Assembly (NCBI GenBank): GCA_021325235.1
Contig: JAJPHN010000014.1
Location: 1 to 64,000, forward strand
Length of the DNA: 64,000 nt
Direction of reading: 5' to 3'
Origin: Terriglobia bacterium
Lineage (GTDB): Bacteria > Acidobacteriota > Terriglobia > Bryobacterales > Bryobacteraceae
The notes under the pieces: model-generated
Database searches by the model: none
What the model saw: only the letters and a program-made list of their open reading frames with translations
Told to the model about the DNA's origin: nothing
Part shown: positions 1 to 64,000 of the stretch, piece by piece
Position numbering within the stretch: the first letter of the stretch is position 1
Layout of the letters: every line of letters starts with the position of its first letter
Translations under genes and position numbers: made by a program

Positions 1-89
1 GCTCCGCCGTATTCGGACCAGGCGAGCTGCCCAGATGGCTGTAGGCGCCATCTCAGCCATTCTCACCCAAGCCCAAAACAACTTACACA

Positions 90-272
90 GAAAATGTTAC
101 AGAACCGAGCATTCCGCATCAACAAAAGCTTGCAAGCGCCGATATCGGGCTGGTGATCCTGGAAGCGAAGTCAAACCGAATCGAAGCCTTGCTGCCGTAC
201 GCTGCCGGGTGCCTTTCAGCTTTGTAGCGAATACGGCCAGGGCAGATGGTACGTATCGGCGCGAACAGTTGA
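90..272 (+). pseudogene. 3' remnant of a small toxin-like (PIN-like) gene with internal stop
   Basis: Reading from 90 gives a continuous frame with the segment IPHQQKLASADIGLVILEAK followed by SNRIEALLPY. This is the C-terminal pattern of short PIN-like proteins found in toxin-antitoxin loci, recognised from memory of the family. A TAG at 225-227 interrupts the frame. The same frame then continues with RIRPGQMVRIG, the usual last element of this family, before TGA at 270-272. No start codon or N-terminal half is visible, so it is a truncated copy with a nonsense codon. The exact family name is uncertain; the homology is judged by eye. Confidence 0.5.
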
Positions 273-330
273 GAAACTGTCCCGCTCGTGCATGGTCGCC
301 GCTTGGTGCGGAACGTTGAAAATATACTCA

Positions 331-1038
331 ATGCCGCTGCCCTATCCTGAGTTCCTGCTGCGTTTAGCTTGTGCGCTGCTGCTGGGCGCGATTGTCGGCC
401 TGGAACGGCAATGGCGGCAGCGGATGGCGGGCACGCGCACGAATGCGCTGGTGGCGGCGGGCGCGTCAGCGTTTGTGATGTGCGCGTTTCTGGTGCGAGA
501 CGCGTCGCGCGGGGAAGCGCAGATTGTGTCGTACGTGGTGTCGGGCGTCGGCTTTCTCGGGGCGGGCGTCATTTTCAAAGACGCCGGGAACGTGCGCGGG
601 CTCAATACGGCGGCGACGATCTGGTGTTCGGCGGCGATTGGCGCGATCTGCGGGCTGGGGCAGCCGCTATATGCAGTGTCGCTGGCAGTGGCAGTGCTGC
701 TTGCGAATATCGGCTTGCGGCCGCTTGCGTACAAACTGTATCCGACCCAGCAGGCGAGTGCAGAAGAGGAACTGTTTTATGCGCTCGAGATCGTCTGCCG
801 GGCTGAGGACGAGGCGCATACGCGCGCGCTGCTGATGCAGGCGATTGCGCATACCGATCTGAATCTGACGTCGCTGAAGAGCGAAGACATCGAGGGGACC
901 GCCAGGCTGCGGGTTTCGGCGCAGGTGCGGGGTCTCGGCAGACGGGATGCTGATCTGGAGCGGATGGTGGCGCGGTTGTCGATCGAGCCGGGCGTGACGT
1001 CCGTGAGCTGGTCCGTAAGCGGGCAGATTCTGGAGTAA
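331..1038 (+). CDS. MgtC/SapB family membrane protein
   Basis: Membrane protein of 235 residues. The N-terminal ~130 residues hold several hydrophobic helices with the MgtC/SapB signature: a GLERQWR motif after the first helix, AGTRTNALVAAGA, and GVGFLGAGVIFKD followed by GLNTAATIW. The C-terminal ~90 residues are soluble and ACT-like, as in longer MgtC homologues. MgtC proteins are linked to growth in low magnesium and to control of the F-type ATPase in pathogens; in soil bacteria the role is open. The ATG at 331 is preferred over an in-frame start at 292 because the family begins at the first helix. The leader shows no magnesium riboswitch that I can recognise. Confidence 0.88.
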   Translation: MPLPYPEFLLRLACALLLGAIVGLERQWRQRMAGTRTNALVAAGASAFVMCAFLVRDASRGEAQIVSYVVSGVGFLGAGVIFKDAGNVRGLNTAATIWCSAAIGAICGLGQPLYAVSLAVAVLLANIGLRPLAYKLYPTQQASAEEELFYALEIVCRAEDEAHTRALLMQAIAHTDLNLTSLKSEDIEGTARLRVSAQVRGLGRRDADLERMVARLSIEPGVTSVSWSVSGQILE

Positions 1039-1118
1039 GAAGGCCGCGGGTGCCAGAAAAAGGGAGCAGCGCGCCCCAAGTTGACGCGCTGCTTATCGAC
1101 GCTATGAGCGGGTTAATC

Positions 1119-1168
1119 CTCGTGGGCAATTGGCGAGCCTCCGTGATTCGCCAATCCGCCCTCACGAG
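1119..1168. repeat. Long imperfect inverted repeat in the MgtC-STAS spacer
   Basis: Left-arm segments CTCGTG, GGC and TTGGCGA pair with TCGCCAA, GCC and CACGAG on the right, with small bulges and an 11-nt loop. The hairpin begins about 80 bases after the MgtC-like stop and is followed by a modest T-rich tract (ctttacttta). It could be a weak terminator or a structured RNA element. The rest of the 1039-1311 spacer shows nothing I can name. Confidence 0.5.
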
Positions 1169-1311
1169 CGCTTTACTTTAGAGCAAGCCTGGGTCCGTTT
1201 GGCGCGATCGTGCTAAATGCTTGAATTTTTGTTTGAATTTTGGTGAAACGGACGATTCCGTAGGACAAAAGGTTAATACGGCTGGCTCAAACGGTTAAAG
1301 TGAATAGCTGA

Positions 1312-1665
1312 ATGGCCCTCACCATTGGAACCCGCCTGGAGGATGGATTGGCTGTGCTCGAGCTGAGCGGATCGCTGAGCCTTGGCCCATCGCTTGTCTC
1401 GCTACGGAACGCCGCCCGGGAGGCGCTCGCAAACCCGGCGATTACCGGGATTATTCTTGACGTGGCGCGAATCACTTCGGTGGATAGTTCGGGGCTGGGC
1501 GAATTGACGATCGTGTACAGCTCGGCGAGCCGGCGGAATGTGCCGCTGCGGCTGGTGGGCGTGAGCAGCAATTTGCAGAAAATGCTGCAGATGACGCACC
1601 TGGACGGGGTGCTGCAATCGGCGCCGGAGCTGGCTTCGGCCAAGCAGCAACTGGCGGCGGGTTAG
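1312..1665 (+). CDS. STAS-domain anti-sigma factor antagonist
   Basis: Single STAS domain of 117 residues, close to the length of SpoIIAA/RsbV proteins. The conserved loop TSVDSSGLGEL places the usual phosphorylated serine at residue 59 or 60. These proteins bind an anti-sigma kinase of the RsbW/SpoIIAB type when unphosphorylated and release a sigma factor. No partner kinase or phosphatase is encoded beside it, so its target must lie elsewhere. The next gene starts 36 bases downstream on the same strand but is metabolically unrelated. Confidence 0.9.
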   Translation: MALTIGTRLEDGLAVLELSGSLSLGPSLVSLRNAAREALANPAITGIILDVARITSVDSSGLGELTIVYSSASRRNVPLRLVGVSSNLQKMLQMTHLDGVLQSAPELASAKQQLAAG

Positions 1666-1701
1666 GCCGCCGGACGGCTGGCGATTAAGCTGAAGCTAGC
1701 C

Positions 1702-3258
1702 ATGGATCAAGAAGGAAAGAGCTTCAGCGGATACAATCCGCGCACCGGGAGTCCGACATCCCGGCAATTCTACGAGGCGAGCGCAGCAGAGATCGAACGC
1801 GCGGCGCGGATGGCGGGGGAAGCCGTGCTGCCGATGCAGCATCTTCCGGCGGAGAAGATTGCCGGTTTTCTCGAGGCGATCCGGAGCGAAATTCTGGGGC
1901 TCGGGGATGAACTGGTGCAGCAGGCCGATGAAGAGACGGCGCTGGGCCTGGATAGACTGCGGGGCGAGCGCGACCGTACCTGCAATCAACTGAAGCTATT
2001 TGCCGACATTGTGCGCGAGGGTTCCTGGGTGGACGCGCGGATCGACACGGCCCTTCCGGACCGGAAACCCTTGCCGCGGCCGGATATCCGGCGGATGCTG
2101 CAGCCGCTCGGGCCGGTGGCGGTTTTTGGCGCAAGCAATTTTCCGCTGGCCTTTTCGGTTGCGGGCGGGGATACGGCTTCGGCCTTTGCAGCGGGAAATC
2201 CGGTGATTGTGAAGGCGCATCCGGCGCATCCGGCGACCTCGGAACTGGTAGCGGAGGCGATCCAGAGGGCGGTGGCGAAGGAGTCGCTCCCGTCTGGGAC
2301 TTTTTCGCTGCTGCATGGGATCAGGCCAGAGACGAGCATCGCGCTCGTGACGCGGCCCGAGATTCAGGCGGTCGGGTTCACCGGTTCGACGCGCGCCGGG
2401 CGCGCTCTGTTCGACGCGGCTGCCAAACGGGAGCAGCCGATTCCGGTGTTTGCCGAAATGGGCAGTGTGAATCCGGTATTTCTGCTGCCCGGCGCGCTGG
2501 TGGAGCGCGCCGAAGCAACCGCTGAAGCGCTGTATAAATCGGTGACGCTCGGAGTGGGGCAGTTCTGTACCTGTCCCGGGCTGGCGATCGGGATGGCTGG
2601 CGGGGCGCTCGATCAGTTCACGGCTGCTCTGAAAAAGCAGGCCGAGCAGGGCGCGCCGGCTAGCATGCTGAATCCGCATATCGCACGGGGTTTCAGCGAG
2701 GCCTTCGAGAAAGCGGCGGCGCTGCCGGGAGTGGAAACTACCGTTTCGGTGAAAGCGGCAGAGGAGAAACGAACGGAAGGACGGCCGGGAGTGCTGGTGG
2801 CGGAGGCGGAAACCTGGCTGCAGCATCGTGAACTGCGGGAAGAGATTTTCGGGCCGTCAACGATCGTGGTGCGCTGTAGATCCCGAGGTGACGCGATGCG
2901 TTGTGCGGAGGCACTTGAAGGCACGCTGACGGCGACCATACACGGAACCGCGGAAGATCTTGCCGGATACGCTCACCTCGTCGCTCTGCTGCGACAGAAG
3001 GCCGGTCGGCTCATCTTCAACGGCTATCCGACCGGAGTCGAGGTCGCCCACGCGATGCAGCACGGCGGGCCGTATCCGTCAACGACGGACGCGCGGTTTA
3101 CATCGGTTGGAACGGCGGCGATTTACCGGTTTGCGCGGCCAGTGTGCTTCCAGGGTTTTCCGGATTCGGCGCTACCGCCCGAATTGCAGAATGCGAATCC
3201 GCGCGGGATCTGGCGCATGGTGAACGGGCAGTGGACGAAAGACGCCGTGGCGGGGTGA
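1702..3258 (+). CDS. Alpha-ketoglutaric semialdehyde (2,5-dioxovalerate) dehydrogenase
   Basis: NAD(P)-dependent aldehyde dehydrogenase of 518 residues that would oxidise 2,5-dioxopentanoate to 2-oxoglutarate, the last step of non-phosphorylated pentose, glucarate and hydroxyproline breakdown. The family signature is visible: FGASNFPLAFSVAGGDTASA at the nucleotide-binding edge, GFTGSTRAGR, catalytic Glu252 in FAEMGSVNP, and the nucleophile Cys289 in GQFCTCPG. The GQFCTC context is typical of this subgroup rather than of general ALDHs. Length fits the ~520-residue family. No upstream pathway enzymes are adjacent, so the physiological sugar source is unknown. Confidence 0.88.
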   Translation: MDQEGKSFSGYNPRTGSPTSRQFYEASAAEIERAARMAGEAVLPMQHLPAEKIAGFLEAIRSEILGLGDELVQQADEETALGLDRLRGERDRTCNQLKLFADIVREGSWVDARIDTALPDRKPLPRPDIRRMLQPLGPVAVFGASNFPLAFSVAGGDTASAFAAGNPVIVKAHPAHPATSELVAEAIQRAVAKESLPSGTFSLLHGIRPETSIALVTRPEIQAVGFTGSTRAGRALFDAAAKREQPIPVFAEMGSVNPVFLLPGALVERAEATAEALYKSVTLGVGQFCTCPGLAIGMAGGALDQFTAALKKQAEQGAPASMLNPHIARGFSEAFEKAAALPGVETTVSVKAAEEKRTEGRPGVLVAEAETWLQHRELREEIFGPSTIVVRCRSRGDAMRCAEALEGTLTATIHGTAEDLAGYAHLVALLRQKAGRLIFNGYPTGVEVAHAMQHGGPYPSTTDARFTSVGTAAIYRFARPVCFQGFPDSALPPELQNANPRGIWRMVNGQWTKDAVAG

Positions 3259-3313
3259 ACCGGATTATCCCGAGCGGGCTCATATTCGCGGCGCTGCTGC
3301 CGAAGAGACGTTC

Positions 3314-4036
3314 ATGCGCGTCAAAGCATTCCTTCTCTTCTCGCTGGCTTTTGCCGGGAGCGCCTTCTGCGACTCTTTTCAGACCACGTTTCTGGCGGCC
3401 GGGGTCGAAACGCCGCTTGGCATAACGTCTCACTACGAAACGTTCGACGGAATCGCACCGGGCGCGAACAATCTGCCGTTTACAACAACGTATAACAACA
3501 GCGGATTTACGGGTACGTATTCGGGTGCCATTGACTGGTATGCAGCGGATGTATTTGGCGGCGCATCGGGAAAGGCAACCTATCCGGAGACATTTTCCGG
3601 GTATACGGTGACGATCAATCCGTCTGTGAACTATTTCGGGCTCTGGTTTTCGGCGCTCGACGCGGGGAATCAGCTGAGCTTCTATCGCGATAACACGCTG
3701 CTTTATACCTTTACGCCGGCGGATTTCATCCGGCTGGTGGGGAACTGTCCAGGAAGCGGATTCTGCGGCAATCCAAACGCGAATTTTCAGGGTGGCGACA
3801 ACGGACAGCAATACGCGTATCTGAATTTTTATGACTCGAACGGCACCTTCAACAAGATTGTGTTCAGCGAGACGGGTGGCGGCGGATTCGAATCGGACAA
3901 TCACGCGGTCGGCTTGCTGGCATCAGCTCCCGGTGGAACGCCCGTGACCACGCCCGAGCCTGCGACGACGGCTGCGCTGGGGATGGTGCTGGCGGCGGGC
4001 GGGCTGATCTATCGCAAGAAGCGCGCCGCGGTCTGA
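3314..4036 (+). CDS. PEP-CTERM sorting domain protein
   Basis: Secreted protein of 240 residues: a signal peptide (about residues 1-19), a central region rich in Gly, Asn, Ser and Thr with aromatic residues, and a C-terminal PEP-CTERM tail. The tail consists of TPEPATTA, then a hydrophobic stretch, then IYRKKRAAV. Such tails are recognised by exosortase (EpsH), which anchors or releases the protein during exopolysaccharide production. No exosortase gene lies in this window. The middle region resembles no enzyme I recognise. It starts 55 bases after the dehydrogenase stop. Confidence 0.85.
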   Translation: MRVKAFLLFSLAFAGSAFCDSFQTTFLAAGVETPLGITSHYETFDGIAPGANNLPFTTTYNNSGFTGTYSGAIDWYAADVFGGASGKATYPETFSGYTVTINPSVNYFGLWFSALDAGNQLSFYRDNTLLYTFTPADFIRLVGNCPGSGFCGNPNANFQGGDNGQQYAYLNFYDSNGTFNKIVFSETGGGGFESDNHAVGLLASAPGGTPVTTPEPATTAALGMVLAAGGLIYRKKRAAV

Positions 4037-4043
4037 TTTGATC

Positions 4044-4429
4044 CTAGCTGCTCCGGCGGAGTTCGCTTTGGCGCATCATGCCGCTCAGATCGGCTGCGGG
4101 ACGAATCTCGAAGGGGCCGAATTGAACGCCGGGGTGTTGCGACATGAGCTCGACGGCGTGCTGCATATCGCGTGCTTCGAGAATCAGAATTCCTCCGATC
4201 TGCTCCTTGGTTTCCGCGTAGGGTCCATCGCTGACGGCCACTCGGCCATTTTGCCAGCGTAATGTTTTGGCGCTAGCCGGGCCCTGAAGGGCTTCTCCGC
4301 CGACGAAGTGGTGGTTCTTTCTGAGCTCGTCGTCGTAGCGCAGGCAGCGGTCGAACATGGAATGGCGCTCCTTTCGTTGAGGCCTTCGAACTTTTGAGGT
4401 TCGGCATATCCAAGACAGACAAATTTCAT
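4044..4429 (-). pseudogene. YCII/DGPF-domain protein interrupted by a one-base frameshift
   Basis: The N-terminal 19 residues (MKFVCLGYAEPQKFEGLNE) start at 4429 in one frame. The rest of the YCII-related domain (MFDRCLRYDDELRKN, then VSDGPYAETKEQIGGILILE and FGPFEIRPAADL) lies in another frame ending at 4044. The switch falls near 4370-4373 in a purine run, and one missing base restores a full ~130-residue DGPF protein. The long upstream extension of the second frame, to 4529, resembles nothing and is probably fortuitous. DGPF proteins are often encoded beside SigJ-type ECF sigma factors; none is adjacent here. The break may be real or a sequencing error. Confidence 0.8.
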
Positions 4430-4807
4430 AGGCGTTTTGGGGTTGATATCCTTTCAAGCAATAATCGTTCGGGACTCGAGGCGTTCGACAGGCGGGTGCG
4501 CGAAATTCTCGCCGGCTGCGGGTGATCAAACATTCCGATCTGCCCGGCTATGCGGAAAGTACCAGTTCGAGCCAAAAATTTCAAATGTCCGCGGAAGTTT
4601 TCGGGTACACTAGCTGGTTTGCAACTTTAGCGGTTATGACCGCATCTGATCACGTTGAAAGCAGTAGCGCTCACCTGCCCGCTGGTTGGGAGCTGAAGAG
4701 GTTATTCTCCACACGATGAGGCTGAGCCCGCGTTTTTAGAGCGAGGTAAAGACTCAAGTACCGGCCCGTTATGGTCGGTAGCGTATCTGCGAGTTGGAGT
4801 ACACGAA
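4430..4807. other. 378-base intergenic region
   Basis: Lies between the broken YCII gene and the divergent DksA-like gene. One open frame of 65 codons (4522-4719) has no recognisable protein pattern. The base pattern looks non-coding and AT-richer near 4720-4800, where the promoter of the DksA-like gene would sit. Nothing else can be named. Confidence 0.4.
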
Positions 4808-5200
4808 ATGTCACCAAAACAAATAAACGAATTCCGGCGTTTGCTGGAAGCAAAAAAGAATGAGCTGTTGGCCGGCGGCTCCGATCGCGAAGAAATCCTG
4901 ATTGAAAACGCTGCCGAAGATTTTGACCGGCTTCAACAGCAGCTGAACCGGGAAGTCGCGATTCGCAATCTGGACCGCGAATCGAAACTGCTCAAGGAAG
5001 TACAGGCGGCGCTGAATCGCATTGAAGACGGCTCGTACGGGATTTGCCTGCGCTGCGAGGAAGAGATTCCAGAGAAACGACTGAGAGCGCTGCCGTGGGC
5101 GGCTTATTGCGTGTCCTGCCAGGAGGCGATCGATCGCATGCGGGCGGACGGCGAAGTAGTCGACGAAAGCACGGACAACTCAGAGCTCGCGGCGGCCTAA
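4808..5200 (+). CDS. TraR/DksA-family zinc-finger transcription regulator
   Basis: Protein of 130 residues with a charged coiled coil (residues ~1-75) and a C-terminal four-cysteine zinc finger: Cys80, Cys83, Cys101 and Cys104 in CLRCEEEIPEKRLRALPWA and YCVSC. This is the DksA/TraR architecture. Proteins of this family insert into the RNA polymerase secondary channel and alter transcription of stable RNA and stress genes, often with ppGpp. It is not clear which paralogue type it is, because the acidic tip residues of DksA are hard to place. The stop codon sits in the loop of the following hairpin. Confidence 0.88.
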   Translation: MSPKQINEFRRLLEAKKNELLAGGSDREEILIENAAEDFDRLQQQLNREVAIRNLDRESKLLKEVQAALNRIEDGSYGICLRCEEEIPEKRLRALPWAAYCVSCQEAIDRMRADGEVVDESTDNSELAAA

Positions 5201-5232
5201 GCCGTCGCGAGCTCAGCTCCGCTTTATCTTTT
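5183..5232. terminator. Hairpin terminator between convergent genes
   Basis: A 14-base stem with one mismatch (5183-5196 against 5201-5214) and a CTAA loop that includes the DksA-like stop. A T-rich tract follows at 5222-5232. It also overlaps the 3' end of the minus-strand gene at 5213, so it may serve both directions. Confidence 0.6.
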
Positions 5233-5608
5233 TGATCAGTTTTAGATCCAGCTTCACTACTTTGTGACTATCGAAGACGCTGACGGTCTTCGTTTTACTG
5301 GTCATGCCATTGGCTTCGGCGCGGAGCTGGTAATTGATATCGGTGCTGAGGCCGTAGAAATGATAGCGGCCGTCGTTCTGGGCAATGTAGCTGCGAACCT
5401 GAAGCGTCTTCGTATCTTTTAGCAGGACGCGGGCGCCCGCAACGGCTTCTCCCGAGGAACTCAGGACGGTGCCTTCGATCGAGCGGGTCAGGCCGGAGTT
5501 CTGTCCCACTACGGGAGCCTGGGCCTGCGGCCCGGCAGAGAGCTGAACCGCGCACAGCGCCAGCGAAAAGAGCGCGGCAGCTGCCGGGAATTCGCGTATC
5601 AGACGCAT
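5213..5608 (-). CDS. Secreted protein with carboxypeptidase-regulatory-like domain
   Basis: About 131 residues from the ATG at 5608: a signal peptide (MRLIREFPAAAALFSLALCA), a short linker, then one CarboxypepD_reg-type beta-sandwich with IEGTVLSSSGEAVAGARVLL, YIAQNDGRYHFYGL and LRAEANGMTS. These domains are common in Acidobacteriota, either alone or at the N-terminus of TonB-dependent receptors, and probably bind other proteins or glycans in the envelope. The C-terminus is basic (KLIKKIKRS). An in-frame start 9 codons earlier (5635) is possible but would precede the signal peptide. It is the third gene of a minus-strand group. Confidence 0.75.
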   Translation of the reverse strand: MRLIREFPAAAALFSLALCAVQLSAGPQAQAPVVGQNSGLTRSIEGTVLSSSGEAVAGARVLLKDTKTLQVRSYIAQNDGRYHFYGLSTDINYQLRAEANGMTSKTKTVSVFDSHKVVKLDLKLIKKIKRS

Positions 5609-5695
5609 GGGCAGGGGCGGGCGGACGAAAAGCACCGATGAGGTAAGTGCGAAAAGGACAAGAGCCGGTTCATACGCAATGCTGCAACCGGCAGG

Positions 5696-5932
5696 CTAGC
5701 GCCAATCTTCTTCCTCCTCGTCTTCGCCTTCCTCTTCTTCGTCCTCATCCGCGTCGAAATCGTCGAAATCTTCGTCGTCCTCGTCTTCATCTTCTTCGGA
5801 TTCGAGCTCGACAGGATTCACGCTCGCCACGGTTAGCGAAGCTCCGCATTCATCGCAGGAGAGAACGTCGCCTTCATCGAGTTCTTCTTCCTCGACGTCG
5901 ATTGTGGCATCACATTTGGGACAAGTCACCAT
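5696..5932 (-). CDS. LysW-like zinc-ribbon protein with hyperacidic tail
   Basis: Protein of 78 residues. Residues 1-41 match the small zinc domain of LysW/ArgW amino-group carrier proteins: MVTCPKCDATIDV, then VLSCDECGASLTV and NPVELE, with paired CxxC motifs. Residues 42-78 are almost pure acid: 29 of 37 are Asp or Glu. Genuine LysW ends in EDWGE and uses the terminal Glu as the carrier site. This protein ends in EDWR, with no terminal Glu, and no lys or arg biosynthesis genes are nearby. It therefore shares the LysW fold but may not be a carrier. Its C-terminus could bind basic proteins, metals or nucleic-acid-binding partners; this is inference. Confidence 0.75.
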   Translation of the reverse strand: MVTCPKCDATIDVEEEELDEGDVLSCDECGASLTVASVNPVELESEEDEDEDDEDFDDFDADEDEEEEGEDEEEEDWR

Positions 5933-5964
5933 ATCGGGTTCCTCTTGGTTGAGCTACCAGTGGA

Positions 5965-6342
5965 TCACGCGCCGGGGCGGTCCGTTACATCGTGCATTTG
6001 CTGATCATAAGCCGAAAGCTCCTGAGGCGAAACGGTGACGAGCGTTTTGTCCATATCTTCCGAAGTTTCGATCATGTGGCGCAGATGTGCAGCAGCGAGA
6101 CGGCGGCAGTAGGTATCGGAGAGCTTGCGGTTCCGCTGCGCGGTGAGTTCGAGCAGGACGGGATGAGGCAAGGCGATCACTTTTTCCTGCGGCTCACCGT
6201 TGGGCGGGGTAGCGAAAAACTTCACGTCGACGGTGTCGGCATGGCGAATCGAAATGCCTGTTTGAAGCCAGCGAAACTGCACGTTCCAAGTCTGTCCGAA
6301 GGGGTCCGGACCCGCCTGAAACGCGCGGCTTTCGTCACTCAT
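5965..6342 (-). CDS. Hypothetical protein, 125 residues
   Basis: Soluble protein with no signal peptide or membrane helix and no family I recognise. The first half has beta-like segments (WNVQFRWLQTGISIRHADTV, VDVKFFA). The second half is mostly helical and charged (ELTAQRNRKLSDTYCRRLAA). It is the first gene of a minus-strand group, ending 32 bases before the LysW-like gene, which suggests co-transcription. Codon usage looks like that of its neighbours, so it is probably a real gene. Confidence 0.6.
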   Translation of the reverse strand: MSDESRAFQAGPDPFGQTWNVQFRWLQTGISIRHADTVDVKFFATPPNGEPQEKVIALPHPVLLELTAQRNRKLSDTYCRRLAAAHLRHMIETSEDMDKTLVTVSPQELSAYDQQMHDVTDRPGA

Positions 6343-6474
6343 GACCCGATGCTAACATGCTCCGGAAAGCGGGAAATCCACGCGGGGCGGGATGAATCAG
6401 GGACCCAGGCGGGATGAACGGTAAGCGAAACGGCTGCGTCCGAACGGCTCGATTCGGCATCCGAGAAACAGCCT

Positions 6475-7467
<993 letters not shown>

Positions 7468-7483
7468 ACCGGCAACCTGAGAA

Positions 7484-8107
7484 TCAAATCGCTCGGGCGC
7501 GCTGGGCGACGAGGGAAAGGAATTCGTCGCGGGTCTGTTTATTGTCGCGGAACTCGCCCAACATGGAGCTGGTGATGGCTCCCGAGTGCTGCTTTTCGAC
7601 GCCGCGCATCATCATGCAGAAATGGCGTGCTTCGCAGATCACGCCAACGCCGCGCGGTTTGAGGAGATCCTGGAGCGTATCGGCGATCTGTTGTGTGAGG
7701 CGTTCCTGAATCTGCAGCCGTCGGGCGAAAACGTCGACCAGGCGCGGTATCTTGCTTAAGCCGATCACCTTGGAATCGGGCAGATAGGCGACGTGCACGC
7801 GGCCGAAGAAGGGCAGCATGTGATGTTCGCACATGCTGAAGAATTCGATGTCGCGCACGATGACGACCTCGTCGTACTTGACGTCGAAGAGCGCACCGTT
7901 GACGATCTGGCCGATATCGGTGGAGTAGCCGGCGGTGAGAAATTTGAGCGCTTTCTCGACGCGAGCCGGTGTCCGGACCAGGCCGTTGCGAGCGGGATCC
8001 TCGCCGAGCTCGCGGATGACTTCCTGGATGTGGGCGGCGATTTTGCCCTCTATGCTCTGGCGAGGCAATTCGACGACCGGCTTGCGCGGGGATTTGATTC
8101 TAGGCAT
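7484..8107 (-). CDS. folE: GTP cyclohydrolase I
   Basis: Protein of 207 residues that converts GTP to 7,8-dihydroneopterin triphosphate, the entry step to folate, tetrahydrobiopterin and queuosine precursors. Zinc ligands Cys93 and His96 ([12 protein letters not shown]) and Cys164 ([11 protein letters not shown]) are present, with the family motifs [17 protein letters not shown] and [12 protein letters not shown]. Length is typical of the zinc-dependent FolE1 form. It is the third gene of a minus-strand operon and overlaps the preceding PTPS gene by 8 bases, so translation is probably coupled. Confidence 0.96.
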
Positions 8108-8567
8108 GGATCACGATGGTTTCTGGATTGGAAACAGGACGCCGGCGGTGGACTCCGACGAGCACTTCAAAACCGTTGCGATCGGTTTCCTGGACGTGCA
8201 CGCGCGCCAGCCGCGCCTCGAGTTCCGGGGGCCAGGCGCGCTCGAGCAGACCGGCGATGAAGGAGGCCAAATTTTCGGTGGTCGGGACGATTTCGCGGAA
8301 GTGCGCCACGTCGCGATTGAGATTGCGATGGGAGACCAGGCTGAGAACGTGAGTTCGAACGAGCTCATCGAGCACGGCGGCGCGGATGATCAGACCGGTT
8401 TGCGCGTCGATTTCACCGCCAACGGTCACGCTCAGAATGTAGTCGTGGCCATGCCCGAAAGGATTGTTGCACTTTCCGAAGAGCTGGTTGTTTTCGGTTT
8501 CGCTGAGCGAGGGCACATGCAGGCGATGGGAGGCCGAAAAGCGGTAACGGTGGGTTTCGGTAGTCAT
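8100..8567 (-). CDS. 6-pyruvoyl-tetrahydropterin synthase family protein with catalytic Cys
   Basis: Protein of 155 residues acting on the FolE product. Zinc ligands are His14 (FSASHRL), His39 and His41 (GHGH). The catalytic Cys33 lies in [12 protein letters not shown], the Cys-x5-HGH spacing of eukaryotic-type PTPS rather than the Cys-x3-HGH of E. coli QueD. A conserved Glu occurs in [11 protein letters not shown]. It could make 6-pyruvoyl-tetrahydropterin or 6-carboxytetrahydropterin; no other queuosine genes are present. It overlaps folE by 8 bases and the second PTPS gene by 4, forming a tight three-gene operon. Confidence 0.9.
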
Positions 8568-9016
8568 GCCGCGAGCTCCTCGCCGAGCGCGGCTTTTTCG
8601 GCCAGATCCTCGGCCAGAACGTCGACGTAGAGATCCGAAGTTTCATAGAGCCGGACGCGCTCGAGGCGGAACTGCGGATCGTCGAAGCGCTTCTCGAGCC
8701 GGCGCCATATCTCGCGCGCGATGTTGGCTGCGGTTGGGACGACGCGATCGAAGGGCGTGACTTCGTAGTTCAGGAAGCGATGGTCCATCGGCTCGACCAC
8801 TTCTTCTTCCAGGATTTCTTTTACGCGCTTGAGGTCCAGGACCATGCCGGTGACAGGGTCGGGCTCGCCTTCGAGTGTTACTTCGAGGACGTAGTTGTGA
8901 CCATGGCCGTTTGGGTTGGCCTCCTCGCCGTACAACTCACGATTTTCGGCGTCGCTCAGCTCCGGGACGCGGCAGACGTGAGAGGCGGAAAATTCGGCTT
9001 TACGCGTAACAAACAT
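8564..9016 (-). CDS. PTPS paralogue with Glu in place of the catalytic Cys
   Basis: Protein of 150 residues and first gene of the operon, paralogous to the next gene. Zinc ligands His13, His38 and His40 are kept (FSASHVC, NGHGHNY). At the catalytic Cys position the sequence reads YGEEANPNGHGH, giving Glu32. Cys-to-Glu replacement is the hallmark of PTPS-III enzymes, which cleave the dihydroneopterin side chain and can replace FolB in folate synthesis; that is known for other PTPS-III proteins. Here the Glu-x5-HGH spacing differs, so function is inferred. The start ATG overlaps nothing upstream; a TTG-initiated gene diverges 57 bases away. Confidence 0.88.
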   Translation of the reverse strand: MFVTRKAEFSASHVCRVPELSDAENRELYGEEANPNGHGHNYVLEVTLEGEPDPVTGMVLDLKRVKEILEEEVVEPMDHRFLNYEVTPFDRVVPTAANIAREIWRRLEKRFDDPQFRLERVRLYETSDLYVDVLAEDLAEKAALGEELAA

Positions 9017-9073
9017 CCCTCTACCTTTCGATGCCCGCCGCCGCGCGTTAGATACTGGGAATGAAGGGCGAAA

Positions 9074-9670
9074 TTGAGCAAATCGAGCAGCATTGACGAG
9101 GCAAGCGCGAGCGGCTTAAAGCCGCAGCTCGAAACGGCCGAAAAGCGCGCCGGCGCGGGCGCAAGCACCACCAATATTTTACGCGCCCTGCTGGTGGCGT
9201 GCGCGGCAGCGCTGATCGGCGTGATTGCCTGGAGCCTGCGCGACACGGCGCCCAAAGAAGGAAGCGCGGCGCCGGCGTTTGCGATTACAACCGATTCCGG
9301 AAAACGCATTACGCCCGAGTCGTTCGGTGGTCGGGTGCTGGTGCTGAACTTCTGGGCGAGCTGGTGCGTCCCGTGCGTACAGGAGATACCGTCGCTCGAC
9401 GCCATGCAGAAGCGCTTTGCGAGAAACGGTGTGGTGGTGGTCGCGATCAGCATCGACAAGAACGCGAAGAAGTACCGGTCGTTTCTGGATCGTATTCCGG
9501 TGGCGTTTGAAACGGCGCGCGATCCGGCCGCTTCGATCAGCGAGCGCTACGGCACGTTTCAGTATCCGGAGACATACATCATCAAAGACGGCAAGATCAT
9601 GCGCAAGTACGCCCAGGCGGAAGACTGGACGAGCGACGATCTAACCCAGTACATACAGACCCTGCTCTGA
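9074..9670 (+). CDS. TlpA/ResA-like membrane-anchored thioredoxin
   Basis: Protein of 198 residues with one N-terminal membrane anchor (ILRALLVACAAALIGVIAWS, about residues 36-55) and a periplasmic thioredoxin fold. The redox motif is WASWCVPC with Cys98 and Cys101, followed by the AhpC/TSA-like VVVVAISIDKNAKKY and the cis-Pro region TFQYPETYIIKDG. Such proteins reduce disulfides during cytochrome c maturation or protect envelope thiols. The only plausible start is TTG at 9074; an ATG at 9061 lies in another frame and ends at once. It lies 15 bases before glcD but has no obvious shared function. Confidence 0.87.
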   Translation: MSKSSSIDEASASGLKPQLETAEKRAGAGASTTNILRALLVACAAALIGVIAWSLRDTAPKEGSAAPAFAITTDSGKRITPESFGGRVLVLNFWASWCVPCVQEIPSLDAMQKRFARNGVVVVAISIDKNAKKYRSFLDRIPVAFETARDPAASISERYGTFQYPETYIIKDGKIMRKYAQAEDWTSDDLTQYIQTLL

Positions 9671-9685
9671 AATAAGAACGAGCAA

Positions 9686-11101
9686 ATGGCAGTTACCGAG
9701 GAGTTGCGGGAGGCGCTCGAAGCGAAGCTCGGGAAACGCGCGATTCTGGCCGAGGCGAGCGATCTCAAACTTTACGAATACGACGGCGGTGTGGACAAGG
9801 GGCAGCCGGAGCTGGTTGTGTTTCCACGCGCGACGGAAGAGGTTGTCGAAATCGTAAAGCTGGCGCGCGAGCACGGCGTGCCGATCGTGGGGCGAGGCGC
9901 GGGTACGGGTTTGAGCGGCGGTGCGATTGCGCGGGCAGGCGGCGTGCTGATCTCGTTTGCGCGCATGAACCGGATTCTCGAGATCGATATTCCGAATGAG
10001 TGTGCCATCGTGCAGCCAGGAGTGGTGAATCTCGACATTACGCTGGCGGTCCAGCCGTTCGGGTATTTCTTTGCGCCCGATCCCTCGAGCCAGAAGGCGT
10101 GTACGATTGGCGGGAATGTGGCCGAAAACGCGGGCGGCCCGCACACGCTCTCACATGGCGTAACCACGAACCATATTGTGAGTCTGGAAGCGGTGCTGAC
10201 GGATGGACGGGTCGTTGAGATGACGGCCGACGCGCCCGGGTACGATCTGCTGGGGCTGCTCACCGGGTCGGAAGGCACGCTGGTGCTGATTACGAAGATC
10301 GGCGTGCGGCTGATGCGAGAGCCGGAAGCAGTGCGGACTATGCTCGCGATCTACAGTGCGGTGGAGCAGGCGGGCGATACCGTTGCAGCGCTGACGGCCC
10401 GGGGAATCATTCCGGTCGCTCTCGAGATGCTGGACGGGCCGATGCTGCGCATGGTGGAGGAGGCGACACACGCCGGCTATCCAATGGATGCGGCGGCGGT
10501 GCTGCTGATTGAAGTGGAGGGCCTAATCGAGAGCGTCGAGGAGGATGCGGCGCGGATTGAGGAGGTCTGCAAGGGCTGCGGGGCGCGCGAATTCCGGGTG
10601 GCACAGAGCGCGGAGGAGCGGTCACTGCTGTGGAAAGGCCGTAAGAATGCATTTGGTGCGATCGGGCGCGTGACGCCGACCTACTATGTGCAGGACGGCG
10701 TGGTGCCGCGGACGCAGATTGCGCCGACGCTGCGGGCGATTGGCGAGATTGGCAGAAAGTACGGAATAGCGATCAGCAACGTGTTTCATGCCGGGGATGG
10801 AAACATGCATCCGATTTTGCCGTTCGACCCACGGAAGCCGGGAGAGCTCGAACGCGCGCGAGAGGCGGGTGAGGCGATTCTGGATTTTTGTATTTCGGTG
10901 GGCGGATCGATTTCGGGCGAGCATGGCGTTGGGATGGAGAAGATGGAGCTGATGGCCCATCAGTTTCCGGAGGAGACGCTGGAGCTGATTCGGCGATTTA
11001 AGCAGTTGTTTGATCCGCAGTGCAGTCTGAATCCGGGGAAGCTGCTGCCGACTGGGAAGGGTTGCCTGGAAGTGCGGCAGCGGCCAGGGATGGAATTGTG
11101 A
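9686..11101 (+). CDS. glcD: FAD-linked oxidase, glycolate oxidase subunit GlcD
   Basis: Protein of 471 residues of the D-lactate/glycolate dehydrogenase family. The N-terminal FAD domain of PCMH type shows VVFPRATEEVVEIVKLA, GRGAGTGLSGGA and the IGGNVAENAGGPHTLSHG loop. The C-terminal FAD-oxidase domain has NVFHAGDGNMHPILPFDP and SGEHGVGMEK, the metal- and substrate-binding histidines of GlcD. It oxidises 2-hydroxyacids such as glycolate and passes electrons on through GlcE/GlcF-type partners. Those partners are not adjacent, so it may act with subunits encoded elsewhere or be a stand-alone D-2-hydroxyacid dehydrogenase. Confidence 0.92.
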   Translation: MAVTEELREALEAKLGKRAILAEASDLKLYEYDGGVDKGQPELVVFPRATEEVVEIVKLAREHGVPIVGRGAGTGLSGGAIARAGGVLISFARMNRILEIDIPNECAIVQPGVVNLDITLAVQPFGYFFAPDPSSQKACTIGGNVAENAGGPHTLSHGVTTNHIVSLEAVLTDGRVVEMTADAPGYDLLGLLTGSEGTLVLITKIGVRLMREPEAVRTMLAIYSAVEQAGDTVAALTARGIIPVALEMLDGPMLRMVEEATHAGYPMDAAAVLLIEVEGLIESVEEDAARIEEVCKGCGAREFRVAQSAEERSLLWKGRKNAFGAIGRVTPTYYVQDGVVPRTQIAPTLRAIGEIGRKYGIAISNVFHAGDGNMHPILPFDPRKPGELERAREAGEAILDFCISVGGSISGEHGVGMEKMELMAHQFPEETLELIRRFKQLFDPQCSLNPGKLLPTGKGCLEVRQRPGMEL

Positions 11102-11138
11102 TCTTTTCAATAGCCGTGATACCGGAAGACCCGCGGCG

Positions 11139-11498
11139 ATGAGCGAAGATCTTGCCTCCAAGCTTGCGCTCGGCGCATATTTTTCCCCAATGATTCCTGT
11201 GGCCCTCGGCTGGTATTGCCATTTAACTGGTGGCAAGCGGCGAACGTATACCGTCCTGCTGTCGGCCGCTTCGGTCAGCCTTTTATGCCTATTTGCCGGC
11301 GTCAATAATCCGGCAGCTATAGGACCTTACTACAGCAACGCGCGGTTTGCGGTGATTGATGTCAACTTTTTGGTGTCGCTCGCCGTCGGAATTGTCGCGC
11401 TTGGGAGTAACAGCCCGGGACGGCTTTTCGTAGCCGTGGCAGGTCTCTGGCTGGCGGCCGTTTGGGCATTTGTCGCGGCGATCAATTCAGTTGTTTAA
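11139..11498 (+). CDS. Small polytopic membrane protein, unknown
   Basis: Protein of 119 residues with about four hydrophobic segments: near 14-28, 37-55, 70-86 and 93-118. No catalytic motif or known family was recognised. The start ATG follows the glcD stop by 37 bases and could be read from the same transcript. The sequence between helices is short, so it is probably an integral inner-membrane protein of unknown role. Confidence 0.6.
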   Translation: MSEDLASKLALGAYFSPMIPVALGWYCHLTGGKRRTYTVLLSAASVSLLCLFAGVNNPAAIGPYYSNARFAVIDVNFLVSLAVGIVALGSNSPGRLFVAVAGLWLAAVWAFVAAINSVV

Positions 11499-11511
11499 GA
11501 GATGCGGAATC

Positions 11512-11561
11512 CTGTTCAACGCTGTCAATTGAAATCTGTTCAACGCTGTGTCAATTGAAAT
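11512..11561. repeat. Tandem direct repeat upstream of rsgA
   Basis: Two adjacent copies of a 24-26 base unit, 11512-11535 and 11536-11561. Each starts CTGTTCAACGCTGT and ends TCAATTGAAAT; the second has an extra TG before TCAATTG. The core CAATTG is itself a palindrome. The pair lies about 125-170 bases before rsgA and 14 bases after the membrane-protein gene. It could be a double protein-binding site or a replication-slippage duplication. The spacer to 11684 shows nothing else. Confidence 0.75.
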
Positions 11562-11684
11562 AGTGATACGGTGTTGAGCCAGAGAGCGCCGCTGTCCATC
11601 ATTTTCTAATTCCTCTTTTCGCTTTGGCTGCTCACCAAGTGGGCAGCAGGGTCGAGGTGCGCAAATTACCGAGAGGAATCAGAA

Positions 11685-12656
11685 ATGGAATCAGGAGAAT
11701 TTGTTTGCGGGCGTGTCGCATCAGGCGTCCGCGAGCAGTATGTGATCTGGACCGAGCGCGGCGAAGTGACAGCCACGCTCAGCGGACGTTTCCGGGCGGG
11801 GACTTCGATCCGACCGTGTGTGGGTGACTGGGTGCGGCTGCACCGGGAGAAGATCATCGTCGAGATCCTGCCGCGGCGCACCAGGCTCTCGCGAAAAGAG
11901 CCGGGGAGTGCGGCGCGCGAACAGGTGCTGGCGGCGAACGTGGACGTGCTGTTCATTGTCAGCGGACTCGATCACGATTACAACCCGAGGCGGCTGGAGC
12001 GTTACCTGGTGGTGGCGGCTGAGAGTGGTGCTCGGGCGGTGGTGGTACTGAATAAGGCCGATCTGCGCGCCGATTTCGAGGAGTGCGCGCGAGCGGCTCG
12101 GGAACAGCTGGGGACGCGTGTACTGGCTGTGAGCGCCAGGACCGGACTGGGGCTGGGAAAGATTGCCGCTGAGGTGAAGCCGGGCGAGACGGCCGCTCTG
12201 ATCGGTTCTTCCGGGGCGGGGAAATCGACTATTGTGAATACGCTGCTCGGCGAGGACCGGCAGGCGACGAGCGAAGTGCGGCCTGGTGATGCGCGGGGGC
12301 GGCACACAACGACCGAGCGCCAGCTTTTTCTCCTGCCGGGAAACTGGTTTCTGATCGATATGCCCGGATTGCGGGAGGTCGGGCCATGGGCGGAGGCTGA
12401 GCAGGCCGATGACGTGTTCCGCGAGATTGCGGTGCTGGCGCGACAATGCCGTTTTCGGGATTGCCGGCACGAGATGGAACCGGGCTGCGCCGTGCGGGCG
12501 GCCGGTCTGGATGCTGGGCGGCTGGCCGGGTACCGGAAACTGAAACGGGAACTCGCGTTTCTCGAGAGGGAGCGCGGCCGGCGACTGGCGCAGGCCGAAA
12601 AACGGCGCTGGAAGGCGGCGGAACGGGCCTCTAGGCGGAACCCGAAAGCGCGCTAA
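11685..12656 (+). CDS. rsgA: Ribosome small subunit-dependent GTPase A
   Basis: Circularly permuted GTPase of 323 residues that helps late 30S assembly and tests the decoding centre. It has an N-terminal OB fold (residues ~1-75). The permuted G motifs run G4 LNKADL (~122), G1 GSSGAGKST (~172-180), then G3 DMPGLRE (~224). The C-terminal zinc motif is CRFRDCRHEMEPGC, with the Cys-Cys-His-Cys ligands of the family. The tail is basic and helical (ERERGRRLAQAEKRRWKAAE), suited to rRNA contact. Length and motif order are normal. Confidence 0.96.
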   Translation: MESGEFVCGRVASGVREQYVIWTERGEVTATLSGRFRAGTSIRPCVGDWVRLHREKIIVEILPRRTRLSRKEPGSAAREQVLAANVDVLFIVSGLDHDYNPRRLERYLVVAAESGARAVVVLNKADLRADFEECARAAREQLGTRVLAVSARTGLGLGKIAAEVKPGETAALIGSSGAGKSTIVNTLLGEDRQATSEVRPGDARGRHTTTERQLFLLPGNWFLIDMPGLREVGPWAEAEQADDVFREIAVLARQCRFRDCRHEMEPGCAVRAAGLDAGRLAGYRKLKRELAFLERERGRRLAQAEKRRWKAAERASRRNPKAR

Positions 12657-12670
12657 AATACGAAGAGACT

Positions 12671-12716
12671 ACTTTATGTCGTGGGTTCTTCACAACTAAT
12701 CCACAATATCCTGTGG
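12671..12716. promoter_or_regulatory. Candidate NrdR box pair upstream of nrdJ
   Basis: CCACAATATCCTGTGG at 12701-12716 agrees at 12 of 16 positions with the NrdR consensus acaCwAtATaTwGtgt as remembered. A weaker box, 12671-12686, agrees at about 10 of 16 and lies 30 bases upstream centre to centre, close to the three helical turns usual for NrdR pairs. NrdR is the ATP/dATP-sensing repressor of ribonucleotide reductase genes. The boxes lie upstream of, not over, the predicted promoter. Confidence 0.55.
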
Positions 12717-12735
12717 TCTAGTACCAAAATCGGGA

Positions 12736-12764
12736 TTGACAGGTGGACGGTTCAGCGGTTCAAT
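12736..12764 (+). promoter_or_regulatory. Putative sigma-70 promoter of nrdJ
   Basis: Perfect -35 TTGACA at 12736-12741, a 17-base spacer and a weaker -10 TTCAAT at 12759-12764. This leaves a 5' leader of about 50-60 bases before the ATG at 12825. No cobalamin riboswitch is visible in that leader. Confidence 0.45.
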
Positions 12765-12824
12765 AGCACTGTTGGTCCGCTGCGCTGATGGAAGGCGCGG
12801 ATCCCGCCTCGAAAGAAAACGTCA

Positions 12825-15656
12825 ATGCTCACCGCTACTGCAACCGTACCCGCAACTGAAGGACGCAAACTGAGGTCCTTACGAAAAGAGGAGCGCACCG
12901 GCGTGTCGTTCCCCCGTTACTTTACGACGAAACTGGAGCCGGGTGTCACCCCGTACGACCAGGTCAACTGGGAGCTTCGTACTGCGACCATTGGCAACGA
13001 CAAAGGCTCGGTGATCTTCGAGCAGCGCGATGTGGAGATTCCCGCCGAGTGGTCACAGACGGCCACCAACATTGTCGCTAGTAAATATTTTCATGGCCGT
13101 ATGGGATCGCCGGAGCGCGAGCGCAGCGTAGGACAGCTGGTGCACCGGGTGGTGGACACGATTGCCGACTGGGGCATCGAAGGCAAGTATTTCAAGAGCA
13201 AAGAAGAGGGCGAGAACTTCCGCAACGAACTTGCTCATCTGATGCTCACGCAGAAGGCGTGCTTCAATTCGCCGGTGTGGTTCAACGTGGGCGTGAAGGA
13301 ATCGCGCGGCTACGGATTCTATTTTGATGAAGCGTCGCAGACGGTGAAGAAGCTGCAGCCGGGCGAGAATCATCCGCAGTGCTCGGCATGTTTTATCAAC
13401 TCGGTGGGCGATTCGCTCGAGTCGATTCTGGACCTGGCCAAGACGGAGGGCATGCTGTTCAAGTGGGGCTCGGGAACCGGCAGCAATCTATCGGCGATTC
13501 GGGAAGAAGACGCGCATCTCTGGGGTGGCGGACGCGCTTCGGGTCCGCTGAGCTTCATGAAGGGTTTCGATGCGTTTGCGGGCGTGATCAAATCCGGCGG
13601 CAAGACGCGGCGCGCGGCGAAGATGGTGATTCTGAATGCCGATCATCCGGATATCGAGAAGTTCATCTGGTGCAAGGCAAAGGAAGAGAAGAAGGCGCAC
13701 ACGCTGATCGATTCGGGCTACGACGCGGCGCTCGATGGCGAAGCGTACACTTCGATCTTTTTCCAGAACGCGAACAACTCGGTGCGCGCGACGGACGATT
13801 TCATGCGCGCAGTGGTGGAAGACGGCGAATGGTGGACCAAGAGCGTGGTTTCCGGACAGCCGGTAAATCGTTATAAGGCGCGCGAGGTGATGCGGCAGAT
13901 CGCCGAAGCGACGCATCAATGTGGCGACCCGGGCATGCAGTTCGATACCACGATCAATCGCTGGCACACCTCGAAGAACACGGCGCGGATCAATGCTTCG
14001 AATCCGTGCTCGGAGTATATGTTCCTGGACGATTCGGCTTGCAACCTGGCATCCCTGAACCTGATGCGGTTTGTGGGGGCGGATGGCGCGTTCGATGTGG
14101 AAGCGTTCCGCCATGCGGTCGATACGGTGATCCTGGCACAGGAGATTCTGGTCGATAACGCGTCCTATCCGACGGAGAGAATCGCCAAGAACTCGCACGA
14201 TTTCCGGCCGCTCGGTCTGGGCTATGCGAATCTGGGCGCGGTGCTGATGTCGATGGGACTGCCGTATGACAGCGACAAGGGCCGGGCGTTTGCGGCGGCG
14301 ATTACGGCGGTGATGTGCGGACAGGCGTATCTGACGAGTTCGCGGATTGCCGCGGCGGTGGGACCGTGTCCCGGTTACGAGGTGAACGCCGGGCCGTTTC
14401 TCGACGTGATCCGGATGCACTGGAACGCGGTGAACGACATCGACAGCAAGTATGTGCCGCCGGCGATGTATGAAGCAGCGGAGAAGTGCTGGCGCGAGGC
14501 CTACGAGGCGGGTGCGGAGTCCGGATTCCGCAATGCGCAGGTAACGGTGCTGGCGCCGACGGGCACGATCGGCTTCATGATGGATTGCGACACGACCGGC
14601 ATTGAGCCCGATCTGGCGCTGGTGAAATACAAGAAGCTAGTGGGCGGCGGCGTGATCAAGATCGTCAACAATACGGTTCCGCAGGCGCTCATCAAGCTTG
14701 GCTACACAGCTGAACAGGCGGAGCAGATTGTGGCGCATATCGATTCCACCGGAACGATCGAAGGCGCGCCGCATCTGAAGCCGGAGCATCTGGCGGTGTT
14801 CGATTGCAGCTTCCGTCCGCAGAACGGCACGCGATCGATTCACTACATGGGCCACGTGCGCATGATGGCGGCGACGCAGCCGTTCATTTCGGGTGCGATC
14901 TCGAAGACGATCAACATGCCGGAAGAATCGACGGTGGAGGACATCATGGAGGCCTACACCGAGAGCTGGCGGCTGGGTCTCAAGGCGGTCGCAATTTACC
15001 GGGATGGTTCCAAGCGGGCGCAGCCGTTGAGCTCGGGAACAGGTAAGGGCGAGAAGAAGGGAGCTGCGGTCGTTCCCATTGCTGCTGCTGCGCCGCAGAC
15101 GGTCGAGAAGATTGTCTACCGTCCGGTGCGGAGGAAACTGCCCGATGAGCGGCAGTCGCTCACGCACAAGTTCTCGATCGGCGGACATGAGGGCTACATC
15201 ACGGTCGGCCTGTATGAAGACGGGACGCCGGGCGAAGTTTTCATCTCGATGGCGAAGGAAGGCTCGACGATCTCGGGGCTGATGGACACGCTCGCGACTT
15301 CGATCAGCTACGGCCTGCAGTACGGCGTGCCATTGAAGTTTTTTGTCGATAAGTTCAGCCACGTGCGCTTCGAGCCGAGCGGCTGGACGGGCAACAGCCA
15401 AGTGCCGTACGCGAAGTCGATCATCGATTACATTTTCCGCTGGCTGGGGAATCGCTTCCTGGGTATCACGGAGGCGAACGAAGCGGGGGAAACGCCCAAG
15501 CTGCGGCCGACCGTGCCGGATCCACAGGCGGCGCTGCCGTTTGATGCCAGTTCGGTGGGGGATGCGCCGCTTTGCTCGGAGTGCGGCAGCATGATGACGC
15601 GCAACGGTTCGTGCTACAAGTGCGAGAACTGCGGCGGGACTTCGGGATGTAGTTAA
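12825..15656 (+). CDS. nrdJ: Adenosylcobalamin-dependent (class II) ribonucleotide reductase
   Basis: Protein of 943 residues that reduces ribonucleotides to deoxyribonucleotides using vitamin B12 coenzyme. The active-site loop NPCSEYMF (Asn393, Cys395, Glu397) and N-terminal cysteine region SACFINSVGDSLES are present. PTGTIGFMMDCDTTGIEPD is the substrate-phosphate and radical region. A TSCPD-type domain follows (HKFSIGGHEGYITVGLYEDG). The C-terminal cysteine-rich tail (CSECGSMMTRNGSCYKCENC) would shuttle electrons from thioredoxin and may bind zinc. The enzyme works with or without oxygen. No other reductase class is present in the window. Confidence 0.96.
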   Translation: MLTATATVPATEGRKLRSLRKEERTGVSFPRYFTTKLEPGVTPYDQVNWELRTATIGNDKGSVIFEQRDVEIPAEWSQTATNIVASKYFHGRMGSPERERSVGQLVHRVVDTIADWGIEGKYFKSKEEGENFRNELAHLMLTQKACFNSPVWFNVGVKESRGYGFYFDEASQTVKKLQPGENHPQCSACFINSVGDSLESILDLAKTEGMLFKWGSGTGSNLSAIREEDAHLWGGGRASGPLSFMKGFDAFAGVIKSGGKTRRAAKMVILNADHPDIEKFIWCKAKEEKKAHTLIDSGYDAALDGEAYTSIFFQNANNSVRATDDFMRAVVEDGEWWTKSVVSGQPVNRYKAREVMRQIAEATHQCGDPGMQFDTTINRWHTSKNTARINASNPCSEYMFLDDSACNLASLNLMRFVGADGAFDVEAFRHAVDTVILAQEILVDNASYPTERIAKNSHDFRPLGLGYANLGAVLMSMGLPYDSDKGRAFAAAITAVMCGQAYLTSSRIAAAVGPCPGYEVNAGPFLDVIRMHWNAVNDIDSKYVPPAMYEAAEKCWREAYEAGAESGFRNAQVTVLAPTGTIGFMMDCDTTGIEPDLALVKYKKLVGGGVIKIVNNTVPQALIKLGYTAEQAEQIVAHIDSTGTIEGAPHLKPEHLAVFDCSFRPQNGTRSIHYMGHVRMMAATQPFISGAISKTINMPEESTVEDIMEAYTESWRLGLKAVAIYRDGSKRAQPLSSGTGKGEKKGAAVVPIAAAAPQTVEKIVYRPVRRKLPDERQSLTHKFSIGGHEGYITVGLYEDGTPGEVFISMAKEGSTISGLMDTLATSISYGLQYGVPLKFFVDKFSHVRFEPSGWTGNSQVPYAKSIIDYIFRWLGNRFLGITEANEAGETPKLRPTVPDPQAALPFDASSVGDAPLCSECGSMMTRNGSCYKCENCGGTSGCS

Positions 15657-15684
15657 TCGGAGTGCGCTGAGCGTTAGGTGGTAG

Positions 15685-15719
15685 AAAGGGCCGATCTTAC
15701 GATCGGCCCTTTTCGTTTT
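15685..15719. terminator. Strong intrinsic terminator, convergent nrdJ / TonB receptor
   Basis: A perfect 12-base stem (AAAGGGCCGATC, 15685-15696, with its complement at 15701-15712), a TTAC loop and a T-rich tail ending at 15719. The A-rich left flank gives a T tract on the other strand, so it can stop both genes. It begins 29 bases after the nrdJ stop and overlaps the receptor stop codon. Confidence 0.92.
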
Positions 15720-18700
15720 AGAACGAGTAGCGGAGCGAGAGCTGGAGATTGCGGGCGAGACCTGTTTTGCTGGTGACTTCTCCAAAGGTGCCGGAGGTCG
15801 GGTTCAGGTTCGGGCCGCTCCAGTTGGGATGGTTGATGAAGTTGTAGGCTTCGGCGCGGAACTCGAAGAGGTTGCGTTCATTGATGGCGAATTTCTTGAA
15901 GAGTGCGAGATTCCAGTCCTGGAAGCCGGGCTGATACACGGAATCGCGCACGCCATTCTGCAGGTTGAAGGTGCCCGCTGCCGGTTTGGTGACACTGGCC
16001 ACGAAGTACTTGGGGGAATTGGAGGTGGCGCCCAGACCGGAAGCGAAATGACCGACAATCTGAGGGGTGCCGTTCAGGACCCAGAACTGTCCCTCGGAGC
16101 CGCAGCCGAAGCTTCCTAGATCGGACGAGCTGACACCGGCGAAGTCGTTGTTGGTACCGATGCCGCAGGGCGAACCGGTCTGAAATTGAGCAACGCCGCT
16201 GATTTGCCAGCCGCCGAGCAGCTTGCCGGCAAGAGTACGCTGCGCCCGGAAGAAGGGAATCTCGTAGAGGTAGTTGATGACTACCATGTGGCGGGCATCG
16301 TATTCGGACGGCGCCCAGAGATTGCTGGTGTTGTAGGTGTCGGGCACGATATCGCGGTAATTGGAGCTGTTGTCCATGCTTTTGGAGAACGTGTAGGCGA
16401 CTGAGAACATGGATCCATTGGTGAACTGGCGGCTCCAGTTCACTTGCAGCCCGTTGTACATCGAGTTCACAACGCTTTCTTCTTCCTGAATGGCGGCGAA
16501 GCCTTTATAGGGGCGGAGCGCGTTGATGTTCACCCCGGGGTTCGCCTGCAGGGTTCCGGCGGGCGCCTGATTGATGTCGTAAACGTCCCAGCCGTGATAG
16601 CCGCGATGGCCGACGTAGGCGATGTTGAGCGTGGAATTCCAGAACAGCTGGCGCTGGAAGGCGAAGTTCCAGTTCCAGGCGACGGGTTGTTTCAGATGCG
16701 GATTCAGCCCGGTCATGGTCAAGGGCGCCTGTATGCCGCTGGCGAGTGAAGCGGCGGGATTATCGACGCGCACTTTACTGACTGTGACGAAGGGTTGGAA
16801 AGGAGAATTGCCGCCCGGAAAAACGTTATCGAGCAGCGGCATGCGGGTGACGAACTCGCCCGCTCCGGCGCGGACCACGGTCTTGTCGTTGAGCTGATAG
16901 GCGAGGCCAAGCCGCGGCTGAATCGGGTTGGAGTTGTTGATGTACGACTTGCTCAGGTTCGGTGCAAAAAGGCTGTTGCAGGATTGCCCGGCGCAGATGG
17001 GCTGAGTCGCGGCGAGCACGCGGCCCACAGCGGAATTGGGGAATTTGCTGAAGCCGGGAATCACAACGCCGTTATAAGCGTTGCCGGTGCCGAGCACAAC
17101 ATTGCCGGAGGCATTGATCGTGACGGCCTCGGCCGGATTATAGAGCGCGCCATTGAAGTAGTCGGCATTCGCCCATAGCGGGTGGTAACCGGTGATAGTG
17201 CTGATGCGCAGGCCGTAGTCAATGTGGAGCCGCGGGTTCACTTTCCAGGAGTCCTGCGCGAATTCTTCGAACATGTACCCGCGCCAGATCGTGTACGCGC
17301 GCGGACCGATCTCGGTGTAGCTGTCGGCGTATCCGAGTGCCAGGTTGGCGATGCTGACGCCCGAGGTTGCGCCATTGCCGCTGTCGGTGAAGACGAAGTT
17401 GCCGTTCTGGTTATTGCTGCCGCCGGGAACGGTAGCGACGTTGATTTGATCGCCATCGTTCTGACCGTCGTAGTCGAAGAGGAAGCCGGCTTTGAACGTG
17501 TGGTTGCCCCAGACCTTGGTGATGCTGTCGGAGGCGGTGTAGATCGGTCCGGAGGAATGGGACGGGTAAGGACCGCCGGCCAGGCTGTAGAAGTTGTCGT
17601 TCAGGCTGGCGGTTGGGATCTTGTGGGCGATGTCTTTGCCGGGGAAGATATAGGGGAAGTTGATACCGAGCGTTTCCGCGTTGAAGCCGGGTGCAGCGGT
17701 ATTTACGGGAATGTAAACATCGTCGAGACTGACGGTAGCGCGAGCCTCATTTACCAGCGTCGGGCTGACGGTCCAGATCCAGGCGAGGGTATTTGACTGG
17801 TTAGGGCGGTTGAAATATTTCGGCGTCAGTCCGGAGCCCTGATCGAAGGGCTGATATTCGTTGTAGGCGAGATCGCTCTTGCGGAACTCGATGTGGTGAT
17901 TGTCCGTGGGGAGAATGTCGAAGTTTAGGTTCTCTTTGCGCTGATTATAGGGGTGGGCGGCCTGCGCAATCCAGTTCTGGGTGCCGCTGAGATAGCCGGG
18001 AGTAGGCGTCGGATACGCATTCAGAATAGCCATTCCATTCGGGCTCAGGAAATTGGCGGGAATGATATTGCCGGGAATCGGCGCGCAGGTGGAGGCGCCG
18101 ACTTTAGGACAGGTGCCCGGGAAGTAGAGCTGATGGGTTCCGCTGTACCACGGGTTAGCGGAGAGTAATTCGCTGAAATTGCCTTGGCGCATGAGCAGAG
18201 TGGGAACGGCCTGTGTCTGGGTATCGGTGGAACGCTGCTTGAGCCAGTCTTCGGCGACAAACCAGAAGAAGCGGTTGCGGAATTTCTCCCACTTTCCGGG
18301 GATGGCGACCGGTCCGCCAATAGCGAATCCGAAATTGTTGTAGCGATACGGCGAGGCGAAGTTGGTCGACTTACTCAGATTGCGGCCCCAGGTATTGGCG
18401 TTCATGTCCGAGTTCTGGAAGTACTCGTAGAGACTGCCGTGAAAATCGGTAGTACCGCTTTTGGTGACCACGCGTATCTGGCCGCCGGACGCGCGCCCGT
18501 ATTCGGCCTGATAATCGGCTGTGAGGACCTGAATTTCCTGAGTGGAGTCGACGTTGCCGACACCGATCACGGCGCCATTGGCGCGTGTGCGCAGAGCGGG
18601 GGCGCCGTCAACGTAGACCATGGTGTCCCAGGAGCGCGCGCCGTTGATATTGAACGGCTGTCCGGCCGGGCCCAGGCCTTGTTTATCGCCCAGGGTGGAA

Positions 18701-19221
18701 CTACTGCGAACGCCGGCCAGCATTTGCGCGGAGTAAATGGGGCTGCGGCCGTTGAGCTCCTGATCCTGAATCTGGCGGCCGGTGACTTCGCTCTGCACTG
18801 CGCCCGATTCCGTCTGGAGCACGGCCGCGGTGGCCGTGACTTCGACAGTTTCAGTCGGCTGGCCGACGGCCAGATTGGCATCGAGCGCGATGGTCGAGTT
18901 CGCCTCGAGTTTGTTGTGTGTGCTGGTGAACTTTTTGAAGCCCGCCACTTCCGCGGTCATGGTGTAGTAACCGGGAAGCAGATTGGTGACGGTGTAGTGT
19001 CCCTGGGTATCGCTGGTGACGGAGTGCTCCTCGTGAGTGGCCTCGCTGGTGATGGTCACCTTGGCATTGGGCACGACGGCACCGCTGGGATCGTGCACGA
19101 ATCCCGTGATCGTACCGGCATCGGACTGAGCGTAGAGTTTCGGTGATTGAATTGAAAAAAGCAACGCGAGCGCGGCGATTGGAGCCAAAAATCGCGCCGC
19201 CATAAACGGCAACCTGGCCAT
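15718..19221 (-). CDS. TonB-dependent receptor with carboxypeptidase-regulatory N-terminal domain
   Basis: Outer-membrane receptor of 1167 residues. In order: signal peptide (residues 1-31); a CarboxypepD_reg beta-sandwich with TITGFVHDPSGAVVPNAKVT and YTVTNLLPGYY; a plug with GRQIQDQELNGRSPIYSA and DKQGLGPAGQPFNINGARSW; and a long beta barrel ending NLQLSLRYSF, with the terminal aromatic needed for BAM assembly. This architecture is the expanded acidobacterial Oar-like group. Substrates are probably plant or microbial oligosaccharides, but none is shown by sequence. The start is preceded by AGGAGGG 8 bases upstream. It is monocistronic, and no glycosidase neighbour defines a polysaccharide locus. 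Confidence 0.92.
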   Translation of the reverse strand: MARLPFMAARFLAPIAALALLFSIQSPKLYAQSDAGTITGFVHDPSGAVVPNAKVTITSEATHEEHSVTSDTQGHYTVTNLLPGYYTMTAEVAGFKKFTSTHNKLEANSTIALDANLAVGQPTETVEVTATAAVLQTESGAVQSEVTGRQIQDQELNGRSPIYSAQMLAGVRSSSTLGDKQGLGPAGQPFNINGARSWDTMVYVDGAPALRTRANGAVIGVGNVDSTQEIQVLTADYQAEYGRASGGQIRVVTKSGTTDFHGSLYEYFQNSDMNANTWGRNLSKSTNFASPYRYNNFGFAIGGPVAIPGKWEKFRNRFFWFVAEDWLKQRSTDTQTQAVPTLLMRQGNFSELLSANPWYSGTHQLYFPGTCPKVGASTCAPIPGNIIPANFLSPNGMAILNAYPTPTPGYLSGTQNWIAQAAHPYNQRKENLNFDILPTDNHHIEFRKSDLAYNEYQPFDQGSGLTPKYFNRPNQSNTLAWIWTVSPTLVNEARATVSLDDVYIPVNTAAPGFNAETLGINFPYIFPGKDIAHKIPTASLNDNFYSLAGGPYPSHSSGPIYTASDSITKVWGNHTFKAGFLFDYDGQNDGDQINVATVPGGSNNQNGNFVFTDSGNGATSGVSIANLALGYADSYTEIGPRAYTIWRGYMFEEFAQDSWKVNPRLHIDYGLRISTITGYHPLWANADYFNGALYNPAEAVTINASGNVVLGTGNAYNGVVIPGFSKFPNSAVGRVLAATQPICAGQSCNSLFAPNLSKSYINNSNPIQPRLGLAYQLNDKTVVRAGAGEFVTRMPLLDNVFPGGNSPFQPFVTVSKVRVDNPAASLASGIQAPLTMTGLNPHLKQPVAWNWNFAFQRQLFWNSTLNIAYVGHRGYHGWDVYDINQAPAGTLQANPGVNINALRPYKGFAAIQEEESVVNSMYNGLQVNWSRQFTNGSMFSVAYTFSKSMDNSSNYRDIVPDTYNTSNLWAPSEYDARHMVVINYLYEIPFFRAQRTLAGKLLGGWQISGVAQFQTGSPCGIGTNNDFAGVSSSDLGSFGCGSEGQFWVLNGTPQIVGHFASGLGATSNSPKYFVASVTKPAAGTFNLQNGVRDSVYQPGFQDWNLALFKKFAINERNLFEFRAEAYNFINHPNWSGPNLNPTSGTFGEVTSKTGLARNLQLSLRYSF

Positions 19222-19407
19222 GGAAAGACCCTCCTCGAGACGTTAAGAATTTGTACAACCTGCTTTGAAGCAACCGGGCCAAGACGGCCCTAATGACAAC
19301 CCAGGATCAAGTATGCCTCTTTTTTGTTACGACGTAAATTCAATCGTGTGTATCAAGCCAGCGAAGGAGCGGTGAGTGGGTGTGAAGGCTTCGTCTAACA
19401 TCACTTC

Positions 19408-20118
19408 ATGCGGCGCGAATACCATAACTGGTACACGGACCGGCTCGGCCGGAACATGGAATTGCTTGTTTTTGGCCACGCCGGAACTCCGGTGCTGGTC
19501 TATCCGACTTCGCGCGGACGATTTTTTGAGTATGAGAACTCGGGCATGATCGGAGCGCTGGCGGGCAAGATCGACGCCGGCGCGCTAAGGGTTTTTTGCG
19601 TGGACAGTTTCGACAGCGAAAGCTGGTACAACCGGTCGATTCATCCGCACGAGCGCGTTCGCCGGCAGATTGCCTACGAAGACTATGTGCTGTACGAAGT
19701 GGTGCCGTTAATGAAGCGGATGAGCGGGAGCGAGCAGATCACCACCACGGGTTGCAGTCTGGGCGCGTATCATGCATTTAACTTCGCGATGCGGCATCCG
19801 GATCTGGTGAACGCAACGATTTGCATGAGCGGCTCGTTCGATATGAAATCGTTCATGGACGGATATTACGACAACGACTTTTACTTTAACAATCCGGTGG
19901 ATTATCTGCCAAATATCAGCGATCCGTGGTTTCTCGACCGGTACCGCGCGATGCGAATTGTGCTCGGGGTGGGCGACTGGGACATCTGTCTCGGGGAAAA
20001 TTTCAGGCTGGCGGACATTTTGGGGCGGCGAGGAATTCCGCACTGGCTCGATGTGTGGACGGGAGGCGAGCGGCATGATTGGCCGCTGTGGCAGCGTATG
20101 GCGGTAAAATTCTTTTGA
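19408..20118 (+). CDS. Alpha/beta-hydrolase esterase, first gene of amide-ligase operon
   Basis: Putative esterase of 236 residues. The nucleophile elbow is TTGCSLGAYHA (G-C-S-L-G), with a likely acid in GVGDWDICL and His in ERHDWPLW. It has no signal peptide, so it acts in the cytoplasm. The fold is the esterase-D type that cleaves small esters or thioesters. Only 17 bases separate it from the RimK-like gene, and five genes follow each other with gaps of 41 bases or less. It may hydrolyse an activated or esterified intermediate of the product made by the ligases; this is inference. Confidence 0.85.
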   Translation: MRREYHNWYTDRLGRNMELLVFGHAGTPVLVYPTSRGRFFEYENSGMIGALAGKIDAGALRVFCVDSFDSESWYNRSIHPHERVRRQIAYEDYVLYEVVPLMKRMSGSEQITTTGCSLGAYHAFNFAMRHPDLVNATICMSGSFDMKSFMDGYYDNDFYFNNPVDYLPNISDPWFLDRYRAMRIVLGVGDWDICLGENFRLADILGRRGIPHWLDVWTGGERHDWPLWQRMAVKFF

Positions 20119-20135
20119 TCGGAGGCGCGGCAACC

Positions 20136-21086
20136 GTGCACAAAATCGGAGTTCTGTACGGGATGGAAAATACGTTTCCTCCGGCGCTGGTGGATCGAAT
20201 CAACAGCAAGCGCGCGCCGGGGGTGGTGGCGGAGCATATTCGCATCGGCGGAATCAGGATGGCAGAGCCGAGCGGGTATCGGGTCATTATCGACCGCATT
20301 TCGCACGACATCGAGTTCTATCGCGCGTACCTGAAAAACGCTGTGCTGGGCGGCACGATCGTGATCAACAATCCGTTCTGGTGGAGCGCGGACGACAAGT
20401 TTTTCAATTACGCGCTGGCGAGCCGGATTGGTGTGGCGGTGCCGAACACGGTGGTCTTGCCGACCAAAGAGCATCCGCCGGGTACGACCGAGCAGTCGAT
20501 GCGCAATCTGCAATTTCCGCTGAACTGGGACGAGATCTTCAGTTACATTAGGTTCCCCGCGTTTCTGAAGCCATTCAGCGGGGGCGGCTGGAAGAATGTT
20601 TACAAAGTACATTCGCCGGAGGAATTTTTCGCCGCTTACAACGAAACCGGGACGATCTGCATGACGCTGCAATCGGCGGTGGATTTCGACGAATATTTCC
20701 GCTGTTACGTAGTCGGGCGCGAGAAAGTGCGAGTGATGAAGTACGATCCGCGCCAGCCACATCATTTGCGCTATGTGCGTGACGGGCAGGCCAGTTCGCA
20801 TGAACTGTACGAGCGCGTGGTGCGCGATTGCCTGACGCTCTGCCGGGCCCTTGGCTACGACTTCAATACCGTGGAATTCGCGGTTGAAAACGGGATTCCT
20901 TACGCGATTGATTTTTTGAATCCTGCACCTGATGCGGATATTCACTCAGTCGGCGAGGAGAATTTCGAATGGGTGGTGAACAACGTAGCCGATTTCGCGA
21001 TTCATAAGGCATTGAGCGACGAGCAGTCCGAGGCCGATCTCCACTGGAGCCGGTTCTTGCGAGGGGCCGCCGCACGGGCTTCGTAG
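20136..21086 (+). CDS. RimK-like ATP-grasp ligase
   Basis: About 316 residues from a GTG at 20136, chosen because GGAGG precedes it by 10 bases; an in-frame start at 20079 would lie inside the esterase gene. The ATP-grasp core is visible as FPAFLKPFSGGGWKNVYKV (lysine and glycine loop), TLQSAVDFDEYFRCYVVG, and the magnesium-binding end GYDFNTVEFAVENGIPYAID followed by DFLNPAPD. ATP-grasp enzymes join a carboxylate to an amine, thiol or hydroxyl through an acyl phosphate. Substrates are unknown. The GCS2-type ligase next to it makes a two-step peptide-like synthesis plausible. Confidence 0.85.
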   Translation: MHKIGVLYGMENTFPPALVDRINSKRAPGVVAEHIRIGGIRMAEPSGYRVIIDRISHDIEFYRAYLKNAVLGGTIVINNPFWWSADDKFFNYALASRIGVAVPNTVVLPTKEHPPGTTEQSMRNLQFPLNWDEIFSYIRFPAFLKPFSGGGWKNVYKVHSPEEFFAAYNETGTICMTLQSAVDFDEYFRCYVVGREKVRVMKYDPRQPHHLRYVRDGQASSHELYERVVRDCLTLCRALGYDFNTVEFAVENGIPYAIDFLNPAPDADIHSVGEENFEWVVNNVADFAIHKALSDEQSEADLHWSRFLRGAAARAS

Positions 21087-21126
21087 CAGCTGTCAATTGC
21101 GTGCGCTGATTGCGAGAGGAGAACCG

Positions 21127-22260
21127 ATGAGACCCAGTTTCACGCTCGGCATCGAAGAAGAGTATCAGGTGATTGATCCGGATACGCGCGATCTCCGCTC
21201 GCATATCGAGTCACAAATTATTGCGCAAGGCAAGACGCTGCTCAAGGAAGCGGTGAAGGCCGAGATGCACCAGTCCGTTGTGGAGGTGGGCACGGGCATC
21301 TGCCAGAACATCAAGGATGCGGGCCACGAATTGAAATCACTGCGCGCGCATATCGTGGAGCTGGCGCGCAAGAATCGCTTTTGCCTGGCGGCTGCGGGTA
21401 CGCACCCGTTCGCGGACTGGCGCAAGCAGGATATTTATCCTGACGAGCGGTATCAGATCATCGTCGAGGATCTGAAGATGGTAGCGCGGGCCAATCTGAT
21501 CTTCGGACTGCACGTGCACGTTGGCATAGAAGATCAGGAAACGGCGATTCATCTCATGAACGCCGCGCGCTATTTCCTGCCGCATATCCTTGCGCTTTCG
21601 AGTAATTCGCCGTTCTGGCTGGGTATGGACACGGGGCTCCGGAGTTATCGCTGCAAAGTATTCGATAAGTTCCCGCGCACGAACATTCCGGATACTTTTG
21701 CGAGCTATGGCGAGTACGACCGTTTCGTGAAACTGCTGATCAAGACGCATTGCATTGACAACGCGAAGAAGATCTGGTGGGATATTCGGCCGCACCCGCA
21801 CTTTCCTACACTGGAGGTGCGGATCTGCGACGTACCGATGCGCGCGGACGAGACGATTGCGATTACCGCTCTCATTCAGGCGACGATGTTGAAGTTATGG
21901 AAGCTGCACTCGAAGAATCAGAGTTTTCGTCTCTATCCACGGGCGCTGATCATGGAAAACAAATGGCGTGCGGCGCGCTACGGCATCGACGGAAAGATGA
22001 TTGACTTCGGGCAGGAGACTGAGGTCCCGGTGCGGGACTTGATTCTGGAATATCTGGAGCTGATCGACGATGTGGTCGACGAACTCGGCTCGCGCGAGGA
22101 GATCAATTACATCCATCGCATTCTGGAAGAAGGCACCGGGGCGGATCGCCAGCTGCGGATTTTTCAGGAAACGGGAGATTTGACGAAAGTAGTGGACTAT
22201 ATCGTGTGTGAAACAGAGGCGGGGCTCACTTGCGAAATGGCGGGAGCCGGGGCAGCTTGA
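21127..22260 (+). CDS. GCS2/YbdK-type carboxylate-amine ligase
   Basis: About 377 residues from ATG 21127, behind GAGAGGAG. It belongs to the glutamate-cysteine ligase 2 family: TLGIEEEYQVIDPDTRDLRS at the N-terminus, ATP/metal site FGLHVHVGIEDQETA, SSNSPFWLGMDTGLRSYR, and WWDIRPHPHFPTLEVRICDV. YbdK homologues have weak gamma-glutamylcysteine ligase activity in E. coli, but the true substrates of most members are unknown. An in-frame start at 21097 lacks a ribosome site. The gene overlaps the next one at its stop codon, indicating coupling. Confidence 0.92.
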   Translation: MRPSFTLGIEEEYQVIDPDTRDLRSHIESQIIAQGKTLLKEAVKAEMHQSVVEVGTGICQNIKDAGHELKSLRAHIVELARKNRFCLAAAGTHPFADWRKQDIYPDERYQIIVEDLKMVARANLIFGLHVHVGIEDQETAIHLMNAARYFLPHILALSSNSPFWLGMDTGLRSYRCKVFDKFPRTNIPDTFASYGEYDRFVKLLIKTHCIDNAKKIWWDIRPHPHFPTLEVRICDVPMRADETIAITALIQATMLKLWKLHSKNQSFRLYPRALIMENKWRAARYGIDGKMIDFGQETEVPVRDLILEYLELIDDVVDELGSREEINYIHRILEEGTGADRQLRIFQETGDLTKVVDYIVCETEAGLTCEMAGAGAA

Positions 22261-23261
22261 CGCGGCAGTACGACCCCGAGCTGAAGCCGGGTGCACACAA
22301 CGCAGTTTGTGTTTGCCTGAACGTCCAGCCCTCGGAAAAAGTGACGCTCATAACGGACCGGGTATGCGCGGAGATCGCTGCCAGCCTGATGGATGAACTC
22401 GACGCGTGCGGGTGCCGTTACCGGACGTTTGTGCTCGAGGATCTGGCGCCGCGGCCGCTCGTTGACATGCCGGAAGTCGTGCTCGAAGATCTTGCGTCGA
22501 GCGACGTGAGCATCTTCGCGGTACACGCACAGCAGAATGAGCTGCGCACGCGCATGCAGATGTGCGAAGTGGTGAACCGGCACAAGATCCGGCACGCGCA
22601 CATGGTGAATATCGAGAAGAAGATCATGCTGCAAGGAATGCGCGCCGATTTCGACCGGGTGGACGAATTGACGCTGCGGGTGATGAATGTTGTGAAGAGC
22701 GCGAGATGGATCCGCGCCACCACGCCTGCTGGAACCGACATTCGCACCGAGCTTACGCCCGACTATAAATGGATCAAGACGAGCGGCATCATCAGCCGAG
22801 AGAAGTGGGGCAATCTACCGGGCGGCGAAACGTTCACATCGCCACTTGAAGTGAACGGCACGTTTGTTGTGGATGGCGTGGTGGGCGATTATCTGTGCGC
22901 GAAATACGGCGATCTGAAGTCAACTCCGCTGACGCTGCGTGTCGAGAATAACCGGCTGATCGAAGCGCGCAGCGAGAATCAGCAACTGGCGGCGGAGTTC
23001 TGGGAATATACGCATCGCGATGCGAACAGCGACCGCGTCGGCGAGTTTGCCATCGGAACGAATCTGGCATGTAAACACATCGTGGGGAATATCCTGCAGG
23101 ACGAGAAGATGCCGGGTATTCACATGGCGTTCGGTGATCCGTACGGCTCGCACACGGGCGCGCCCTGGACCTCGACAACGCACATAGACGTGGTGGGCCG
23201 CGATTTCGATATCTGGGCCGACGACACGCAGATCATGCGCGGCGGCGAGTTTCTCGTTTAG
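22257..23261 (+). CDS. M29-type (aminopeptidase T-like) metallopeptidase
   Basis: About 334 residues. The C-terminal half carries the M29 pattern: WGNLPGGETFTSPLEVNGT, GEFAIGTNLACK, HMAFGDPYGSH and HIDVVGRD, which hold the Glu, His and Asp ligands of the two metal ions. M29 enzymes cleave N-terminal residues of small peptides. In this operon it may trim, recycle or confer specificity on an amide product. The start is uncertain: TTG at 22257 overlaps the previous stop as TTGA and follows GGGAG; another TTG at 22230 lies in frame upstream. The N-terminal ~90 residues are less typical of the family. Confidence 0.8.
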   Translation: MTRQYDPELKPGAHNAVCVCLNVQPSEKVTLITDRVCAEIAASLMDELDACGCRYRTFVLEDLAPRPLVDMPEVVLEDLASSDVSIFAVHAQQNELRTRMQMCEVVNRHKIRHAHMVNIEKKIMLQGMRADFDRVDELTLRVMNVVKSARWIRATTPAGTDIRTELTPDYKWIKTSGIISREKWGNLPGGETFTSPLEVNGTFVVDGVVGDYLCAKYGDLKSTPLTLRVENNRLIEARSENQQLAAEFWEYTHRDANSDRVGEFAIGTNLACKHIVGNILQDEKMPGIHMAFGDPYGSHTGAPWTSTTHIDVVGRDFDIWADDTQIMRGGEFLV

Positions 23262-23263
23262 CC

Positions 23264-24448
23264 GTGATCCCGGAACTCCGGCACGAATTCAATCGACAGT
23301 GGCGGCCGGAACTCTATTCGGAATTTCTGCGCCGTGCCGATGGGGTTGCCGGCAGGCACGTGGAATTTCGACTGTCGGAGACGCCGGTTTTCTTACCTTT
23401 CGAACTGGTGGAGAAAATGATCCGGTACGGGCGGGAGCTTTGCGATCAGCTCACGGGAAACACTACGTATCTGGAAGCGGCCCGCGCGCAGATTCCAGCA
23501 CGATTCCGGGTACCGAACGAAGCCGCAGCGCCGCTGTTTGTGCAGGCTGACTTCGGGCTGGTGGAGAGTGCGGCCGGTCGGTACGAACCGAAGCTGGTCG
23601 AGATTCAGGGTTTCCCGTCGCTGTATGCCTTTCAGCCGGCGCTGGCGCGCACGTATGCGGAAACGTACCACTTAGACCCGAAGCTGACGAGTTATCTGAA
23701 CGGGCTCGATGAATCTGCGTATACGAGACTTCTGGAGCGCGCCATACTCAACGGGCACGCGCCCGAGCACGTTGCGCTGCTCGAGATCGATCCGTACGAG
23801 CAAAAAACGGCAGCCGATTTCGTTTTGACGCAGAAGCTTCTCGGGATTCGCATCGCCGATATTCGTCAGCTCGAAAAGCGCGGACGCAAGCTGTACCTTG
23901 ACGGCGTGGAAGTCAGGCGCATTTACAATCGCGTGATTGCGGATGAGCTCGTCCGGAAGAATATCAGAGCGAATTTTGAATTTAGGGACGACCTTCATGT
24001 GGAGTGGGCCGGCGATCCGAACTGGTTCTTTCTGCTGAGCAAGTTTTCGTTACCGTGGTTCCGGCATGAGTGTGTGCCGGAGACGTTCTTCCTCGATTCG
24101 GCGGCAGAGATTCCGGCGGATCTCGAGAACTACGTTCTAAAGCCGCTGTATTCGTTCGCGGGATTAGGTGTGAAGATTGCGCCGACAGCGGACGATCTCG
24201 CGGGAATTCCGGGAGAAGAGCGGCACAATTTCATCCTGCAGCGCAAGATGAACTTTGCAGCGACGATCGAAACGCCGAGCGGACGCACGAAGGCGGAGAT
24301 CCGCGTCATGTACATTCATGACGGTTCACAATTGCAGCCGGTCACGACGATTATCCGCACGGGACGCGGAAAGATGATGGGCGTGGATTTCAACAAGAAT
24401 CTGGACTGGGTGGGCGCGTCGGCCGGATTCGTAACGAAGCGGGCGTAA
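23264..24448 (+). CDS. Atypical ATP-grasp-like protein, unknown function
   Basis: About 394 residues from a GTG 2 bases after the peptidase stop. The N-terminal ~250 residues are unfamiliar (EFRLSETPVFLPFELVEKM, FGLVESAAGRYEPKLVEIQG, LLEIDPYEQKTAADFVL). The C-terminal ~150 residues look like an ATP-grasp core: ENYVLKPLYSFAGLGVKI (lysine plus glycine loop), FILQRKMNF, AEIRVMYIHDGSQLQP and GRGKMMGVDFNKN. If so, it would be the second ATP-grasp and third amide-bond enzyme of this operon. Family assignment is by motif only. It is the last gene before pgm, which starts 30 bases later. Confidence 0.6.
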   Translation: MIPELRHEFNRQWRPELYSEFLRRADGVAGRHVEFRLSETPVFLPFELVEKMIRYGRELCDQLTGNTTYLEAARAQIPARFRVPNEAAAPLFVQADFGLVESAAGRYEPKLVEIQGFPSLYAFQPALARTYAETYHLDPKLTSYLNGLDESAYTRLLERAILNGHAPEHVALLEIDPYEQKTAADFVLTQKLLGIRIADIRQLEKRGRKLYLDGVEVRRIYNRVIADELVRKNIRANFEFRDDLHVEWAGDPNWFFLLSKFSLPWFRHECVPETFFLDSAAEIPADLENYVLKPLYSFAGLGVKIAPTADDLAGIPGEERHNFILQRKMNFAATIETPSGRTKAEIRVMYIHDGSQLQPVTTIIRTGRGKMMGVDFNKNLDWVGASAGFVTKRA

Positions 24449-24478
24449 AATCAGTCCTACACGAGTCAGGAGCTGTTC

Positions 24479-26140
24479 ATGCCGATTGATCCACGCGCCG
24501 GAAAGCCGGCCGATCCCGTACAACTGGTCAACATTCCGCGTCTTGTCGCGAGCTATTACACGATCAAGCCTGATCCCGTCGAAGCGACGCAGCGTGTAGC
24601 GTTCGGAACGTCGGGCCATCGCGGCTCGTCGTTCCACGCGGGCTTCAATGAGAACCATATTCTGGCGATTACGCAGGCGATCTGCGAGTACCGCAAGCAG
24701 CAGGGCACGACCGGCCCGCTGTTTCTCGCGCTCGATACGCACGCGCTTTCGGAACCCGCATTTCTGAGCGCGCTCGAAGTGCTCGCGGCCAATGAAGTGG
24801 ATACGCGCATCGACGCCGCGGGCGGCTATACGCCGACGCCGGCGCTCTCGTACGCGATTCTGAGCTATAACCACAACCGCAAGGATGCGCTGGCCGATGG
24901 CATCGTGATCACGCCTTCGCACAATCCACCCGAGGATGGCGGCTTCAAATACAATCCGCCTTCCGGCGGACCAGCCGATACAACAGCGACGAAGTGGATC
25001 GAGAATTACGCCAACGATCTGCTGAGGAATCATCTTGCAGGCGTTCGCCGCGTTCCGGCCGAACGCGCGCTGCGTGCGGCTACTACGAAGCGCTTCGATT
25101 ATGTGACGCATTACGTCGACGGACTGGCGAGCGTGATCGATTTCGATGCGATCCGGCATTCGGGGCTGAAGTTTGGCGTTGATCCGCTGGGCGGCGCGGG
25201 CGTGGCGTACTGGCCGCGCATTGGCGAGCGCTACAAGCTGAACCTTACGGTGGTGAACAGCGACGTCGATCCCACCTTTCGCTTCATGAGCGTGGATTGG
25301 GACGGCAAAATTCGCATGGATTGCTCTTCGCCGTACGCCATGGCCGGGCTGATTGCGATGAAGGATCGCTTCGATATCGCGTTCGCATGCGATACCGATC
25401 ATGACCGGCATGGTATTGTGACGCGCAGCGTTGGGCTGCTGAATCCGAATCACTATCTGGCGGTTGCGATCGATTATCTGTTCCGCAACCGACCCGAATG
25501 GCGGCCCGATGCGGGTGTGGGCAAGACGCTTGTTTCGAGCAGCATGATCGATCGCGTGGCGGCGGATCTCGGACGGCGGCTGGATGAAGTCCCGGTGGGG
25601 TTCAAATGGTTTGTCGATGGGCTGCTGAATGGCTCGCTGGGTTTCGGTGGAGAGGAGAGCGCGGGCGCTTCGTTTCTGAAACGCGATGGAGGGGCGTGGA
25701 GTACGGATAAAGACGGACTGATTCTTGGCCTGCTCTCGGCGGAGATTACGGCGAAAATCGGCAAAGACCCGGGTGTTCGCTATGGCGAACTGACAGAGAA
25801 GTTTGGCGCGCCTGTTTACGAGCGCATCGACGCACCGGCGACGCCCGAAGAGAAGGCGATTCTGCAGAAGCTTTCGCCCGACCAGGTTTCGGCGAAAGAA
25901 CTTGCGGGCGAAAAGATCGAAGCGATGCTCACCAAGGCGCCCGCTAACAACGCGCCGATCGGCGGATTGAAAGTGGTGACCAAGAACGGGTGGTTCGCGG
26001 CGCGGCCTTCGGGGACTGAGAACGTCTACAAGATCTATGCCGAAAGCTTTCTTGGCAAGGAGCACCTGAAGCGCATTCAGGAAGAAACGCGCGCATTGAT
26101 TGCGAAGACGTTTGAGAATGCGAACGCGGCGCGGGTGTGA
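24479..26140 (+). CDS. pgm: Phosphoglucomutase (alpha-D-glucose phosphate-specific)
   Basis: Protein of 553 residues interconverting glucose 1-phosphate and glucose 6-phosphate. It has the E. coli Pgm-type motifs: [11 protein letters not shown] at the N-terminus, phosphoserine loop [20 protein letters not shown] (Ser147), metal site [10 protein letters not shown], sugar-binding [10 protein letters not shown] and the phosphate-binding [12 protein letters not shown] at the end. Length matches the ~546-residue bacterial enzyme. It follows the amide-ligase operon by 30 bases and may share its transcript, but its role in central metabolism does not require it to be part of that system. Confidence 0.95.
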
Positions 26141-26536
26141 TCACCATATCACTCTGATATCGCGATGCAGCTTGAAACTGCTATCCGCGGTGATAACTGG
26201 AAGCCCTTCCGCGGCAGCAGTCGCGATCAGCAGGCGATCGAAGGGGTCGCGATGACCCGCAACCGCGACATTCTGCAGTGCCCATAAATGATCGGTGCGT
26301 ATGGGGAGCACTCGTACTTGTAGAAGGTCGAGGCCTTCAGCGATCTCGCGTTGCGTGGTGTTCAGTTTCCCGGCCTGAATTTTCAGCAGGAGTTCCCAGA
26401 CGGTGACGGCGCTCATCTGTACAGCGGTTAAGTCGCTCGCGAGCAGCCCGCGTGCCCGGCGCGAGAGTTTCTCCGGCGAATACAGTGCCCAGAGAAACAC
26501 ATGCGCGTCGAGCAGAGCGCGGTCAATACTTGCCAT
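26141..26536 (-). CDS. PIN-domain toxin (VapC-like)
   Basis: Ribonuclease-type toxin of 131 residues. PIN-domain acidic residues are seen in LLDAHVFLWAL (Asp), SAVTVWELLLK (Glu), HRDPFDRLLIATA (two Asp) and VITADSSF (Asp). This is the COG3744-like branch with a DPFDR motif. Such toxins cleave tRNA or rRNA when the antitoxin is lost. The start overlaps the antitoxin gene by 14 bases, the usual order antitoxin then toxin. The stop abuts the pgm stop on the other strand. Confidence 0.9.
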   Translation of the reverse strand: MASIDRALLDAHVFLWALYSPEKLSRRARGLLASDLTAVQMSAVTVWELLLKIQAGKLNTTQREIAEGLDLLQVRVLPIRTDHLWALQNVAVAGHRDPFDRLLIATAAAEGLPVITADSSFKLHRDIRVIW

Positions 26537-26771
26537 CGATGAACGCTTCGGCCTCTTCGTCGCTCATGGGCTTCCACCAGTCCGGATCTACCTCAACCCG
26601 TTTGCCTGCGAATGCGCCGAGCTTCGGAGCTGTTCTGGCCGTCTGGCGCGTAGGCACCAGATCGGCGACCGGCTTGCCGTGACGGCAAATCGTGATCCGC
26701 TCGCCTGCTTCCACTTCCTGCAGCAGCTGCGTCAGAGTATTTTTTGCCTCGGCGACGTTAAGATTCTTCAT
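26523..26771 (-). CDS. Phd/YefM-type antitoxin
   Basis: Protein of 82 residues. The N-terminal Phd/YefM fold (NVAEAKNTLTQLLQEVEAGE, ITICRHGKPVADLVP) binds DNA as a dimer. The C-terminal acidic, flexible tail (WWKPMSDEEAEAFIDGKY) is the typical toxin-neutralising segment. It forms the first gene of the toxin-antitoxin pair. Its ATG sits directly against a palindrome that also contains the -10 box, so autorepression is strongly suggested. Confidence 0.9.
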   Translation of the reverse strand: MKNLNVAEAKNTLTQLLQEVEAGERITICRHGKPVADLVPTRQTARTAPKLGAFAGKRVEVDPDWWKPMSDEEAEAFIDGKY

Positions 26772-26789
26772 GGCTATTTATTATAGCCA
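26771..26789 (-). promoter_or_regulatory. Operator/-10 palindrome of the toxin-antitoxin operon
   Basis: TGGCTAT and ATAGCCA form a perfect 7-base inverted repeat with a 5-base centre. On the minus strand it reads TGGCTATAATAAATAGCCA and contains a perfect -10 TATAAT (26785-26780). The ATG of the antitoxin follows, with only 8 bases between box and start codon. Transcription would therefore begin at or within a few bases of the ATG, giving a leaderless or nearly leaderless message. Confidence 0.75.
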
Positions 26790-26798
26790 AGTTTGGTA

Positions 26799-28193
26799 TT
26801 AGCCGGGTTGAACCATTTTCTCCGCTTTGACAAGCTCATCGAAGTCTTCGCCGCTCAGATAACCGAGCTTGATCGCGGCCGCTCGCAGACTCGAGTGATC
26901 CACATGCGCGGTATGCGCGATCTTCGCCGCCTTGTCGTAGCCGACGACTGGACTCAGCGCAGTCACGAGCATCAGTGAATTTTGCACATAGTGGTCGACG
27001 CGCTTGCGATCCACTTCAATGCCAAGTGCGCAGTGTTCGCGGAAGCTGCGGCAGGTATCCGAGAGTAGGCGGACCGAGTGCACGAAATTGTGGATCATGA
27101 CGGGCTTGAAGACATTCAGCTCGAAATTGCCTTGCGAACCGGCGAGGCTGATTGCGACGTCGTTGCCGATGACCTGGACGGCGACCATAGTCATGGCCTC
27201 GCACTGTGTCGGATTGACTTTGCCGGGCATGATGGAGGAGCCGGGCTCGTTTTCCGGAATGATGAGTTCGCCGAGTCCGCAGCGTGGACCGGAAGCGAGC
27301 CAGCGTACGTCATTGGCGATCTTCATCAGCGACGCCGCGAGTGTCTTAAGTGCGCCGCTGGCGAAGACGATTTCGTCGTGCGCCGAAAGCGCCGCGAATT
27401 TATTGGGATGCGAACGGAACGGAAGCCCGCTGAGCTCAGCAATTTTGCGCGCGGCGCGTTCGCCGAATTCAGGATGCGCGTTGATGCCGGTACCGACCGC
27501 CGTTCCGCCGATGGCGAGATCGTAAAGCCCGTCGAGCGCTGTTTCGAGTCGCTTCAGATCGCGATCGAGCAGCGAAACCCAGCCCGAAAACTCCTGGCCC
27601 ACGGTGAGCGGTGTAGCGTCCTGTAGATGCGTACGGCCGATTTTGACGATATCTTTGAACGCTTCTGCCTTTTCGCGCAGCGTGTCCCGCAGGGCATTCA
27701 CGGCGGGCAGCAATCGCTCTTTGAGCACGGTTGCGGCGGCGATGTGCATGGCAGTTGGGAACGTATCGTTCGATGACTGCGACATGTTCACGTGATCGTT
27801 GGGGTGGACCGGCTTTTTGCTGCCCTTCTCGCCGCCGGCGAGCTCGATGGCGCGGTTTGAAATCACCTCATTGGCGTTCATATTGGTCTGCGTGCCACTG
27901 CCCGTCTGCCAGATATGCAGCGGGAAGTGATCATTGAGCTTGCCCGCGATGACTTCATCGGCGGCGCGCGTGATCAGCTGCGCGCGCTGCTCGTCCAGTT
28001 TGCCGAGATCGCGATTTACTTCTGCGGCTGCTTTCTTCAAGATGCCGAACGCACGGACCAATTCGGGCGGCATGCGATCGTCGCCGATATCGAAATAGCG
28101 GAGCGAGCGCTGCGTCTGTGCTCCCCAGTATCGGTCGGACGGAACTTCAATGGTCCCCATGCTGTCGGATTCGGTGCGTGTTGAACCTGCCAT
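26799..28193 (-). CDS. fumC: Fumarate hydratase, class II
   Basis: About 464 residues; hydrates fumarate to malate in the TCA cycle. Family motifs: [20 protein letters not shown] at the N-terminus, [49 protein letters not shown] (catalytic His region) and the lyase signature [11 protein letters not shown]. This is the iron-independent, oxygen-stable FumC form. The ATG at 28193 is preferred because the family starts near this point; an in-frame GTG at 28217 adds 8 residues. It is monocistronic. Confidence 0.95.
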
Positions 28194-28309
28194 TTCTTTT
28201 ATTTTCCAATGCGGCACAGGCGAGAATCTCGATGACTGCGAAGACGGCGGGTTTGAGCTTTGAGACGGAACGCTTCGGGCAGAGCGCCTGAGCCGGCGTT
28301 CCAGTTCTA

Positions 28310-28323
28310 GTACTGGTCAGTAC
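28310..28323. repeat. Short inverted repeat upstream of PEP-CTERM gene
   Basis: GTACTG and CAGTAC, separated by two bases, about 96 bases before the TTG start of the PEP-CTERM gene and 117 bases upstream of the fumC start. A possible operator for either divergent gene. The rest of this ~220-base spacer shows only a small hairpin (aggag-ccagt-ctcct) near 28375-28394. Confidence 0.3.
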
Positions 28324-28418
28324 GTCTTTCTGGCGATCGCATGCGGGAGCCGAGCCACAGTTTCGGCGTTACCTGCAAGGAGCCAGTCTCCTGATCATCA
28401 CCATCCATGGAGGATATT

Positions 28419-29108
28419 TTGTTTACTTCTCTTCTCAAGAAAGCGTCGGCGGCTCTGCTGGGCCTGGCCGGCGCGGGCATGCTTTGCGCGGGAACGAGCG
28501 CTCCGCAAACCACATTTACCGGGTCCGTCACACTGACCAGCAATCAGTTTGACAACTACTTTGTCTACGATGCCAACGCCGGCAGTCTCAGCGGCATCAA
28601 AGGAGTCGGGATCACAAATCCTTTTACGGGGCAGTCCAATTTTGTCCCTGCAGGCACGTTTGGCGTGAGCGAAACCGTTCCGCAGTACATCTCGAGCGGT
28701 GTTGCAACCGCAATCGGGCTGTACTCCCCCAACGGGGTGAGTGTAGCTGTGAACCAGAGCGTGTATAACGCCGCGCTCGGAACCGAGACCTGGAACCAGG
28801 TGTTTGCCGGAACCCAGGAGAGCACGATCGTGACGGCGCTCACCAACGGCAATCAAAGCGCACTGCTGTCGTTTCTGAACCAATATTCAAGCGACTTCAT
28901 CAGCTTCAACTCGAATAACACGGCGCCGATCCAGGGCGGTATCCTGCACTTTTCGACGGCTGCAGCCGGCGGCTCGCTGACGTTCTCGAATATTACGGCG
29001 GTGGGTGCTCCTCCGGTTTCGAGCACACCCGAACCTTCCACGTCGCTGCTGTTGGGGGCTGGTCTTAGCGTGGCTGGGCTCATCACACGTAAGCTGCGGA
29101 AAGCGTAG
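28419..29108 (+). CDS. PEP-CTERM sorting domain protein
   Basis: Secreted protein of about 230 residues. A signal peptide (LFTSLLKKASAALLGLAGAG) is followed by a Thr/Asn/Gly-rich beta-type region. The PEP-CTERM tail is STPEPSTS, a hydrophobic helix (LLLGAGLSVAGLI) and TRKLRKA. TTG at 28419 is preferred because GGAGG lies 5 bases upstream; that GGAGG overlaps the in-frame ATG at 28407, which has no ribosome site of its own. It is the second exosortase substrate in the window, and again no exosortase is nearby. Function of the mature part is unknown. Confidence 0.82.
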   Translation: MFTSLLKKASAALLGLAGAGMLCAGTSAPQTTFTGSVTLTSNQFDNYFVYDANAGSLSGIKGVGITNPFTGQSNFVPAGTFGVSETVPQYISSGVATAIGLYSPNGVSVAVNQSVYNAALGTETWNQVFAGTQESTIVTALTNGNQSALLSFLNQYSSDFISFNSNNTAPIQGGILHFSTAAAGGSLTFSNITAVGAPPVSSTPEPSTSLLLGAGLSVAGLITRKLRKA

Positions 29109-29138
29109 CCTGATAATGGGCCGCGCCCAGGTGCGGCC

Positions 29139-29696
29139 CTATGCCCACTCGCTCTTTTGCCGGTCAATCAAAAGCTCATTTGCAAATCTGTCGGCGCACT
29201 GGATGAATCCTCCGCCTTCCGTTTCGATCAGGGCGAAGAACTTCTCGTCCAGTCTACGAAGCGTCTCGTTGTCGATGGCTGTCAGCAGGTTATGCCGCTC
29301 TCCTCGTTATCGCGGATAGCTCTTACCTAGTAATGCCATCGCCGTGCTCACGATCTCTGCTGTCTTATCCATTCCAATTTCCTGAAAGCCCTCTTTCGCT
29401 TCGGGGGCTAACACTCCGGTGCTGTTAGAGAAAAACTGGGGAAAGCCACCATTGCAGATCTCGTATTGAGCGAAATGCGCCGCGTATACGAGCCCGGCTC
29501 CTCTTCTTACGGCGCGATAATTTTGAAGAAATGCGTCGGCACAACTGTAGATATCAATTTGCTCCCATACGGGTTCAATAAGCCGCCAGTAGCCTTCAAT
29601 CTTTTTCGTCCACTTCCGAACATTATGCAAGTCATGCCTTGAGGTGTTCGGCCCTATCCCGAGCCTTTCGTACGCGCTAGTTGCGGGGAGTACCAA
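29139..29696 (-). pseudogene. DMP19/DUF4375-like gene with premature stop
   Basis: The frame reads GLVYAAHFAQYEICNGGFPQ, FFSNSTGVLAPEAKEGF and MALLGKSYPR, typical of DMP19-like (DUF4375) proteins. A TAA at 29307-29309 then interrupts it. The same frame continues past the stop with 55 sensible codons (AIDNETLRRLDEKFFALIE, then DRFANELLIDR) up to TAG at 29139. Intact homologues have a C-terminal helix of this type, so this is a 185-codon gene with one nonsense codon at position 130. The TTG start at 29696 is uncertain. DMP19 of Neisseria mimics DNA; the role of bacterial relatives is open. Confidence 0.75.
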
Positions 29697-29790
29697 AACT
29701 GCAATATGTTCTGAAGAGTGCCGAATCGCTGCATGAGATGGCTAGACTGGAGTGCAGCAGGTCTCTCCAAGCCGGCCGATTTGAAACGCG

Positions 29791-30354
29791 ATGGAAGTAC
29801 CGTTTGCCGCGGGTGCGGCATCGAGAGCACTGGACGATCTCATTCCTGATCTGTATGCGGAGCTGCGCCGGCTGGCGCGCAGTTATCTACGCAGCGAACG
29901 GCAGAACCACACACTGCAGCCCACCGCTCTCGTGCATGAAGCCTACCTCAAATTGCTCGAGCAGCATAAGATCGATTGGCAGAACCGGCCGCAGGTGCTG
30001 GGCGTGGCGGCGCATCTGATGCGGCGCGTATTAGCCTCTCATGCGGAACGCCGTAACGCGCAAAAGCGTCCTGGAAAACTGCAGCAACTCACGCTCGATG
30101 TGGCGCATTGCCTGAGGGGGCAGATGGTTGACTTTGTCGAGATCGATCAGCTGTTGAGCGAACTCGCCGAGCTCGATTCGCGGCAGGGCAGAGTTGTGGA
30201 ACTGCGGCTGTTCGGAGGACTGACATCTGCACAGATCGCGGAAGTGCTTTCGGTCTCGGTCGCGACGGTGGAGCGGGACTGGGCCTCGGCGCGGCTGTGG
30301 CTGGCTCGCGAATTGAGCCGGGGACAGAGCCAGGCAGGCGAAGGAAAGCGATGA
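29791..30354 (+). CDS. ECF-like RNA polymerase sigma factor
   Basis: Protein of 187 residues of the ECF-type sigma factors found before Pkn-type kinases in Acidobacteriota and Planctomycetes (the TIGR02999-like group). The region-2-like segment is LIPDLYAELRRLARSYLRSE, followed by HTLQPTALVHEAYLKLLEQ. The region-4 helix-turn-helix is LRLFGGLTSAQIAEVLSVSV with TVERDWASARLWLARELS. The stop overlaps the kinase start as ATGA, so both are translated together. No anti-sigma factor is present, and the kinase is the likely regulator. Confidence 0.9.
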   Translation: MEVPFAAGAASRALDDLIPDLYAELRRLARSYLRSERQNHTLQPTALVHEAYLKLLEQHKIDWQNRPQVLGVAAHLMRRVLASHAERRNAQKRPGKLQQLTLDVAHCLRGQMVDFVEIDQLLSELAELDSRQGRVVELRLFGGLTSAQIAEVLSVSVATVERDWASARLWLARELSRGQSQAGEGKR

Positions 30355-32879
30355 CCTCCGAAGACTGGGCGCGCGTGCGTTCGCTGCTCGAAGCCGCCCT
30401 CGAGCAACCGGACGAACAGCGGCGCGAGTTCCTGGACCTGATGTGCAGCGACGATTCCGATCTGCGAGCCGAGATCGAAGAACTGCTGCGGGTGGAGAGC
30501 CAGGCGGACTCTCTCTTCGGCGGCACTGGCTGGAGCCTGGCCGCGATAACGGCCGACTCGCTCGTGCCGGGAACGCGCGTAGGGGTGTATCGTATCCGGG
30601 GCCTGCTCGACGAAGGGGGTATGGGTTCGGTCTATCTGGCCGAGCGGGCCGACGAGGCGTACGCCCAGGTAGTGGCGCTCAAAGTCGTGCAGAGCAGTAT
30701 TGCGAATGGCGACGCCCTGGAGCGCTTCATGCGCGAACGCCAGACGCTGGCGCGACTGAATCATCCGGGAATTGCGCGGCTGCTCGACGGTGGGATCACT
30801 CCGGACGGGCGGCCGTACCTGGTGATGGAGTATGTCGAAGGGCAATCCATCGACCGCTATTGCGATGAGCGGCGCCTCAACGTGCGGGAGCGGATCGAGC
30901 TGGTCCTCGCGATCTGCGAAGCAGTGCAGCACGCGCATCAGAACCTGGTGGTTCACCGCGATATCAAGCCGGCGAACATTCTGGTGAATGCGGAAGGACA
31001 TCCGAAACTGCTCGATTTCGGAATTGCGAAATGGCTCGGCGACGCCACACCAAAGAACGCTCCGACCATTCAGATCCTGACGCCGAGCTACGCCAGCCCG
31101 GAGCAGGCAAGCAAGGAACCGGTGAGCACGGCAACCGATGTTTACTCGCTGGCAGTGCTGCTGTACGAGTTGTTGACGGGTTCGCTGCCGCATGACGTCA
31201 ACAATTTGCCCCCCCACGAGGCACTGCGCCGGTTGACAGAGACGGAGCCGAAGCTGGCCAGCGAAGCTGTTTCCGAAAAGGCGGCTGCGGCGCGCCGAAG
31301 CGCACCTAAGGCGTTGCGAAGTACACTGCGCGGCGACCTGGATACGATTCTGCAGTGCGCGCTGCGGCGCGAGCCGGCTCGGCGCTATGCGAGTATCGAG
31401 GCTTTTGCGGGTGACCTGCGGCGGTGGCTGCTCGACCGGCCGATTCTGGCGCGGCCGGACAGCCTGCTGTATCGCACACGCAAATTCGTCCAGCGGCGAA
31501 AGGCGGTGGTGGGACTCGGGGTTGTTTCGGCCGCGCTGCTGACGCTGGCTGTGCTTGGCATGTGGCATTCGTATCGGACTGCTCAGGCAGAGCGCGCGAT
31601 CGCGGAGCGGCGGTACGAGAACGGCCGGACGCTGGTGCAGGCATATCTGACCGAAGTCGATCGCAAGCTCGAAGGGATGCCCGGCACGGCGGGTGTTCGC
31701 AGCCTGATCGCGCGGCGAAACCTCGAGTATCTCGACCGGATGACGGCCGATGCGGGAAATGATCTGCCGCTCGAACGCGAGCTCGCACAGGCATATTTTC
31801 TGATCGGGCGAACGCAACGTCTTTCGGCGCAGTCGAGCGCGGACCGGCAGCAGGCTCGCACGAACATGGACAAGGCTGTTCGACTCCGGCAAGCGATTTT
31901 CAGTGCTACGGGAGATCTGCAGGATCGCGGGCAGCTGGCGTATCTGCTCTCGCAGACAGGAACACTGCTGGTACAGGAGGGCCGGCTCTCCGAGGCGATT
32001 GCGTATCATCGCCGAGCGTGCGCGCTGGCACAGCCGATTTTCGCTGCTTCGGCCAAAGGACTGAACTACCTGCGTGCCGCGAACGCCTGCTGGAATCTGG
32101 CGACCGACTACATCGGCAATGAACAGGCGCCGAACGCCGGCAAGCTGAACGAAGGACTCCAGGGGCAGCTCGAAACACTCGAGCGCTTCGACAACTGGCG
32201 GCGGGCGAATCCGGACAATGCGATGGGTTATCCATACGTGGCGAGCATGGAAGCCATGACAGCTGCCGATCTCTGGCGCGTAGGCCGGTATGCCGAGGCG
32301 AAGCAGCACTACGAAGCAGCTCTCGAGATTTTGCATGGCCCGCATGGCCTGTTATCGCATCAGATTTCAGCCGGCTACCTGGCTACTGCCGAAACGTATT
32401 TTTCGATGATGCTGGTGGACGGGCACGAAGACCGGGCCGCGCTGTCGCATGCCGCAGAAGCGGTGGCGATTGCGGGAAAGCAGTTGGCTGCGCAGAAAGA
32501 CGATCCCGGCTGGCAGACGATCGACGGTCTGGCGGAAATCGCGCAGGGCCGGGCGTTGGCGCACAATGGGGATTTTCGGGAACCGCTGACGCTGGTTGAA
32601 ACCGGAGTCGAGCGATTGCTAATGCTGTACCAGCGAGATCCAGCCGATGCAGAAGCTGCCGGCGCTCTCGTTCGCGGGGAATTGTGGGCAGCCGATACGG
32701 AAGCTGTAACGGGCGCTCGCGAGCGTGCGAGCGAGCACGCGCTTCATGCGCTCGAACTGGCGAGGTCAGCGCTGCGAACTGATCCAATCGACGCGTTAGC
32801 TGCGGCGAACGAAAGAGAAGCGCGCGCCCAGTTGCAGAGTTTGGAAGAGAAAGAGAACGCTACAGCAGCCGGAAACTGA
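30351..32879 (+). CDS. Membrane serine/threonine protein kinase with TPR-like sensor region
   Basis: About 842 residues from ATG 30351, which overlaps the sigma-factor stop. An N-terminal segment (residues 1-75, DWARVRSLLEAALEQPDEQR) is typical of acidobacterial kinases. The kinase domain follows, with GMGSVYLAER, Lys ~110 in VVALKVV, VVHRDIKPANILV (~200) and LLDFGIAKWL (~220). A transmembrane helix lies near 384-405. The remaining ~430 residues are helical and TPR-like (YLLSQTGTLLVQEGRLSEAI, RVGRYAEAKQHYEAALEIL) and face the periplasm. It probably senses an envelope signal and controls the linked sigma factor; this is inference. Confidence 0.92.
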   Translation: MTSEDWARVRSLLEAALEQPDEQRREFLDLMCSDDSDLRAEIEELLRVESQADSLFGGTGWSLAAITADSLVPGTRVGVYRIRGLLDEGGMGSVYLAERADEAYAQVVALKVVQSSIANGDALERFMRERQTLARLNHPGIARLLDGGITPDGRPYLVMEYVEGQSIDRYCDERRLNVRERIELVLAICEAVQHAHQNLVVHRDIKPANILVNAEGHPKLLDFGIAKWLGDATPKNAPTIQILTPSYASPEQASKEPVSTATDVYSLAVLLYELLTGSLPHDVNNLPPHEALRRLTETEPKLASEAVSEKAAAARRSAPKALRSTLRGDLDTILQCALRREPARRYASIEAFAGDLRRWLLDRPILARPDSLLYRTRKFVQRRKAVVGLGVVSAALLTLAVLGMWHSYRTAQAERAIAERRYENGRTLVQAYLTEVDRKLEGMPGTAGVRSLIARRNLEYLDRMTADAGNDLPLERELAQAYFLIGRTQRLSAQSSADRQQARTNMDKAVRLRQAIFSATGDLQDRGQLAYLLSQTGTLLVQEGRLSEAIAYHRRACALAQPIFAASAKGLNYLRAANACWNLATDYIGNEQAPNAGKLNEGLQGQLETLERFDNWRRANPDNAMGYPYVASMEAMTAADLWRVGRYAEAKQHYEAALEILHGPHGLLSHQISAGYLATAETYFSMMLVDGHEDRAALSHAAEAVAIAGKQLAAQKDDPGWQTIDGLAEIAQGRALAHNGDFREPLTLVETGVERLLMLYQRDPADAEAAGALVRGELWAADTEAVTGARERASEHALHALELARSALRTDPIDALAAANEREARAQLQSLEEKENATAAGN

Positions 32880-33930
32880 CTTCAATGGTAGCTTGCGTGG
32901 CGACCGGATGGCCGTCCTTGATGCCGGCCCGGAAACGCCATTTCTGGACAGCTTCTACGGCTTTCTCGTCAAGACCGAGGCCGAGCGGACGGATCACTTT
33001 GATGTCGCGCGGCATGCCATTCGCGTCGACTACCAGCGACAGCAGCACCGTACCAGAGAATTTCGCCTTGCGGGCCGCTTCTGAATATTCCGGTTCCGTC
33101 TTGCTGATCAGCACGGGCGCGGAAACCGAGCCACCGACGCGATATACGCCGCCGCCGGAACCGCCACCTTCGCCGGGTCCGTAACCATCGCCCTTACCCG
33201 AGCCAACGCCGCCACCCGAACCGGAGCCGAGACCCTGGGAACCTTGGCCGCCGGAAAGCGGATTCAGCTTCGCGAGCGGATCGCCGTAATCGGTGGCGTC
33301 AATCTTCGGCAGAGGAGCAGTGATTTTGGGAACTTCGGGCAGCTTGGGCTGCTCCACCTTCAGCGCGGGCGGGATGAAGGTCTTCTTGGCAAACTCGGGA
33401 GCAACGCCTTTGCTCACCGGAGTCGGCATCTTCTGTCCGCCACCGCCGCCACCGCCTGATTTCTGTGCGGCTGGAGGAAGCTTTGGAACGTAGGGCGGCA
33501 CATAGACAATCGGACCGTTGTCGCGTATCTTTCTGACGATTTTCGGCGTCTGCCAGACGATCAACATCAACGCGACAATTGCGGCGTGAACCAGCAGCGA
33601 AACCAAGCCCGACTTTTTTTCACCGCCGGCATAAGCGCCCCAGATCGACCCCATTTCCACCGGCTTCGAGGTGACTTCGAGCGGCGGCAATTTCTGGGGA
33701 TGAATCAGGTCGCGGATGTTCTCGATGAGCGATTTGTACCAGGGGACTTCAATGGCGGCGATGTCCCCTAATTCCGCGTCTTCCACCGGGCGCGAGGTGA
33801 CTTCGAGCGGCGGCAGCTTGGGCGGATTCAGGGTCTCGCGGATCCCGCGGACGATCGACTTGTACCACGGCTCTTCGAGGTCGGACCCCACTAGCAGTCG
33901 ATTCAGATTGTCTTCGGGCTGGCTAATCAC
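32860..33930 (-). CDS. TonB family protein with duplicated cytoplasmic motif
   Basis: Protein of 356 residues. Residues 1-100 are cytoplasmic and contain two copies, 42 residues apart, of PWYKS...KLPPLEVTS..PVE (at 21-50 and 63-92). A single membrane helix follows (SGLVSLLVHAAIVALMLIVW, ~107-126). Then come a Pro-rich and a Gly-rich linker, and a C-terminal TonB domain (EPEYSEAARKAKFSGTVLLS, PLGLGLDEKAVEAVQKWRF). TonB transmits proton-motive force to outer-membrane receptors, so this may serve the receptor at 15718. No ExbB/ExbD lies beside it. The last 20 bases overlap the kinase gene on the opposite strand. Confidence 0.88.
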   Translation of the reverse strand: MISQPEDNLNRLLVGSDLEEPWYKSIVRGIRETLNPPKLPPLEVTSRPVEDAELGDIAAIEVPWYKSLIENIRDLIHPQKLPPLEVTSKPVEMGSIWGAYAGGEKKSGLVSLLVHAAIVALMLIVWQTPKIVRKIRDNGPIVYVPPYVPKLPPAAQKSGGGGGGGQKMPTPVSKGVAPEFAKKTFIPPALKVEQPKLPEVPKITAPLPKIDATDYGDPLAKLNPLSGGQGSQGLGSGSGGGVGSGKGDGYGPGEGGGSGGGVYRVGGSVSAPVLISKTEPEYSEAARKAKFSGTVLLSLVVDANGMPRDIKVIRPLGLGLDEKAVEAVQKWRFRAGIKDGHPVATQATIEVSFRLL

Positions 33931-34083
33931 TACACACTCCGGAGATTCCCGTCTCGCAACTTTAGTATCCCGCTCACCCCGGGCATACGCTTGGACGCCT
34001 TCGATGAATTCGCCGTTGCAAGATTCTGGACGGGCACGAGCACCGTTGACTTCAGTTTATATCAAGAATCTGACAGGCAACGC

Positions 34084-34716
34084 CTATTCGCGGCGTAATA
34101 CGAACCGTTCCGTCTCGTACCAGATACTCTCTAGTACGTCGATGAGTTCGTGTCCGGATGAGTAACGAATCAGCTGTGCACGGGGATGCCGTTCGAGAAA
34201 GGCCAGCGACTGCTCGAGCGGGACCGTCTCATCGCGCTCGCCGTGCAGGATGAGCACGGGTTGCGATACAGCCGGAAACGGTTCAAACTGAGCGGCATCT
34301 TCCAGAAATTGGTAGGACAGCGGCAATTCGCGACCTTCTCCGTAATGGAAAACGTTTAAGCTGCCCGCCTGCTTCCACTCAGCGATTTTGTCGGGCCCCA
34401 GGCTGGCCATCCAGAGCTGGTAAAAGCCGAAAGCCGGAGCAAGGAGCACGAGCCGATCCACCCTTTCGGGATGCCGGGCTGCGTACAAAGCGGCCAGATA
34501 GCCTCCCAGACTCGAGCCGATCAGGGTGTACTTTGAAGCGTTCGCCTGTTGCTCCAGGATCCGCAGCTGGCGTGTTACCGTAAGGTTCTCGAAATCCCCC
34601 GCGGCCAGGTCAGGAATCTGCATGGAGATACCGAGCGCCTCGAATTTAGCCGCGAAAAAGCGGGCCTTTCGCGATTCGGGACTGGACGCGAAACCGTGGA
34701 GGTATAGGATACTCAA
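34084..34716 (-). CDS. YqiA-like alpha/beta-hydrolase
   Basis: About 211 residues from TTG at 34716. Catalytic motifs: LYLHGFASSPESRKA at the N-terminus, nucleophile IGSSLGGYLA, Asp in LHGERDETVPLEQS, and His in SSGHELIDVLE. YqiA-type esterases are short intracellular hydrolases active on small acyl esters. The open frame extends to a GTG at 34806, but the family begins at LYLHGF, and the extra 30 residues are not family-like and would run into the acpP promoter region. No strong ribosome site was seen at the TTG, so the start remains uncertain. Confidence 0.82.
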   Translation of the reverse strand: MSILYLHGFASSPESRKARFFAAKFEALGISMQIPDLAAGDFENLTVTRQLRILEQQANASKYTLIGSSLGGYLAALYAARHPERVDRLVLLAPAFGFYQLWMASLGPDKIAEWKQAGSLNVFHYGEGRELPLSYQFLEDAAQFEPFPAVSQPVLILHGERDETVPLEQSLAFLERHPRAQLIRYSSGHELIDVLESIWYETERFVLRRE

Positions 34717-34859
34717 ACTGTTTGACCAGCTTCGATGGTAGCTACCGGCCGGCTTTGCGCGGAAAGTGAAAACTATCGATGCTAGTTTAGTGAGTTGAAC
34801 CCGCACCAGCGTAACCGGGCGGCGACGATAAATTTGCCCACAACACAGGAGAACAAAGA

Positions 34860-35093
34860 ATGACCGTTGCAGAAAGAGTCAAGCAAATCATCGTGGAACA
34901 ACTGGGCGTTGATGAGAGTCAGGTCGACCCCAGTGCTTCGTTCGTTGACGATCTGGGCGCGGATTCGCTCGACATTGTCGAACTCGTGATGGCTTTTGAA
35001 GAAGCGTTTGATCTGGATATTCCGGACGAAGACGCCGAGAAGATCAAGACCGTTAAGGACGCAATCGATTACATCGAAGCGAAGAAGAAGTAG
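34860..35093 (+). CDS. acpP: Acyl carrier protein
   Basis: Acidic protein of 77 residues with the phosphopantetheine site [19 protein letters not shown] (Ser36). Length and motif are standard for fatty-acid synthase ACP. AGGAG lies 9 bases before the ATG. It is followed directly by fabF, the conserved acpP-fabF arrangement, so it supplies the carrier for chain elongation. The terminal KKK is common in this family. Confidence 0.97.
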
Positions 35094-35114
35094 TTTGCCT
35101 CTGAGACGAAACAG

Positions 35115-35133
35115 CGCCCGTCTGGTGCGGGCG
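35115..35133 (+). other. Hairpin in the acpP-fabF spacer
   Basis: CGCCCG (35115-35120) pairs with CGGGCG (35128-35133) around a 7-base loop, ending just before the fabF ribosome site (gagg, ~35133-35136). There is no T tract, so it is not a classical terminator. It could modulate fabF translation or processing of the acpP message. Confidence 0.4.
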
Positions 35134-35141
35134 AGGATTCC

Positions 35142-36386
35142 ATGGCGGCACGAAGAGTAGTCGTTACGGGCGTTGGGCTGATCACCTCGGTTGGCACCGG
35201 TACGGACGAGACCTGGAAAGCGATTCTCGCCGGGAAAAGCGGGATTGGTCCGATCACGCAGTTCGATGCTTCGAATTTCACGACGCGAATCGCGGGCGAA
35301 GTCAAGAATTTCGACCCGCTGGTTTACGTCGATAAGAAAGACGTGAAGAAGATGGGCCGCTTCATCCAATTCGCGATGGCGGCCAGCGAGTTTGCGATGC
35401 AGTCTGCCGGACTTGGGCCGGCATCGGGCGAAGCAGCGGAACGCGTGGGCGTCTACATCGGCAGCGGCATCGGCGGCTTCGAAGTGATCGAGCGCGAGCA
35501 CCGCAATCTGCTCGAAAAAGGGCCGGGCCGGATCTCGCCGTTCTTCATTCCGGCGTGTATTGTGAATCTGGCAAGCGGCTACGTCTCCATCCGGTATGGG
35601 GCAAAGGGGCCCAATTCCGCTACGGCGACGGCCTGCACCACCAGCGCGCATTCGATCGGCGATTCGTTTCGATTGATCCAGCACGGCGATGCAGATGTGA
35701 TGATCGCGGGCGGAAGCGAAGCCTGCATCACGCCCATGGGCATCGGCGGATTTGCTGCCATGCGAGCGCTCTCGACGCGCAACAACGAACCCGAGCGCGC
35801 GTCGCGGCCGTGGGATAAGGAGCGCGACGGCTTCATCGTGGGCGAAGGGTCAGGCATTCTCGTTCTGGAAGCTCTCGAACACGCTGAGCGGCGCGGGGCG
35901 AAAATTCTGGCCGAGATTGTTGGTTACGGTATGAGCGCCGATGCGCACCACATCACCGCGCCTCCCGACGATGGCGAAGGCGGCTATCGTGTGATGCGCA
36001 ATGCTATGCGCGATGCGCGTATTGAGCCGAATCAAGTGCAATACGTGAATGCGCATGGCACCTCGACTGGTTTGGGCGACAAGGCGGAGACGCTGGCGAT
36101 CAAGCATGCATTCGGTGGGCACGCGGCGAAACTGGCGGTCAGCTCGACAAAATCGATGACCGGACATCTGCTTGGAGGCGCGGGCGGGCTCGAAGCGGGG
36201 CTGACGGTTCTCGCGTTGCGCGACCAGATCGCTCCTCCGACGATCAATTACGAATTTCCCGATCCCGAGTGCGATCTCGACTATGTGCCGAACCAGGCGC
36301 GGCCGATGGCAATTGAGTACGCGCTTTCGAACAGCTTCGGCTTTGGCGGCACGAATGGCTGCCTGATCTTTAAGCGGGCGGACTGA
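35142..36386 (+). CDS. fabF: Beta-ketoacyl-ACP synthase II
   Basis: Protein of 414 residues that condenses malonyl-ACP with acyl-ACP in fatty acid elongation. The Cys-His-His triad is visible: Cys165 in TATACTTSAHSIGD, His in VNAHGTSTGLGD and His in KSMTGHLLGGAG. N-terminal RRVVVTGVGLITSVG and C-terminal SNSFGFGGTNGCLIF are typical. It lies 48 bases after acpP and is probably co-transcribed. A degenerate copy of its last codons occurs about 600 bases downstream. Confidence 0.97.
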   Translation: MAARRVVVTGVGLITSVGTGTDETWKAILAGKSGIGPITQFDASNFTTRIAGEVKNFDPLVYVDKKDVKKMGRFIQFAMAASEFAMQSAGLGPASGEAAERVGVYIGSGIGGFEVIEREHRNLLEKGPGRISPFFIPACIVNLASGYVSIRYGAKGPNSATATACTTSAHSIGDSFRLIQHGDADVMIAGGSEACITPMGIGGFAAMRALSTRNNEPERASRPWDKERDGFIVGEGSGILVLEALEHAERRGAKILAEIVGYGMSADAHHITAPPDDGEGGYRVMRNAMRDARIEPNQVQYVNAHGTSTGLGDKAETLAIKHAFGGHAAKLAVSSTKSMTGHLLGGAGGLEAGLTVLALRDQIAPPTINYEFPDPECDLDYVPNQARPMAIEYALSNSFGFGGTNGCLIFKRAD

Positions 36387-36410
36387 GCGTGGACGGCTGC
36401 GCCGGCCCGA

Positions 36411-36695
36411 TCAGCGCTGTGCCCCTCCGTTCTCCAGCTCCATCGATCCAAAGATCCCATCCAGCTGGCTGGTAGCCACCCAGGGCAGCGACAAGCGGTG
36501 CAGTCCAAAGCCGCGCACCGGCGCAAAACTGAAATGCTCCTGTTCCCAGCCGGGCCCTTTCAGATCAAACGTTCGCCCCGGCAATGCCAGCATGGCCTTG
36601 GTGTTGTACAGCAGCAGCTGCGCAATCGCGTGATAATGCGCATCGCCCGTCCAGCGGGCTAGTTTCTCGTACTCATCTAGATCGATGGCCGTCGT
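36411..36695 (-). pseudogene. C-terminal fragment of a glycoside-hydrolase-like gene
   Basis: An open frame without its N-terminal part reads DEYEKLARWTGDAHYHAIAQ, LLLYNTKAMLALPGRTFDL, KGPGWEQEHFSFAP and GFGLHRLSLPWVATSQLDGI. This looks like the end of a large secreted glycosidase-like protein; the family is not certain. Upstream the frame is closed by TAG at 36696-36698. A second minus-strand frame (36673-36876) starts with a hydrophobic, signal-like segment and ends just at the junction, which suggests an internal deletion that joined the two ends of one gene. No promoter or ribosome site supports expression. Confidence 0.6.
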
Positions 36696-36956
36696 CTATG
36701 TAGATCTCTACCTGTGCCGGGGCGCTTCGCTGTGCCGAGGCCGCACCGACACTGCGAATGGCAATCCCTTTCTCACCAAGCCGCACAAACGGAACAATTC
36801 GCATCCCGCCGCTACCCCCGGCTGCCAGGAGGAGCGCCGCCGAGCCAAAAAGTGGAGCGGCAGATTTTTCAGTCACAAGCCTCGCTGTATTTTCTCCAAT
36901 TCCAAGGACTGCATTCCATGCCAGCTATCCCGCTCGAACACTGCCTACGTGGTGTC

Positions 36957-36998
36957 GGCAATACGAATGGTTGCGTCATCTTCAAGCGCGCGGGCTGA
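36957..36998 (+). pseudogene. 3' end remnant of a second fabF-like gene
   Basis: The 42 bases ending in TGA at 36996-36998 encode GNTNGCVIFKRAG and match the last 13 codons plus stop of fabF (GGTNGCLIFKRAD). I count 33 of 42 identical bases, with differences mostly silent or conservative. Upstream similarity (GCTCGAACACTGCCTACG against the fabF serine-rich stretch) fades by about 36936. Only this tail survives. It lies between two minus-strand remnants. Confidence 0.7.
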
Positions 36999-37006
36999 CG
37001 ATGTTC

Positions 37007-37721
37007 TTACTTCGGCCGCTGCGGAATGCCGGCGAAGGGCCCGTCGCGGAACGCTCTGGCATCGGAGATGTTCACATCGGGGAAGTAAAAACGATAGGTA
37101 CTTTGGGCCAGCGGATCGCCGAAAGAGCGTAGAGAGTCTGCCAAAGAATGAGCGAATTCCGGCGGCACGTTCTTGCAGGCGTCGATGATGAGCGGTACGG
37201 AGGCTACGTCGTTCGCCTGGGCCAAGCCGGCGGCCGCGATACCCGCTACCAACAGGTTTTGGGAACGCAAGGCGCGACGCAGCAGCGGAACTCCGCGAGG
37301 ATCGCCGGTTTTCGCAAGGGGCGCCAAACCGCCCGGTAGTTCTTCCGCCATTTCCACCGCCTTCGCAAGCGGAAGATTATGCTCTTCGGCCTGTAGCTTG
37401 AATTCGGGCGAGAGATGGGATCTGCCTGTTTGGCGAGCGTCAGTTTGAACGGATTGGGTGCGTCACTTTCGACAGCCGGTTGGGCGAGTGCGGCCAGGTA
37501 TGCCCAATAGGCGTCGTTCTTATCGCCCATTCTCACCGTGGCCCGCTGGAAGTAGTCCTCGAGGACCGGATGGCCTCCACTGCTCGCGCCTGCTCAATGA
37601 TATTTACGAATTTGAGGCGATTTTCCAGCGCGGGATCAGGTTGATCGTTCTGAATGCGGCTGATTGCGTCGGCGACTGTAGCGGTATTCTGCGCGGGAGC
37701 CTTCCGACTGCCCGCAATCAT
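37007..37721 (-). pseudogene. HEAT-like repeat protein gene with two frameshifts
   Basis: Three minus-strand frames join into one protein. The first starts at 37721 with a Lys/Asn-rich N-terminus and reads ISRIQNDQPDPALENRLKFV. After a shift near 37565-37571 it becomes VLEDYFQRATVRMGDKNDAY. After a second shift near 37410 it becomes PEFKLQAEEHNLPLAKAVEM and the HEAT-like GDPRGVPLLRRALRSQN, ending in IPQRPK at 37007. The result is about 235 codons. HEAT-like repeats are helical scaffolds; the role is unknown. Two independent shifts argue for decay or poor sequence here. Confidence 0.7.
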
Positions 37722-37890
37722 AACGCAAAATGTTGCTACAGGACGGCCGGGATTCCTGAGCGCAATTTCTGAAGCATGGCGATTTCTGGGCAGGGCTGGA
37801 ACGTATAGTAGCTCAATAGCGCCGATGCGTTAGTTCGCGATCACTGATCAACTGATCGTCTGAAGCGCTCACGGCATACTAAAAGCAAGC

Positions 37891-38661
37891 ATGAAGATTA
37901 TTGTGTCGGTGAAGCAGGTGCCTGCGCGCGATTCGGCCCTGCGCGTCCGCTCCGATGGCAAATGGCTCGAGGAGAGCGATCTCTCCTGGGAAATGAACGA
38001 GCCCGACGCTTACGCGCTCGAAGAAGCTTTGCAGCTGCGCGAGAAGCTGGGCGGGGAAGTCGTGGTGGTGAGTCTGGGACGCGACCAAGCTGCGCAAACG
38101 ATTCGCGAAGCGCTGGCCAAGGGAGCCGACCGCGCGATTCACATCCAGACCGGTGAAGACGGTTCTGCGCTCGATCCTTTATCCACTGCTCGTCTGCTGG
38201 CCGACGCGATCCGGAAAGAGTCGCCCGACATGATCCTGACCGGTTTGCAGTCGGACGATCTCGGCTATGGACAGACCGGCGTGATCCTGGCCGAATTGCT
38301 CGGCATGGCGCATGCCACGATCGTGATGGAAGTCGAGCCGGAGAACGGCGCCGTGAAAGTGAAGCGAGAACTGGAAGACGGCTGGTTTCAGAACGTCACC
38401 TTGCCGCTGCCGGTTGTGCTCACGATTCAATCCGGCATCAAGAAGCTCCGTTACGCCACGCTGATGAGCATCAAGAAAGCAAAAACGAAGCCGGTGGAGA
38501 CGGTAGAAGCGGGCAATTTAGGTGCAGGCGAAGCGGCGGCAGTTATCGAGCAGGTGTACGCGCCGCAGCGTGCCAAACAAACGCAAATCCTGTCGGGTGA
38601 CGCGAAACAGGTCGCGCGCGAACTTGCTCAGAAGCTGCGTTCGGAGGTGAGGGTCCTGTGA
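37891..38661 (+). CDS. etfB: Electron transfer flavoprotein, beta subunit
   Basis: Protein of 256 residues starting KIIVSVKQVPARDSALRVR, with EMNEPDAYALEEALQLREKL and GADRAIHI. The ETF beta signature region is VKRELEDGWFQNVTLPLPVV followed by IQSGIKKLRYATLMSIKKAK. It forms a heterodimer with EtfA, holds AMP and contacts dehydrogenases such as acyl-CoA dehydrogenases. The gene overlaps etfA by 4 bases. The neighbouring fatty-acid genes (acpP-fabF) are separated by decayed DNA and probably unrelated. Confidence 0.95.
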   Translation: MKIIVSVKQVPARDSALRVRSDGKWLEESDLSWEMNEPDAYALEEALQLREKLGGEVVVVSLGRDQAAQTIREALAKGADRAIHIQTGEDGSALDPLSTARLLADAIRKESPDMILTGLQSDDLGYGQTGVILAELLGMAHATIVMEVEPENGAVKVKRELEDGWFQNVTLPLPVVLTIQSGIKKLRYATLMSIKKAKTKPVETVEAGNLGAGEAAAVIEQVYAPQRAKQTQILSGDAKQVARELAQKLRSEVRVL

Positions 38662-39629
38662 GTTTGCTGGTGGTTTTGGAACAGCGGGATGGCAAATGGA
38701 ACCGGCTCTCGTTCGAGGCGCTGGGAGCAGCGCGGAAGATCAGCGCCGAGCCCGTTATCGCCGCCGTGCTTTCTGACAAAGCGAGCGCGCTGGCGGAGGA
38801 AGCTGCCGCGTATGGCGTGGAAAAGGTCTTCGCGATTGAGCATTCTCTGCTCGGGCAGTACACGCCGGAAGCGTGGACTGCTGCGCTCGAACAATTGATT
38901 GCGGCTCAGAAACCGCGCGCCGTGACCTTCCCGCATACCTACCAGGTGCGCGATTATGCGCCGAAGCTCTCGGCGCGACTGGGCAAGCCGCTCATCAGCG
39001 ACGTTATCGATGTGAAGTCCGCGGACGGCAAGCTGGTGCTGGTGCGCCAGCTCTTTCAGGGCAAGCTGAACGCGGACGTGCGGGTCGCGAGCGAGCCGGC
39101 GTTCATTTCGGTGCAGGCGGGCGCATTTCCGGCAGCCGAGGCGAGCAGTGAGAAAGGCACAGTCGAGAAATTCGAGCCGAAACTTGATGCTTCGCAAATT
39201 CGAAGCAAACCGGAGCCGCCATTCCGAGAAGCGCAGCGTTCGGTTGATCTGGGCGCGGCGAATGTGATCGTCTCGGTGGGACGCGGCATCAAGGAAAAAG
39301 ACAATCTGCCGATCGTGGAAGAGCTGGCGCAGGCGCTCGGTGCCGAACTGGCGGCTTCGCGTCCGATCTGTGACAATGGCTGGCTGCCGATGGAGCGGCA
39401 GGTGGGCAGTTCGGGCCAGACGGTCTCGCCGAAACTTTATCTGGCGGTCGGCATCTCGGGTGCAATTCAGCACCTGGTCGGCATGAAGGGGTCGCAGAAA
39501 ATCGTCGCGATCAACAAAGACGAGGATGCGCCAATCTTTGAGGCGGCCGATTACGCAGTCGTGGGCGATTTGTTTGAGGTCGTGCCCGCGCTGACCGAAG
39601 AGATCAAGAAGGTGAAGTCCGGAAGTTGA
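38658..39629 (+). CDS. etfA: Electron transfer flavoprotein, alpha subunit
   Basis: Protein of 323 residues starting with a GTG that overlaps the etfB stop (GTGA). The C-terminal FAD-binding signature is complete: ASRPICDNGWLPMERQVGSS, GQTVSPKLYLAVGISGAIQH and NKDEDAPIFEAADYAVVGD. The N-terminal part (TFPHTYQVRDYAPKLSARLG) is the subunit interface. With EtfB it passes electrons from flavin dehydrogenases to the quinone pool through an ETF:quinone oxidoreductase, which is not seen here. Its stop overlaps the next start. Confidence 0.95.
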   Translation: MSLLVVLEQRDGKWNRLSFEALGAARKISAEPVIAAVLSDKASALAEEAAAYGVEKVFAIEHSLLGQYTPEAWTAALEQLIAAQKPRAVTFPHTYQVRDYAPKLSARLGKPLISDVIDVKSADGKLVLVRQLFQGKLNADVRVASEPAFISVQAGAFPAAEASSEKGTVEKFEPKLDASQIRSKPEPPFREAQRSVDLGAANVIVSVGRGIKEKDNLPIVEELAQALGAELAASRPICDNGWLPMERQVGSSGQTVSPKLYLAVGISGAIQHLVGMKGSQKIVAINKDEDAPIFEAADYAVVGDLFEVVPALTEEIKKVKSGS

Positions 39630-40651
39630 TGCGCCGTTTTTCCTGCGTCACCGCGCTCGCGGCCGCTCTTTTTCTCTACACCGGTTGCAGCCGTCCGGTT
39701 TCCAAGGATGTTGCGGCGACGGTGAATGGCCGTCCCATTACGTACGCCGATCTCGACCGCGCCATTGCGGCTCAGGTCGCCAGCGCGCCGATGAAGCAGA
39801 ACAGCGACCAGATGACGCAGCTGCGGCTCGAAGCTCTCCGTGCGCTGATCGACAACGAAATTCTGATGCAGCGTGCGGAGAAGGAAGGGCTGCTGGCGTC
39901 CGATTCGGATGTAGACGGCAAACTCAGCGAACTCAAGTCGCCCTACACGGAGGAGCAGTTTCAGAAGCTGCTCGAACAGCGGCACATGAACGTTCCCGAG
40001 CTGAAAGCGCAGATCCGGCGCGAACTCACGGTGCAGAAGCTGATTAACAAGGAAATCGGCTCGCACATTTCGATTTCGGATGCGGATGTGGCGGCGTTTT
40101 ACAACGCCAACAAGGCGAGTTTCAATCTGCCCGAGAACAAGGTTCGATTGGCGCAAATTCTGGTGACCCCAAATCCCGATCCGAACGTCAACAATCTGAA
40201 GAATGACAAGGCGCAAAACGACGCGCAGGCCAAGAAGAAAATTCAGCTGCTCGATATGCGCGTGCGCCAGGGCGAAGATTTCGGCCAGCTTGCACAGAGC
40301 TATTCGGAGGATCAATTCGCGCCCAACGGCGGGGACGTGGGCTTTGTGCCGGAATCGGCGCTGGACAAGGCGAATCCCGAACTGCGCAAAATCATTCTCG
40401 ATATGACGCCCGGCCAGGTCTCGCCCGTGATTCACACGGCCGAAGGCTATCGCATCATCAAGCTGATTTCGAAAGAGCCGGCCGGGCAACGTCAACTTAG
40501 CGATCCGCGCGTGCAGGAAGAGATTCGTCAGGGGCTTTTCCAGGCAAAGGAGCAGGTGCTGCGCTCGGCTTTCTACGAAGTTGCACGCAGCGAGGCCAAG
40601 GTGGTGAATTACTACGCCGAATCGGTGCTCGCCAGCCGCGACAAAAAATAG
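39629..40651 (+). CDS. Parvulin-type peptidyl-prolyl isomerase lipoprotein (SurA/PrsA-like)
   Basis: About 340 residues. A lipoprotein signal MRRFSCVTALAAALFLYTGC ends in a lipobox cysteine. A SurA/PrsA N-terminal chaperone region follows (VNGRPITYADLDRAIAAQVA), then a parvulin domain (VRLAQILVTPNP, GEDFGQLAQSYSEDQFAPNG, GDVGFVPESALD, PVIHTAEGYRIIKL). It would fold outer-membrane or periplasmic proteins. The ATG at 39629 shares its A with the etfA stop; ORF callers may extend it to a TTG 3 bases earlier. The coupling to etfA looks positional rather than functional. Confidence 0.9.
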   Translation: MRRFSCVTALAAALFLYTGCSRPVSKDVAATVNGRPITYADLDRAIAAQVASAPMKQNSDQMTQLRLEALRALIDNEILMQRAEKEGLLASDSDVDGKLSELKSPYTEEQFQKLLEQRHMNVPELKAQIRRELTVQKLINKEIGSHISISDADVAAFYNANKASFNLPENKVRLAQILVTPNPDPNVNNLKNDKAQNDAQAKKKIQLLDMRVRQGEDFGQLAQSYSEDQFAPNGGDVGFVPESALDKANPELRKIILDMTPGQVSPVIHTAEGYRIIKLISKEPAGQRQLSDPRVQEEIRQGLFQAKEQVLRSAFYEVARSEAKVVNYYAESVLASRDKK

Positions 40652-40655
40652 CCTG

Positions 40656-41591
40656 CTATTTGAGCTCTAATTCCCATTCCTGGCCGACCAATTCCTGGCC
40701 CCAGCTTCGATGCGGTTCTTCCTTGATCAGGCGGAAGCCGGCGCGTTCGTAGATTCGATGAGCGGCTTTCAGAATGCTTTGTGTCCAGAGCACGAGCTTG
40801 CGATAACCGGCGGTTCGCGCGAAGCGGATGCATTCGGCAACCAGCGCCTCGCCGAGTCCTTGTCCGCGAGCGGCGGGTTCGACAAACAGCAGGCGTAATC
40901 GAGCGATCGAGGGATCGTGCCGGTCTTTCATGAGAAAGACGTGGCCCATGTTCTGGCCATCGATTTCGCCGATCCAGCAGCGCTCGCGCGCGGAATCGAA
41001 ATTCTCCAAAAAGTCGGCGGTAAGCTTCAGGAGAAACATTTCGAAGCTCGCATTCCAGCCGTATTGTTGCGCGTACCCGATACTCTCGCGCTGGACGATC
41101 CAGCCCATGTCGCCGATCCGATGCGGCCGCAACAGATGAGGGCGAATCCTGTGATCGTTTTTGAGGACGATGCTCTCGATCGACTGCATGGAGCGGATCA
41201 GTGCCAGTTGCGCCTCTGGCCCGGCTGATTCGAGGGCGGAGCGGGCCTGTTCGTCCGAGAGCCTGTTCAGGTTATCGAAGGCCGCTCTCCCGCGTTTTGT
41301 CAACTCGAGTTGTGTCCGGCGCGCGTCATCGCTTGCCATTCTCTTGCGAAGCAGGCCAGCGCGCTCGAACTTGCGCAAAATCCGGCTCAGATAGCCTTTA
41401 TCGATCCCGAGCTCTTCGGAAATATCGCTTGCGTTGGGCGACTGACGATTTGCCAGCTCATAAAGGACGCGGCCTTCGGTGAGACTGAAATCGCTCGCGA
41501 GATATCGGTCGCTGAGCGTGCCGAGAAAGCGCGTGTAGTTACGGTTGAAGCGTCTGAAAACCTGTATGGAGCCGGCCAGAGCATCCGACAT
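40656..41591 (-). CDS. MarR regulator fused to GNAT acetyltransferase
   Basis: Protein of 311 residues. Residues 1-140 are a MarR winged helix: DFSLTEGRVLYELANRQSPN, ISEELGIDKGYLSRILRKFE and GLLRKRMASDDARRTQLELT. Residues ~155-311 are a GNAT acetyltransferase with the acetyl-CoA loop LLFVEPAARGQGLGEALVAE and the KLVLWTQSILKAAHRIYERA helix. The fusion could acetylate a small ligand or a regulator while controlling its own promoter. A perfect inverted repeat lies 20 bases before its ATG, in the spacer shared with the GH32 gene. The ligand is unknown. Confidence 0.92.
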   Translation of the reverse strand: MSDALAGSIQVFRRFNRNYTRFLGTLSDRYLASDFSLTEGRVLYELANRQSPNASDISEELGIDKGYLSRILRKFERAGLLRKRMASDDARRTQLELTKRGRAAFDNLNRLSDEQARSALESAGPEAQLALIRSMQSIESIVLKNDHRIRPHLLRPHRIGDMGWIVQRESIGYAQQYGWNASFEMFLLKLTADFLENFDSARERCWIGEIDGQNMGHVFLMKDRHDPSIARLRLLFVEPAARGQGLGEALVAECIRFARTAGYRKLVLWTQSILKAAHRIYERAGFRLIKEEPHRSWGQELVGQEWELELK

Positions 41592-41611
41592 GTTGCTATT
41601 GTCAGCCGAAA

Positions 41612-41630
41612 TAGTTGCCTATGTCAACTA
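41612..41630. promoter_or_regulatory. Candidate MarR operator
   Basis: TAGTTG (41612-41617) and CAACTA (41625-41630) form a perfect inverted repeat in the divergent spacer, flanked by further partial symmetry (aaatag and ctattt). It lies between the MarR-GNAT start (41591) and the GH32 start (41663), the usual place for an autoregulatory MarR site. Confidence 0.6.
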
Positions 41631-41662
41631 CTATTTCTGAGACACGATTGGGGGTGTGGCGT

Positions 41663-43135
41663 ATGCTGCTGTTTGTGCTCTTAGGCCGGCTCGCGCTTAT
41701 TCTCGCTGTCAGTTTTCCGTGCTTCGCCCAACAGGCGGATTACAGCCAGCTGTACCGCCCGCAGTATCACTTCTCGCCACTGCGCAATTGGACCAATGAC
41801 CCAAACGGGCTGGTGTATTTCGAGGGCGAGTACCACCTCTTTTTCCAATACAATCCGTTTGGCGATGAATGGGGCCACATGAGCTGGGGGCACGCCGTGA
41901 GCCGCGATCTGCTGCACTGGCAGGAACTGCCGGTCGCCATCCCCGAATCAGATGGCGTGATGATTTACACCGGCAGCACGGTGGTGGACGGGCAGAACAC
42001 CAGCGGCTTGTGCACGAACGGACCCTGCATGGTAGCTATCTACACCGGTCAAAATCCGAAGCGCGACTCGCAGCCGGGATTTGAGACGCAGAACCTGGCG
42101 TACAGCAATGACCGCGGGCGCACCTGGACGAAATACAGCGGAAACCCGGTGCTGAATCTGAACATGACGGATTTCCGCGATCCGAAGGTCTTCTGGTCGA
42201 AGCAGGCCGGCACATGGGTGATGGTGGTCGCGCTGCCGAACGAGCATAAGGTGCTGATCTATCATTCTCCGGATCTGAAGCATTGGACCAAGAAGAGCGA
42301 GTTCGGACCGGCGGGCGCCACGGGCGGGCAGTGGGAATGCCCGGAGCTGTTTGAGCTGCCCGTGGAGGGCAAACGGGATACGCGCTGGGTACTGAAAATC
42401 GGCGTGAACCCGGGAGCGTTGCAGGGCGGCTCGGGAGAACAGTATTTCATCGGCCGCTTCGATGGCGTGCGATTTACGAACGATAATTCGCCCGCAACGA
42501 CGCTATGGACCGACTATGGCAAGGACTGCTATTGTGCGCTGACCTTCAACAATCTGCCCCGCGAGCAGAAACCGGTGATGATCGGTTGGATGAACAACTG
42601 GCAGTACGCGGCGAAGCTGCCGACAAGTCCCTGGCGTGGCCAGATGACGATTCCGCGCCAGTTGTCCCTTCGGCAGACACGCGAAGGCATACGCTTGTTT
42701 CAGAAGCCCCTCGAACAGCTCGAATCGTTGCTTGAAGAAGAAAGTGGACGCGATCCCGGCCACAGCTTCGTTCTGGCGTTTTCGTTGCATGCCAAAGCGG
42801 GACATGAGGTGGGCCTGAAGCTTCTCTCTGACGCATCGTACTCTACCGAGATTGGCTATGATCCTGCGAAAAAGGTTCTCTTTGTGGATCGGACACATTC
42901 GGGATTGACGAATTTCAGCAAAGACTTTCCGGCTCGCGTCGAGGCACCTTTGAACGCAGAAGGCGCTTCCATCAGCGTACGGGTGCTGGTGGACCGGCTC
43001 TCGGTCGAGGTGTTTGCCGATGACGGGCGCGTGGTGGTTACAAACCTAGTCTTCCCGCCTCCGCACGCCAACAGTTTCGAAAGCCTCGGGGGTAAGGTGC
43101 CGGCGGTGATCGAGCCTGTGCACTCGATCCACTGA
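41663..43135 (+). CDS. Secreted GH32 family enzyme (levanase/invertase-like)
   Basis: About 490 residues from ATG 41663, which follows GGGGGTG by 7 bases; longer in-frame starts would precede the signal peptide MLLFVLLGRLALILAVSFPC. GH32 motifs are clear: nucleophile Asp46 in WTNDPNG, HLFFQYNPFGDEWG, stabiliser TDFRDPKVFW and acid/base Glu in WECPELFEL. The C-terminal beta sandwich (residues ~330-490, VRVLVDRLSVEVFADDGRVV) is normal. It would hydrolyse fructans such as levan or inulin, or sucrose, outside the cytoplasm. Confidence 0.93.
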   Translation: MLLFVLLGRLALILAVSFPCFAQQADYSQLYRPQYHFSPLRNWTNDPNGLVYFEGEYHLFFQYNPFGDEWGHMSWGHAVSRDLLHWQELPVAIPESDGVMIYTGSTVVDGQNTSGLCTNGPCMVAIYTGQNPKRDSQPGFETQNLAYSNDRGRTWTKYSGNPVLNLNMTDFRDPKVFWSKQAGTWVMVVALPNEHKVLIYHSPDLKHWTKKSEFGPAGATGGQWECPELFELPVEGKRDTRWVLKIGVNPGALQGGSGEQYFIGRFDGVRFTNDNSPATTLWTDYGKDCYCALTFNNLPREQKPVMIGWMNNWQYAAKLPTSPWRGQMTIPRQLSLRQTREGIRLFQKPLEQLESLLEEESGRDPGHSFVLAFSLHAKAGHEVGLKLLSDASYSTEIGYDPAKKVLFVDRTHSGLTNFSKDFPARVEAPLNAEGASISVRVLVDRLSVEVFADDGRVVVTNLVFPPPHANSFESLGGKVPAVIEPVHSIH

Positions 43136-43151
43136 AAGAGCTGTCCTGTGC

Positions 43152-43262
43152 TTAGAGCACAAAGGTTCGGAGCAGGAGGTACACCATGAGCAGGGCAACC
43201 AGTACGATGACGATGTACTTCGCCCACTGGCCGGGTGTTTTTGGGTTTGTGGTGTATTCCAC
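43152..43262 (-). CDS. 36-residue single-helix membrane peptide
   Basis: A GTG start at 43262, preceded by AGGA 6 bases upstream, gives EYTTNPKTPGQWAKYIVIVL then VALLMVYLLLRTFVL and a stop. It has one transmembrane helix with a short polar N-terminus. It begins 12 bases after the cpoB stop and is co-directional with the Tol-Pal cluster. The even hydrophobicity and ribosome site support it, but no family is recognised and no transcript evidence exists. Confidence 0.5.
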   Translation of the reverse strand: MEYTTNPKTPGQWAKYIVIVLVALLMVYLLLRTFVL

Positions 43263-43274
43263 CAGCGGATCCTG

Positions 43275-44192
43275 CTAGCGGCGCCTCGCGGTGGTGGTCG
43301 TGCTTGCCGAGACACCGAGCGCGCGCAATTGCGAAAGCGCTTTACGGGCATCGTCGGTGTGGGGATAATTCTGCACCAGGGTGCGAAATTCGGTTACGGC
43401 GCGGCTGCGCTGATTGCTCTTGAGAAGTGACATCGCCTTCATGTAGTGCGCATCCGGCGTCTTCGGGTTATCGGGATAGCGCTCGAGCACGGCGTCGAAC
43501 GATTTCACAGCGGCGGAGTAGTCGCCCTTGTTGTAGCTGATCTCGCCTAGATAATACTGCGCGTTGGCGGCCAGTTCGGTATTCGGGAAATACTGCAGGT
43601 ATTGCGAGAACTCGGTGTATGCAAGCTCCGTTTTGCCGGTTTGAAAATCGCGCATCGCAGCCGTGTAGGTGTCGTTCGCGCTCATACCGGCTGGCGGCAT
43701 GCTTTGCCCTACGCCCTGCGGCGTTGTCGCTCCTGGAGCGCCGGTGGGAGGAGCCCCATTGGGAGTGGCTGCGCCTGGAGCCGGCGGCGGATTCTGCATG
43801 ATCTGGAGCTGATTCTTAAGATCCGTCATCTTCGCATCCATACGATCGAGACGGGCGCTCAGGTCAGCAATGGAATCTTTCAGCGCACGCACATCGTCGC
43901 TCACCGAATCCACTTTGCTGCTCATTCCGTTCACCGGAGCCAGCGACTTTGCCACGCCGTTGCTCACGTTGTCCTGCAAATTGGCCATCTGGTCTGCGGT
44001 CCGGCGCAGATCGCCCTGCATAGCCTGAACCATGCCGGTCAGCGTGTCCAGCTTCGAATTGAGCGATTGCTGCAGAGCGTTGATGCGGTCTTCCAGATCG
44101 CGCTGCATCTGCACCAGGTCTTTGTTGACCGCGAAAGAAAAGCTGGAACAGGTAACGAGCAGGGCGGCGACGCGCACAAATTTCATTGCCAT
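43275..44192 (-). CDS. cpoB: Tol-Pal system protein CpoB/YbgF
   Basis: Periplasmic protein of 305 residues: signal peptide (MKFVRVAALLVTCSSFSF), a long trimerising coiled coil (LVQMQRDLEDRINALQQSLN through LKNQLQIMQ), a Pro/Gly/Ala linker, and three C-terminal TPR-like repeats (FQTGKTELAYTEFSQYLQYF, KGDYSAAVKSFDAVLERYP). CpoB links Tol-Pal to peptidoglycan synthesis at division. The ATG at 44192 is reported; a second ATG at 44186 has better spacing to GGGGAG. A terminator separates it from pal, so it may be partly independently expressed. Confidence 0.9.
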   Translation of the reverse strand: MAMKFVRVAALLVTCSSFSFAVNKDLVQMQRDLEDRINALQQSLNSKLDTLTGMVQAMQGDLRRTADQMANLQDNVSNGVAKSLAPVNGMSSKVDSVSDDVRALKDSIADLSARLDRMDAKMTDLKNQLQIMQNPPPAPGAATPNGAPPTGAPGATTPQGVGQSMPPAGMSANDTYTAAMRDFQTGKTELAYTEFSQYLQYFPNTELAANAQYYLGEISYNKGDYSAAVKSFDAVLERYPDNPKTPDAHYMKAMSLLKSNQRSRAVTEFRTLVQNYPHTDDARKALSQLRALGVSASTTTTARRR

Positions 44193-44230
44193 TTACTCCC
44201 CAGTGTAAGCGTAAAGCGCACGAACGAAGG

Positions 44231-44262
44231 ATAGAAAAGAGGGCGGACGGTAATCCGCCCTC
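44231..44262 (-). terminator. Intrinsic terminator between pal and cpoB
   Basis: On the minus strand a perfect 9-base stem GAGGGCGGA / TCCGCCCTC with a 6-base loop is followed directly by TTTTCTAT. It lies 9 bases after the pal stop (44271) and ahead of cpoB (44192). It should reduce read-through into cpoB. Confidence 0.85.
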
Positions 44263-44270
44263 CGGAACAC

Positions 44271-45038
44271 TTACTGCGCAGCCGAGAAGTGAGCGCGGCG
44301 GTTGCGCGCGTAGCAATCCTCGGTTGCATCGGTGCAGATCGGACGTTCTTTGCCGTAGCTGATGGTCTTGAGCTTATCGGTCGGGACCCCGAGGGCGGCC
44401 AGGGCATCGCGGGTAGCGGCCGCACGCCGGTCGCCAAGCGCGAGGTTGTACTCAGCAGAGCCGCGCTCGTCGCAATGGCCCTCAATGGTGACGATGAAGT
44501 TCGGATCGAGCGAGAAGATCTGTTTGAGAGCGGTAGCATCGCCCTGCAGGATGGGTTGATCCTGTGGCCGGACGTCGCTCTTGTCGTAGTCAAAGTGGAT
44601 GTCCTGTACCTGGTGGGCGAGGATGTCCTGAATCTGCGACTGCGCGCTTGGAGCAGCCGGGGCGGGCGGGGGCGGAGAGCTCACCGTAATGGTCGCGTCT
44701 GCGCTCGATTCGCCACCTGGGCCGGTGGCGGTCAGATGGTAAGTCGTGGTCGCGGTCGGATAAACGGCGCGGCGGCCGCTCGGACTGACACTACCCACTC
44801 CGTTGTCGATCTGCACACCGGTGGCGCCCGTAACAGACCAGCGCAGCGAGGAAGGCTGACCATTTGAAATCGTGGCTGGTTCGGCCGTGAAATAGTCGAT
44901 CGTAGGCTTGGCGGCCGGCAGCGTAACAGCGGCGGGCGGCGGCGGTGGCGGAGGAGGCGGCGCTTTCTTGTGGCAACCGGCGGCCACGGTCAAAAGAATC
45001 GTCGCACTCAGCGTCAGGTAAAGCCTGCGTTTGTTCAT
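44271..45038 (-). CDS. pal: Peptidoglycan-associated lipoprotein Pal with Ig-like insert
   Basis: About 255 residues from ATG 45038 (MNKRRLYLTLSATILLTVAA, lipobox AAGC). A proline run follows. Residues ~55-130 form an Ig-like module (YFTAEPATISNGQPSSLRWS, YPTATTTYHLTATGPGGESS) not found in E. coli Pal. The C-terminal OmpA domain (HFDYDKSDVRPQDQPILQGD, IEGHCDERGSAEYNLALGDR, RAAATRDALAALG) binds peptidoglycan. Pal ties the outer membrane to the wall and to TolB. An in-frame start at 45071 lies before the signal peptide. Confidence 0.94.
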   Translation of the reverse strand: MNKRRLYLTLSATILLTVAAGCHKKAPPPPPPPPPAAVTLPAAKPTIDYFTAEPATISNGQPSSLRWSVTGATGVQIDNGVGSVSPSGRRAVYPTATTTYHLTATGPGGESSADATITVSSPPPPAPAAPSAQSQIQDILAHQVQDIHFDYDKSDVRPQDQPILQGDATALKQIFSLDPNFIVTIEGHCDERGSAEYNLALGDRRAAATRDALAALGVPTDKLKTISYGKERPICTDATEDCYARNRRAHFSAAQ

Positions 45039-45080
45039 GTTCGTTTCAAACTTCTCCTGCTTTTGTATCATGTGCTCCCG

Positions 45081-46457
45081 TTACTTTTCGGCGTTGACCC
45101 AAACGGGCTTCTCATTACTGCCTTTGGTGGTGAGCGCGTGCTTGCCAGTGCCGTCCGCATTCATCACCCAGATCTGCGATTGGCCTCCGCGTTTGGAAGC
45201 GTAGACAATATGCGCGCCGTCGGGCGCCCAGCTCGGATTTTCGTTGCGTCCTTCATTGGCTGTAAGCTGCGTGGTTTGTCCGGAGGCTACATCCATGACG
45301 AAGATGTTGTAATTGCCGGGTTCGAATCCTTTGGTCCAGGCAAATGCGATATGCGCGCCGTCGGGACTCCAGGCCGGGTTGGTCGCTTCACCGGTGCCCG
45401 CGCTCAGACGCCGAAGGTTTGCACCTTCCATGTTCATGGAATAAACCTGCGGCAGGCCGGAACGGTCGGAGACATACACCAGGTCAGCCCCGGTCGCCGG
45501 GTTGATCTTCGGTTCCACTTCGATCGAGCGCGAGTAGGTGAGACGACGCAGTCCGCTGCCGTCAACATTCGCCGTGTAGAGCTGCGCCGGGCCACCTGCT
45601 GCGGTTGAAGAAAACACAATGCGGCGCGAATCGGGCGTAAATGTCACGAAGGCGTTCATCGAGGCACGCTGGTTGTAGAACGGCAATTTGCGCCCGCTAT
45701 CGAGCGAAAACATCTGAATGGCCGGGTATCCCGCAGCGTACGTGGTGAACGCAATGATACGGCCGTCGGGCGAGGCAGAAGGAAACGTACTGATGGAGCC
45801 GTAGCGCGTGAGCTGGCGCTGATCGCTGCCGTCCCAGTTCATCACCCAGATTTCTTTTGCGCCGCTGCGGCTGGAGACGAAGGCGATCTTCGTTCCCACC
45901 AGACTCTTGCCGCCGAACTGCGCCAGAATGTCGGCCGCATAGCGATGGCCGGCATCCACGGCGCCTTCTCGCGAGAGCGCCGCGGTGTAGATTTTGCCGA
46001 ATACCTGCGCCTGCTGCAGCGAAGGCATGTTCGGCGCCGTCGAATAGAACCAGCCGAAGACAACGAGATTGCCCTGATTCTCGGCGCCGTAGCCGATGCC
46101 CAGAAAATTGGCTGAGATCGGCGGAAGACTCCAGTCGCTCAGCCGATTGCCCTGCGGCGCGGCTGGGCGGTTCGAGGGCGGAGCGACTCCGGGCTGCAAA
46201 TCGCTCGGTTGCTGCGGGACCTGTAGCGGGTAGAGCGTCTTGGGAACGAGATTGATCAGCGGCGAGCTCTCCAGATCGCTGCGAACCGTATCGTTAAAAG
46301 CATCGATGTAGCCGGAAGCCGCGCCGGAGCCGCGGAAATCCGTTACCGCTATGAGCGGCTTACCGGGGTTCTTGACGATACTCCCGGTGATCTGCTGGCC
46401 GGCGGAGATGAGCCCGGAGCTAAGCAGAAAAAGTGAGAAGGCTAAAAAAAGTCGCAT
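45081..46457 (-). CDS. tolB: Tol-Pal translocation protein TolB
   Basis: Protein of 458 residues: signal peptide (MRLFLAFSLFLLSSGLISAG), N-terminal alpha/beta domain (~30-190, VTDFRGSGAASGYIDAFND) and a six-bladed beta propeller with PD40 repeats such as FVSSRSGAKEIWVMNWDGSD, TFTPDSRRIVFSSTAAGGPA and NPSWAPDGAHIVYASKRGGQ. TolB binds Pal and TolA and works in outer-membrane invagination during division. The start codon shares one base with the tolA stop. Length is slightly above the ~430 of E. coli TolB. Confidence 0.95.
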   Translation of the reverse strand: MRLFLAFSLFLLSSGLISAGQQITGSIVKNPGKPLIAVTDFRGSGAASGYIDAFNDTVRSDLESSPLINLVPKTLYPLQVPQQPSDLQPGVAPPSNRPAAPQGNRLSDWSLPPISANFLGIGYGAENQGNLVVFGWFYSTAPNMPSLQQAQVFGKIYTAALSREGAVDAGHRYAADILAQFGGKSLVGTKIAFVSSRSGAKEIWVMNWDGSDQRQLTRYGSISTFPSASPDGRIIAFTTYAAGYPAIQMFSLDSGRKLPFYNQRASMNAFVTFTPDSRRIVFSSTAAGGPAQLYTANVDGSGLRRLTYSRSIEVEPKINPATGADLVYVSDRSGLPQVYSMNMEGANLRRLSAGTGEATNPAWSPDGAHIAFAWTKGFEPGNYNIFVMDVASGQTTQLTANEGRNENPSWAPDGAHIVYASKRGGQSQIWVMNADGTGKHALTTKGSNEKPVWVNAEK

Positions 46458-47242
46458 CAGCGTAAGTTGAAAGTGAATTGAGCCGAGATGTAGCTTTCGG
46501 TGATTTGCGGCGGCAGCGCCGGCAGCGGATTGGCGCTATAGACGGCCCGCAGGGCTGTGTTGTCGATTGTCGGATTGCCGCTCGATTGCAAAATCTGCGG
46601 GGTACGAATGGATCCGTCGCGCATGATGTAGAAGTTGACGATGGCCGGCTGGGATTGAGTGCGTGCATCGAGGCCGTTCGTCGCCCAGTTTTGCGCAATT
46701 CGCTGGCGCACTATTTCGGCGTACCAGCCCAGCCTGTTTCCGAGCGGCGAATTCGGACCGATGCCGACCTGTCCCGCGCCGCTCTGCTGCGAATACATCG
46801 GATTCGAAAGCGCCTGCCGGGAGCGGCTATAAACCTGGTTGGCCGGCGCCGGAGGCGTGTATTGCTGCTTCTGCACTGGCTTGGGCGCTTGCTTCTTCAG
46901 CTTTTCGGCGAGATCGAATGTGTTCTTGTCGGGCGGAGGCGGTGTTTTCTGCTGTTCCTGCTTGGCGGGCGCGGTCGGCACCATCGACTGTGTATCGCTG
47001 GCCACGGGATTCGGCGGAGCTTCGCGCTGCGGGATCGGAATGTTCTTCACGGCCGAAACGGCGTAGGCGGGACCTCCGGCCGGATGCTGCTCGCCAAACG
47101 TTTCGCGCGTACGGTTCATCCAGTACCAGCCGAAGAACAAAAGCGCGATCACACCGGCGTGGATCAGGATTGCGCCAAAAAAGGGAAGCGCCAGCGGGTC
47201 GCGCTCATCGAGAATATCGAGCCGCTGGGCCATAGAACTCAC
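46457..47242 (-). CDS. tolA: TolA/TonB-like envelope protein
   Basis: Protein of 261 residues with one N-terminal membrane helix (FFGAILIHAGVIALLFFGWY, ~20-40). A Pro/Gln/Lys-rich periplasmic stretch (PPPDKNTFDLAEKLKKQAPK) comes next, with a C-terminal TonB/TolA fold (RLGWYAEIVRQRIAQNWATN, ILQSSGNPTIDNTALRAVYS). The position between tolR and tolB indicates the TolA role, although the C-terminal domain resembles TonB. It is shorter than E. coli TolA and lacks its long helix. Start overlaps tolR stop by 4 bases. Confidence 0.88.
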   Translation of the reverse strand: MSSMAQRLDILDERDPLALPFFGAILIHAGVIALLFFGWYWMNRTRETFGEQHPAGGPAYAVSAVKNIPIPQREAPPNPVASDTQSMVPTAPAKQEQQKTPPPPDKNTFDLAEKLKKQAPKPVQKQQYTPPAPANQVYSRSRQALSNPMYSQQSGAGQVGIGPNSPLGNRLGWYAEIVRQRIAQNWATNGLDARTQSQPAIVNFYIMRDGSIRTPQILQSSGNPTIDNTALRAVYSANPLPALPPQITESYISAQFTFNLR

Positions 47243-47691
47243 CGGCGCTGCCGCGCGGAGGTGTCGATGGGTGCCGTCACCATCTTCACTTCAAATTTGG
47301 CTTCGCCGAGCTCGGCCACGATCTGCGCGATCGGATCCCAGGGCGTTTCTTTATCGGCGCGAACGTAGACCGCGGTCGCGTTGTGAAAGCGCTGCCGCAC
47401 GGCCGCGGCCAGAGCATTGATGTTCACCGGCTTATCGTTCAGATACGATTCGCCGCGTTTAGTGATGCTAACCACCGGCAGATCCTGCGCTGTGTTTTGG
47501 ACGCGGCGCACGGTCGGTACGTTTATGTCGAGGCCGAACTCCATTACGTTTGCCGTAATCATGAAGATGATCAGCAGCACCAGGACCACGTCGACCAGCG
47601 GCACAACGTTAATTTCGGAAAGCGCGCTCGCCGGGCCACCGAAGCGCCTTCCGCGCCGCCCGCCGCCTGTTTCGCCGAAAGAAAAAGCCAT
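47239..47691 (-). CDS. tolR: TolR/ExbD biopolymer transport protein
   Basis: Protein of 150 residues with one membrane helix whose start bears the proton-path Asp (EINVVPLVDVVLVLLIIFMI). The periplasmic domain (VPTVRRVQNTAQDLPVVSIT, VYVRADKETPWDPIAQIVAE) is typical of ExbD/TolR. With TolQ it forms the proton channel that drives TolA. A Gly/Arg-rich N-terminal segment (GETGGGRRGRRFGGP) precedes the helix. It begins 15 bases after tolQ ends. Confidence 0.95.
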   Translation of the reverse strand: MAFSFGETGGGRRGRRFGGPASALSEINVVPLVDVVLVLLIIFMITANVMEFGLDINVPTVRRVQNTAQDLPVVSITKRGESYLNDKPVNINALAAAVRQRFHNATAVYVRADKETPWDPIAQIVAELGEAKFEVKMVTAPIDTSARQRR

Positions 47692-47706
47692 AACGCTTTG
47701 CTGTGC

Positions 47707-48384
47707 CTACCCGCCGAAATCGCGATCGGCGAAGTTCTGGAACTCGATGGCGAAGTCTTCCATGCGCGTGCCCAGTTCGCGGATGCGCGTACCGAAGATG
47801 TTGTAGAAGATGGCGGCCGGAATCGCCGCTGCGAGTCCGATGGCGGTTGTTACTAGCGCTTCCGAAATACCGGGCGCAACGGCGCGAAGGCTGGCGCTGC
47901 CGGCGTTGCCGAGCCCCTCGAAAGCGTCGATGATGCCCCACACCGTGCCGAACAGGCCGATGAAGGGCGAAACCGAGGCGACCGTCGCGAGCCAGTTCAT
48001 ATTCAGCTCGAGTTTCGTCACTTCTTCGCTGATTCCGAGCTGCAGACTGCGCTCGACAGCGGGTTTATTCACCAGCGCACCGCGCTGTTTGATCTGCCGT
48101 TCGATCTCGCTATAGCCGAAATCGAACACCGCCACGAGCGGCGCTGCGCTGAACTGCTCGCTCGCCACGGCAATCGACTGCAGGTTGGGCGCTTTCCGGA
48201 AAGCGCGCAGAAAATTACGATTCTCGCGGCGTGCGCGGCTGAAGATGCTGCTTTTCGAGAACACGATGGTCCACGAAAAAAGCGAAAACAGGATCAGAAT
48301 GGCAATAACAGCGAGCGGAACCGGGCGAAGGTTGTGAACGATGTCCCACAGACTCAGGTCAGCGGGAAACAACAGGAATTGCAA
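47707..48384 (-). CDS. tolQ: TolQ/ExbB/MotA proton channel protein
   Basis: Protein of 225 residues with three membrane helices: ~20-40, the second in MNWLATVASVSPFIGLFGTV and the third in SEALVTTAIGLAAAIPAAIF. The GTVWGIIDAFEGLG motif is the MotA/TolQ/ExbB signature. It is the first gene of the tol operon, running tolQ, tolR, tolA, tolB, pal on the minus strand. The ~146-base spacer to the divergent pilin gene should hold both promoters, but I could not define clear boxes. Confidence 0.95.
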   Translation of the reverse strand: MQFLLFPADLSLWDIVHNLRPVPLAVIAILILFSLFSWTIVFSKSSIFSRARRENRNFLRAFRKAPNLQSIAVASEQFSAAPLVAVFDFGYSEIERQIKQRGALVNKPAVERSLQLGISEEVTKLELNMNWLATVASVSPFIGLFGTVWGIIDAFEGLGNAGSASLRAVAPGISEALVTTAIGLAAAIPAAIFYNIFGTRIRELGTRMEDFAIEFQNFADRDFGG

Positions 48385-48530
48385 TACTTGTTGTCCTTTC
48401 GTTTGCCTCGCTTTTCATTATAGGAACGCGCATTTGAAAAACACCTCTTCCCCGGCTTGTGAAATACGGCTCACCTTTCCTGGAGACAACGCCAGGGCTA
48501 TCCGCCACGTCTTAATATGAAGACTTAGCT

Positions 48531-49019
48531 ATGTTGTCCCGTGTTGAAATTCAGCGCCGCCGGCGAGAGAGCGGTTTTTCGCTCATCGAGCTTCTGATTG
48601 TGATCGCGATTATCCTGATCATCCTCTCCATTGCCGTTCCGCAGATGGGAAAGATGCGAATGAACGCGCAGGAGATGGCTGCGGTCGAAGAGATCAGCAC
48701 CATCAACAAGGCCGAAACGCAGTATTATTCGCAATTCAACCAGTACGCCACTTCTCTGGGGCAGCTCGGACCGCCTCCTTCGGGCGGCACGAGCGAAGGA
48801 CCCCAGGCGGCCGGTCTCATCCCCGGTAGTCTGGCCAGCGGATCGAGCGGCGGCTACAATTTCACCCTCACCGCTACCTCGCAAGGCTACGCGATCAGTG
48901 CAGTTCCCAAGCAGTTCGGCAGCACCGGACGGCGCACGTTCTACTCCGATCAAAGCGGGGTCACCCGTCAGAATTGGGGACAGGATCCCGCCACCGCCAC
49001 CAGCCCCGAGCTAAAATAA
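48531..49019 (+). CDS. Type IV prepilin/pseudopilin-like protein
   Basis: Protein of 162 residues with a basic leader and the prepilin peptidase site RESGFSLIELLIVIAIILII (cleavage after Gly15, Glu at +5), then the N-terminal hydrophobic helix of type IV pilins. The C-terminal region is Gly/Ser-rich and beta-like (YNFTLTATSQGYAISAVPKQ), more like GspG/PilE-type minor pilins. No pilus assembly genes lie nearby, so it would rely on machinery elsewhere. Its stop is 7 bases before the next start. Confidence 0.88.
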   Translation: MLSRVEIQRRRRESGFSLIELLIVIAIILIILSIAVPQMGKMRMNAQEMAAVEEISTINKAETQYYSQFNQYATSLGQLGPPPSGGTSEGPQAAGLIPGSLASGSSGGYNFTLTATSQGYAISAVPKQFGSTGRRTFYSDQSGVTRQNWGQDPATATSPELK

Positions 49020-49026
49020 TCGGCAC

Positions 49027-51273
49027 TTGCCACTCCGGGGTCTGGTCGGCGCGTTTTTTGCGCTCGCAGCGAGCGCGACGGCCAGTCTGCCCAGTGCGCA
49101 ACAGCTAGCCGCCGAGCTGCAGCAGATTTCACTCGATCCCGCTCATACGTACCGTGTGCGCGATTTGTCGCTTGCCCGCGGTGACATTAAGCTGTATCTC
49201 ACCGAAGGCACACTCAGCTTCTTTACGCCGGTCGATCACCGCACGTTTGCCGCTCTCTTTACGACCGAAGACACCGATGCAGGGGATGCGGAGGTGATCG
49301 TCATGCCGCCGCGCCGCAGCGAACGCGCTTCACTCGCTTCCTTTGCCAAAACGCCGAATCTGGACGAGCACTTCACGAGCGCTCTGTTTTTCTTTACCGA
49401 CAACACCGCTTCCGAGCTTACCGAAAAAATCAATCGAGCGCCGCTCCACGAGCTGCCGGATGCTGCCTCCGTATTTGCTCCGCGCGCCGATCCGATTGCG
49501 CGGGATATTGGGCGGCAGATCGAGATCGCGCTGCTCGAGGCACTGCTCGATAAGCACACTCCGGCACATGGTCTTTTCTATGCTGTGCTCGGCGGCCGCA
49601 CGCTGGGCGCATTCGATGTGACGTACGATCCCACGCAGGCCGAGTCTGTATTCGTGGGTCGTGTGGGCAGCTCACCCGATCACCATTTTGAGCTCTGGAC
49701 CAACTTCCGCCCGCGCCGCGCGCCTCCGTTTGTACAGCCACCTGTACGAACACACGATTACCGGCTGGAATCGACCATCCGGCCCGATCTTTCGATGAAT
49801 GTTGCTGCGGAATTCGCGATTCAGGCAGACGGCGAAGACGGCCGTGTGCTGCCGCTAGTGCTTTCACCGCGCCTGCGAGTGAGCGAGGCCGAGATTGACG
49901 GTGCGCCAGTCGAAATTTTTCAGCGCGCCGCGCAGCGGTTGGCCGAATTCGGCAGCGCCGAAACGCTATTGCTCGTTGCTCCGGCCGATCTTTCGCCGGG
50001 CACACACCGCGTAGAACTGCAATATTCCGGTTCGGTCATTCGCCGCACCGAAACCGGCGAATACTTCGTTGACGATCGCAATACATGGTATCCCGTGGAC
50101 GGGCCCGTTTCGGCCAATTTCGACCTGACGTTTCATTGCCCGGAAGCGCTTCATCTGGTCTCGACCGGCGAACCGTTGAGCGATTCGGTGGCGGGGGGTG
50201 TCCGCACGGTTCATCGCAGGACCAGCCATCCCTCTGCGCTCGCCGGCTTCAATCTGGGCGATTACAAGGTCAAGCGCGAGCGACACAATCTCTACGAAAT
50301 CGAGATCGACGCGCCCCGCACGGATGCGACTGCACTCTCGGAAGATCCGACGCTTGCCGAGCAAACCGCCAATATTCTCGACGTCTACACGAAGCGATGG
50401 GAGCCGCTTGCCGCCCGCGATCTGGCGGTCACGCCCATTGCCGGCTATTTCGGGCAGGGCTTTCCCGGCTTGATCTATCTTTCGAGCATCTCGTTCATAA
50501 AAGAGCGGGATCGCTCAGCCGCGCTACGGGGGCCGCGTTTCGATGCGTTCTTCTCGGAACTGCTGCTGCCGCATGAAATCGCCCATCAGTGGTGGGGCAA
50601 CATTGTGCGCCAGGCTGATTACCGCTCGGCCTGGATCTCGGAAGCGATGGCGAATCTTTCGGCTCTCGACTACATCGAGCAGACACGAGGAGCATCGGCG
50701 CGTAACGACATTCTTGACAGCTATCGTGAGGATCTGCTGCGCGAACACAACGGCAAGACGGTGGAATCGGCCGGGTCTGTCGATTTTGGGGAGCGGTTGA
50801 TCGACACCTACGATCTCGCCACCTGGCACATCATTCTGTACGAGAAGGGCTCCTGGATTTTTCAGATGCTGCGGCGGCGTCTCGGCGATCAGAATTTCCG
50901 GGAATTTCAGCTTGCGCTGCTGCGCGATTTCGCGGTGCGACCCATCAGCAACGAAGAACTTCGGCAGGCAGCAGCTGCGTTCGTGCCCGCCGGCGAGCCG
51001 GATCGTGATCTGACGAATTTTTTCGATACCTGGATTTACGGAACCGGCATTCCTGCACTCAAATTACGTATGGCTTCGCCGCGAACTTCGAATCTGGAGA
51101 TTTCGGGGGTGGCGGATGATTTCCTGGCCGAGATTCCGCTCCGGTGCAAAGGCTTCGGAACATTCTGGCTGCGGGCCGGCGCGGGGGTGAACACCTTCGA
51201 TCTGCCCCAGGGCTCGTCGGCCTGCGAACTGCCTTCCATGCACGAGTTCCTCTACCGGTCCGGCGATCGTTAG
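49027..51273 (+). CDS. M1-like zinc metallopeptidase, secreted
   Basis: About 748 residues from a TTG 7 bases after the prepilin-like gene, with an N-terminal hydrophobic segment (GLVGAFFALAASATASLPSA) that looks like a signal peptide. The zinc site HEIAHQWWG (His516, Glu517, His520) and Glu539 in WISEAMANLSALDY match the M1 peptidase HExxH-18-E spacing. In place of the aminopeptidase GAMEN loop it reads FGQGFPGLIYLSSISF, so exopeptidase specificity is doubtful. The first ~450 residues are beta-rich. It may be an acidobacterial M1-like endopeptidase. Confidence 0.85.
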   Translation: MPLRGLVGAFFALAASATASLPSAQQLAAELQQISLDPAHTYRVRDLSLARGDIKLYLTEGTLSFFTPVDHRTFAALFTTEDTDAGDAEVIVMPPRRSERASLASFAKTPNLDEHFTSALFFFTDNTASELTEKINRAPLHELPDAASVFAPRADPIARDIGRQIEIALLEALLDKHTPAHGLFYAVLGGRTLGAFDVTYDPTQAESVFVGRVGSSPDHHFELWTNFRPRRAPPFVQPPVRTHDYRLESTIRPDLSMNVAAEFAIQADGEDGRVLPLVLSPRLRVSEAEIDGAPVEIFQRAAQRLAEFGSAETLLLVAPADLSPGTHRVELQYSGSVIRRTETGEYFVDDRNTWYPVDGPVSANFDLTFHCPEALHLVSTGEPLSDSVAGGVRTVHRRTSHPSALAGFNLGDYKVKRERHNLYEIEIDAPRTDATALSEDPTLAEQTANILDVYTKRWEPLAARDLAVTPIAGYFGQGFPGLIYLSSISFIKERDRSAALRGPRFDAFFSELLLPHEIAHQWWGNIVRQADYRSAWISEAMANLSALDYIEQTRGASARNDILDSYREDLLREHNGKTVESAGSVDFGERLIDTYDLATWHIILYEKGSWIFQMLRRRLGDQNFREFQLALLRDFAVRPISNEELRQAAAAFVPAGEPDRDLTNFFDTWIYGTGIPALKLRMASPRTSNLEISGVADDFLAEIPLRCKGFGTFWLRAGAGVNTFDLPQGSSACELPSMHEFLYRSGDR

Positions 51274-51464
51274 CGCCCTGGTCTGCAGATGGCTCCGATC
51301 TCATGCGATCACAGCGCGCGCAGATTTTTTCTTCTCTCGCACTCTCAACAATTTAACTAACCCGCATCGCATCGTTCGGGATGGCAGTGCTTCTACTCTC
51401 AAGAGCGAGAGATGTTTGCGCTGGTTGGCGCCGACACGCTGCTTATCACGGCTCCAGGAAAACC

Positions 51465-53096
51465 ATGAAATCCATTTGCCTACTGTTTTTACTCTTGCCT
51501 GCCTCGGTTCTGGCACAGACCAAGATCGATTTCAATTCTCAGCTCGCGAACATGCCGTTCACGAGCGTGATGTCGGCCCCCTTTTCGGCCAAGGGTGACT
51601 GCTCGACCGACGACACCGCCGCGATTCAGGCGGCGCTCAATACGCACCGCTTCCTCTACTTCCCGAAGCCTCCCGGCGGCTGTTATCTGGTCTCGCAGAC
51701 GCTCATTCTGCAGGTTGGCGATTACATGTATGGCGCCTCGGCCAATAACCCGAATGCCGGCGATCCCAATCAGGGTGTGGTCATCCGTCTCGCGCCCAAT
51801 AGCAACGTCGGATTGCTGCAGACCTTCGACGCCGAGGACTCTCAGGGCGGCGGTAACGAATTCATGGCGGTTGAAAATATCGTGTTCGACGGCAACGGCG
51901 CGAATCAGACACAGGAGCTCCAGAATCACGCGCTGGTCGATTATCGCGGGACGTTCATTCAGACCTTTCTGCGACACGTGCTCATTACCAATTCATTTGG
52001 TCCCGCGCTCTTCACGGGCTCAACGCAACTGGACAACGTCTGGATGATCGCCAATACGACGAGCACCTATACCTGGATTAACAACCCCGGCGAGACCGGA
52101 CTCGGAGCGCTCATGGCGGACCAGGTGTACGTCGAAGAATCGATGTTGCCGTTGAACGGGCAGTTCCGTTCGCCGTGGGATGGCAGCGTTGACGACCCGA
52201 CGACTTACTCCCACGGCATCTATTTCAACGGCATGGGAACCGCGACCATCAATCAGCTGCATTGCGAATCCGTGGTCACGTGCCTGGATTTTGGAGACAC
52301 TCAGACGTTGACCATCAATGGCATCAGCGGGACCCGCATCGGAAATCCTTCGTCTAGCGATCCTACCGATCAATACCTGATGCGAGCGACGAATCTGGAT
52401 ATCGACAGCTTCACGTTCACTTCGGCGTATTTCGACCAGAGCGGCACCACGTACCCCGGTGATTTTAGTAACGTTCGAGTCTTCGGACTGGCCGCCGGGC
52501 TTTCGGATCAGGACTTGTATCAGACTCCGCCCGGCAAAACCATCTGGCCGCTCTACACCTGGGGCCGTTACGATCAAGGCTTCTCGGGCGTGCCGTACCT
52601 GGGCGAGCGGCCCGTCATCAATAACGAACTCTGGATTCAGCAGACGGGTGGCTACAGTCCGAATAAGATCGCCTTTTTCGACAACACCGGTGGTCCCGCG
52701 GGAAGCTATGCGTATGTCGAGCGTGACGGGGGTCACCTGAATCTCGGCGCCAGTCCCGGACCGTGGGATAACAGTGAAACAACGCTGCTGCAGGCAAATT
52801 TCTATGGCGTGAATAATCCCGGCAACAACGTGCTCATTCCCGTGGGTCGTCTGGCTACTGGGTTCGGCAGCAACAGCGATATCAACGGTGAGCTTTCGCT
52901 CTCGTCGGCCAAATCGGCCACGTTCACCTTTAGCGGCCAGTACTCTTCGCATCCGGAGTGCACCGCTACGCCGCAATTCGATATCGGCAGCGGCAACCGT
53001 ATGTGGATCACTTATCCAAGCGCCACTTCATTCACTCTGAATTTCGCGCAGGCGGTGACGGGCAGCGTATCCTATGTCTGTTTGGGGCGCAATTAG
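51465..53096 (+). CDS. Secreted right-handed beta-helix (pectate-lyase superfamily) protein
   Basis: About 543 residues from ATG 51465, behind AGGAA. The signal peptide is MKSICLLFLLLPASVLAQ. Then comes the pectate-lyase-3 type start KGDCSTDDTAAIQAALN with LYFPKPPGGCYLVSQTLIL, followed by beta-helix turns (VENIVFDGNGANQTQELQNH, INQLHCESVVTCLDFGDTQT). The tail (FSGQYSSHPECTATPQFDIG) resembles a small beta domain. Such proteins cleave or bind polysaccharides or act as tail-spike-like adhesins. Catalytic residues could not be placed. Confidence 0.78.
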   Translation: MKSICLLFLLLPASVLAQTKIDFNSQLANMPFTSVMSAPFSAKGDCSTDDTAAIQAALNTHRFLYFPKPPGGCYLVSQTLILQVGDYMYGASANNPNAGDPNQGVVIRLAPNSNVGLLQTFDAEDSQGGGNEFMAVENIVFDGNGANQTQELQNHALVDYRGTFIQTFLRHVLITNSFGPALFTGSTQLDNVWMIANTTSTYTWINNPGETGLGALMADQVYVEESMLPLNGQFRSPWDGSVDDPTTYSHGIYFNGMGTATINQLHCESVVTCLDFGDTQTLTINGISGTRIGNPSSSDPTDQYLMRATNLDIDSFTFTSAYFDQSGTTYPGDFSNVRVFGLAAGLSDQDLYQTPPGKTIWPLYTWGRYDQGFSGVPYLGERPVINNELWIQQTGGYSPNKIAFFDNTGGPAGSYAYVERDGGHLNLGASPGPWDNSETTLLQANFYGVNNPGNNVLIPVGRLATGFGSNSDINGELSLSSAKSATFTFSGQYSSHPECTATPQFDIGSGNRMWITYPSATSFTLNFAQAVTGSVSYVCLGRN

Positions 53097-53163
53097 TTAG
53101 CAGCTCTCGGCTGGGGTACGGACACTGCGATCGTCGGCAAAGTGGGTAGCGGCACACGCGCTG

Positions 53164-54780
53164 TTGGCGGCAGCACTGTGCTCGCTTCCACACTGGGCCG
53201 CAATCTGGCGGAACGGAGGCGATTACACACCTTTTTCTGTCTCGCCTGCCGTTTCCGCCATTGTGTTTGACGAAACGCACGCCTATGCACCTCCGGCGCG
53301 GCGCTTCTTTGTCACTGGCAGTCTGACTGCTGAAGTCGACAATTACGAAAATCGCGGCCGGCAGGCTGCCATTCCGGTAATCCCGCCTGTGATTCTGGGC
53401 GCCATGGCGCGCGTGTCGGGCTCGCTCGAGCGCGCCTTTATCGCCGCTGATTTTGTGTTTCCAGCGCTGCTGTTCGTTTTGCTTTTCGCGCTCGGAGACG
53501 GATTAAACCTTAGCTGGCGGCTGCTGGTAGCCTGGAGCACTTTGATCGTCTCCTTCGGCATTCTGAACTGCTTCTGGCTGGGCGAGGACGCGCTGATTGC
53601 GCCGCTTGAATTCACGCGCACGCCGCAACCCGAGTTGTCTTTTCTAGTTGTGCTGGCCGCGGCTGCGATGTTCGCGCGCAGCATCGAAGAAAAGGGCCGT
53701 TGGAAGTCGATGCTCGCGGCCGGCTTGCTCTCGGGCGCGGTCGTTTACTGCTATTACTTCTACACGATTGCCTGGGGCGCCGGTTTGTTTTTTGCTTTTG
53801 TGCTCGGGCTGCTCTGGCGCAGACGTCTTCTCTGGACCCACTCGCTGACAACACTTGCCATCATGGCGGTGCTCGGCGTTCCCTACGTGCTGGCTGGTTT
53901 GCACAGCCCCGGGCAGGCGGACCTGCTTGGGCGCGTGGGAGTGTTTACGCACGATCTCCGTGTTATTCCTTTACTCCTTGCGCTGTTCGCTGCGGCTCTC
54001 ACCTGGTATCTCGGACGGACGCGGCTCGCACCGCTCGATTTGGTCTTGATGCTGCTGGTTGTAGGAGCATTGGCTGGGATGAATATCCAACTGCTGACCG
54101 GTTACGAAACACAGCCCTGGCATTTCTGGAAACGGCTCGCGGTTCCGGCTGCATTCTTCCTTGTTTCGGCCACGATTGCTCGCCGCGTCCAGCGGATGCG
54201 GCATTCGCAGTTCGCCGCCGCTGTGTTGCTTATAGCGCTCCTGGCCGATACTGCGGCGCGGCTCTCGTTCGCCGCCCTGCAGACTGCTCCCTATCAGCGC
54301 TCGAGTGACGCGCGAATTTCGCTGCTTAAATGGGTCGATGGGCATCTGCCTGGCAAACGCGTAATCGGCACCGTCGATCCACGCCTGATTCTGCTCATCC
54401 CGGCGATTACGATCGATTACACCTACGTGCCGAGCGGCCTCCGTTCTCTCACTCCGACCGAAGAGATCGAGCAGCGCTACTACCAGATGGCTTGTCTGCT
54501 TGGCAAGGTTCCGGCCGAGGTCGAAAGTGCAGTTGCTGTCCCAAACCATCTGGGGCGCTCAACGGAAGTCCTGTACGCACTCGGGCTCAATCCCGGAATG
54601 TTTCGCGGCTTTGTCGATGGTTATCGAAACGCGTACGCGCGATGTCAGCCGACGGTATACCGGCTCGACTACGTGATTGTTTCGTCGGATGACGAACAGC
54701 GGGCTGTGCAGCGCCAATTCGCTAACACTCGTGAGCTTTACCGGAACGCGCACTTCCGCGTTATCGATCTGGCGCGCTAA
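53164..54780 (+). CDS. Polytopic membrane protein, GT-C glycosyltransferase-like
   Basis: About 538 residues from a TTG start with roughly ten hydrophobic helices, beginning with PALLFVLLFALGDGL and LLVAWSTLIVSFGILNCFWL. A large C-terminal soluble part (~390-538, RLILLIPAITIDYTYVPSGL onward) is periplasmic. The layout resembles GT-C family mannosyl- or arabinosyltransferases that use lipid-linked sugars. No catalytic Asp motif is clear, so it is an inference from topology. The gene starts 67 bases after the beta-helix gene and its stop overlaps the AIM24 stop by 4 bases on the opposite strand. Confidence 0.6.
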   Translation: MAAALCSLPHWAAIWRNGGDYTPFSVSPAVSAIVFDETHAYAPPARRFFVTGSLTAEVDNYENRGRQAAIPVIPPVILGAMARVSGSLERAFIAADFVFPALLFVLLFALGDGLNLSWRLLVAWSTLIVSFGILNCFWLGEDALIAPLEFTRTPQPELSFLVVLAAAAMFARSIEEKGRWKSMLAAGLLSGAVVYCYYFYTIAWGAGLFFAFVLGLLWRRRLLWTHSLTTLAIMAVLGVPYVLAGLHSPGQADLLGRVGVFTHDLRVIPLLLALFAAALTWYLGRTRLAPLDLVLMLLVVGALAGMNIQLLTGYETQPWHFWKRLAVPAAFFLVSATIARRVQRMRHSQFAAAVLLIALLADTAARLSFAALQTAPYQRSSDARISLLKWVDGHLPGKRVIGTVDPRLILLIPAITIDYTYVPSGLRSLTPTEEIEQRYYQMACLLGKVPAEVESAVAVPNHLGRSTEVLYALGLNPGMFRGFVDGYRNAYARCQPTVYRLDYVIVSSDDEQRAVQRQFANTRELYRNAHFRVIDLAR

Positions 54781-55664
54781 TCGTCGGAGCGGAAGAAGCT
54801 CGTCACATCGCCGCGTGCGATCGCCTCGAGCGGATTGCGTTCCACTCCGTTGTGGCTGTGTTCAGCGGGCGAGAGCTCGTGCCGCAGCCGCTCGAGCGTC
54901 ATGCTCTGCAAGATCACACGCCCCGGCCCGGTGAGGGTTGTCAGAAACAATCCTTCGCCGCCGAAAATCGCCGTCCGAATGTTCCCGACGAGCTGGACAT
55001 CGTAATTGACGGTTGGCTCGAAGGCGACCAGGTGACCGGTCTGCACCTGCAGCACTTCTCCGGGCGCTAGTGTGTAATCGACATGATCGCCGCCGGCGTG
55101 CACAAATACCGCGCCCGGCCCGGTCAGCTTCTGCAGAATAAAACCCTCACCTCCGAGCAGCCCCGCTCCCAGCCGCCGCACCATGGCGATGTCGAGCGTC
55201 ACGGAACTCTGCGCAAACAGGAATCCGTCGCGCTGCACGAGGATGGTCTGCCCCGGTGCCAGTTCGAAGACCTGGATCTTGCCCGGATAATGCCCGGCGA
55301 AGCCGACTTCGCCCGGACCGTCCGTCGCGCCGAAGTAGGTGAAAAAGAGCGACTCGCCCATCAGCTTGCGCTTGATCGCGCCGAGTATCTTCTGGCTGAT
55401 CGATTGCCCGGTCATGCGCGTGGCCCAATCGACGTTTGCCGACTTGTAGATCATTTTGCCGGCTTCTGCATAGATCTCCTGGCCTGGTTCGAGATGAACG
55501 CGCGCAATCTGCAGATTGTGTCCTTCAATGTCGTAGCGGAGCGGCGCCACCGGCGGTGCAGGCGGATAGTACGTTGCGGCGCCTGAGCCTCCAGAAGGCT
55601 GTCCGCAATTCGTGCAAAATTTGGCAGTATCTGGTATCTGCGATCCGCAGTTGCTGCAAAACAC
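54777..55664 (-). CDS. AIM24-family protein with N-terminal zinc ribbon
   Basis: About 295 residues from GTG 55664, the first codon of the zinc ribbon VFCSNCGSQIPDTAKFCTNC (two CxxC pairs). The AIM24/DUF124 beta-rich domain follows (LEPGQEIYAEAGKMIYKSAN, GLLGGEGFILQKLTGPGAVF, GGEGLFLTTLTGPGRVILQS). AIM24 proteins occur in bacteria and mitochondria, where they affect inner-membrane organisation; their bacterial role is unknown. GGAGG lies 11 bases upstream. An extended frame to 55769 would run deep into the divergent gene. Confidence 0.82.
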   Translation of the reverse strand: MFCSNCGSQIPDTAKFCTNCGQPSGGSGAATYYPPAPPVAPLRYDIEGHNLQIARVHLEPGQEIYAEAGKMIYKSANVDWATRMTGQSISQKILGAIKRKLMGESLFFTYFGATDGPGEVGFAGHYPGKIQVFELAPGQTILVQRDGFLFAQSSVTLDIAMVRRLGAGLLGGEGFILQKLTGPGAVFVHAGGDHVDYTLAPGEVLQVQTGHLVAFEPTVNYDVQLVGNIRTAIFGGEGLFLTTLTGPGRVILQSMTLERLRHELSPAEHSHNGVERNPLEAIARGDVTSFFRSDD

Positions 55665-56904
55665 GTCGCTCGAGTCCTCCGGCAGTGCTATTCTCGCATT
55701 TCTGCCGGCCCGCTTCCGAGTCTTTTCGATCGCGATTGTCTTCGCTCTGGCGCTTGCGTTCTTCATCAATCGCGGCCCGTATCGCGCGATCCGCTACTCC
55801 ACAACGGGCGATTTCGCGACGGTGTACGGCGCCGCGCGCTGCTGGATCCGCGGCATCAATCCGTACGAACGCGAGCCATTGAAACAGCAGCTTGCCGAAT
55901 CCGGCGCGCCTGCGAGTGTCCAGCGCGATCAGGATGTGAATCCATCGGTGTATCTTCCTTCGGCGTTGGTGTGGATGGCTCCGGTGGCGATGCTGGCGTG
56001 GTATCCAGCCAATGCCTTATGGTGTCTGCTGGCAATCGCTCTGTGGACGCTCGCGCTGCTGCGAATACTTGCGCTGCTTCCGCTTTCAGTCACTGCGAAA
56101 TGGCTGATCGCGGCCGCCGCCCTGGTGTTTTCGCCGACGTACGTAGGCATTTATGATGGCAATCCGGGTGTAGCGATTACCAGTCTGGTGATTCTGGCCG
56201 TGCTCGATGAAAGCTGGTTGCGCAGCGCCATCCTGCTCGGCATTGCCCTGTGCTTTAAGCCGCAGATCGCCTTCTGCGGATTCTGCATCTTTCTGCTACG
56301 TAGGAAATGGCGTGCACTGGCGATCGCTGCGGTGCTTTTCGGCGCATTTCTACTGGCAGGCAGCCTGGCACATTGGAACTGGTGGCAGACGGAGCGGCGC
56401 AACGTCGCGCTCAGCTTTGTTCCGGGAGGGCAGAGCGATCCGGCGCCCGCGAGCCACGTCGCCTGGCAGTTTCTGAATGCGCAGACGCTCGTGTCTTACT
56501 TTGTTCGCGAACGGAATGCAGTCAATCTCGTAGTCTGGATTCTGGCTGCCTTGCTAGGCGTTCTGTTTCTCTGGCGAGCGCGGGGTTCCCGCGCACAAAC
56601 CGCGGCATTTCTTGCCGTGCTCACGCTGCTTCTCACGTATCATCGCTACTACGACGCGCAGTTGCTGCTGCTCGCTATACCGTTTCTGGTCGAGTTATGG
56701 CAGAGGCGCGGCCGGTTTGTGCTGGCCGCGGTGTGTTTTCTTGTGCTCGCGTTTCCGATCCAGTCCGTTTTCGCGCGGCGCTTAGGTCCCGAGGCGCTCA
56801 CGCCTTCGCTGAAGCAGGCGTTTCTTCTGCGAAACCAGCCCGCGGCCGTTTTGCTGCTCTGCTTCCTGTTCGCTCTGCCCCTTCAAAGGAAACAGGAACT
56901 GTAG
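55651..56904 (+). CDS. Polytopic membrane protein, GT87/DUF2029-like glycosyltransferase
   Basis: About 417 residues; a TTG at 55651 is the best available start since no ATG or GTG lies in frame near the first helix (SIAIVFALALAFFI). DUF2029-like features: DFATVYGAARCWIRGINPYE, ALCFKPQIAFCGFCIFLL with the KPQ motif, and LLLTYHRYYDAQLLLLAIPF. Such enzymes transfer mannose or related sugars from polyprenyl phosphates. The 5' end overlaps the divergent AIM24 start by about 14 bases, and the last 123 bases overlap the convergent esterase gene. Confidence 0.7.
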   Translation: MLQNTSLESSGSAILAFLPARFRVFSIAIVFALALAFFINRGPYRAIRYSTTGDFATVYGAARCWIRGINPYEREPLKQQLAESGAPASVQRDQDVNPSVYLPSALVWMAPVAMLAWYPANALWCLLAIALWTLALLRILALLPLSVTAKWLIAAAALVFSPTYVGIYDGNPGVAITSLVILAVLDESWLRSAILLGIALCFKPQIAFCGFCIFLLRRKWRALAIAAVLFGAFLLAGSLAHWNWWQTERRNVALSFVPGGQSDPAPASHVAWQFLNAQTLVSYFVRERNAVNLVVWILAALLGVLFLWRARGSRAQTAAFLAVLTLLLTYHRYYDAQLLLLAIPFLVELWQRRGRFVLAAVCFLVLAFPIQSVFARRLGPEALTPSLKQAFLLRNQPAAVLLLCFLFALPLQRKQEL

Positions 56905-57648
56905 TGCATGCCGCATACGATAGCCCCACGCCTTTTCGTTGTGGCCTGCGCCTTCATCTTCGAGATACGCCAGATCGCCGCCCATTTGCCAGCCTTTCTC
57001 GACCAGAACCTTGCATAGCTCCTGCGTATTTCGAATGCATGCTTCCGGATCCTGTCCCTCGCAGGTACCGGTGTCGAGCCAGATTTTGACTGAAAGCTTT
57101 CGTTTGAGACCATTCGCGCGCCGCAGAATGGAGCGGTTGGCCCACCAGATCGAGGGCGACATCACAATCCACTTACCGAATACCTGCGGATACTGCATGC
57201 CGAGATAGAGCGTCACCAGGCCGCCCAGCGATGATCCGCCAAGTCCCGTATTGGCAGCGTCCGGCACGGTGCGATATTCGCGGTCGATGAACGGCTTCAG
57301 ATCCTCGACAATCATCTGCCCATAGTGCCGGGCACGCCCGCCGCGACCCCGCCGATCCTTCACGGGTGTGTACTCGCCAATTCTTTCCTCGCCGCGATTG
57401 TAGATTCCGACGATGATCAGCGGCTCAATCTTTTCCTGTGCGATCAGCTCGTCGGCGAGCTGCTCCAGACCCCAATCGTTGCCGGCAAAGGCTGTGGCCG
57501 GGTCGAAGAGGTTCTGCCCATCGTGCATGTACAGCACTGGATAGCGGCGCTCCGGCGCGGCTTCATAATCGGGCGGCAGATAGAGAATGATTTCGCGCGG
57601 CTCGCGCAGGAACGCCAGCTGCTCGCCGGGCAGTTTAAGTTTTGACAA
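56782..57648 (-). CDS. Esterase of enterochelin-esterase/EstD type
   Basis: About 288 residues from TTG 57648. Esterase motifs: [20 protein letters not shown] followed by HDGQNLFD, the oxyanion and nucleophile region [16 protein letters not shown], an Asp in [11 protein letters not shown] and His in [12 protein letters not shown]. It has no signal peptide. It may hydrolyse siderophore- or phenolic-ester compounds; the substrate is not defined. It overlaps msrB by 14 bases, suggesting an operon, and its 3' end runs 123 bases into the GT87-like gene. Confidence 0.88.
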
Positions 57649-58159
57649 AGTCGAGAGACGCCGAATTCATGCAATATCGCAGGCCGGTCGGGCGCGGCCC
57701 ATCGTCGAAGACGTGCCCGAGATGCGCGTCGCACTTGGCGCAGCGGACTTCTTCGCGCATCATGCCGAAGCTGTTATCGATGGCCTTCTCGACATTCTCC
57801 TTCGCGATCGGCGCCCAGAAACTCGGCCAACCGGTTCCCGATTCGAATTTTGTATCCGAAGAAAACAGCGCGTTGCCGCAGCAGACGCAGCGGTAGATAC
57901 CGTGTTCGTGGTTATTCCAGTACTTGCCTGTGAAGGCGCGCTCAGTGCCTGCATGGCGCGTCACTTCGTACTGTTCCGGGGTGAGCTGCGCCTTCCACTC
58001 GGCGTCGCTCTTGTGCACTTTCTCCACTGTGATCACTCCCATTCGCTGCCCCGAGTTCGAAAACTCGACAATCTTTACCATCTTCGGCGAGGCAGCCGCG
58101 CGCGAAGCGATCGCCAGGGCCGATCCAACAACACCCGTGAGAAAACTTCGTCGCTCCAT
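57635..58159 (-). CDS. msrB: Peptide methionine-(R)-S-oxide reductase, Tat-exported
   Basis: Protein of 174 residues with a twin-arginine-type leader ([20 protein letters not shown]) and the MsrB domain. Zinc cysteines are Cys91, Cys94, Cys140 and Cys143. Other motifs are [14 protein letters not shown] and [10 protein letters not shown], with the catalytic Cys163 in RYCMNSASL. It repairs R-sulfoxide methionines in envelope proteins. A single-domain MsrB with a Tat signal is unusual compared with the cytoplasmic MsrA/MsrB pair. No MsrA is nearby. Next gene downstream is the esterase. Confidence 0.93.
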
Positions 58160-58215
58160 GTCCTTCTATTCGCTATTCTACGGCTCTAAGTTACGGTTCG
58201 CATCGAGGGATTGCG

Positions 58216-58635
58216 ATGTCCACAGTGATTCGGGAACACCACTGGCCAGGAAGCTTGGCGTCAAAGACGGTCAAAGGACCTGGCGAAAGAATATGCCCGC
58301 AAGCGTCGCGTCCGAGATTGCGAAAGCAGGTTTGGCTCCCCACCTCCTGCGCCGGCCCCTTCCCGGGCTTGAGATGGTGCATGTGTTCGTGACCGACCGC
58401 TCGGAACTGGCAAGTGAGCTTCCATGCTCCGGCCGCTGATCGCGCCCGAGGGCGTGATCTGGATCTCGTGGCCGAAAAAGAGTGCCGGAAGGCCGACCGA
58501 TCTTTCCGAAGACGCGATCCGGGCGGAAGCTTTGCCGCTGGACCTGGTGGATATCAAAGTGTGTGCTGTGAATACGGTGTGGTCCGGCCTGAAGTTCATG
58601 ATCGCAGGAGCAAGCGAACAAAGCCCGGCCCGTGA
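58216..58635 (+). pseudogene. DUF3052-family gene broken by three single-base shifts
   Basis: The protein is readable only across frames. From ATG 58216 a shift soon follows into SDSGTPLARKLGVKDGQR, KNMPASVASEIAKAGLAPHL and VHVFVTDRSELASEL. Near 58420 it moves to LRPLIAPEGVIWISWPKK, PTDLSEDAIRAEALPLDLVD and VCAVNTVWSGLKFM. Near 58602 it moves again to RRSKRTKPGP and TGA at 58633-58635. Each step is restored by one added base. The result matches the ~140-residue DUF3052 pattern from memory. Function of the family is unknown. It may be a pseudogene or an error cluster. Confidence 0.72.
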
Positions 58636-58653
58636 CCGACCGGGACTGCCGCA

Positions 58654-60693
58654 TCACATCATGGCCACGGGCGGAGCCGGTTCGTCGGGGCTTCCGGCGC
58701 TGGTCAGCGGCAGCCGGATCATGAGCAGCGCCAGCAGCGCAAGAACAACCAGGCCGGCCAGGTACGAGGGGTGCTCGAAGATGCGCAGGTGGGCGCGAAA
58801 ACTCGCGGAGGTGAACTGCAGTCCCGCCCAGACGAGGCCCAGAATGGCTTCTCCTGCGATCAATCCGGAGGCGGTCAACACGCCGGCATTTTCGACGCGG
58901 GCGCGCTGCGCTTCATTCAGGCCCCGCCGCTTGGCTACTCCATCCGCGATCCAGCGAAATACGCCACCTACGAAGATCGCAAACGTGGTTTCAAACGGCA
59001 GATACATGCCGACCGCCACCAGCATTGGGCTGCGGACGTTCATCGCGATGAACGCGAACCCCATCAGAATCCCGACCACCACCAGCGGCCAGGGCATATC
59101 GCCGCCCACGATGCCTTGCGCCAGCAGCGCCATCAGTCCGGCCTGTGGCGCCGAGAGCTGCCGATCGCCAAAACCGGTGCCGCCCGCGCGAATATTGCCC
59201 TCGTGCAGCAGCACCAGAGGGAAGTACATGACCAGGCTCGCCACCGTAACCGCCAACAGCTCCGCAATCTGGATATTGCGCGGTGTTCCGCCCAGAATGT
59301 AGCCGACTTTGAAGTCCTGCAGCAGCTCGCCTGCCACCGCGGAAGAAACGCAGACTACCGCCGCAACACCGAGCACGGCCGCTACACCGCCCGCACCCGA
59401 AACTCCGAGCGCGACCATTAGCAGCGCCGCGACGATCAACGTGGAAAGCGTCAGCCCCGACACCGGATTGTTCGACGAGCCGATCATGCCGCACAGACTT
59501 CCCGAGACCGTGGCGAAAAAGAAGCCGAGGATCAGCATCACAATGGCAGCCACTACGCCGCCGACCACCTGGCCCGAGAAATAGATATACAGCGCAATCA
59601 TCAGCGCAAAGACAAGGCCGATCAGGCTGAAGACAACCTTCGAACTCATGTAGCGCTCGGTGCGCGAAAGAGCCGCGGTCTCGGCCGAGGTGCGGCGCAT
59701 GTCCTTTACCGCGCGGCCTAGTCCGGTCATGAGGCTGGTGCGCATGCGGAACAAAGTGTAGGCCGCACCGACCAGCATTCCACCCACGGCGATCGGGCGC
59801 ACAATGTAACGCCAGATGCTACCCGCCATATCGCTCCAGGAACTCTGGGGAGCATTGGCCGGCAGGAATTGATGCAGCTGCGGTCCGAGGAAATAGATAA
59901 GCAGCGGGACCATCAGCCCCCAGGCCAGCACGCCGCCCGAGAACTGAATGGCCGCGAGCCTGGCGCCGATGACATACCCGACGCCCAGGTACGCTGGACT
60001 GATGCTGGGCCCCGAGAAAACCGTGCGGCCGCCAGTGGGCAAGAGGTTCGTCGAGCCGGCACCGCCCAGCCGCACGCGGCTCGAGCCAAGCTGTCCAATG
60101 GCGAAGGAGAAATCGCTGTCGGCGGCAAACAACTGGAAGCGGCCGAGCAGATACACGAGCCCGCCGACGCCGATATTCCAGAACAAAAATTGGGCCGCCT
60201 GCGCGCCGCGCTGTCCGGCTTTGTGGATCTCGGACGCCGCAACCGACTCGGGGAACGGAAGCTCGGGATCGTCGACCATGATACGCCGGACAAGCGAAAT
60301 AAACAGCACGCCGAGCACGCTGCCGACTAATATCAGCGCGGTGGTTTTCCAGTAGGCGTCGCGAAGGCCGAAGGAGGGCCAGGCATGCGCCAGCACAAAA
60401 GCCGGAATGGTGAAAATTGCGCCGGATGCGACACCCTCGCCGATGGAGCCGCTGGTTCGGGCGATATTTTCTTCAAGCAGCGAACCTTTCATGGTGCGCA
60501 GGACGGCCATGCTGATGACCGCCGCCGGGTAGGTTGCGGCCACTGTGATTCCGGCTTTCAAGCCCAGATAGGCATTGGCCGCGCCGAGCACAACGGTCAT
60601 GCACAAACCGAGCAAAACGGCGCGCAAAGTCAGCTCGCGCATCGTAACGTGCTCAGGGACAAAAGGTTGAAACGGCTTAACCGGCGTGCTCAT
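58654..60693 (-). CDS. OPT-family oligopeptide transporter
   Basis: Protein of 679 residues with about 14-16 membrane helices. OPT signatures include RAVLLGLCMTVVLGAANAYL followed by GLKAGITVAATYPAAVISM, and the loop TSGSIGEGVASGAIFTIPAF. Later helices contain GSLCGMIGSSNNPVSGLTLS and VAGELLQDFKVGYILGGTPR. OPT proteins import peptides or metal chelates by proton symport. The start lies 15 bases from the divergent GT39-like gene, so promoters must overlap coding ends. The stop is 18 bases from the broken DUF3052 gene. Confidence 0.92.
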   Translation of the reverse strand: MSTPVKPFQPFVPEHVTMRELTLRAVLLGLCMTVVLGAANAYLGLKAGITVAATYPAAVISMAVLRTMKGSLLEENIARTSGSIGEGVASGAIFTIPAFVLAHAWPSFGLRDAYWKTTALILVGSVLGVLFISLVRRIMVDDPELPFPESVAASEIHKAGQRGAQAAQFLFWNIGVGGLVYLLGRFQLFAADSDFSFAIGQLGSSRVRLGGAGSTNLLPTGGRTVFSGPSISPAYLGVGYVIGARLAAIQFSGGVLAWGLMVPLLIYFLGPQLHQFLPANAPQSSWSDMAGSIWRYIVRPIAVGGMLVGAAYTLFRMRTSLMTGLGRAVKDMRRTSAETAALSRTERYMSSKVVFSLIGLVFALMIALYIYFSGQVVGGVVAAIVMLILGFFFATVSGSLCGMIGSSNNPVSGLTLSTLIVAALLMVALGVSGAGGVAAVLGVAAVVCVSSAVAGELLQDFKVGYILGGTPRNIQIAELLAVTVASLVMYFPLVLLHEGNIRAGGTGFGDRQLSAPQAGLMALLAQGIVGGDMPWPLVVVGILMGFAFIAMNVRSPMLVAVGMYLPFETTFAIFVGGVFRWIADGVAKRRGLNEAQRARVENAGVLTASGLIAGEAILGLVWAGLQFTSASFRAHLRIFEHPSYLAGLVVLALLALLMIRLPLTSAGSPDEPAPPVAMM

Positions 60694-60708
60694 TCGAGAT
60701 AGCTGCTA

Positions 60709-62355
60709 TTGTATGTTCACGACGTAGTGGGAGACGGCTCGATTACAAATTCCGGGGCCTCGCAGACACGCGTTGCCCGAACAGCCGGTCTATCGACGCC
60801 GCTGATTCTCGTTGTCCTGAGCGGGCTGTATGCGGCCGTGATTTCGGTTTCGGCCGGGCGGCATCTGTGGCTCGATGAGCTGCTGACGTATCATCTCGCT
60901 AAGCTCCCGACAATCTCAGAGATGTTCCGGGCGGCCTTGCGCTTCGATCTCAATCCGCCTCTGTTTCATCTGCTGGCGCGCGCGGGGCTGCGGCTCGCCG
61001 GTGGGCATCCAACCGGCGTTCGCATACCATCGGAGATCGAATTCTACTTCGCGGGCGTGCTGCTTTTCTTCTATACGCAGCGCAAGATGGGAGTGCTTTG
61101 GGCTGCGCTGCCCGTGCTGCTGCTCTGGTATGGACCGATGTCGCAGTATGCCACCGAAGGCCGCCCGTACGCCGCGCTGTGCTTCTGGTTTGCCGCGCTG
61201 CTGCTGCTCTGGGATACGGCCGTCCACCGGACAAAGCGCACGGGGATTTTAGTCGCAATGGCCGCCTGCTCGCTTGGCATGCTAGCTTCGCACGTCTTCG
61301 GAACGCTCACACTGTTCGCGTTTTTCTGTGCCGAAGCGGCGCGCTTTCGAGAGCGCCGGAGAGCCGATTGGGCACTCTGGGCCGCGCTGTTTGCTCCCCT
61401 CGTCTTCACGGCTGTCTATCTCCCGCTGTTTGCCAGCTACAACCGTTTTCCCGATTTTCCAACGGAATTTCAGGCCAGCCCGCGCAAACTCGGTTCCTTT
61501 TACTGGCACAATTTCACCGGAGTTGTCATGTGCCTGGCGGTTATGGCGGCCGCGATCTGGATTGTGCGGCGAAGGCATAAGAGCGCTCTGGTGGAACATA
61601 CGCGCGAGACTCTCAGGACGCCAGAGCTGGTGCTTTTCCTGGTGCAGGCTGTCTTGCCGGTGCTCCTCACGCTCATTTTCATGCTGCAGCACGGTGCATT
61701 CTGGGGCCGCTATTGCATCACCAGCATCGTGGCGCTTTATCTGCTGGCCGGCTATGCGCTGGCGAGGCTTGCCCAAGGCGATAGCAACGCAGCCCGAGCC
61801 GCGTTCTGGGCCGGCTCCCTCGTGGTGCTGGCGCATGGGTTTGTATGGCCGCTATGGCAGCAGAAAACGAGCCCTCCGCCCGACAGCGCTGCCGTGCTCG
61901 AGCGGGTGAAACCCGATCTGCCGCTGGCTGCTGCGAGCGGGCTGACCTTCATCGAGATGAGCCAGTACGAGAGCCCGCGGCTGCTCGACCGTCTTTATTA
62001 CCTGCAGGATCAGGCCGCGGCCATCCGTCTGGCACATGCCAGCATGTTCAACGACCTGGCCAATCTGCAGCTTGTGTTTCATCTCCCGGGGCACGTGGTT
62101 CCGTACGCGGATTTCGTCGCGGAGCACCGCCATTTCCTGGTGCTCGCCACTCCCGGATATCCAGAGGACTGGCTGCTTCGCAAGCTGCAGGAAGACCACG
62201 CGGAGGTGAGACGGCTTGGCCGGTACCGGATCCCCTACAAAGACACTCAGCTGTTTGAAGTGTGGCTAGGCAGAGTCAACGGCGCGAGAGCATCTGATCC
62301 CGCGGGGCGTGCGGCTGCCGGCGCGGAAATGAAAAATCCAGGATCGCCTCGATGA
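60709..62355 (+). CDS. Polytopic membrane protein, GT39/PMT-like glycosyltransferase
   Basis: About 548 residues from a TTG start, with an in-frame GTG at 60727 as an alternative. About ten helices. Features of GT-C (GT39/GT83-like) enzymes are LDELLTYHLAKLPTISEMFR with acidic residues in the first loop, LNPPLFHLLARAGLRLAG, and YGPMSQYATEGRPYAALCFW. The C-terminal ~140 residues are soluble (LDRLYYLQDQAAAIRLAHAS). It would transfer a sugar from a lipid carrier in the periplasm. The last 80 bases overlap the convergent aminotransferase gene. Confidence 0.75.
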   Translation: MYVHDVVGDGSITNSGASQTRVARTAGLSTPLILVVLSGLYAAVISVSAGRHLWLDELLTYHLAKLPTISEMFRAALRFDLNPPLFHLLARAGLRLAGGHPTGVRIPSEIEFYFAGVLLFFYTQRKMGVLWAALPVLLLWYGPMSQYATEGRPYAALCFWFAALLLLWDTAVHRTKRTGILVAMAACSLGMLASHVFGTLTLFAFFCAEAARFRERRRADWALWAALFAPLVFTAVYLPLFASYNRFPDFPTEFQASPRKLGSFYWHNFTGVVMCLAVMAAAIWIVRRRHKSALVEHTRETLRTPELVLFLVQAVLPVLLTLIFMLQHGAFWGRYCITSIVALYLLAGYALARLAQGDSNAARAAFWAGSLVVLAHGFVWPLWQQKTSPPPDSAAVLERVKPDLPLAAASGLTFIEMSQYESPRLLDRLYYLQDQAAAIRLAHASMFNDLANLQLVFHLPGHVVPYADFVAEHRHFLVLATPGYPEDWLLRKLQEDHAEVRRLGRYRIPYKDTQLFEVWLGRVNGARASDPAGRAAAGAEMKNPGSPR

Positions 62356-63478
62356 CTCTGGCCTGATCGGACTGGCTGAGCGAACTATACAGCGGCAGCC
62401 GTATGAGCCGGTCGCTCACGCACTCGGCGACCGGGCATTGCCCCGGGTAACCGCCGAAATGACGCCCCATTTGCGAAACATGCAGCGGCATGTAATGAAA
62501 CACGCTCAGAATCTGCTGCGCTGCGAGGTGCTCGATCAGAGCGTCGCGATCGTCGCGGCTCGGCATCAGCAGATAAAAAATGTGAAAACTCTGCTCGCAA
62601 TGCGGCGGGACATGCGGTAGGCGGACGCCGTGGTTTGCGGCCCAGCTGGCCAACTCGCGCTGATAGGTGTTCCAGATGTGTTCCCGCTTCCCTTGGATCT
62701 TATCCCGGACTTCGAGCTGCGCGAACAGAACGGCCGCCAGAATGTCGGAGGGGAGAAAGCTCGAGCCCTTCTCGATCCAGGTGTATTTGTCCACCTGGCC
62801 CCGGAAAAACTGCTTGCGATTGGTGCCCTTCTCGCGAATGATCTCAGCGCGCTCGACCAGCCCGGGATCATTGATGAGCAGCGCGCCGCCTTCCCCCGAG
62901 CTGAAGTTCTTGGTTTCGTGGAAGCTCTGGGTCGCCAGCCGGCCGAAGCTGCCGAGCGGGCGTCCGCGATAACGTGCGAACAGACCGTGCGCATTGTCTT
63001 CGATGACCGAAATGCCGTGGCGTTCCGCGACCGCGCCGATGGCGTCCATCTCGCAGCCCACACCCGCGTAGTGAACCGGAACGATGGCTTTGGTGGCGGG
63101 CGTGATCAGAGCTTCGAGCTGCGCGTCATCGAGGTTGAGCGTGTCGGGCCGGATATCGGCAAAAACGGGCCTGGCACCTTGCAGCACGAACGCGTTTGCT
63201 ACCGACGAAAACGTGAACGAGGGTACGATGACTTCGTCGCCCGGCTGTATATTCAGCAGCAGCGCGCTCATTTCGAGCGCATGGGTGCAGGAGGTCGTCA
63301 GCAGCGCTTTGCGCACCCCGAGTTCCGCCTCCAGAATTTCGTGGCAGCGGCGCGTGAACATCCCGTCGCCCGAAATGTGCAGCGCGGCAAATGCCTGCTC
63401 GATGTACCGCGTTTCGGTTCCCACCCGGCTCACGCAGTTGAACGGGATAAACGACTGGAGTTCGGAGCTCGTGACCAC
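62276..63478 (-). CDS. wecE: dTDP-4-oxo-6-deoxyglucose aminotransferase (WecE/RffA type)
   Basis: Protein of 400 residues of the DegT/DnrJ/EryC1 family. The PLP lysine is Lys190 in FHETKNFSSGEGGALL, with Asp161 in VIEDNAHG. N-terminal GDGMFTRRCHEILEAELG and ALLTTSCTHALEMSALLLNI closely follow E. coli WecE, as does EKGTNRKQFFRGQVDKYTWI. It would make dTDP-4-amino-4,6-dideoxygalactose for surface glycans. The GT-C genes just upstream on the other strand fit the same use. The gene shares its 3' 80 bases with the GT39-like gene. Confidence 0.93.
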   Translation of the reverse strand: MVTSSELQSFIPFNCVSRVGTETRYIEQAFAALHISGDGMFTRRCHEILEAELGVRKALLTTSCTHALEMSALLLNIQPGDEVIVPSFTFSSVANAFVLQGARPVFADIRPDTLNLDDAQLEALITPATKAIVPVHYAGVGCEMDAIGAVAERHGISVIEDNAHGLFARYRGRPLGSFGRLATQSFHETKNFSSGEGGALLINDPGLVERAEIIREKGTNRKQFFRGQVDKYTWIEKGSSFLPSDILAAVLFAQLEVRDKIQGKREHIWNTYQRELASWAANHGVRLPHVPPHCEQSFHIFYLLMPSRDDRDALIEHLAAQQILSVFHYMPLHVSQMGRHFGGYPGQCPVAECVSDRLIRLPLYSSLSQSDQARVIEAILDFSFPRRQPHAPRDQMLSRR

Positions 63479-63611
63479 CCTCTTGGTGCAAGTGTAACGA
63501 GCAAATCGCTTCCACGAGCAACGTTGCCGGGAAAACAGTACGGGCTATAACCTCCAGTACTGCGCAGAGTTACAGCGCTGAAAACGGGCGGGATCCGGGC
63601 CGTTACAAGCG

Positions 63612-64000
63612 CTATTTACGGCGACGCCGGCCCGTGTTCGATTCTTCTATCAGACCGAACTGCAGCTTTTTTTCCACAGGATCGGCGCGTTCCAGACGGA
63701 CGCGCACACGGTCGCCGATCGAGAAGCTCCGGCGCGTACGCTCTCCAATGATTTTGCGCCCGTTTTCCTGGTAGGTGAAGCGGTCGCCGGCCAAGGTCTC
63801 GATTGGCACCAGTCCCTCGATGAAGAGTTCGGTCAGTTCGACGAAGAAGCCGTACTTGGTTGTGCTGATAATCAGGCCGTCGAAATCTTCGCCCAGGCGC
63901 TCTTCCATGAAGCGCACTTTTTTCCATTCGATCAGCTCGCGCTCGGCCTCGGCGGCGCGCCGCTCGGTGAACGATGTATCGTCGCCCAGTTCGTGCAGCG
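63612..64000 (-). CDS. rnr: Ribonuclease R, C-terminal part (runs off the window)
   Basis: The last ~129 codons of a gene that continues beyond 64000. The frame reads TSFTERRAAEAERELIEWKK, VRFMEERLGEDFDGLIISTT and KYGFFVELTELFIEGLVPIE, the end of the RNB domain linked to an S1 RNA-binding domain, as in RNase R. A basic tail (SNTGRRRRK) ends the protein. RNase R degrades structured RNA in rRNA quality control and stress. The catalytic RNB residues lie outside the window. The spacer 63479-63611 to the aminotransferase holds no gene. Confidence 0.88.
   Translation of the reverse strand, partial: LHELGDDTSFTERRAAEAERELIEWKKVRFMEERLGEDFDGLIISTTKYGFFVELTELFIEGLVPIETLAGDRFTYQENGRKIIGERTRRSFSIGDRVRVRLERADPVEKKLQFGLIEESNTGRRRRK

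Follow-up and report, generated by a model that had tools for sequence, protein, structure and literature searches.

A tight five-gene operon of an acidobacterium that may encode a modular, NRPS-independent pathway to a small amide-linked metabolite

RESULTS

Gene content and extent of the operon

The window, by which is meant the whole stretch of DNA analyzed (64,000 nucleotides of contig JAJPHN010000014.1 from a Terriglobia bacterium), carries five plus-strand open reading frames between positions 19408 and 24448, in the order EST, GRA, GCS, M29, and GRB, with pgm beyond them.

19408..20118, plus strand: EST, 236-aa alpha/beta hydrolase of the esterase family (Pfam)
20136..21086, plus strand: GRA, 316-aa predicted ATP-grasp ligase of RimK/ArgX/LysX-like fold (AF2 model, conserved motifs)
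21127..22260, plus strand: GCS, 377-aa GCS2/YbdK-type carboxylate–amine ligase (PF04107, NF010039)
22257..23261, plus strand: M29, 334-aa short, putative M29-family metallopeptidase (PF02073, AmpS)
23264..24448, plus strand: GRB, 394-aa predicted ATP-grasp ligase of circularly permuted glutathione synthetase/YgiC-type fold (AF2 model)
24479..26140, plus strand: pgm, phosphoglucomutase (TIGR01132)

Genes were called with a home-made program that skips genes shorter than about 70 aa. The five genes, with the short gaps and the overlap that a sequence-only reading had described, were confirmed at these positions. The spacings from EST to GRB are 17, 40, −4, and 2 bases, the negative value marking the 4 bases by which the M29 start overlaps the GCS stop. 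GRA starts with GTG, preceded by GGAGG, M29 with TTG, and GRB with GTG. EST-GRA-GCS-M29-GRB is a genuine, tight, same-strand operon; a promoter and terminator scan of the region found sites no more numerous than in shuffled sequences.

Only 30 bases separate GRB from the start of pgm (919.9 bits to TIGR01132, cut-off 778), and by proximity pgm may be co-transcribed with the operon here. Among 136 loci examined, a set in which some genomes contribute several loci, some loci are GCS-only, and many have cut flanks, a pgm homologue turned up once, at L035, and there lay 3.4 kb downstream. The phosphoglucomutase was therefore rejected as a pathway member, and its place in the conserved unit was not confirmed.

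Two ATP-grasp proteins recognized by predicted fold

GRA matched ATP-grasp sequence models only below threshold, scoring 21.5 bits against rimK_fam (TIGR00768), far under the cut-off of 143.4. The AF2 model of GRA (pLDDT 84.2) was matched by RimK with a Z score of 23.1 over 260 residues and by ArgX and LysX at 22.2 and 22.0 (VIA), which settles GRA as a predicted ATP-grasp protein of RimK/LysX-like fold; the likeness to RimK lies in fold alone, at Z 22–23 across the three enzymes, and not in sequence score. Two motifs, KP..GGGW and NT.E.AV..G.P.AIDF.N, are invariant in nine GRA sequences. Membership in the R2K clade was considered and rejected (Pfam R2K_2, E = 0.082, below cut-off), and the accessible part of the R2K paper (PMC4431377) mentions no operon of such a kind. 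GRA is the single match in its own genome, and plasmid searches with GRA and with GRB returned no match.

GRB matched no Pfam family at E ≤ 1, and the only NCBIfam match was PRK06849 (0.096). Its AF2 model (pLDDT 91.5) retrieved human glutathione synthetase (1.3e-16) and YgiC (1.7e-12) in Foldseek, and fold comparison gave Z scores (VIA) of 26.4 over 344 residues for YgiC, 25.1 over 369 for human glutathione synthetase, and 24.3 for glutathionylspermidine synthetase. Modeling thus assigns GRB a predicted full-length circularly permuted ATP-grasp fold of the glutathionylspermidine synthetase type, common to YgiC/YjfC, glutathionylspermidine synthetase, glutathione synthetase, and Cp1B (Z 22–26). 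Identity to the known enzymes of this fold (YgiC/YjfC, glutathionylspermidine synthetase, and glutathione synthetase) is 11–17% across 19 significant Foldseek rows, and GRB differs from glutathionylspermidine synthetase in having no amidase domain. In the portion of PMC12568646 available, Cp1B, the fungal enzyme of the E-64 pathway that has the fold of GRB, links a diacid with an amino acid, and YgiC and YjfC are termed peptidylpolyamine synthetases.

GRB is also homologous to a CP_ATPgrasp_2-type protein (hhalign 95.3%, 347 columns), which adjoins GRA and GCS in lineages lacking GRB and whose scores straddle the PF14403 cut-off of 32 (29.8, 33.8, 35.0, and 19.0). Circularly permuted ATP-grasp systems were reportedly treated by Iyer et al. 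in 2009. The likeness to those systems consists in this GRB homologue beside GRA and GCS; the five window proteins differ in having no Pfam match to the alpha-E, NTN-hydrolase, or GS-like components.

A carboxylate–amine ligase, a putative peptidase, and an esterase

GCS is a clear GCS2 member (PF04107, 214 bits, cut-off 21; 3e-63). It scored 548.4 bits against NF010039 (PRK13515 carboxylate–amine ligase; curated cut-off 371), a YbdK family whose NCBIfam name specifies no substrate, and its closest solved relative is YbdK (1r8g, 1.6e-56). The gamma-glutamylcysteine synthetase models were all matched below cut-off (gshA_cyano, 74.1 of 249.05 bits; NF010043, 373.1 of 409; EgtA, 10.8 of 370.8). 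PF08886, taken as a test of the glutathione pathway, gave no match and was likewise silent in the controls. A GCS-GRB fusion suspected from a long open frame at one locus (L093) was discarded when no open reading frame there matched two query proteins.

Peptidase_M29 (PF02073) matched M29 over residues 152–299 only (52.2 bits, cut-off 27; 5.8e-14), and the protein matched AmpS (1zjc, 2.3e-7), placing it in family M29 as a putative peptidase. A NicX-like dioxygenase was a weaker match (0.0079). Glu263, Glu283, His289, Tyr296, His309, and Asp311 are invariant in five sequences; alignment with AmpS makes the first three candidate metal ligands, and the last three presumably have the same candidate role, as we take it from M29 structures.

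EST exceeded the Pfam cut-offs for Abhydrolase_1 (1.5e-7) and Esterase (1.9e-6). Ser117, Asp192, and His223, invariant in an alignment of seq­uences from seven proteins including that of the window, form a candidate catalytic triad. The best solved relative by sequence is the putative esterase 5vol. The enzyme classes assigned by the sequence-only reading were upheld by Pfam and NCBIfam matches and by predicted folds. The folds agree with its call of two ATP-grasp-type proteins, including that for the protein at 23264, where Pfam gave no corroboration.

Recurrence and exchange of components across genomes

The five families were searched for in 149 genomes of the Acidobacteriota, the source genome included, with counts taken by genome and kinship not corrected. 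For GRA a cut-off of at least 290 bits retained 40 of the 52 genomes with E ≤ 0.001, the dropped rows comprising 4 at 154–167 bits and 8 at ≤24 bits. Corresponding cut-offs retained 41 of 66 genomes for GCS (≥480 bits), 10 of 35 for M29 (≥340), 40 of 75 for EST (≥200), and 16 of 17 for GRB (≥250). The CP_ATPgrasp_2-type protein (≥400 bits) was kept in 21 of 29 genomes found at 1e-20, the 8 dropped being one family, all without GRA. A glutamine-amidotransferase-like (GATase-like) protein was kept in 10 of 11, with a 46-bit fragment left out; that of genome G055 is a partial, 126-bit match. The named loci, the 80 best out of at least 580, are biased to near relatives, and many of the contigs are short.

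Every genome with a strong match to GRB (16), the CP_ATPgrasp_2-type protein (21), M29 (10), or the GATase-like protein (10) also contained GRA. GRA and GCS occurred together in 31 genomes, of which 20 have the two on the same strand and within 3 kb of each other, which argues for a neighborhood beyond chance. The other members are less constant: 24 of the 40 GRA genomes have no GRB, 9 no GCS, and 30 no M29, and of the 16 genomes in which GRB and GRA co-occur, only 7 have them within 3 kb of each other. GRB or its CP_ATPgrasp_2-type homologue was present in 35 of the 40 GRA genomes, and both in only 2. The two hydrolases likewise replace each other, since no genome contains both M29 and the GATase-like protein, even at E ≤ 0.001, and 15 of the 16 GRB genomes have exactly one of them. 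At three loci (L027, L028, and L091) the position between GCS and GRB, which M29 fills in the window, is taken by the GATase-like gene.

Among the named loci (again the 80 best out of at least 580), 44 have enough flanking sequence, and 15 of these show the full EST-GRA-GCS-M29-GRB order, which an Ignavibacteriales locus (L112) shows as well. Bryocella elongata DSM 22489 has all five genes, and the set, whole or in part, was found in five phyla. Distance correlations among the five families were 0.81–0.90. The sequence-only reading had proposed a search for co-occurring homologues, and relatives, as well as members of other phyla, do have the five genes together. These five represent one version of a modular system and are not an obligatory set.

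At three other loci (L019, L128, and L146) a PGM1_C-type ligase is added alongside the GATase-like gene and GRA or GCS; the copy at L128 resembles the glutamate ligase BesA (158.9 bits, cut-off 750). No ligase of this BesA/PGM1 type occurs in the window operon. Clustering of neighbors at the 80 named loci gave a second esterase at 19 and an aldo/keto reductase at 12, and no widely recurring tailoring enzyme or transporter.

The family of EST is wide, and its members are often located elsewhere. EST accompanies GRA in 36 of the 40 GRA genomes and lies within 3 kb of it in only 18 of those 36, so that half of the pairs are not close, and a role as strict ATP-grasp partner was rejected. Twenty more regions were inspected, most of them around EST copies that are not near GRA; in 19, the three genes on each side included no relative of GRA, GRB, the CP_ATPgrasp_2-type protein, the PGM1 type, or a Peptoclostridium ATP-grasp. 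The remaining one, L176, had been chosen as a GRA locus. On the Peptoclostridium plasmid EST adjoins that ATP-grasp, which is not GRA-like (hhalign 6.2%). No ATP-grasp is annotated near EST on a Thiodictyon plasmid, and none was recognized by eye among open reading frames of at least 180 aa near EST on a Rhizobium plasmid. Because EST copies often have none of the tested ATP-grasps as neighbors, EST alone is weak evidence for the system. The second, PF00756-type esterase upstream (EST2) was rejected as a stand-in: among the 61 named loci whose sequence extends 2.5 kb upstream, 9 have both esterases, 3 have EST2 without EST, and 22 have neither. At L130 a general aldehyde dehydrogenase lies beside EST.

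DISCUSSION

A modular pathway to a peptide-like metabolite

Judged by family or predicted fold, the operon contains three different types of ATP-dependent carboxylate–amine ligase. On balance, and with modest confidence, we favor an NRPS-independent pathway to a small amide-linked metabolite, an oligo- or pseudopeptide that is probably gamma-glutamyl-based, with a dedicated hydrolase. GCS would activate a glutamate-type carboxylate with ATP and join it to an amine, GRA would add a further amino acid onto a carboxylate, and GRB, whose predicted fold is that of glutathione synthetase, Cp1B, and the peptide–polyamine ligase YgiC, would attach a terminal amino acid or amine as a cap. EST may act on a substrate, an intermediate, or an adduct by cleaving its ester or thioester. 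M29, replaced in other lineages by the GATase-like protein, would hydrolyze an amide bond and so trim or recycle the product, perhaps a stress metabolite or a cofactor-like compound. Counting against this reading, the five-gene set is not obligatory, EST is often found apart from the other genes, and no tailoring enzyme or transporter recurs widely. Families, folds, and co-occurrence support the general idea of the sequence-only reading, that amide bonds are made without the ribosome in a pathway that includes a hydrolase; its interpretation as a whole is partly supported.

A broader version is offered tentatively, at somewhat less than an even chance: a widespread modular pathway in the Acidobacteriota and the Bacteroidota–Ignavibacteriota–Chlorobiota to a new intracellular pseudopeptide or gamma-glutamyl cofactor. 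It would comprise a fixed RimK-fold ligase, usually a GCS2 ligase, one of two homologous permuted ATP-grasps, an esterase, and an amide hydrolase of either of two unrelated kinds, the metallopeptidase M29 or an amidotransferase-like protein of Cys type. The complementary distribution of M29 and the GATase-like protein suggests within this version that hydrolysis is a true pathway step, on one substrate, that evolution solved twice.

The enzyme types are known and the modularity is new here; the five-gene combination is undescribed in the open-licence literature searched, including the available parts of PMC2922099 and PMC8939145. If there is one product, roughly one in four sampled genomes from this soil phylum (40 of 149 by GRA), and members of other phyla, would make a peptide-like metabolite. 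The exchanges of metallopeptidase for Cys-type hydrolase and between ATP-grasp clades narrow down bond and substrate, and the ligases would be candidates for biocatalytic amide synthesis, like Cp1B.

Alternative explanations

An unlikely alternative is protein tagging or carrier-protein assembly, in which GRA would act on a protein C terminus in the manner of RimK or LysX, the other ligases would lengthen or assemble the chain, and its removal would fall to M29 or the GATase-like protein. The solved folds nearest to GRA are indeed those of RimK, whose substrate is ribosomal protein S6, and of ArgX and LysX, whose substrates are bound to the carrier LysW or are LysW itself, and a ligase with an alternating hydrolase suits conjugation and release; the low rimK_fam score of GRA counts against it, as do the small-molecule substrates of GRB relatives of known function. 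A LysW-like acidic zinc-ribbon protein is encoded in the window at 5696–5932 on the minus strand, and its discovery shifted a little weight from the favored reading to this one. It scored 36.5 bits under a cut-off of 53.2, lies 13.5 kb from the operon on the opposite strand, unlike the arrangement expected from the LysX/LysW pathway, and ends in EEDWR, unlike the EDWGE that we take to be the LysW C terminus. As the sole match in the genome, it leaves no carrier above cut-off beside a ligase. The lysW model matched (E ≤ 0.001) in 30 of 40 GRA genomes, but also in 29 of 109 without GRA, among them all five same-class genomes without it (G007, G036, G061, G073, and G121). As for a RiPP or graspetide precursor, gaps within the five genes are at most 40 bases, and no small open reading frame (30–80 aa) within 3 kb is shared by more than 10 of the 80 loci, a result that also counts against the tagging alternative.

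Two further alternatives are each quite improbable. As a special case of the favored pathway, the product could be a compatible solute recycled by a dedicated peptidase. The N-acetylglutaminylglutamine amide operon, with asparagine-synthetase-like, GNAT/ATP-grasp, and M42 proteins, likewise combines ligases with a dedicated peptidase; however, the five proteins matched none of the NCBIfam models for that system at E ≤ 1, and none of its components appeared among the NCBIfam matches of the scanned window proteins. Alternatively, EST-GRA and GCS-hydrolase-GRB could be unrelated, merely adjacent modules with different products. They lie several kb apart at two loci (L039 and L043) and far apart or on different contigs in some genomes, and 10 genomes have GCS without GRA, but among strong matches GRB, the CP_ATPgrasp_2-type protein, M29, and the GATase-like protein never occur without GRA, and GRA and GCS are neighbors in 20 genomes.

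The glutathione-like low-mass thiol suggested by the sequence-only reading, another special case of the amide-linked metabolite, is very unlikely: a GCS2 ligase with an enzyme of glutathione synthetase fold parallels glutathione assembly, and EST, which among other esterases weakly matches S-formylglutathione hydrolase (7yvt, 6.8e-5), might similarly hydrolyze S-acyl adducts, but GCS falls below the gamma-glutamylcysteine synthetase cut-offs, none of 33 scanned neighbor proteins is a glyoxalase or thiol-dependent dehydrogenase, and need for such a thiol is doubtful because the genome encodes the bacillithiol enzyme BshC (402.8 bits, cut-off 265.8), which was matched in 38 of the 40 GRA genomes at E ≤ 0.001 and above the cut-off in 32.

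Gene organization and predicted folds of the operon

The sequence-only reading had proposed a compact operon of five genes on the + strand (19408-24448), and open reading frames were indeed found at these coordinates, all on the same strand, with 17, 40 and 2 bases between neighbours and, at one junction, a stop and a start that overlap by 4 bases. The source assembly measures 5.03 Mb in 60 contigs (completeness 95.7%). EST belongs to an alpha/beta hydrolase family, with Ser117, Asp192 and His223 invariant in an alignment of seven sequences; GCS, a relative of YbdK, is a member of the PRK13515 carboxylate-amine ligases; and the Peptidase_M29 match of the aminopeptidase-family protein M29 is limited to residues 152-299, its best solved relative being AmpS. 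Sequence alone barely assigns GRA or GRB to a family. The AlphaFold2 model of GRA resembles RimK, ArgX and LysX (Z 22-23, over 253-265 residues), and that of GRB has full-length likeness to YgiC/YjfC, glutathione synthetases and glutathionylspermidine synthetase (Z 24-26). An ATP-grasp fold in the protein at 23264 (GRB) had been set beforehand as a test and is present in the predicted structure; the ATP-grasp-type nature of both proteins is settled by these models. All enzyme types of the operon are already known, and no description of the five-gene set was found in the open-licence papers searched; some of its parts may appear in the amidoligase neighbourhoods that Iyer and colleagues surveyed in 2009.

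Features around the operon in the window
5696-5932, - strand: LysW-like protein, 78 aa, acidic, zinc-ribbon, C-terminal EEDWR; lysW match below cut-off
12825-15656, + strand: class II, vitamin B12-dependent ribonucleotide reductase
15718-19221, - strand: outer-membrane barrel, 1167 aa, with TonB plug, carboxypeptidase regulatory-like domain; transcribed away from the operon
26141-26771, - strand: PIN-domain toxin paired with a Phd/YefM antitoxin, immediately following pgm (phosphoglucomutase) on the opposite strand
28407-29108, + strand: PEP-CTERM sorting-motif protein; adjoins an opposite-strand fumarase gene

Recurrence of the gene set across phyla

To place the operon among its relatives, one genome per species was scanned with a GRA profile, and the best 80 of at least 580 related stretches were used as named loci (57 Acidobacteriota, 13 Ignavibacteriota, 7 Bacteroidota, 2 Chlorobiota and 1 Cloacimonadota by title). 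The closest relatives of GRA are from Acidobacteriaceae and Bryobacteraceae MAGs (80% and 79% identity), which places the source genome in the Acidobacteriota, probably in class Terriglobia. Among those of the best 80 with enough flank, EST lies within 2 kb upstream of GRA in 36/66, GCS within 3 kb downstream in 40/51, M29 within 5 kb in 34/51 and GRB within 6 kb in 32/51. The proposed co-occurrence in relatives holds, with all five genes together in 15 of 44 such loci, and one Ignavibacteriales locus (L112) has a five-gene order identical to that of the operon. For the five families, correlations of pairwise distances range from 0.81 to 0.90, chiefly a sign of common descent.

Exchange of the ligase and hydrolase genes

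Strong hits were counted in 149 whole genomes from the phylum, own included, with phylogeny ignored. GRA was found in 40 of these and GRB in 16, all 16 with GRA; draft assemblies may miss genes, as among these 16 G098 has no GCS and G055 no EST. Among genomes without GRB, a CP_ATPgrasp_2-type protein of ~450 residues is encoded between GRA and GCS in loci L117-L123 and adjoining GRA in L126, L128, L129 and L132. Its Pfam matches are close to or under cut-off, and profile comparison shows it to be homologous to GRB. It occurs in 21 sampled genomes, again always with GRA, so that the 40 GRA genomes divide into 14 with GRB only, 19 with the CP_ATPgrasp_2-type protein only, 2 with both and 5 with neither.

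A second exchange involves M29, whose position between GCS and GRB is taken in L027, L028 and L091 by a gene for a glutamine-amidotransferase-like (GATase-like) protein. Only the L091 protein has a Pfam GATase match, and its relationship to the others is more distant (92% over 131 columns). CH[ST]FG and NHHPE motifs, whose roles we infer, are kept in the copies of L027, L028, L128 and L146. All 10 sampled genomes with GATase-like have GRA and none has M29; of the 16 GRB genomes, 8 have M29, 7 GATase-like (one a partial match) and 1 neither (Fisher 0.0014 within GRB genomes and 0.043 within GRA genomes, both uncorrected for descent). Two genomes of the same family, G119 and G145, differ in this respect, one having M29 and the other GATase-like. 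In G107 (L019) the GATase-like gene and a PGM1_C-type ligase adjoin the operon; the PGM1_C-type ligase of L128 is nearest to BesA. That two unrelated hydrolases substitute for each other argues that the proposed amide hydrolysis belongs to the pathway and does not serve general turnover of peptides. The pairing of GRB with M29 is found in 8 of the 149 genomes, 7 being own or same-class, and in Ignavibacteriota loci L096, L107 and L112 and Bacteroidota locus L088. The window operon is one variant (GRB plus M29) of the system.

Proposed chemistry and alternatives

Ligases of the GCS2 and ATP-grasp families convert a carboxylate to an acyl phosphate and then join it to an amine, and GRB-fold enzymes couple gamma-glutamylcysteine to glycine, or peptides to polyamines. 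Cp1B, also of this fold, is reported to join a diacid to an amino acid (PMC12568646). The operon ligases would sequentially assemble a short amide chain, which M29 or the GATase-like enzyme may hydrolyze to trim or recycle it. The part of EST is the least supported, because its family is broad and often located elsewhere.

The main rival to a small-molecule pathway is a carrier protein or protein tag. The closest folds to that of GRA, RimK and LysX, prompted a search for a LysW carrier, and the sole match in the own genome (36.5 bits versus a cut-off of 53.2) lies 13.5 kb from the operon. The lysW model matches in 59/149 sampled genomes, 17 over cut-off, comprising 30/40 GRA genomes versus 29/109 others; all 15 own and same-class genomes have a match with or without GRA, a distribution that makes any connection with the operon non-specific. 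Small open reading frames near the operon gave no widely recurring family (any family in at most 10 of the best 80 of at least 580 loci). The product, for which a glutathione-analogous thiol had been suggested, probably does not stand in for glutathione as main thiol, as BshC, a bacillithiol enzyme, is present in the own genome and matched in 38/40 GRA genomes. A sugar pathway linked through pgm, which had been suggested as possibly on the same transcript, is also improbable, the adjacency of pgm being local.

Other genes at related loci

Two genomes belonging to the same family encode, immediately next to GRB, a MatE-family exporter that may export the product (L029 1663-3114, L030 10218-11612). 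A second PF00756-type esterase, often divergent, lies just upstream of EST-GRA in 21/136 loci (e.g. L104 7721-8569, - strand), and the L019 copy matches enterochelin esterase, among others, below threshold. An aldo/keto reductase gene lies just 3' of M29 in L063 (5035-5994) and similar loci, including L070, and in Bryobacter an RraA-like gene (L037 10951-11682) separates GRA from GCS. In L153 and L154 a GRA-like ATP-grasp protein of 414-428 aa, more distantly related, precedes a protein of 741-1040 aa; in a family scan the L154 copy gave no Pfam or NCBIfam match.
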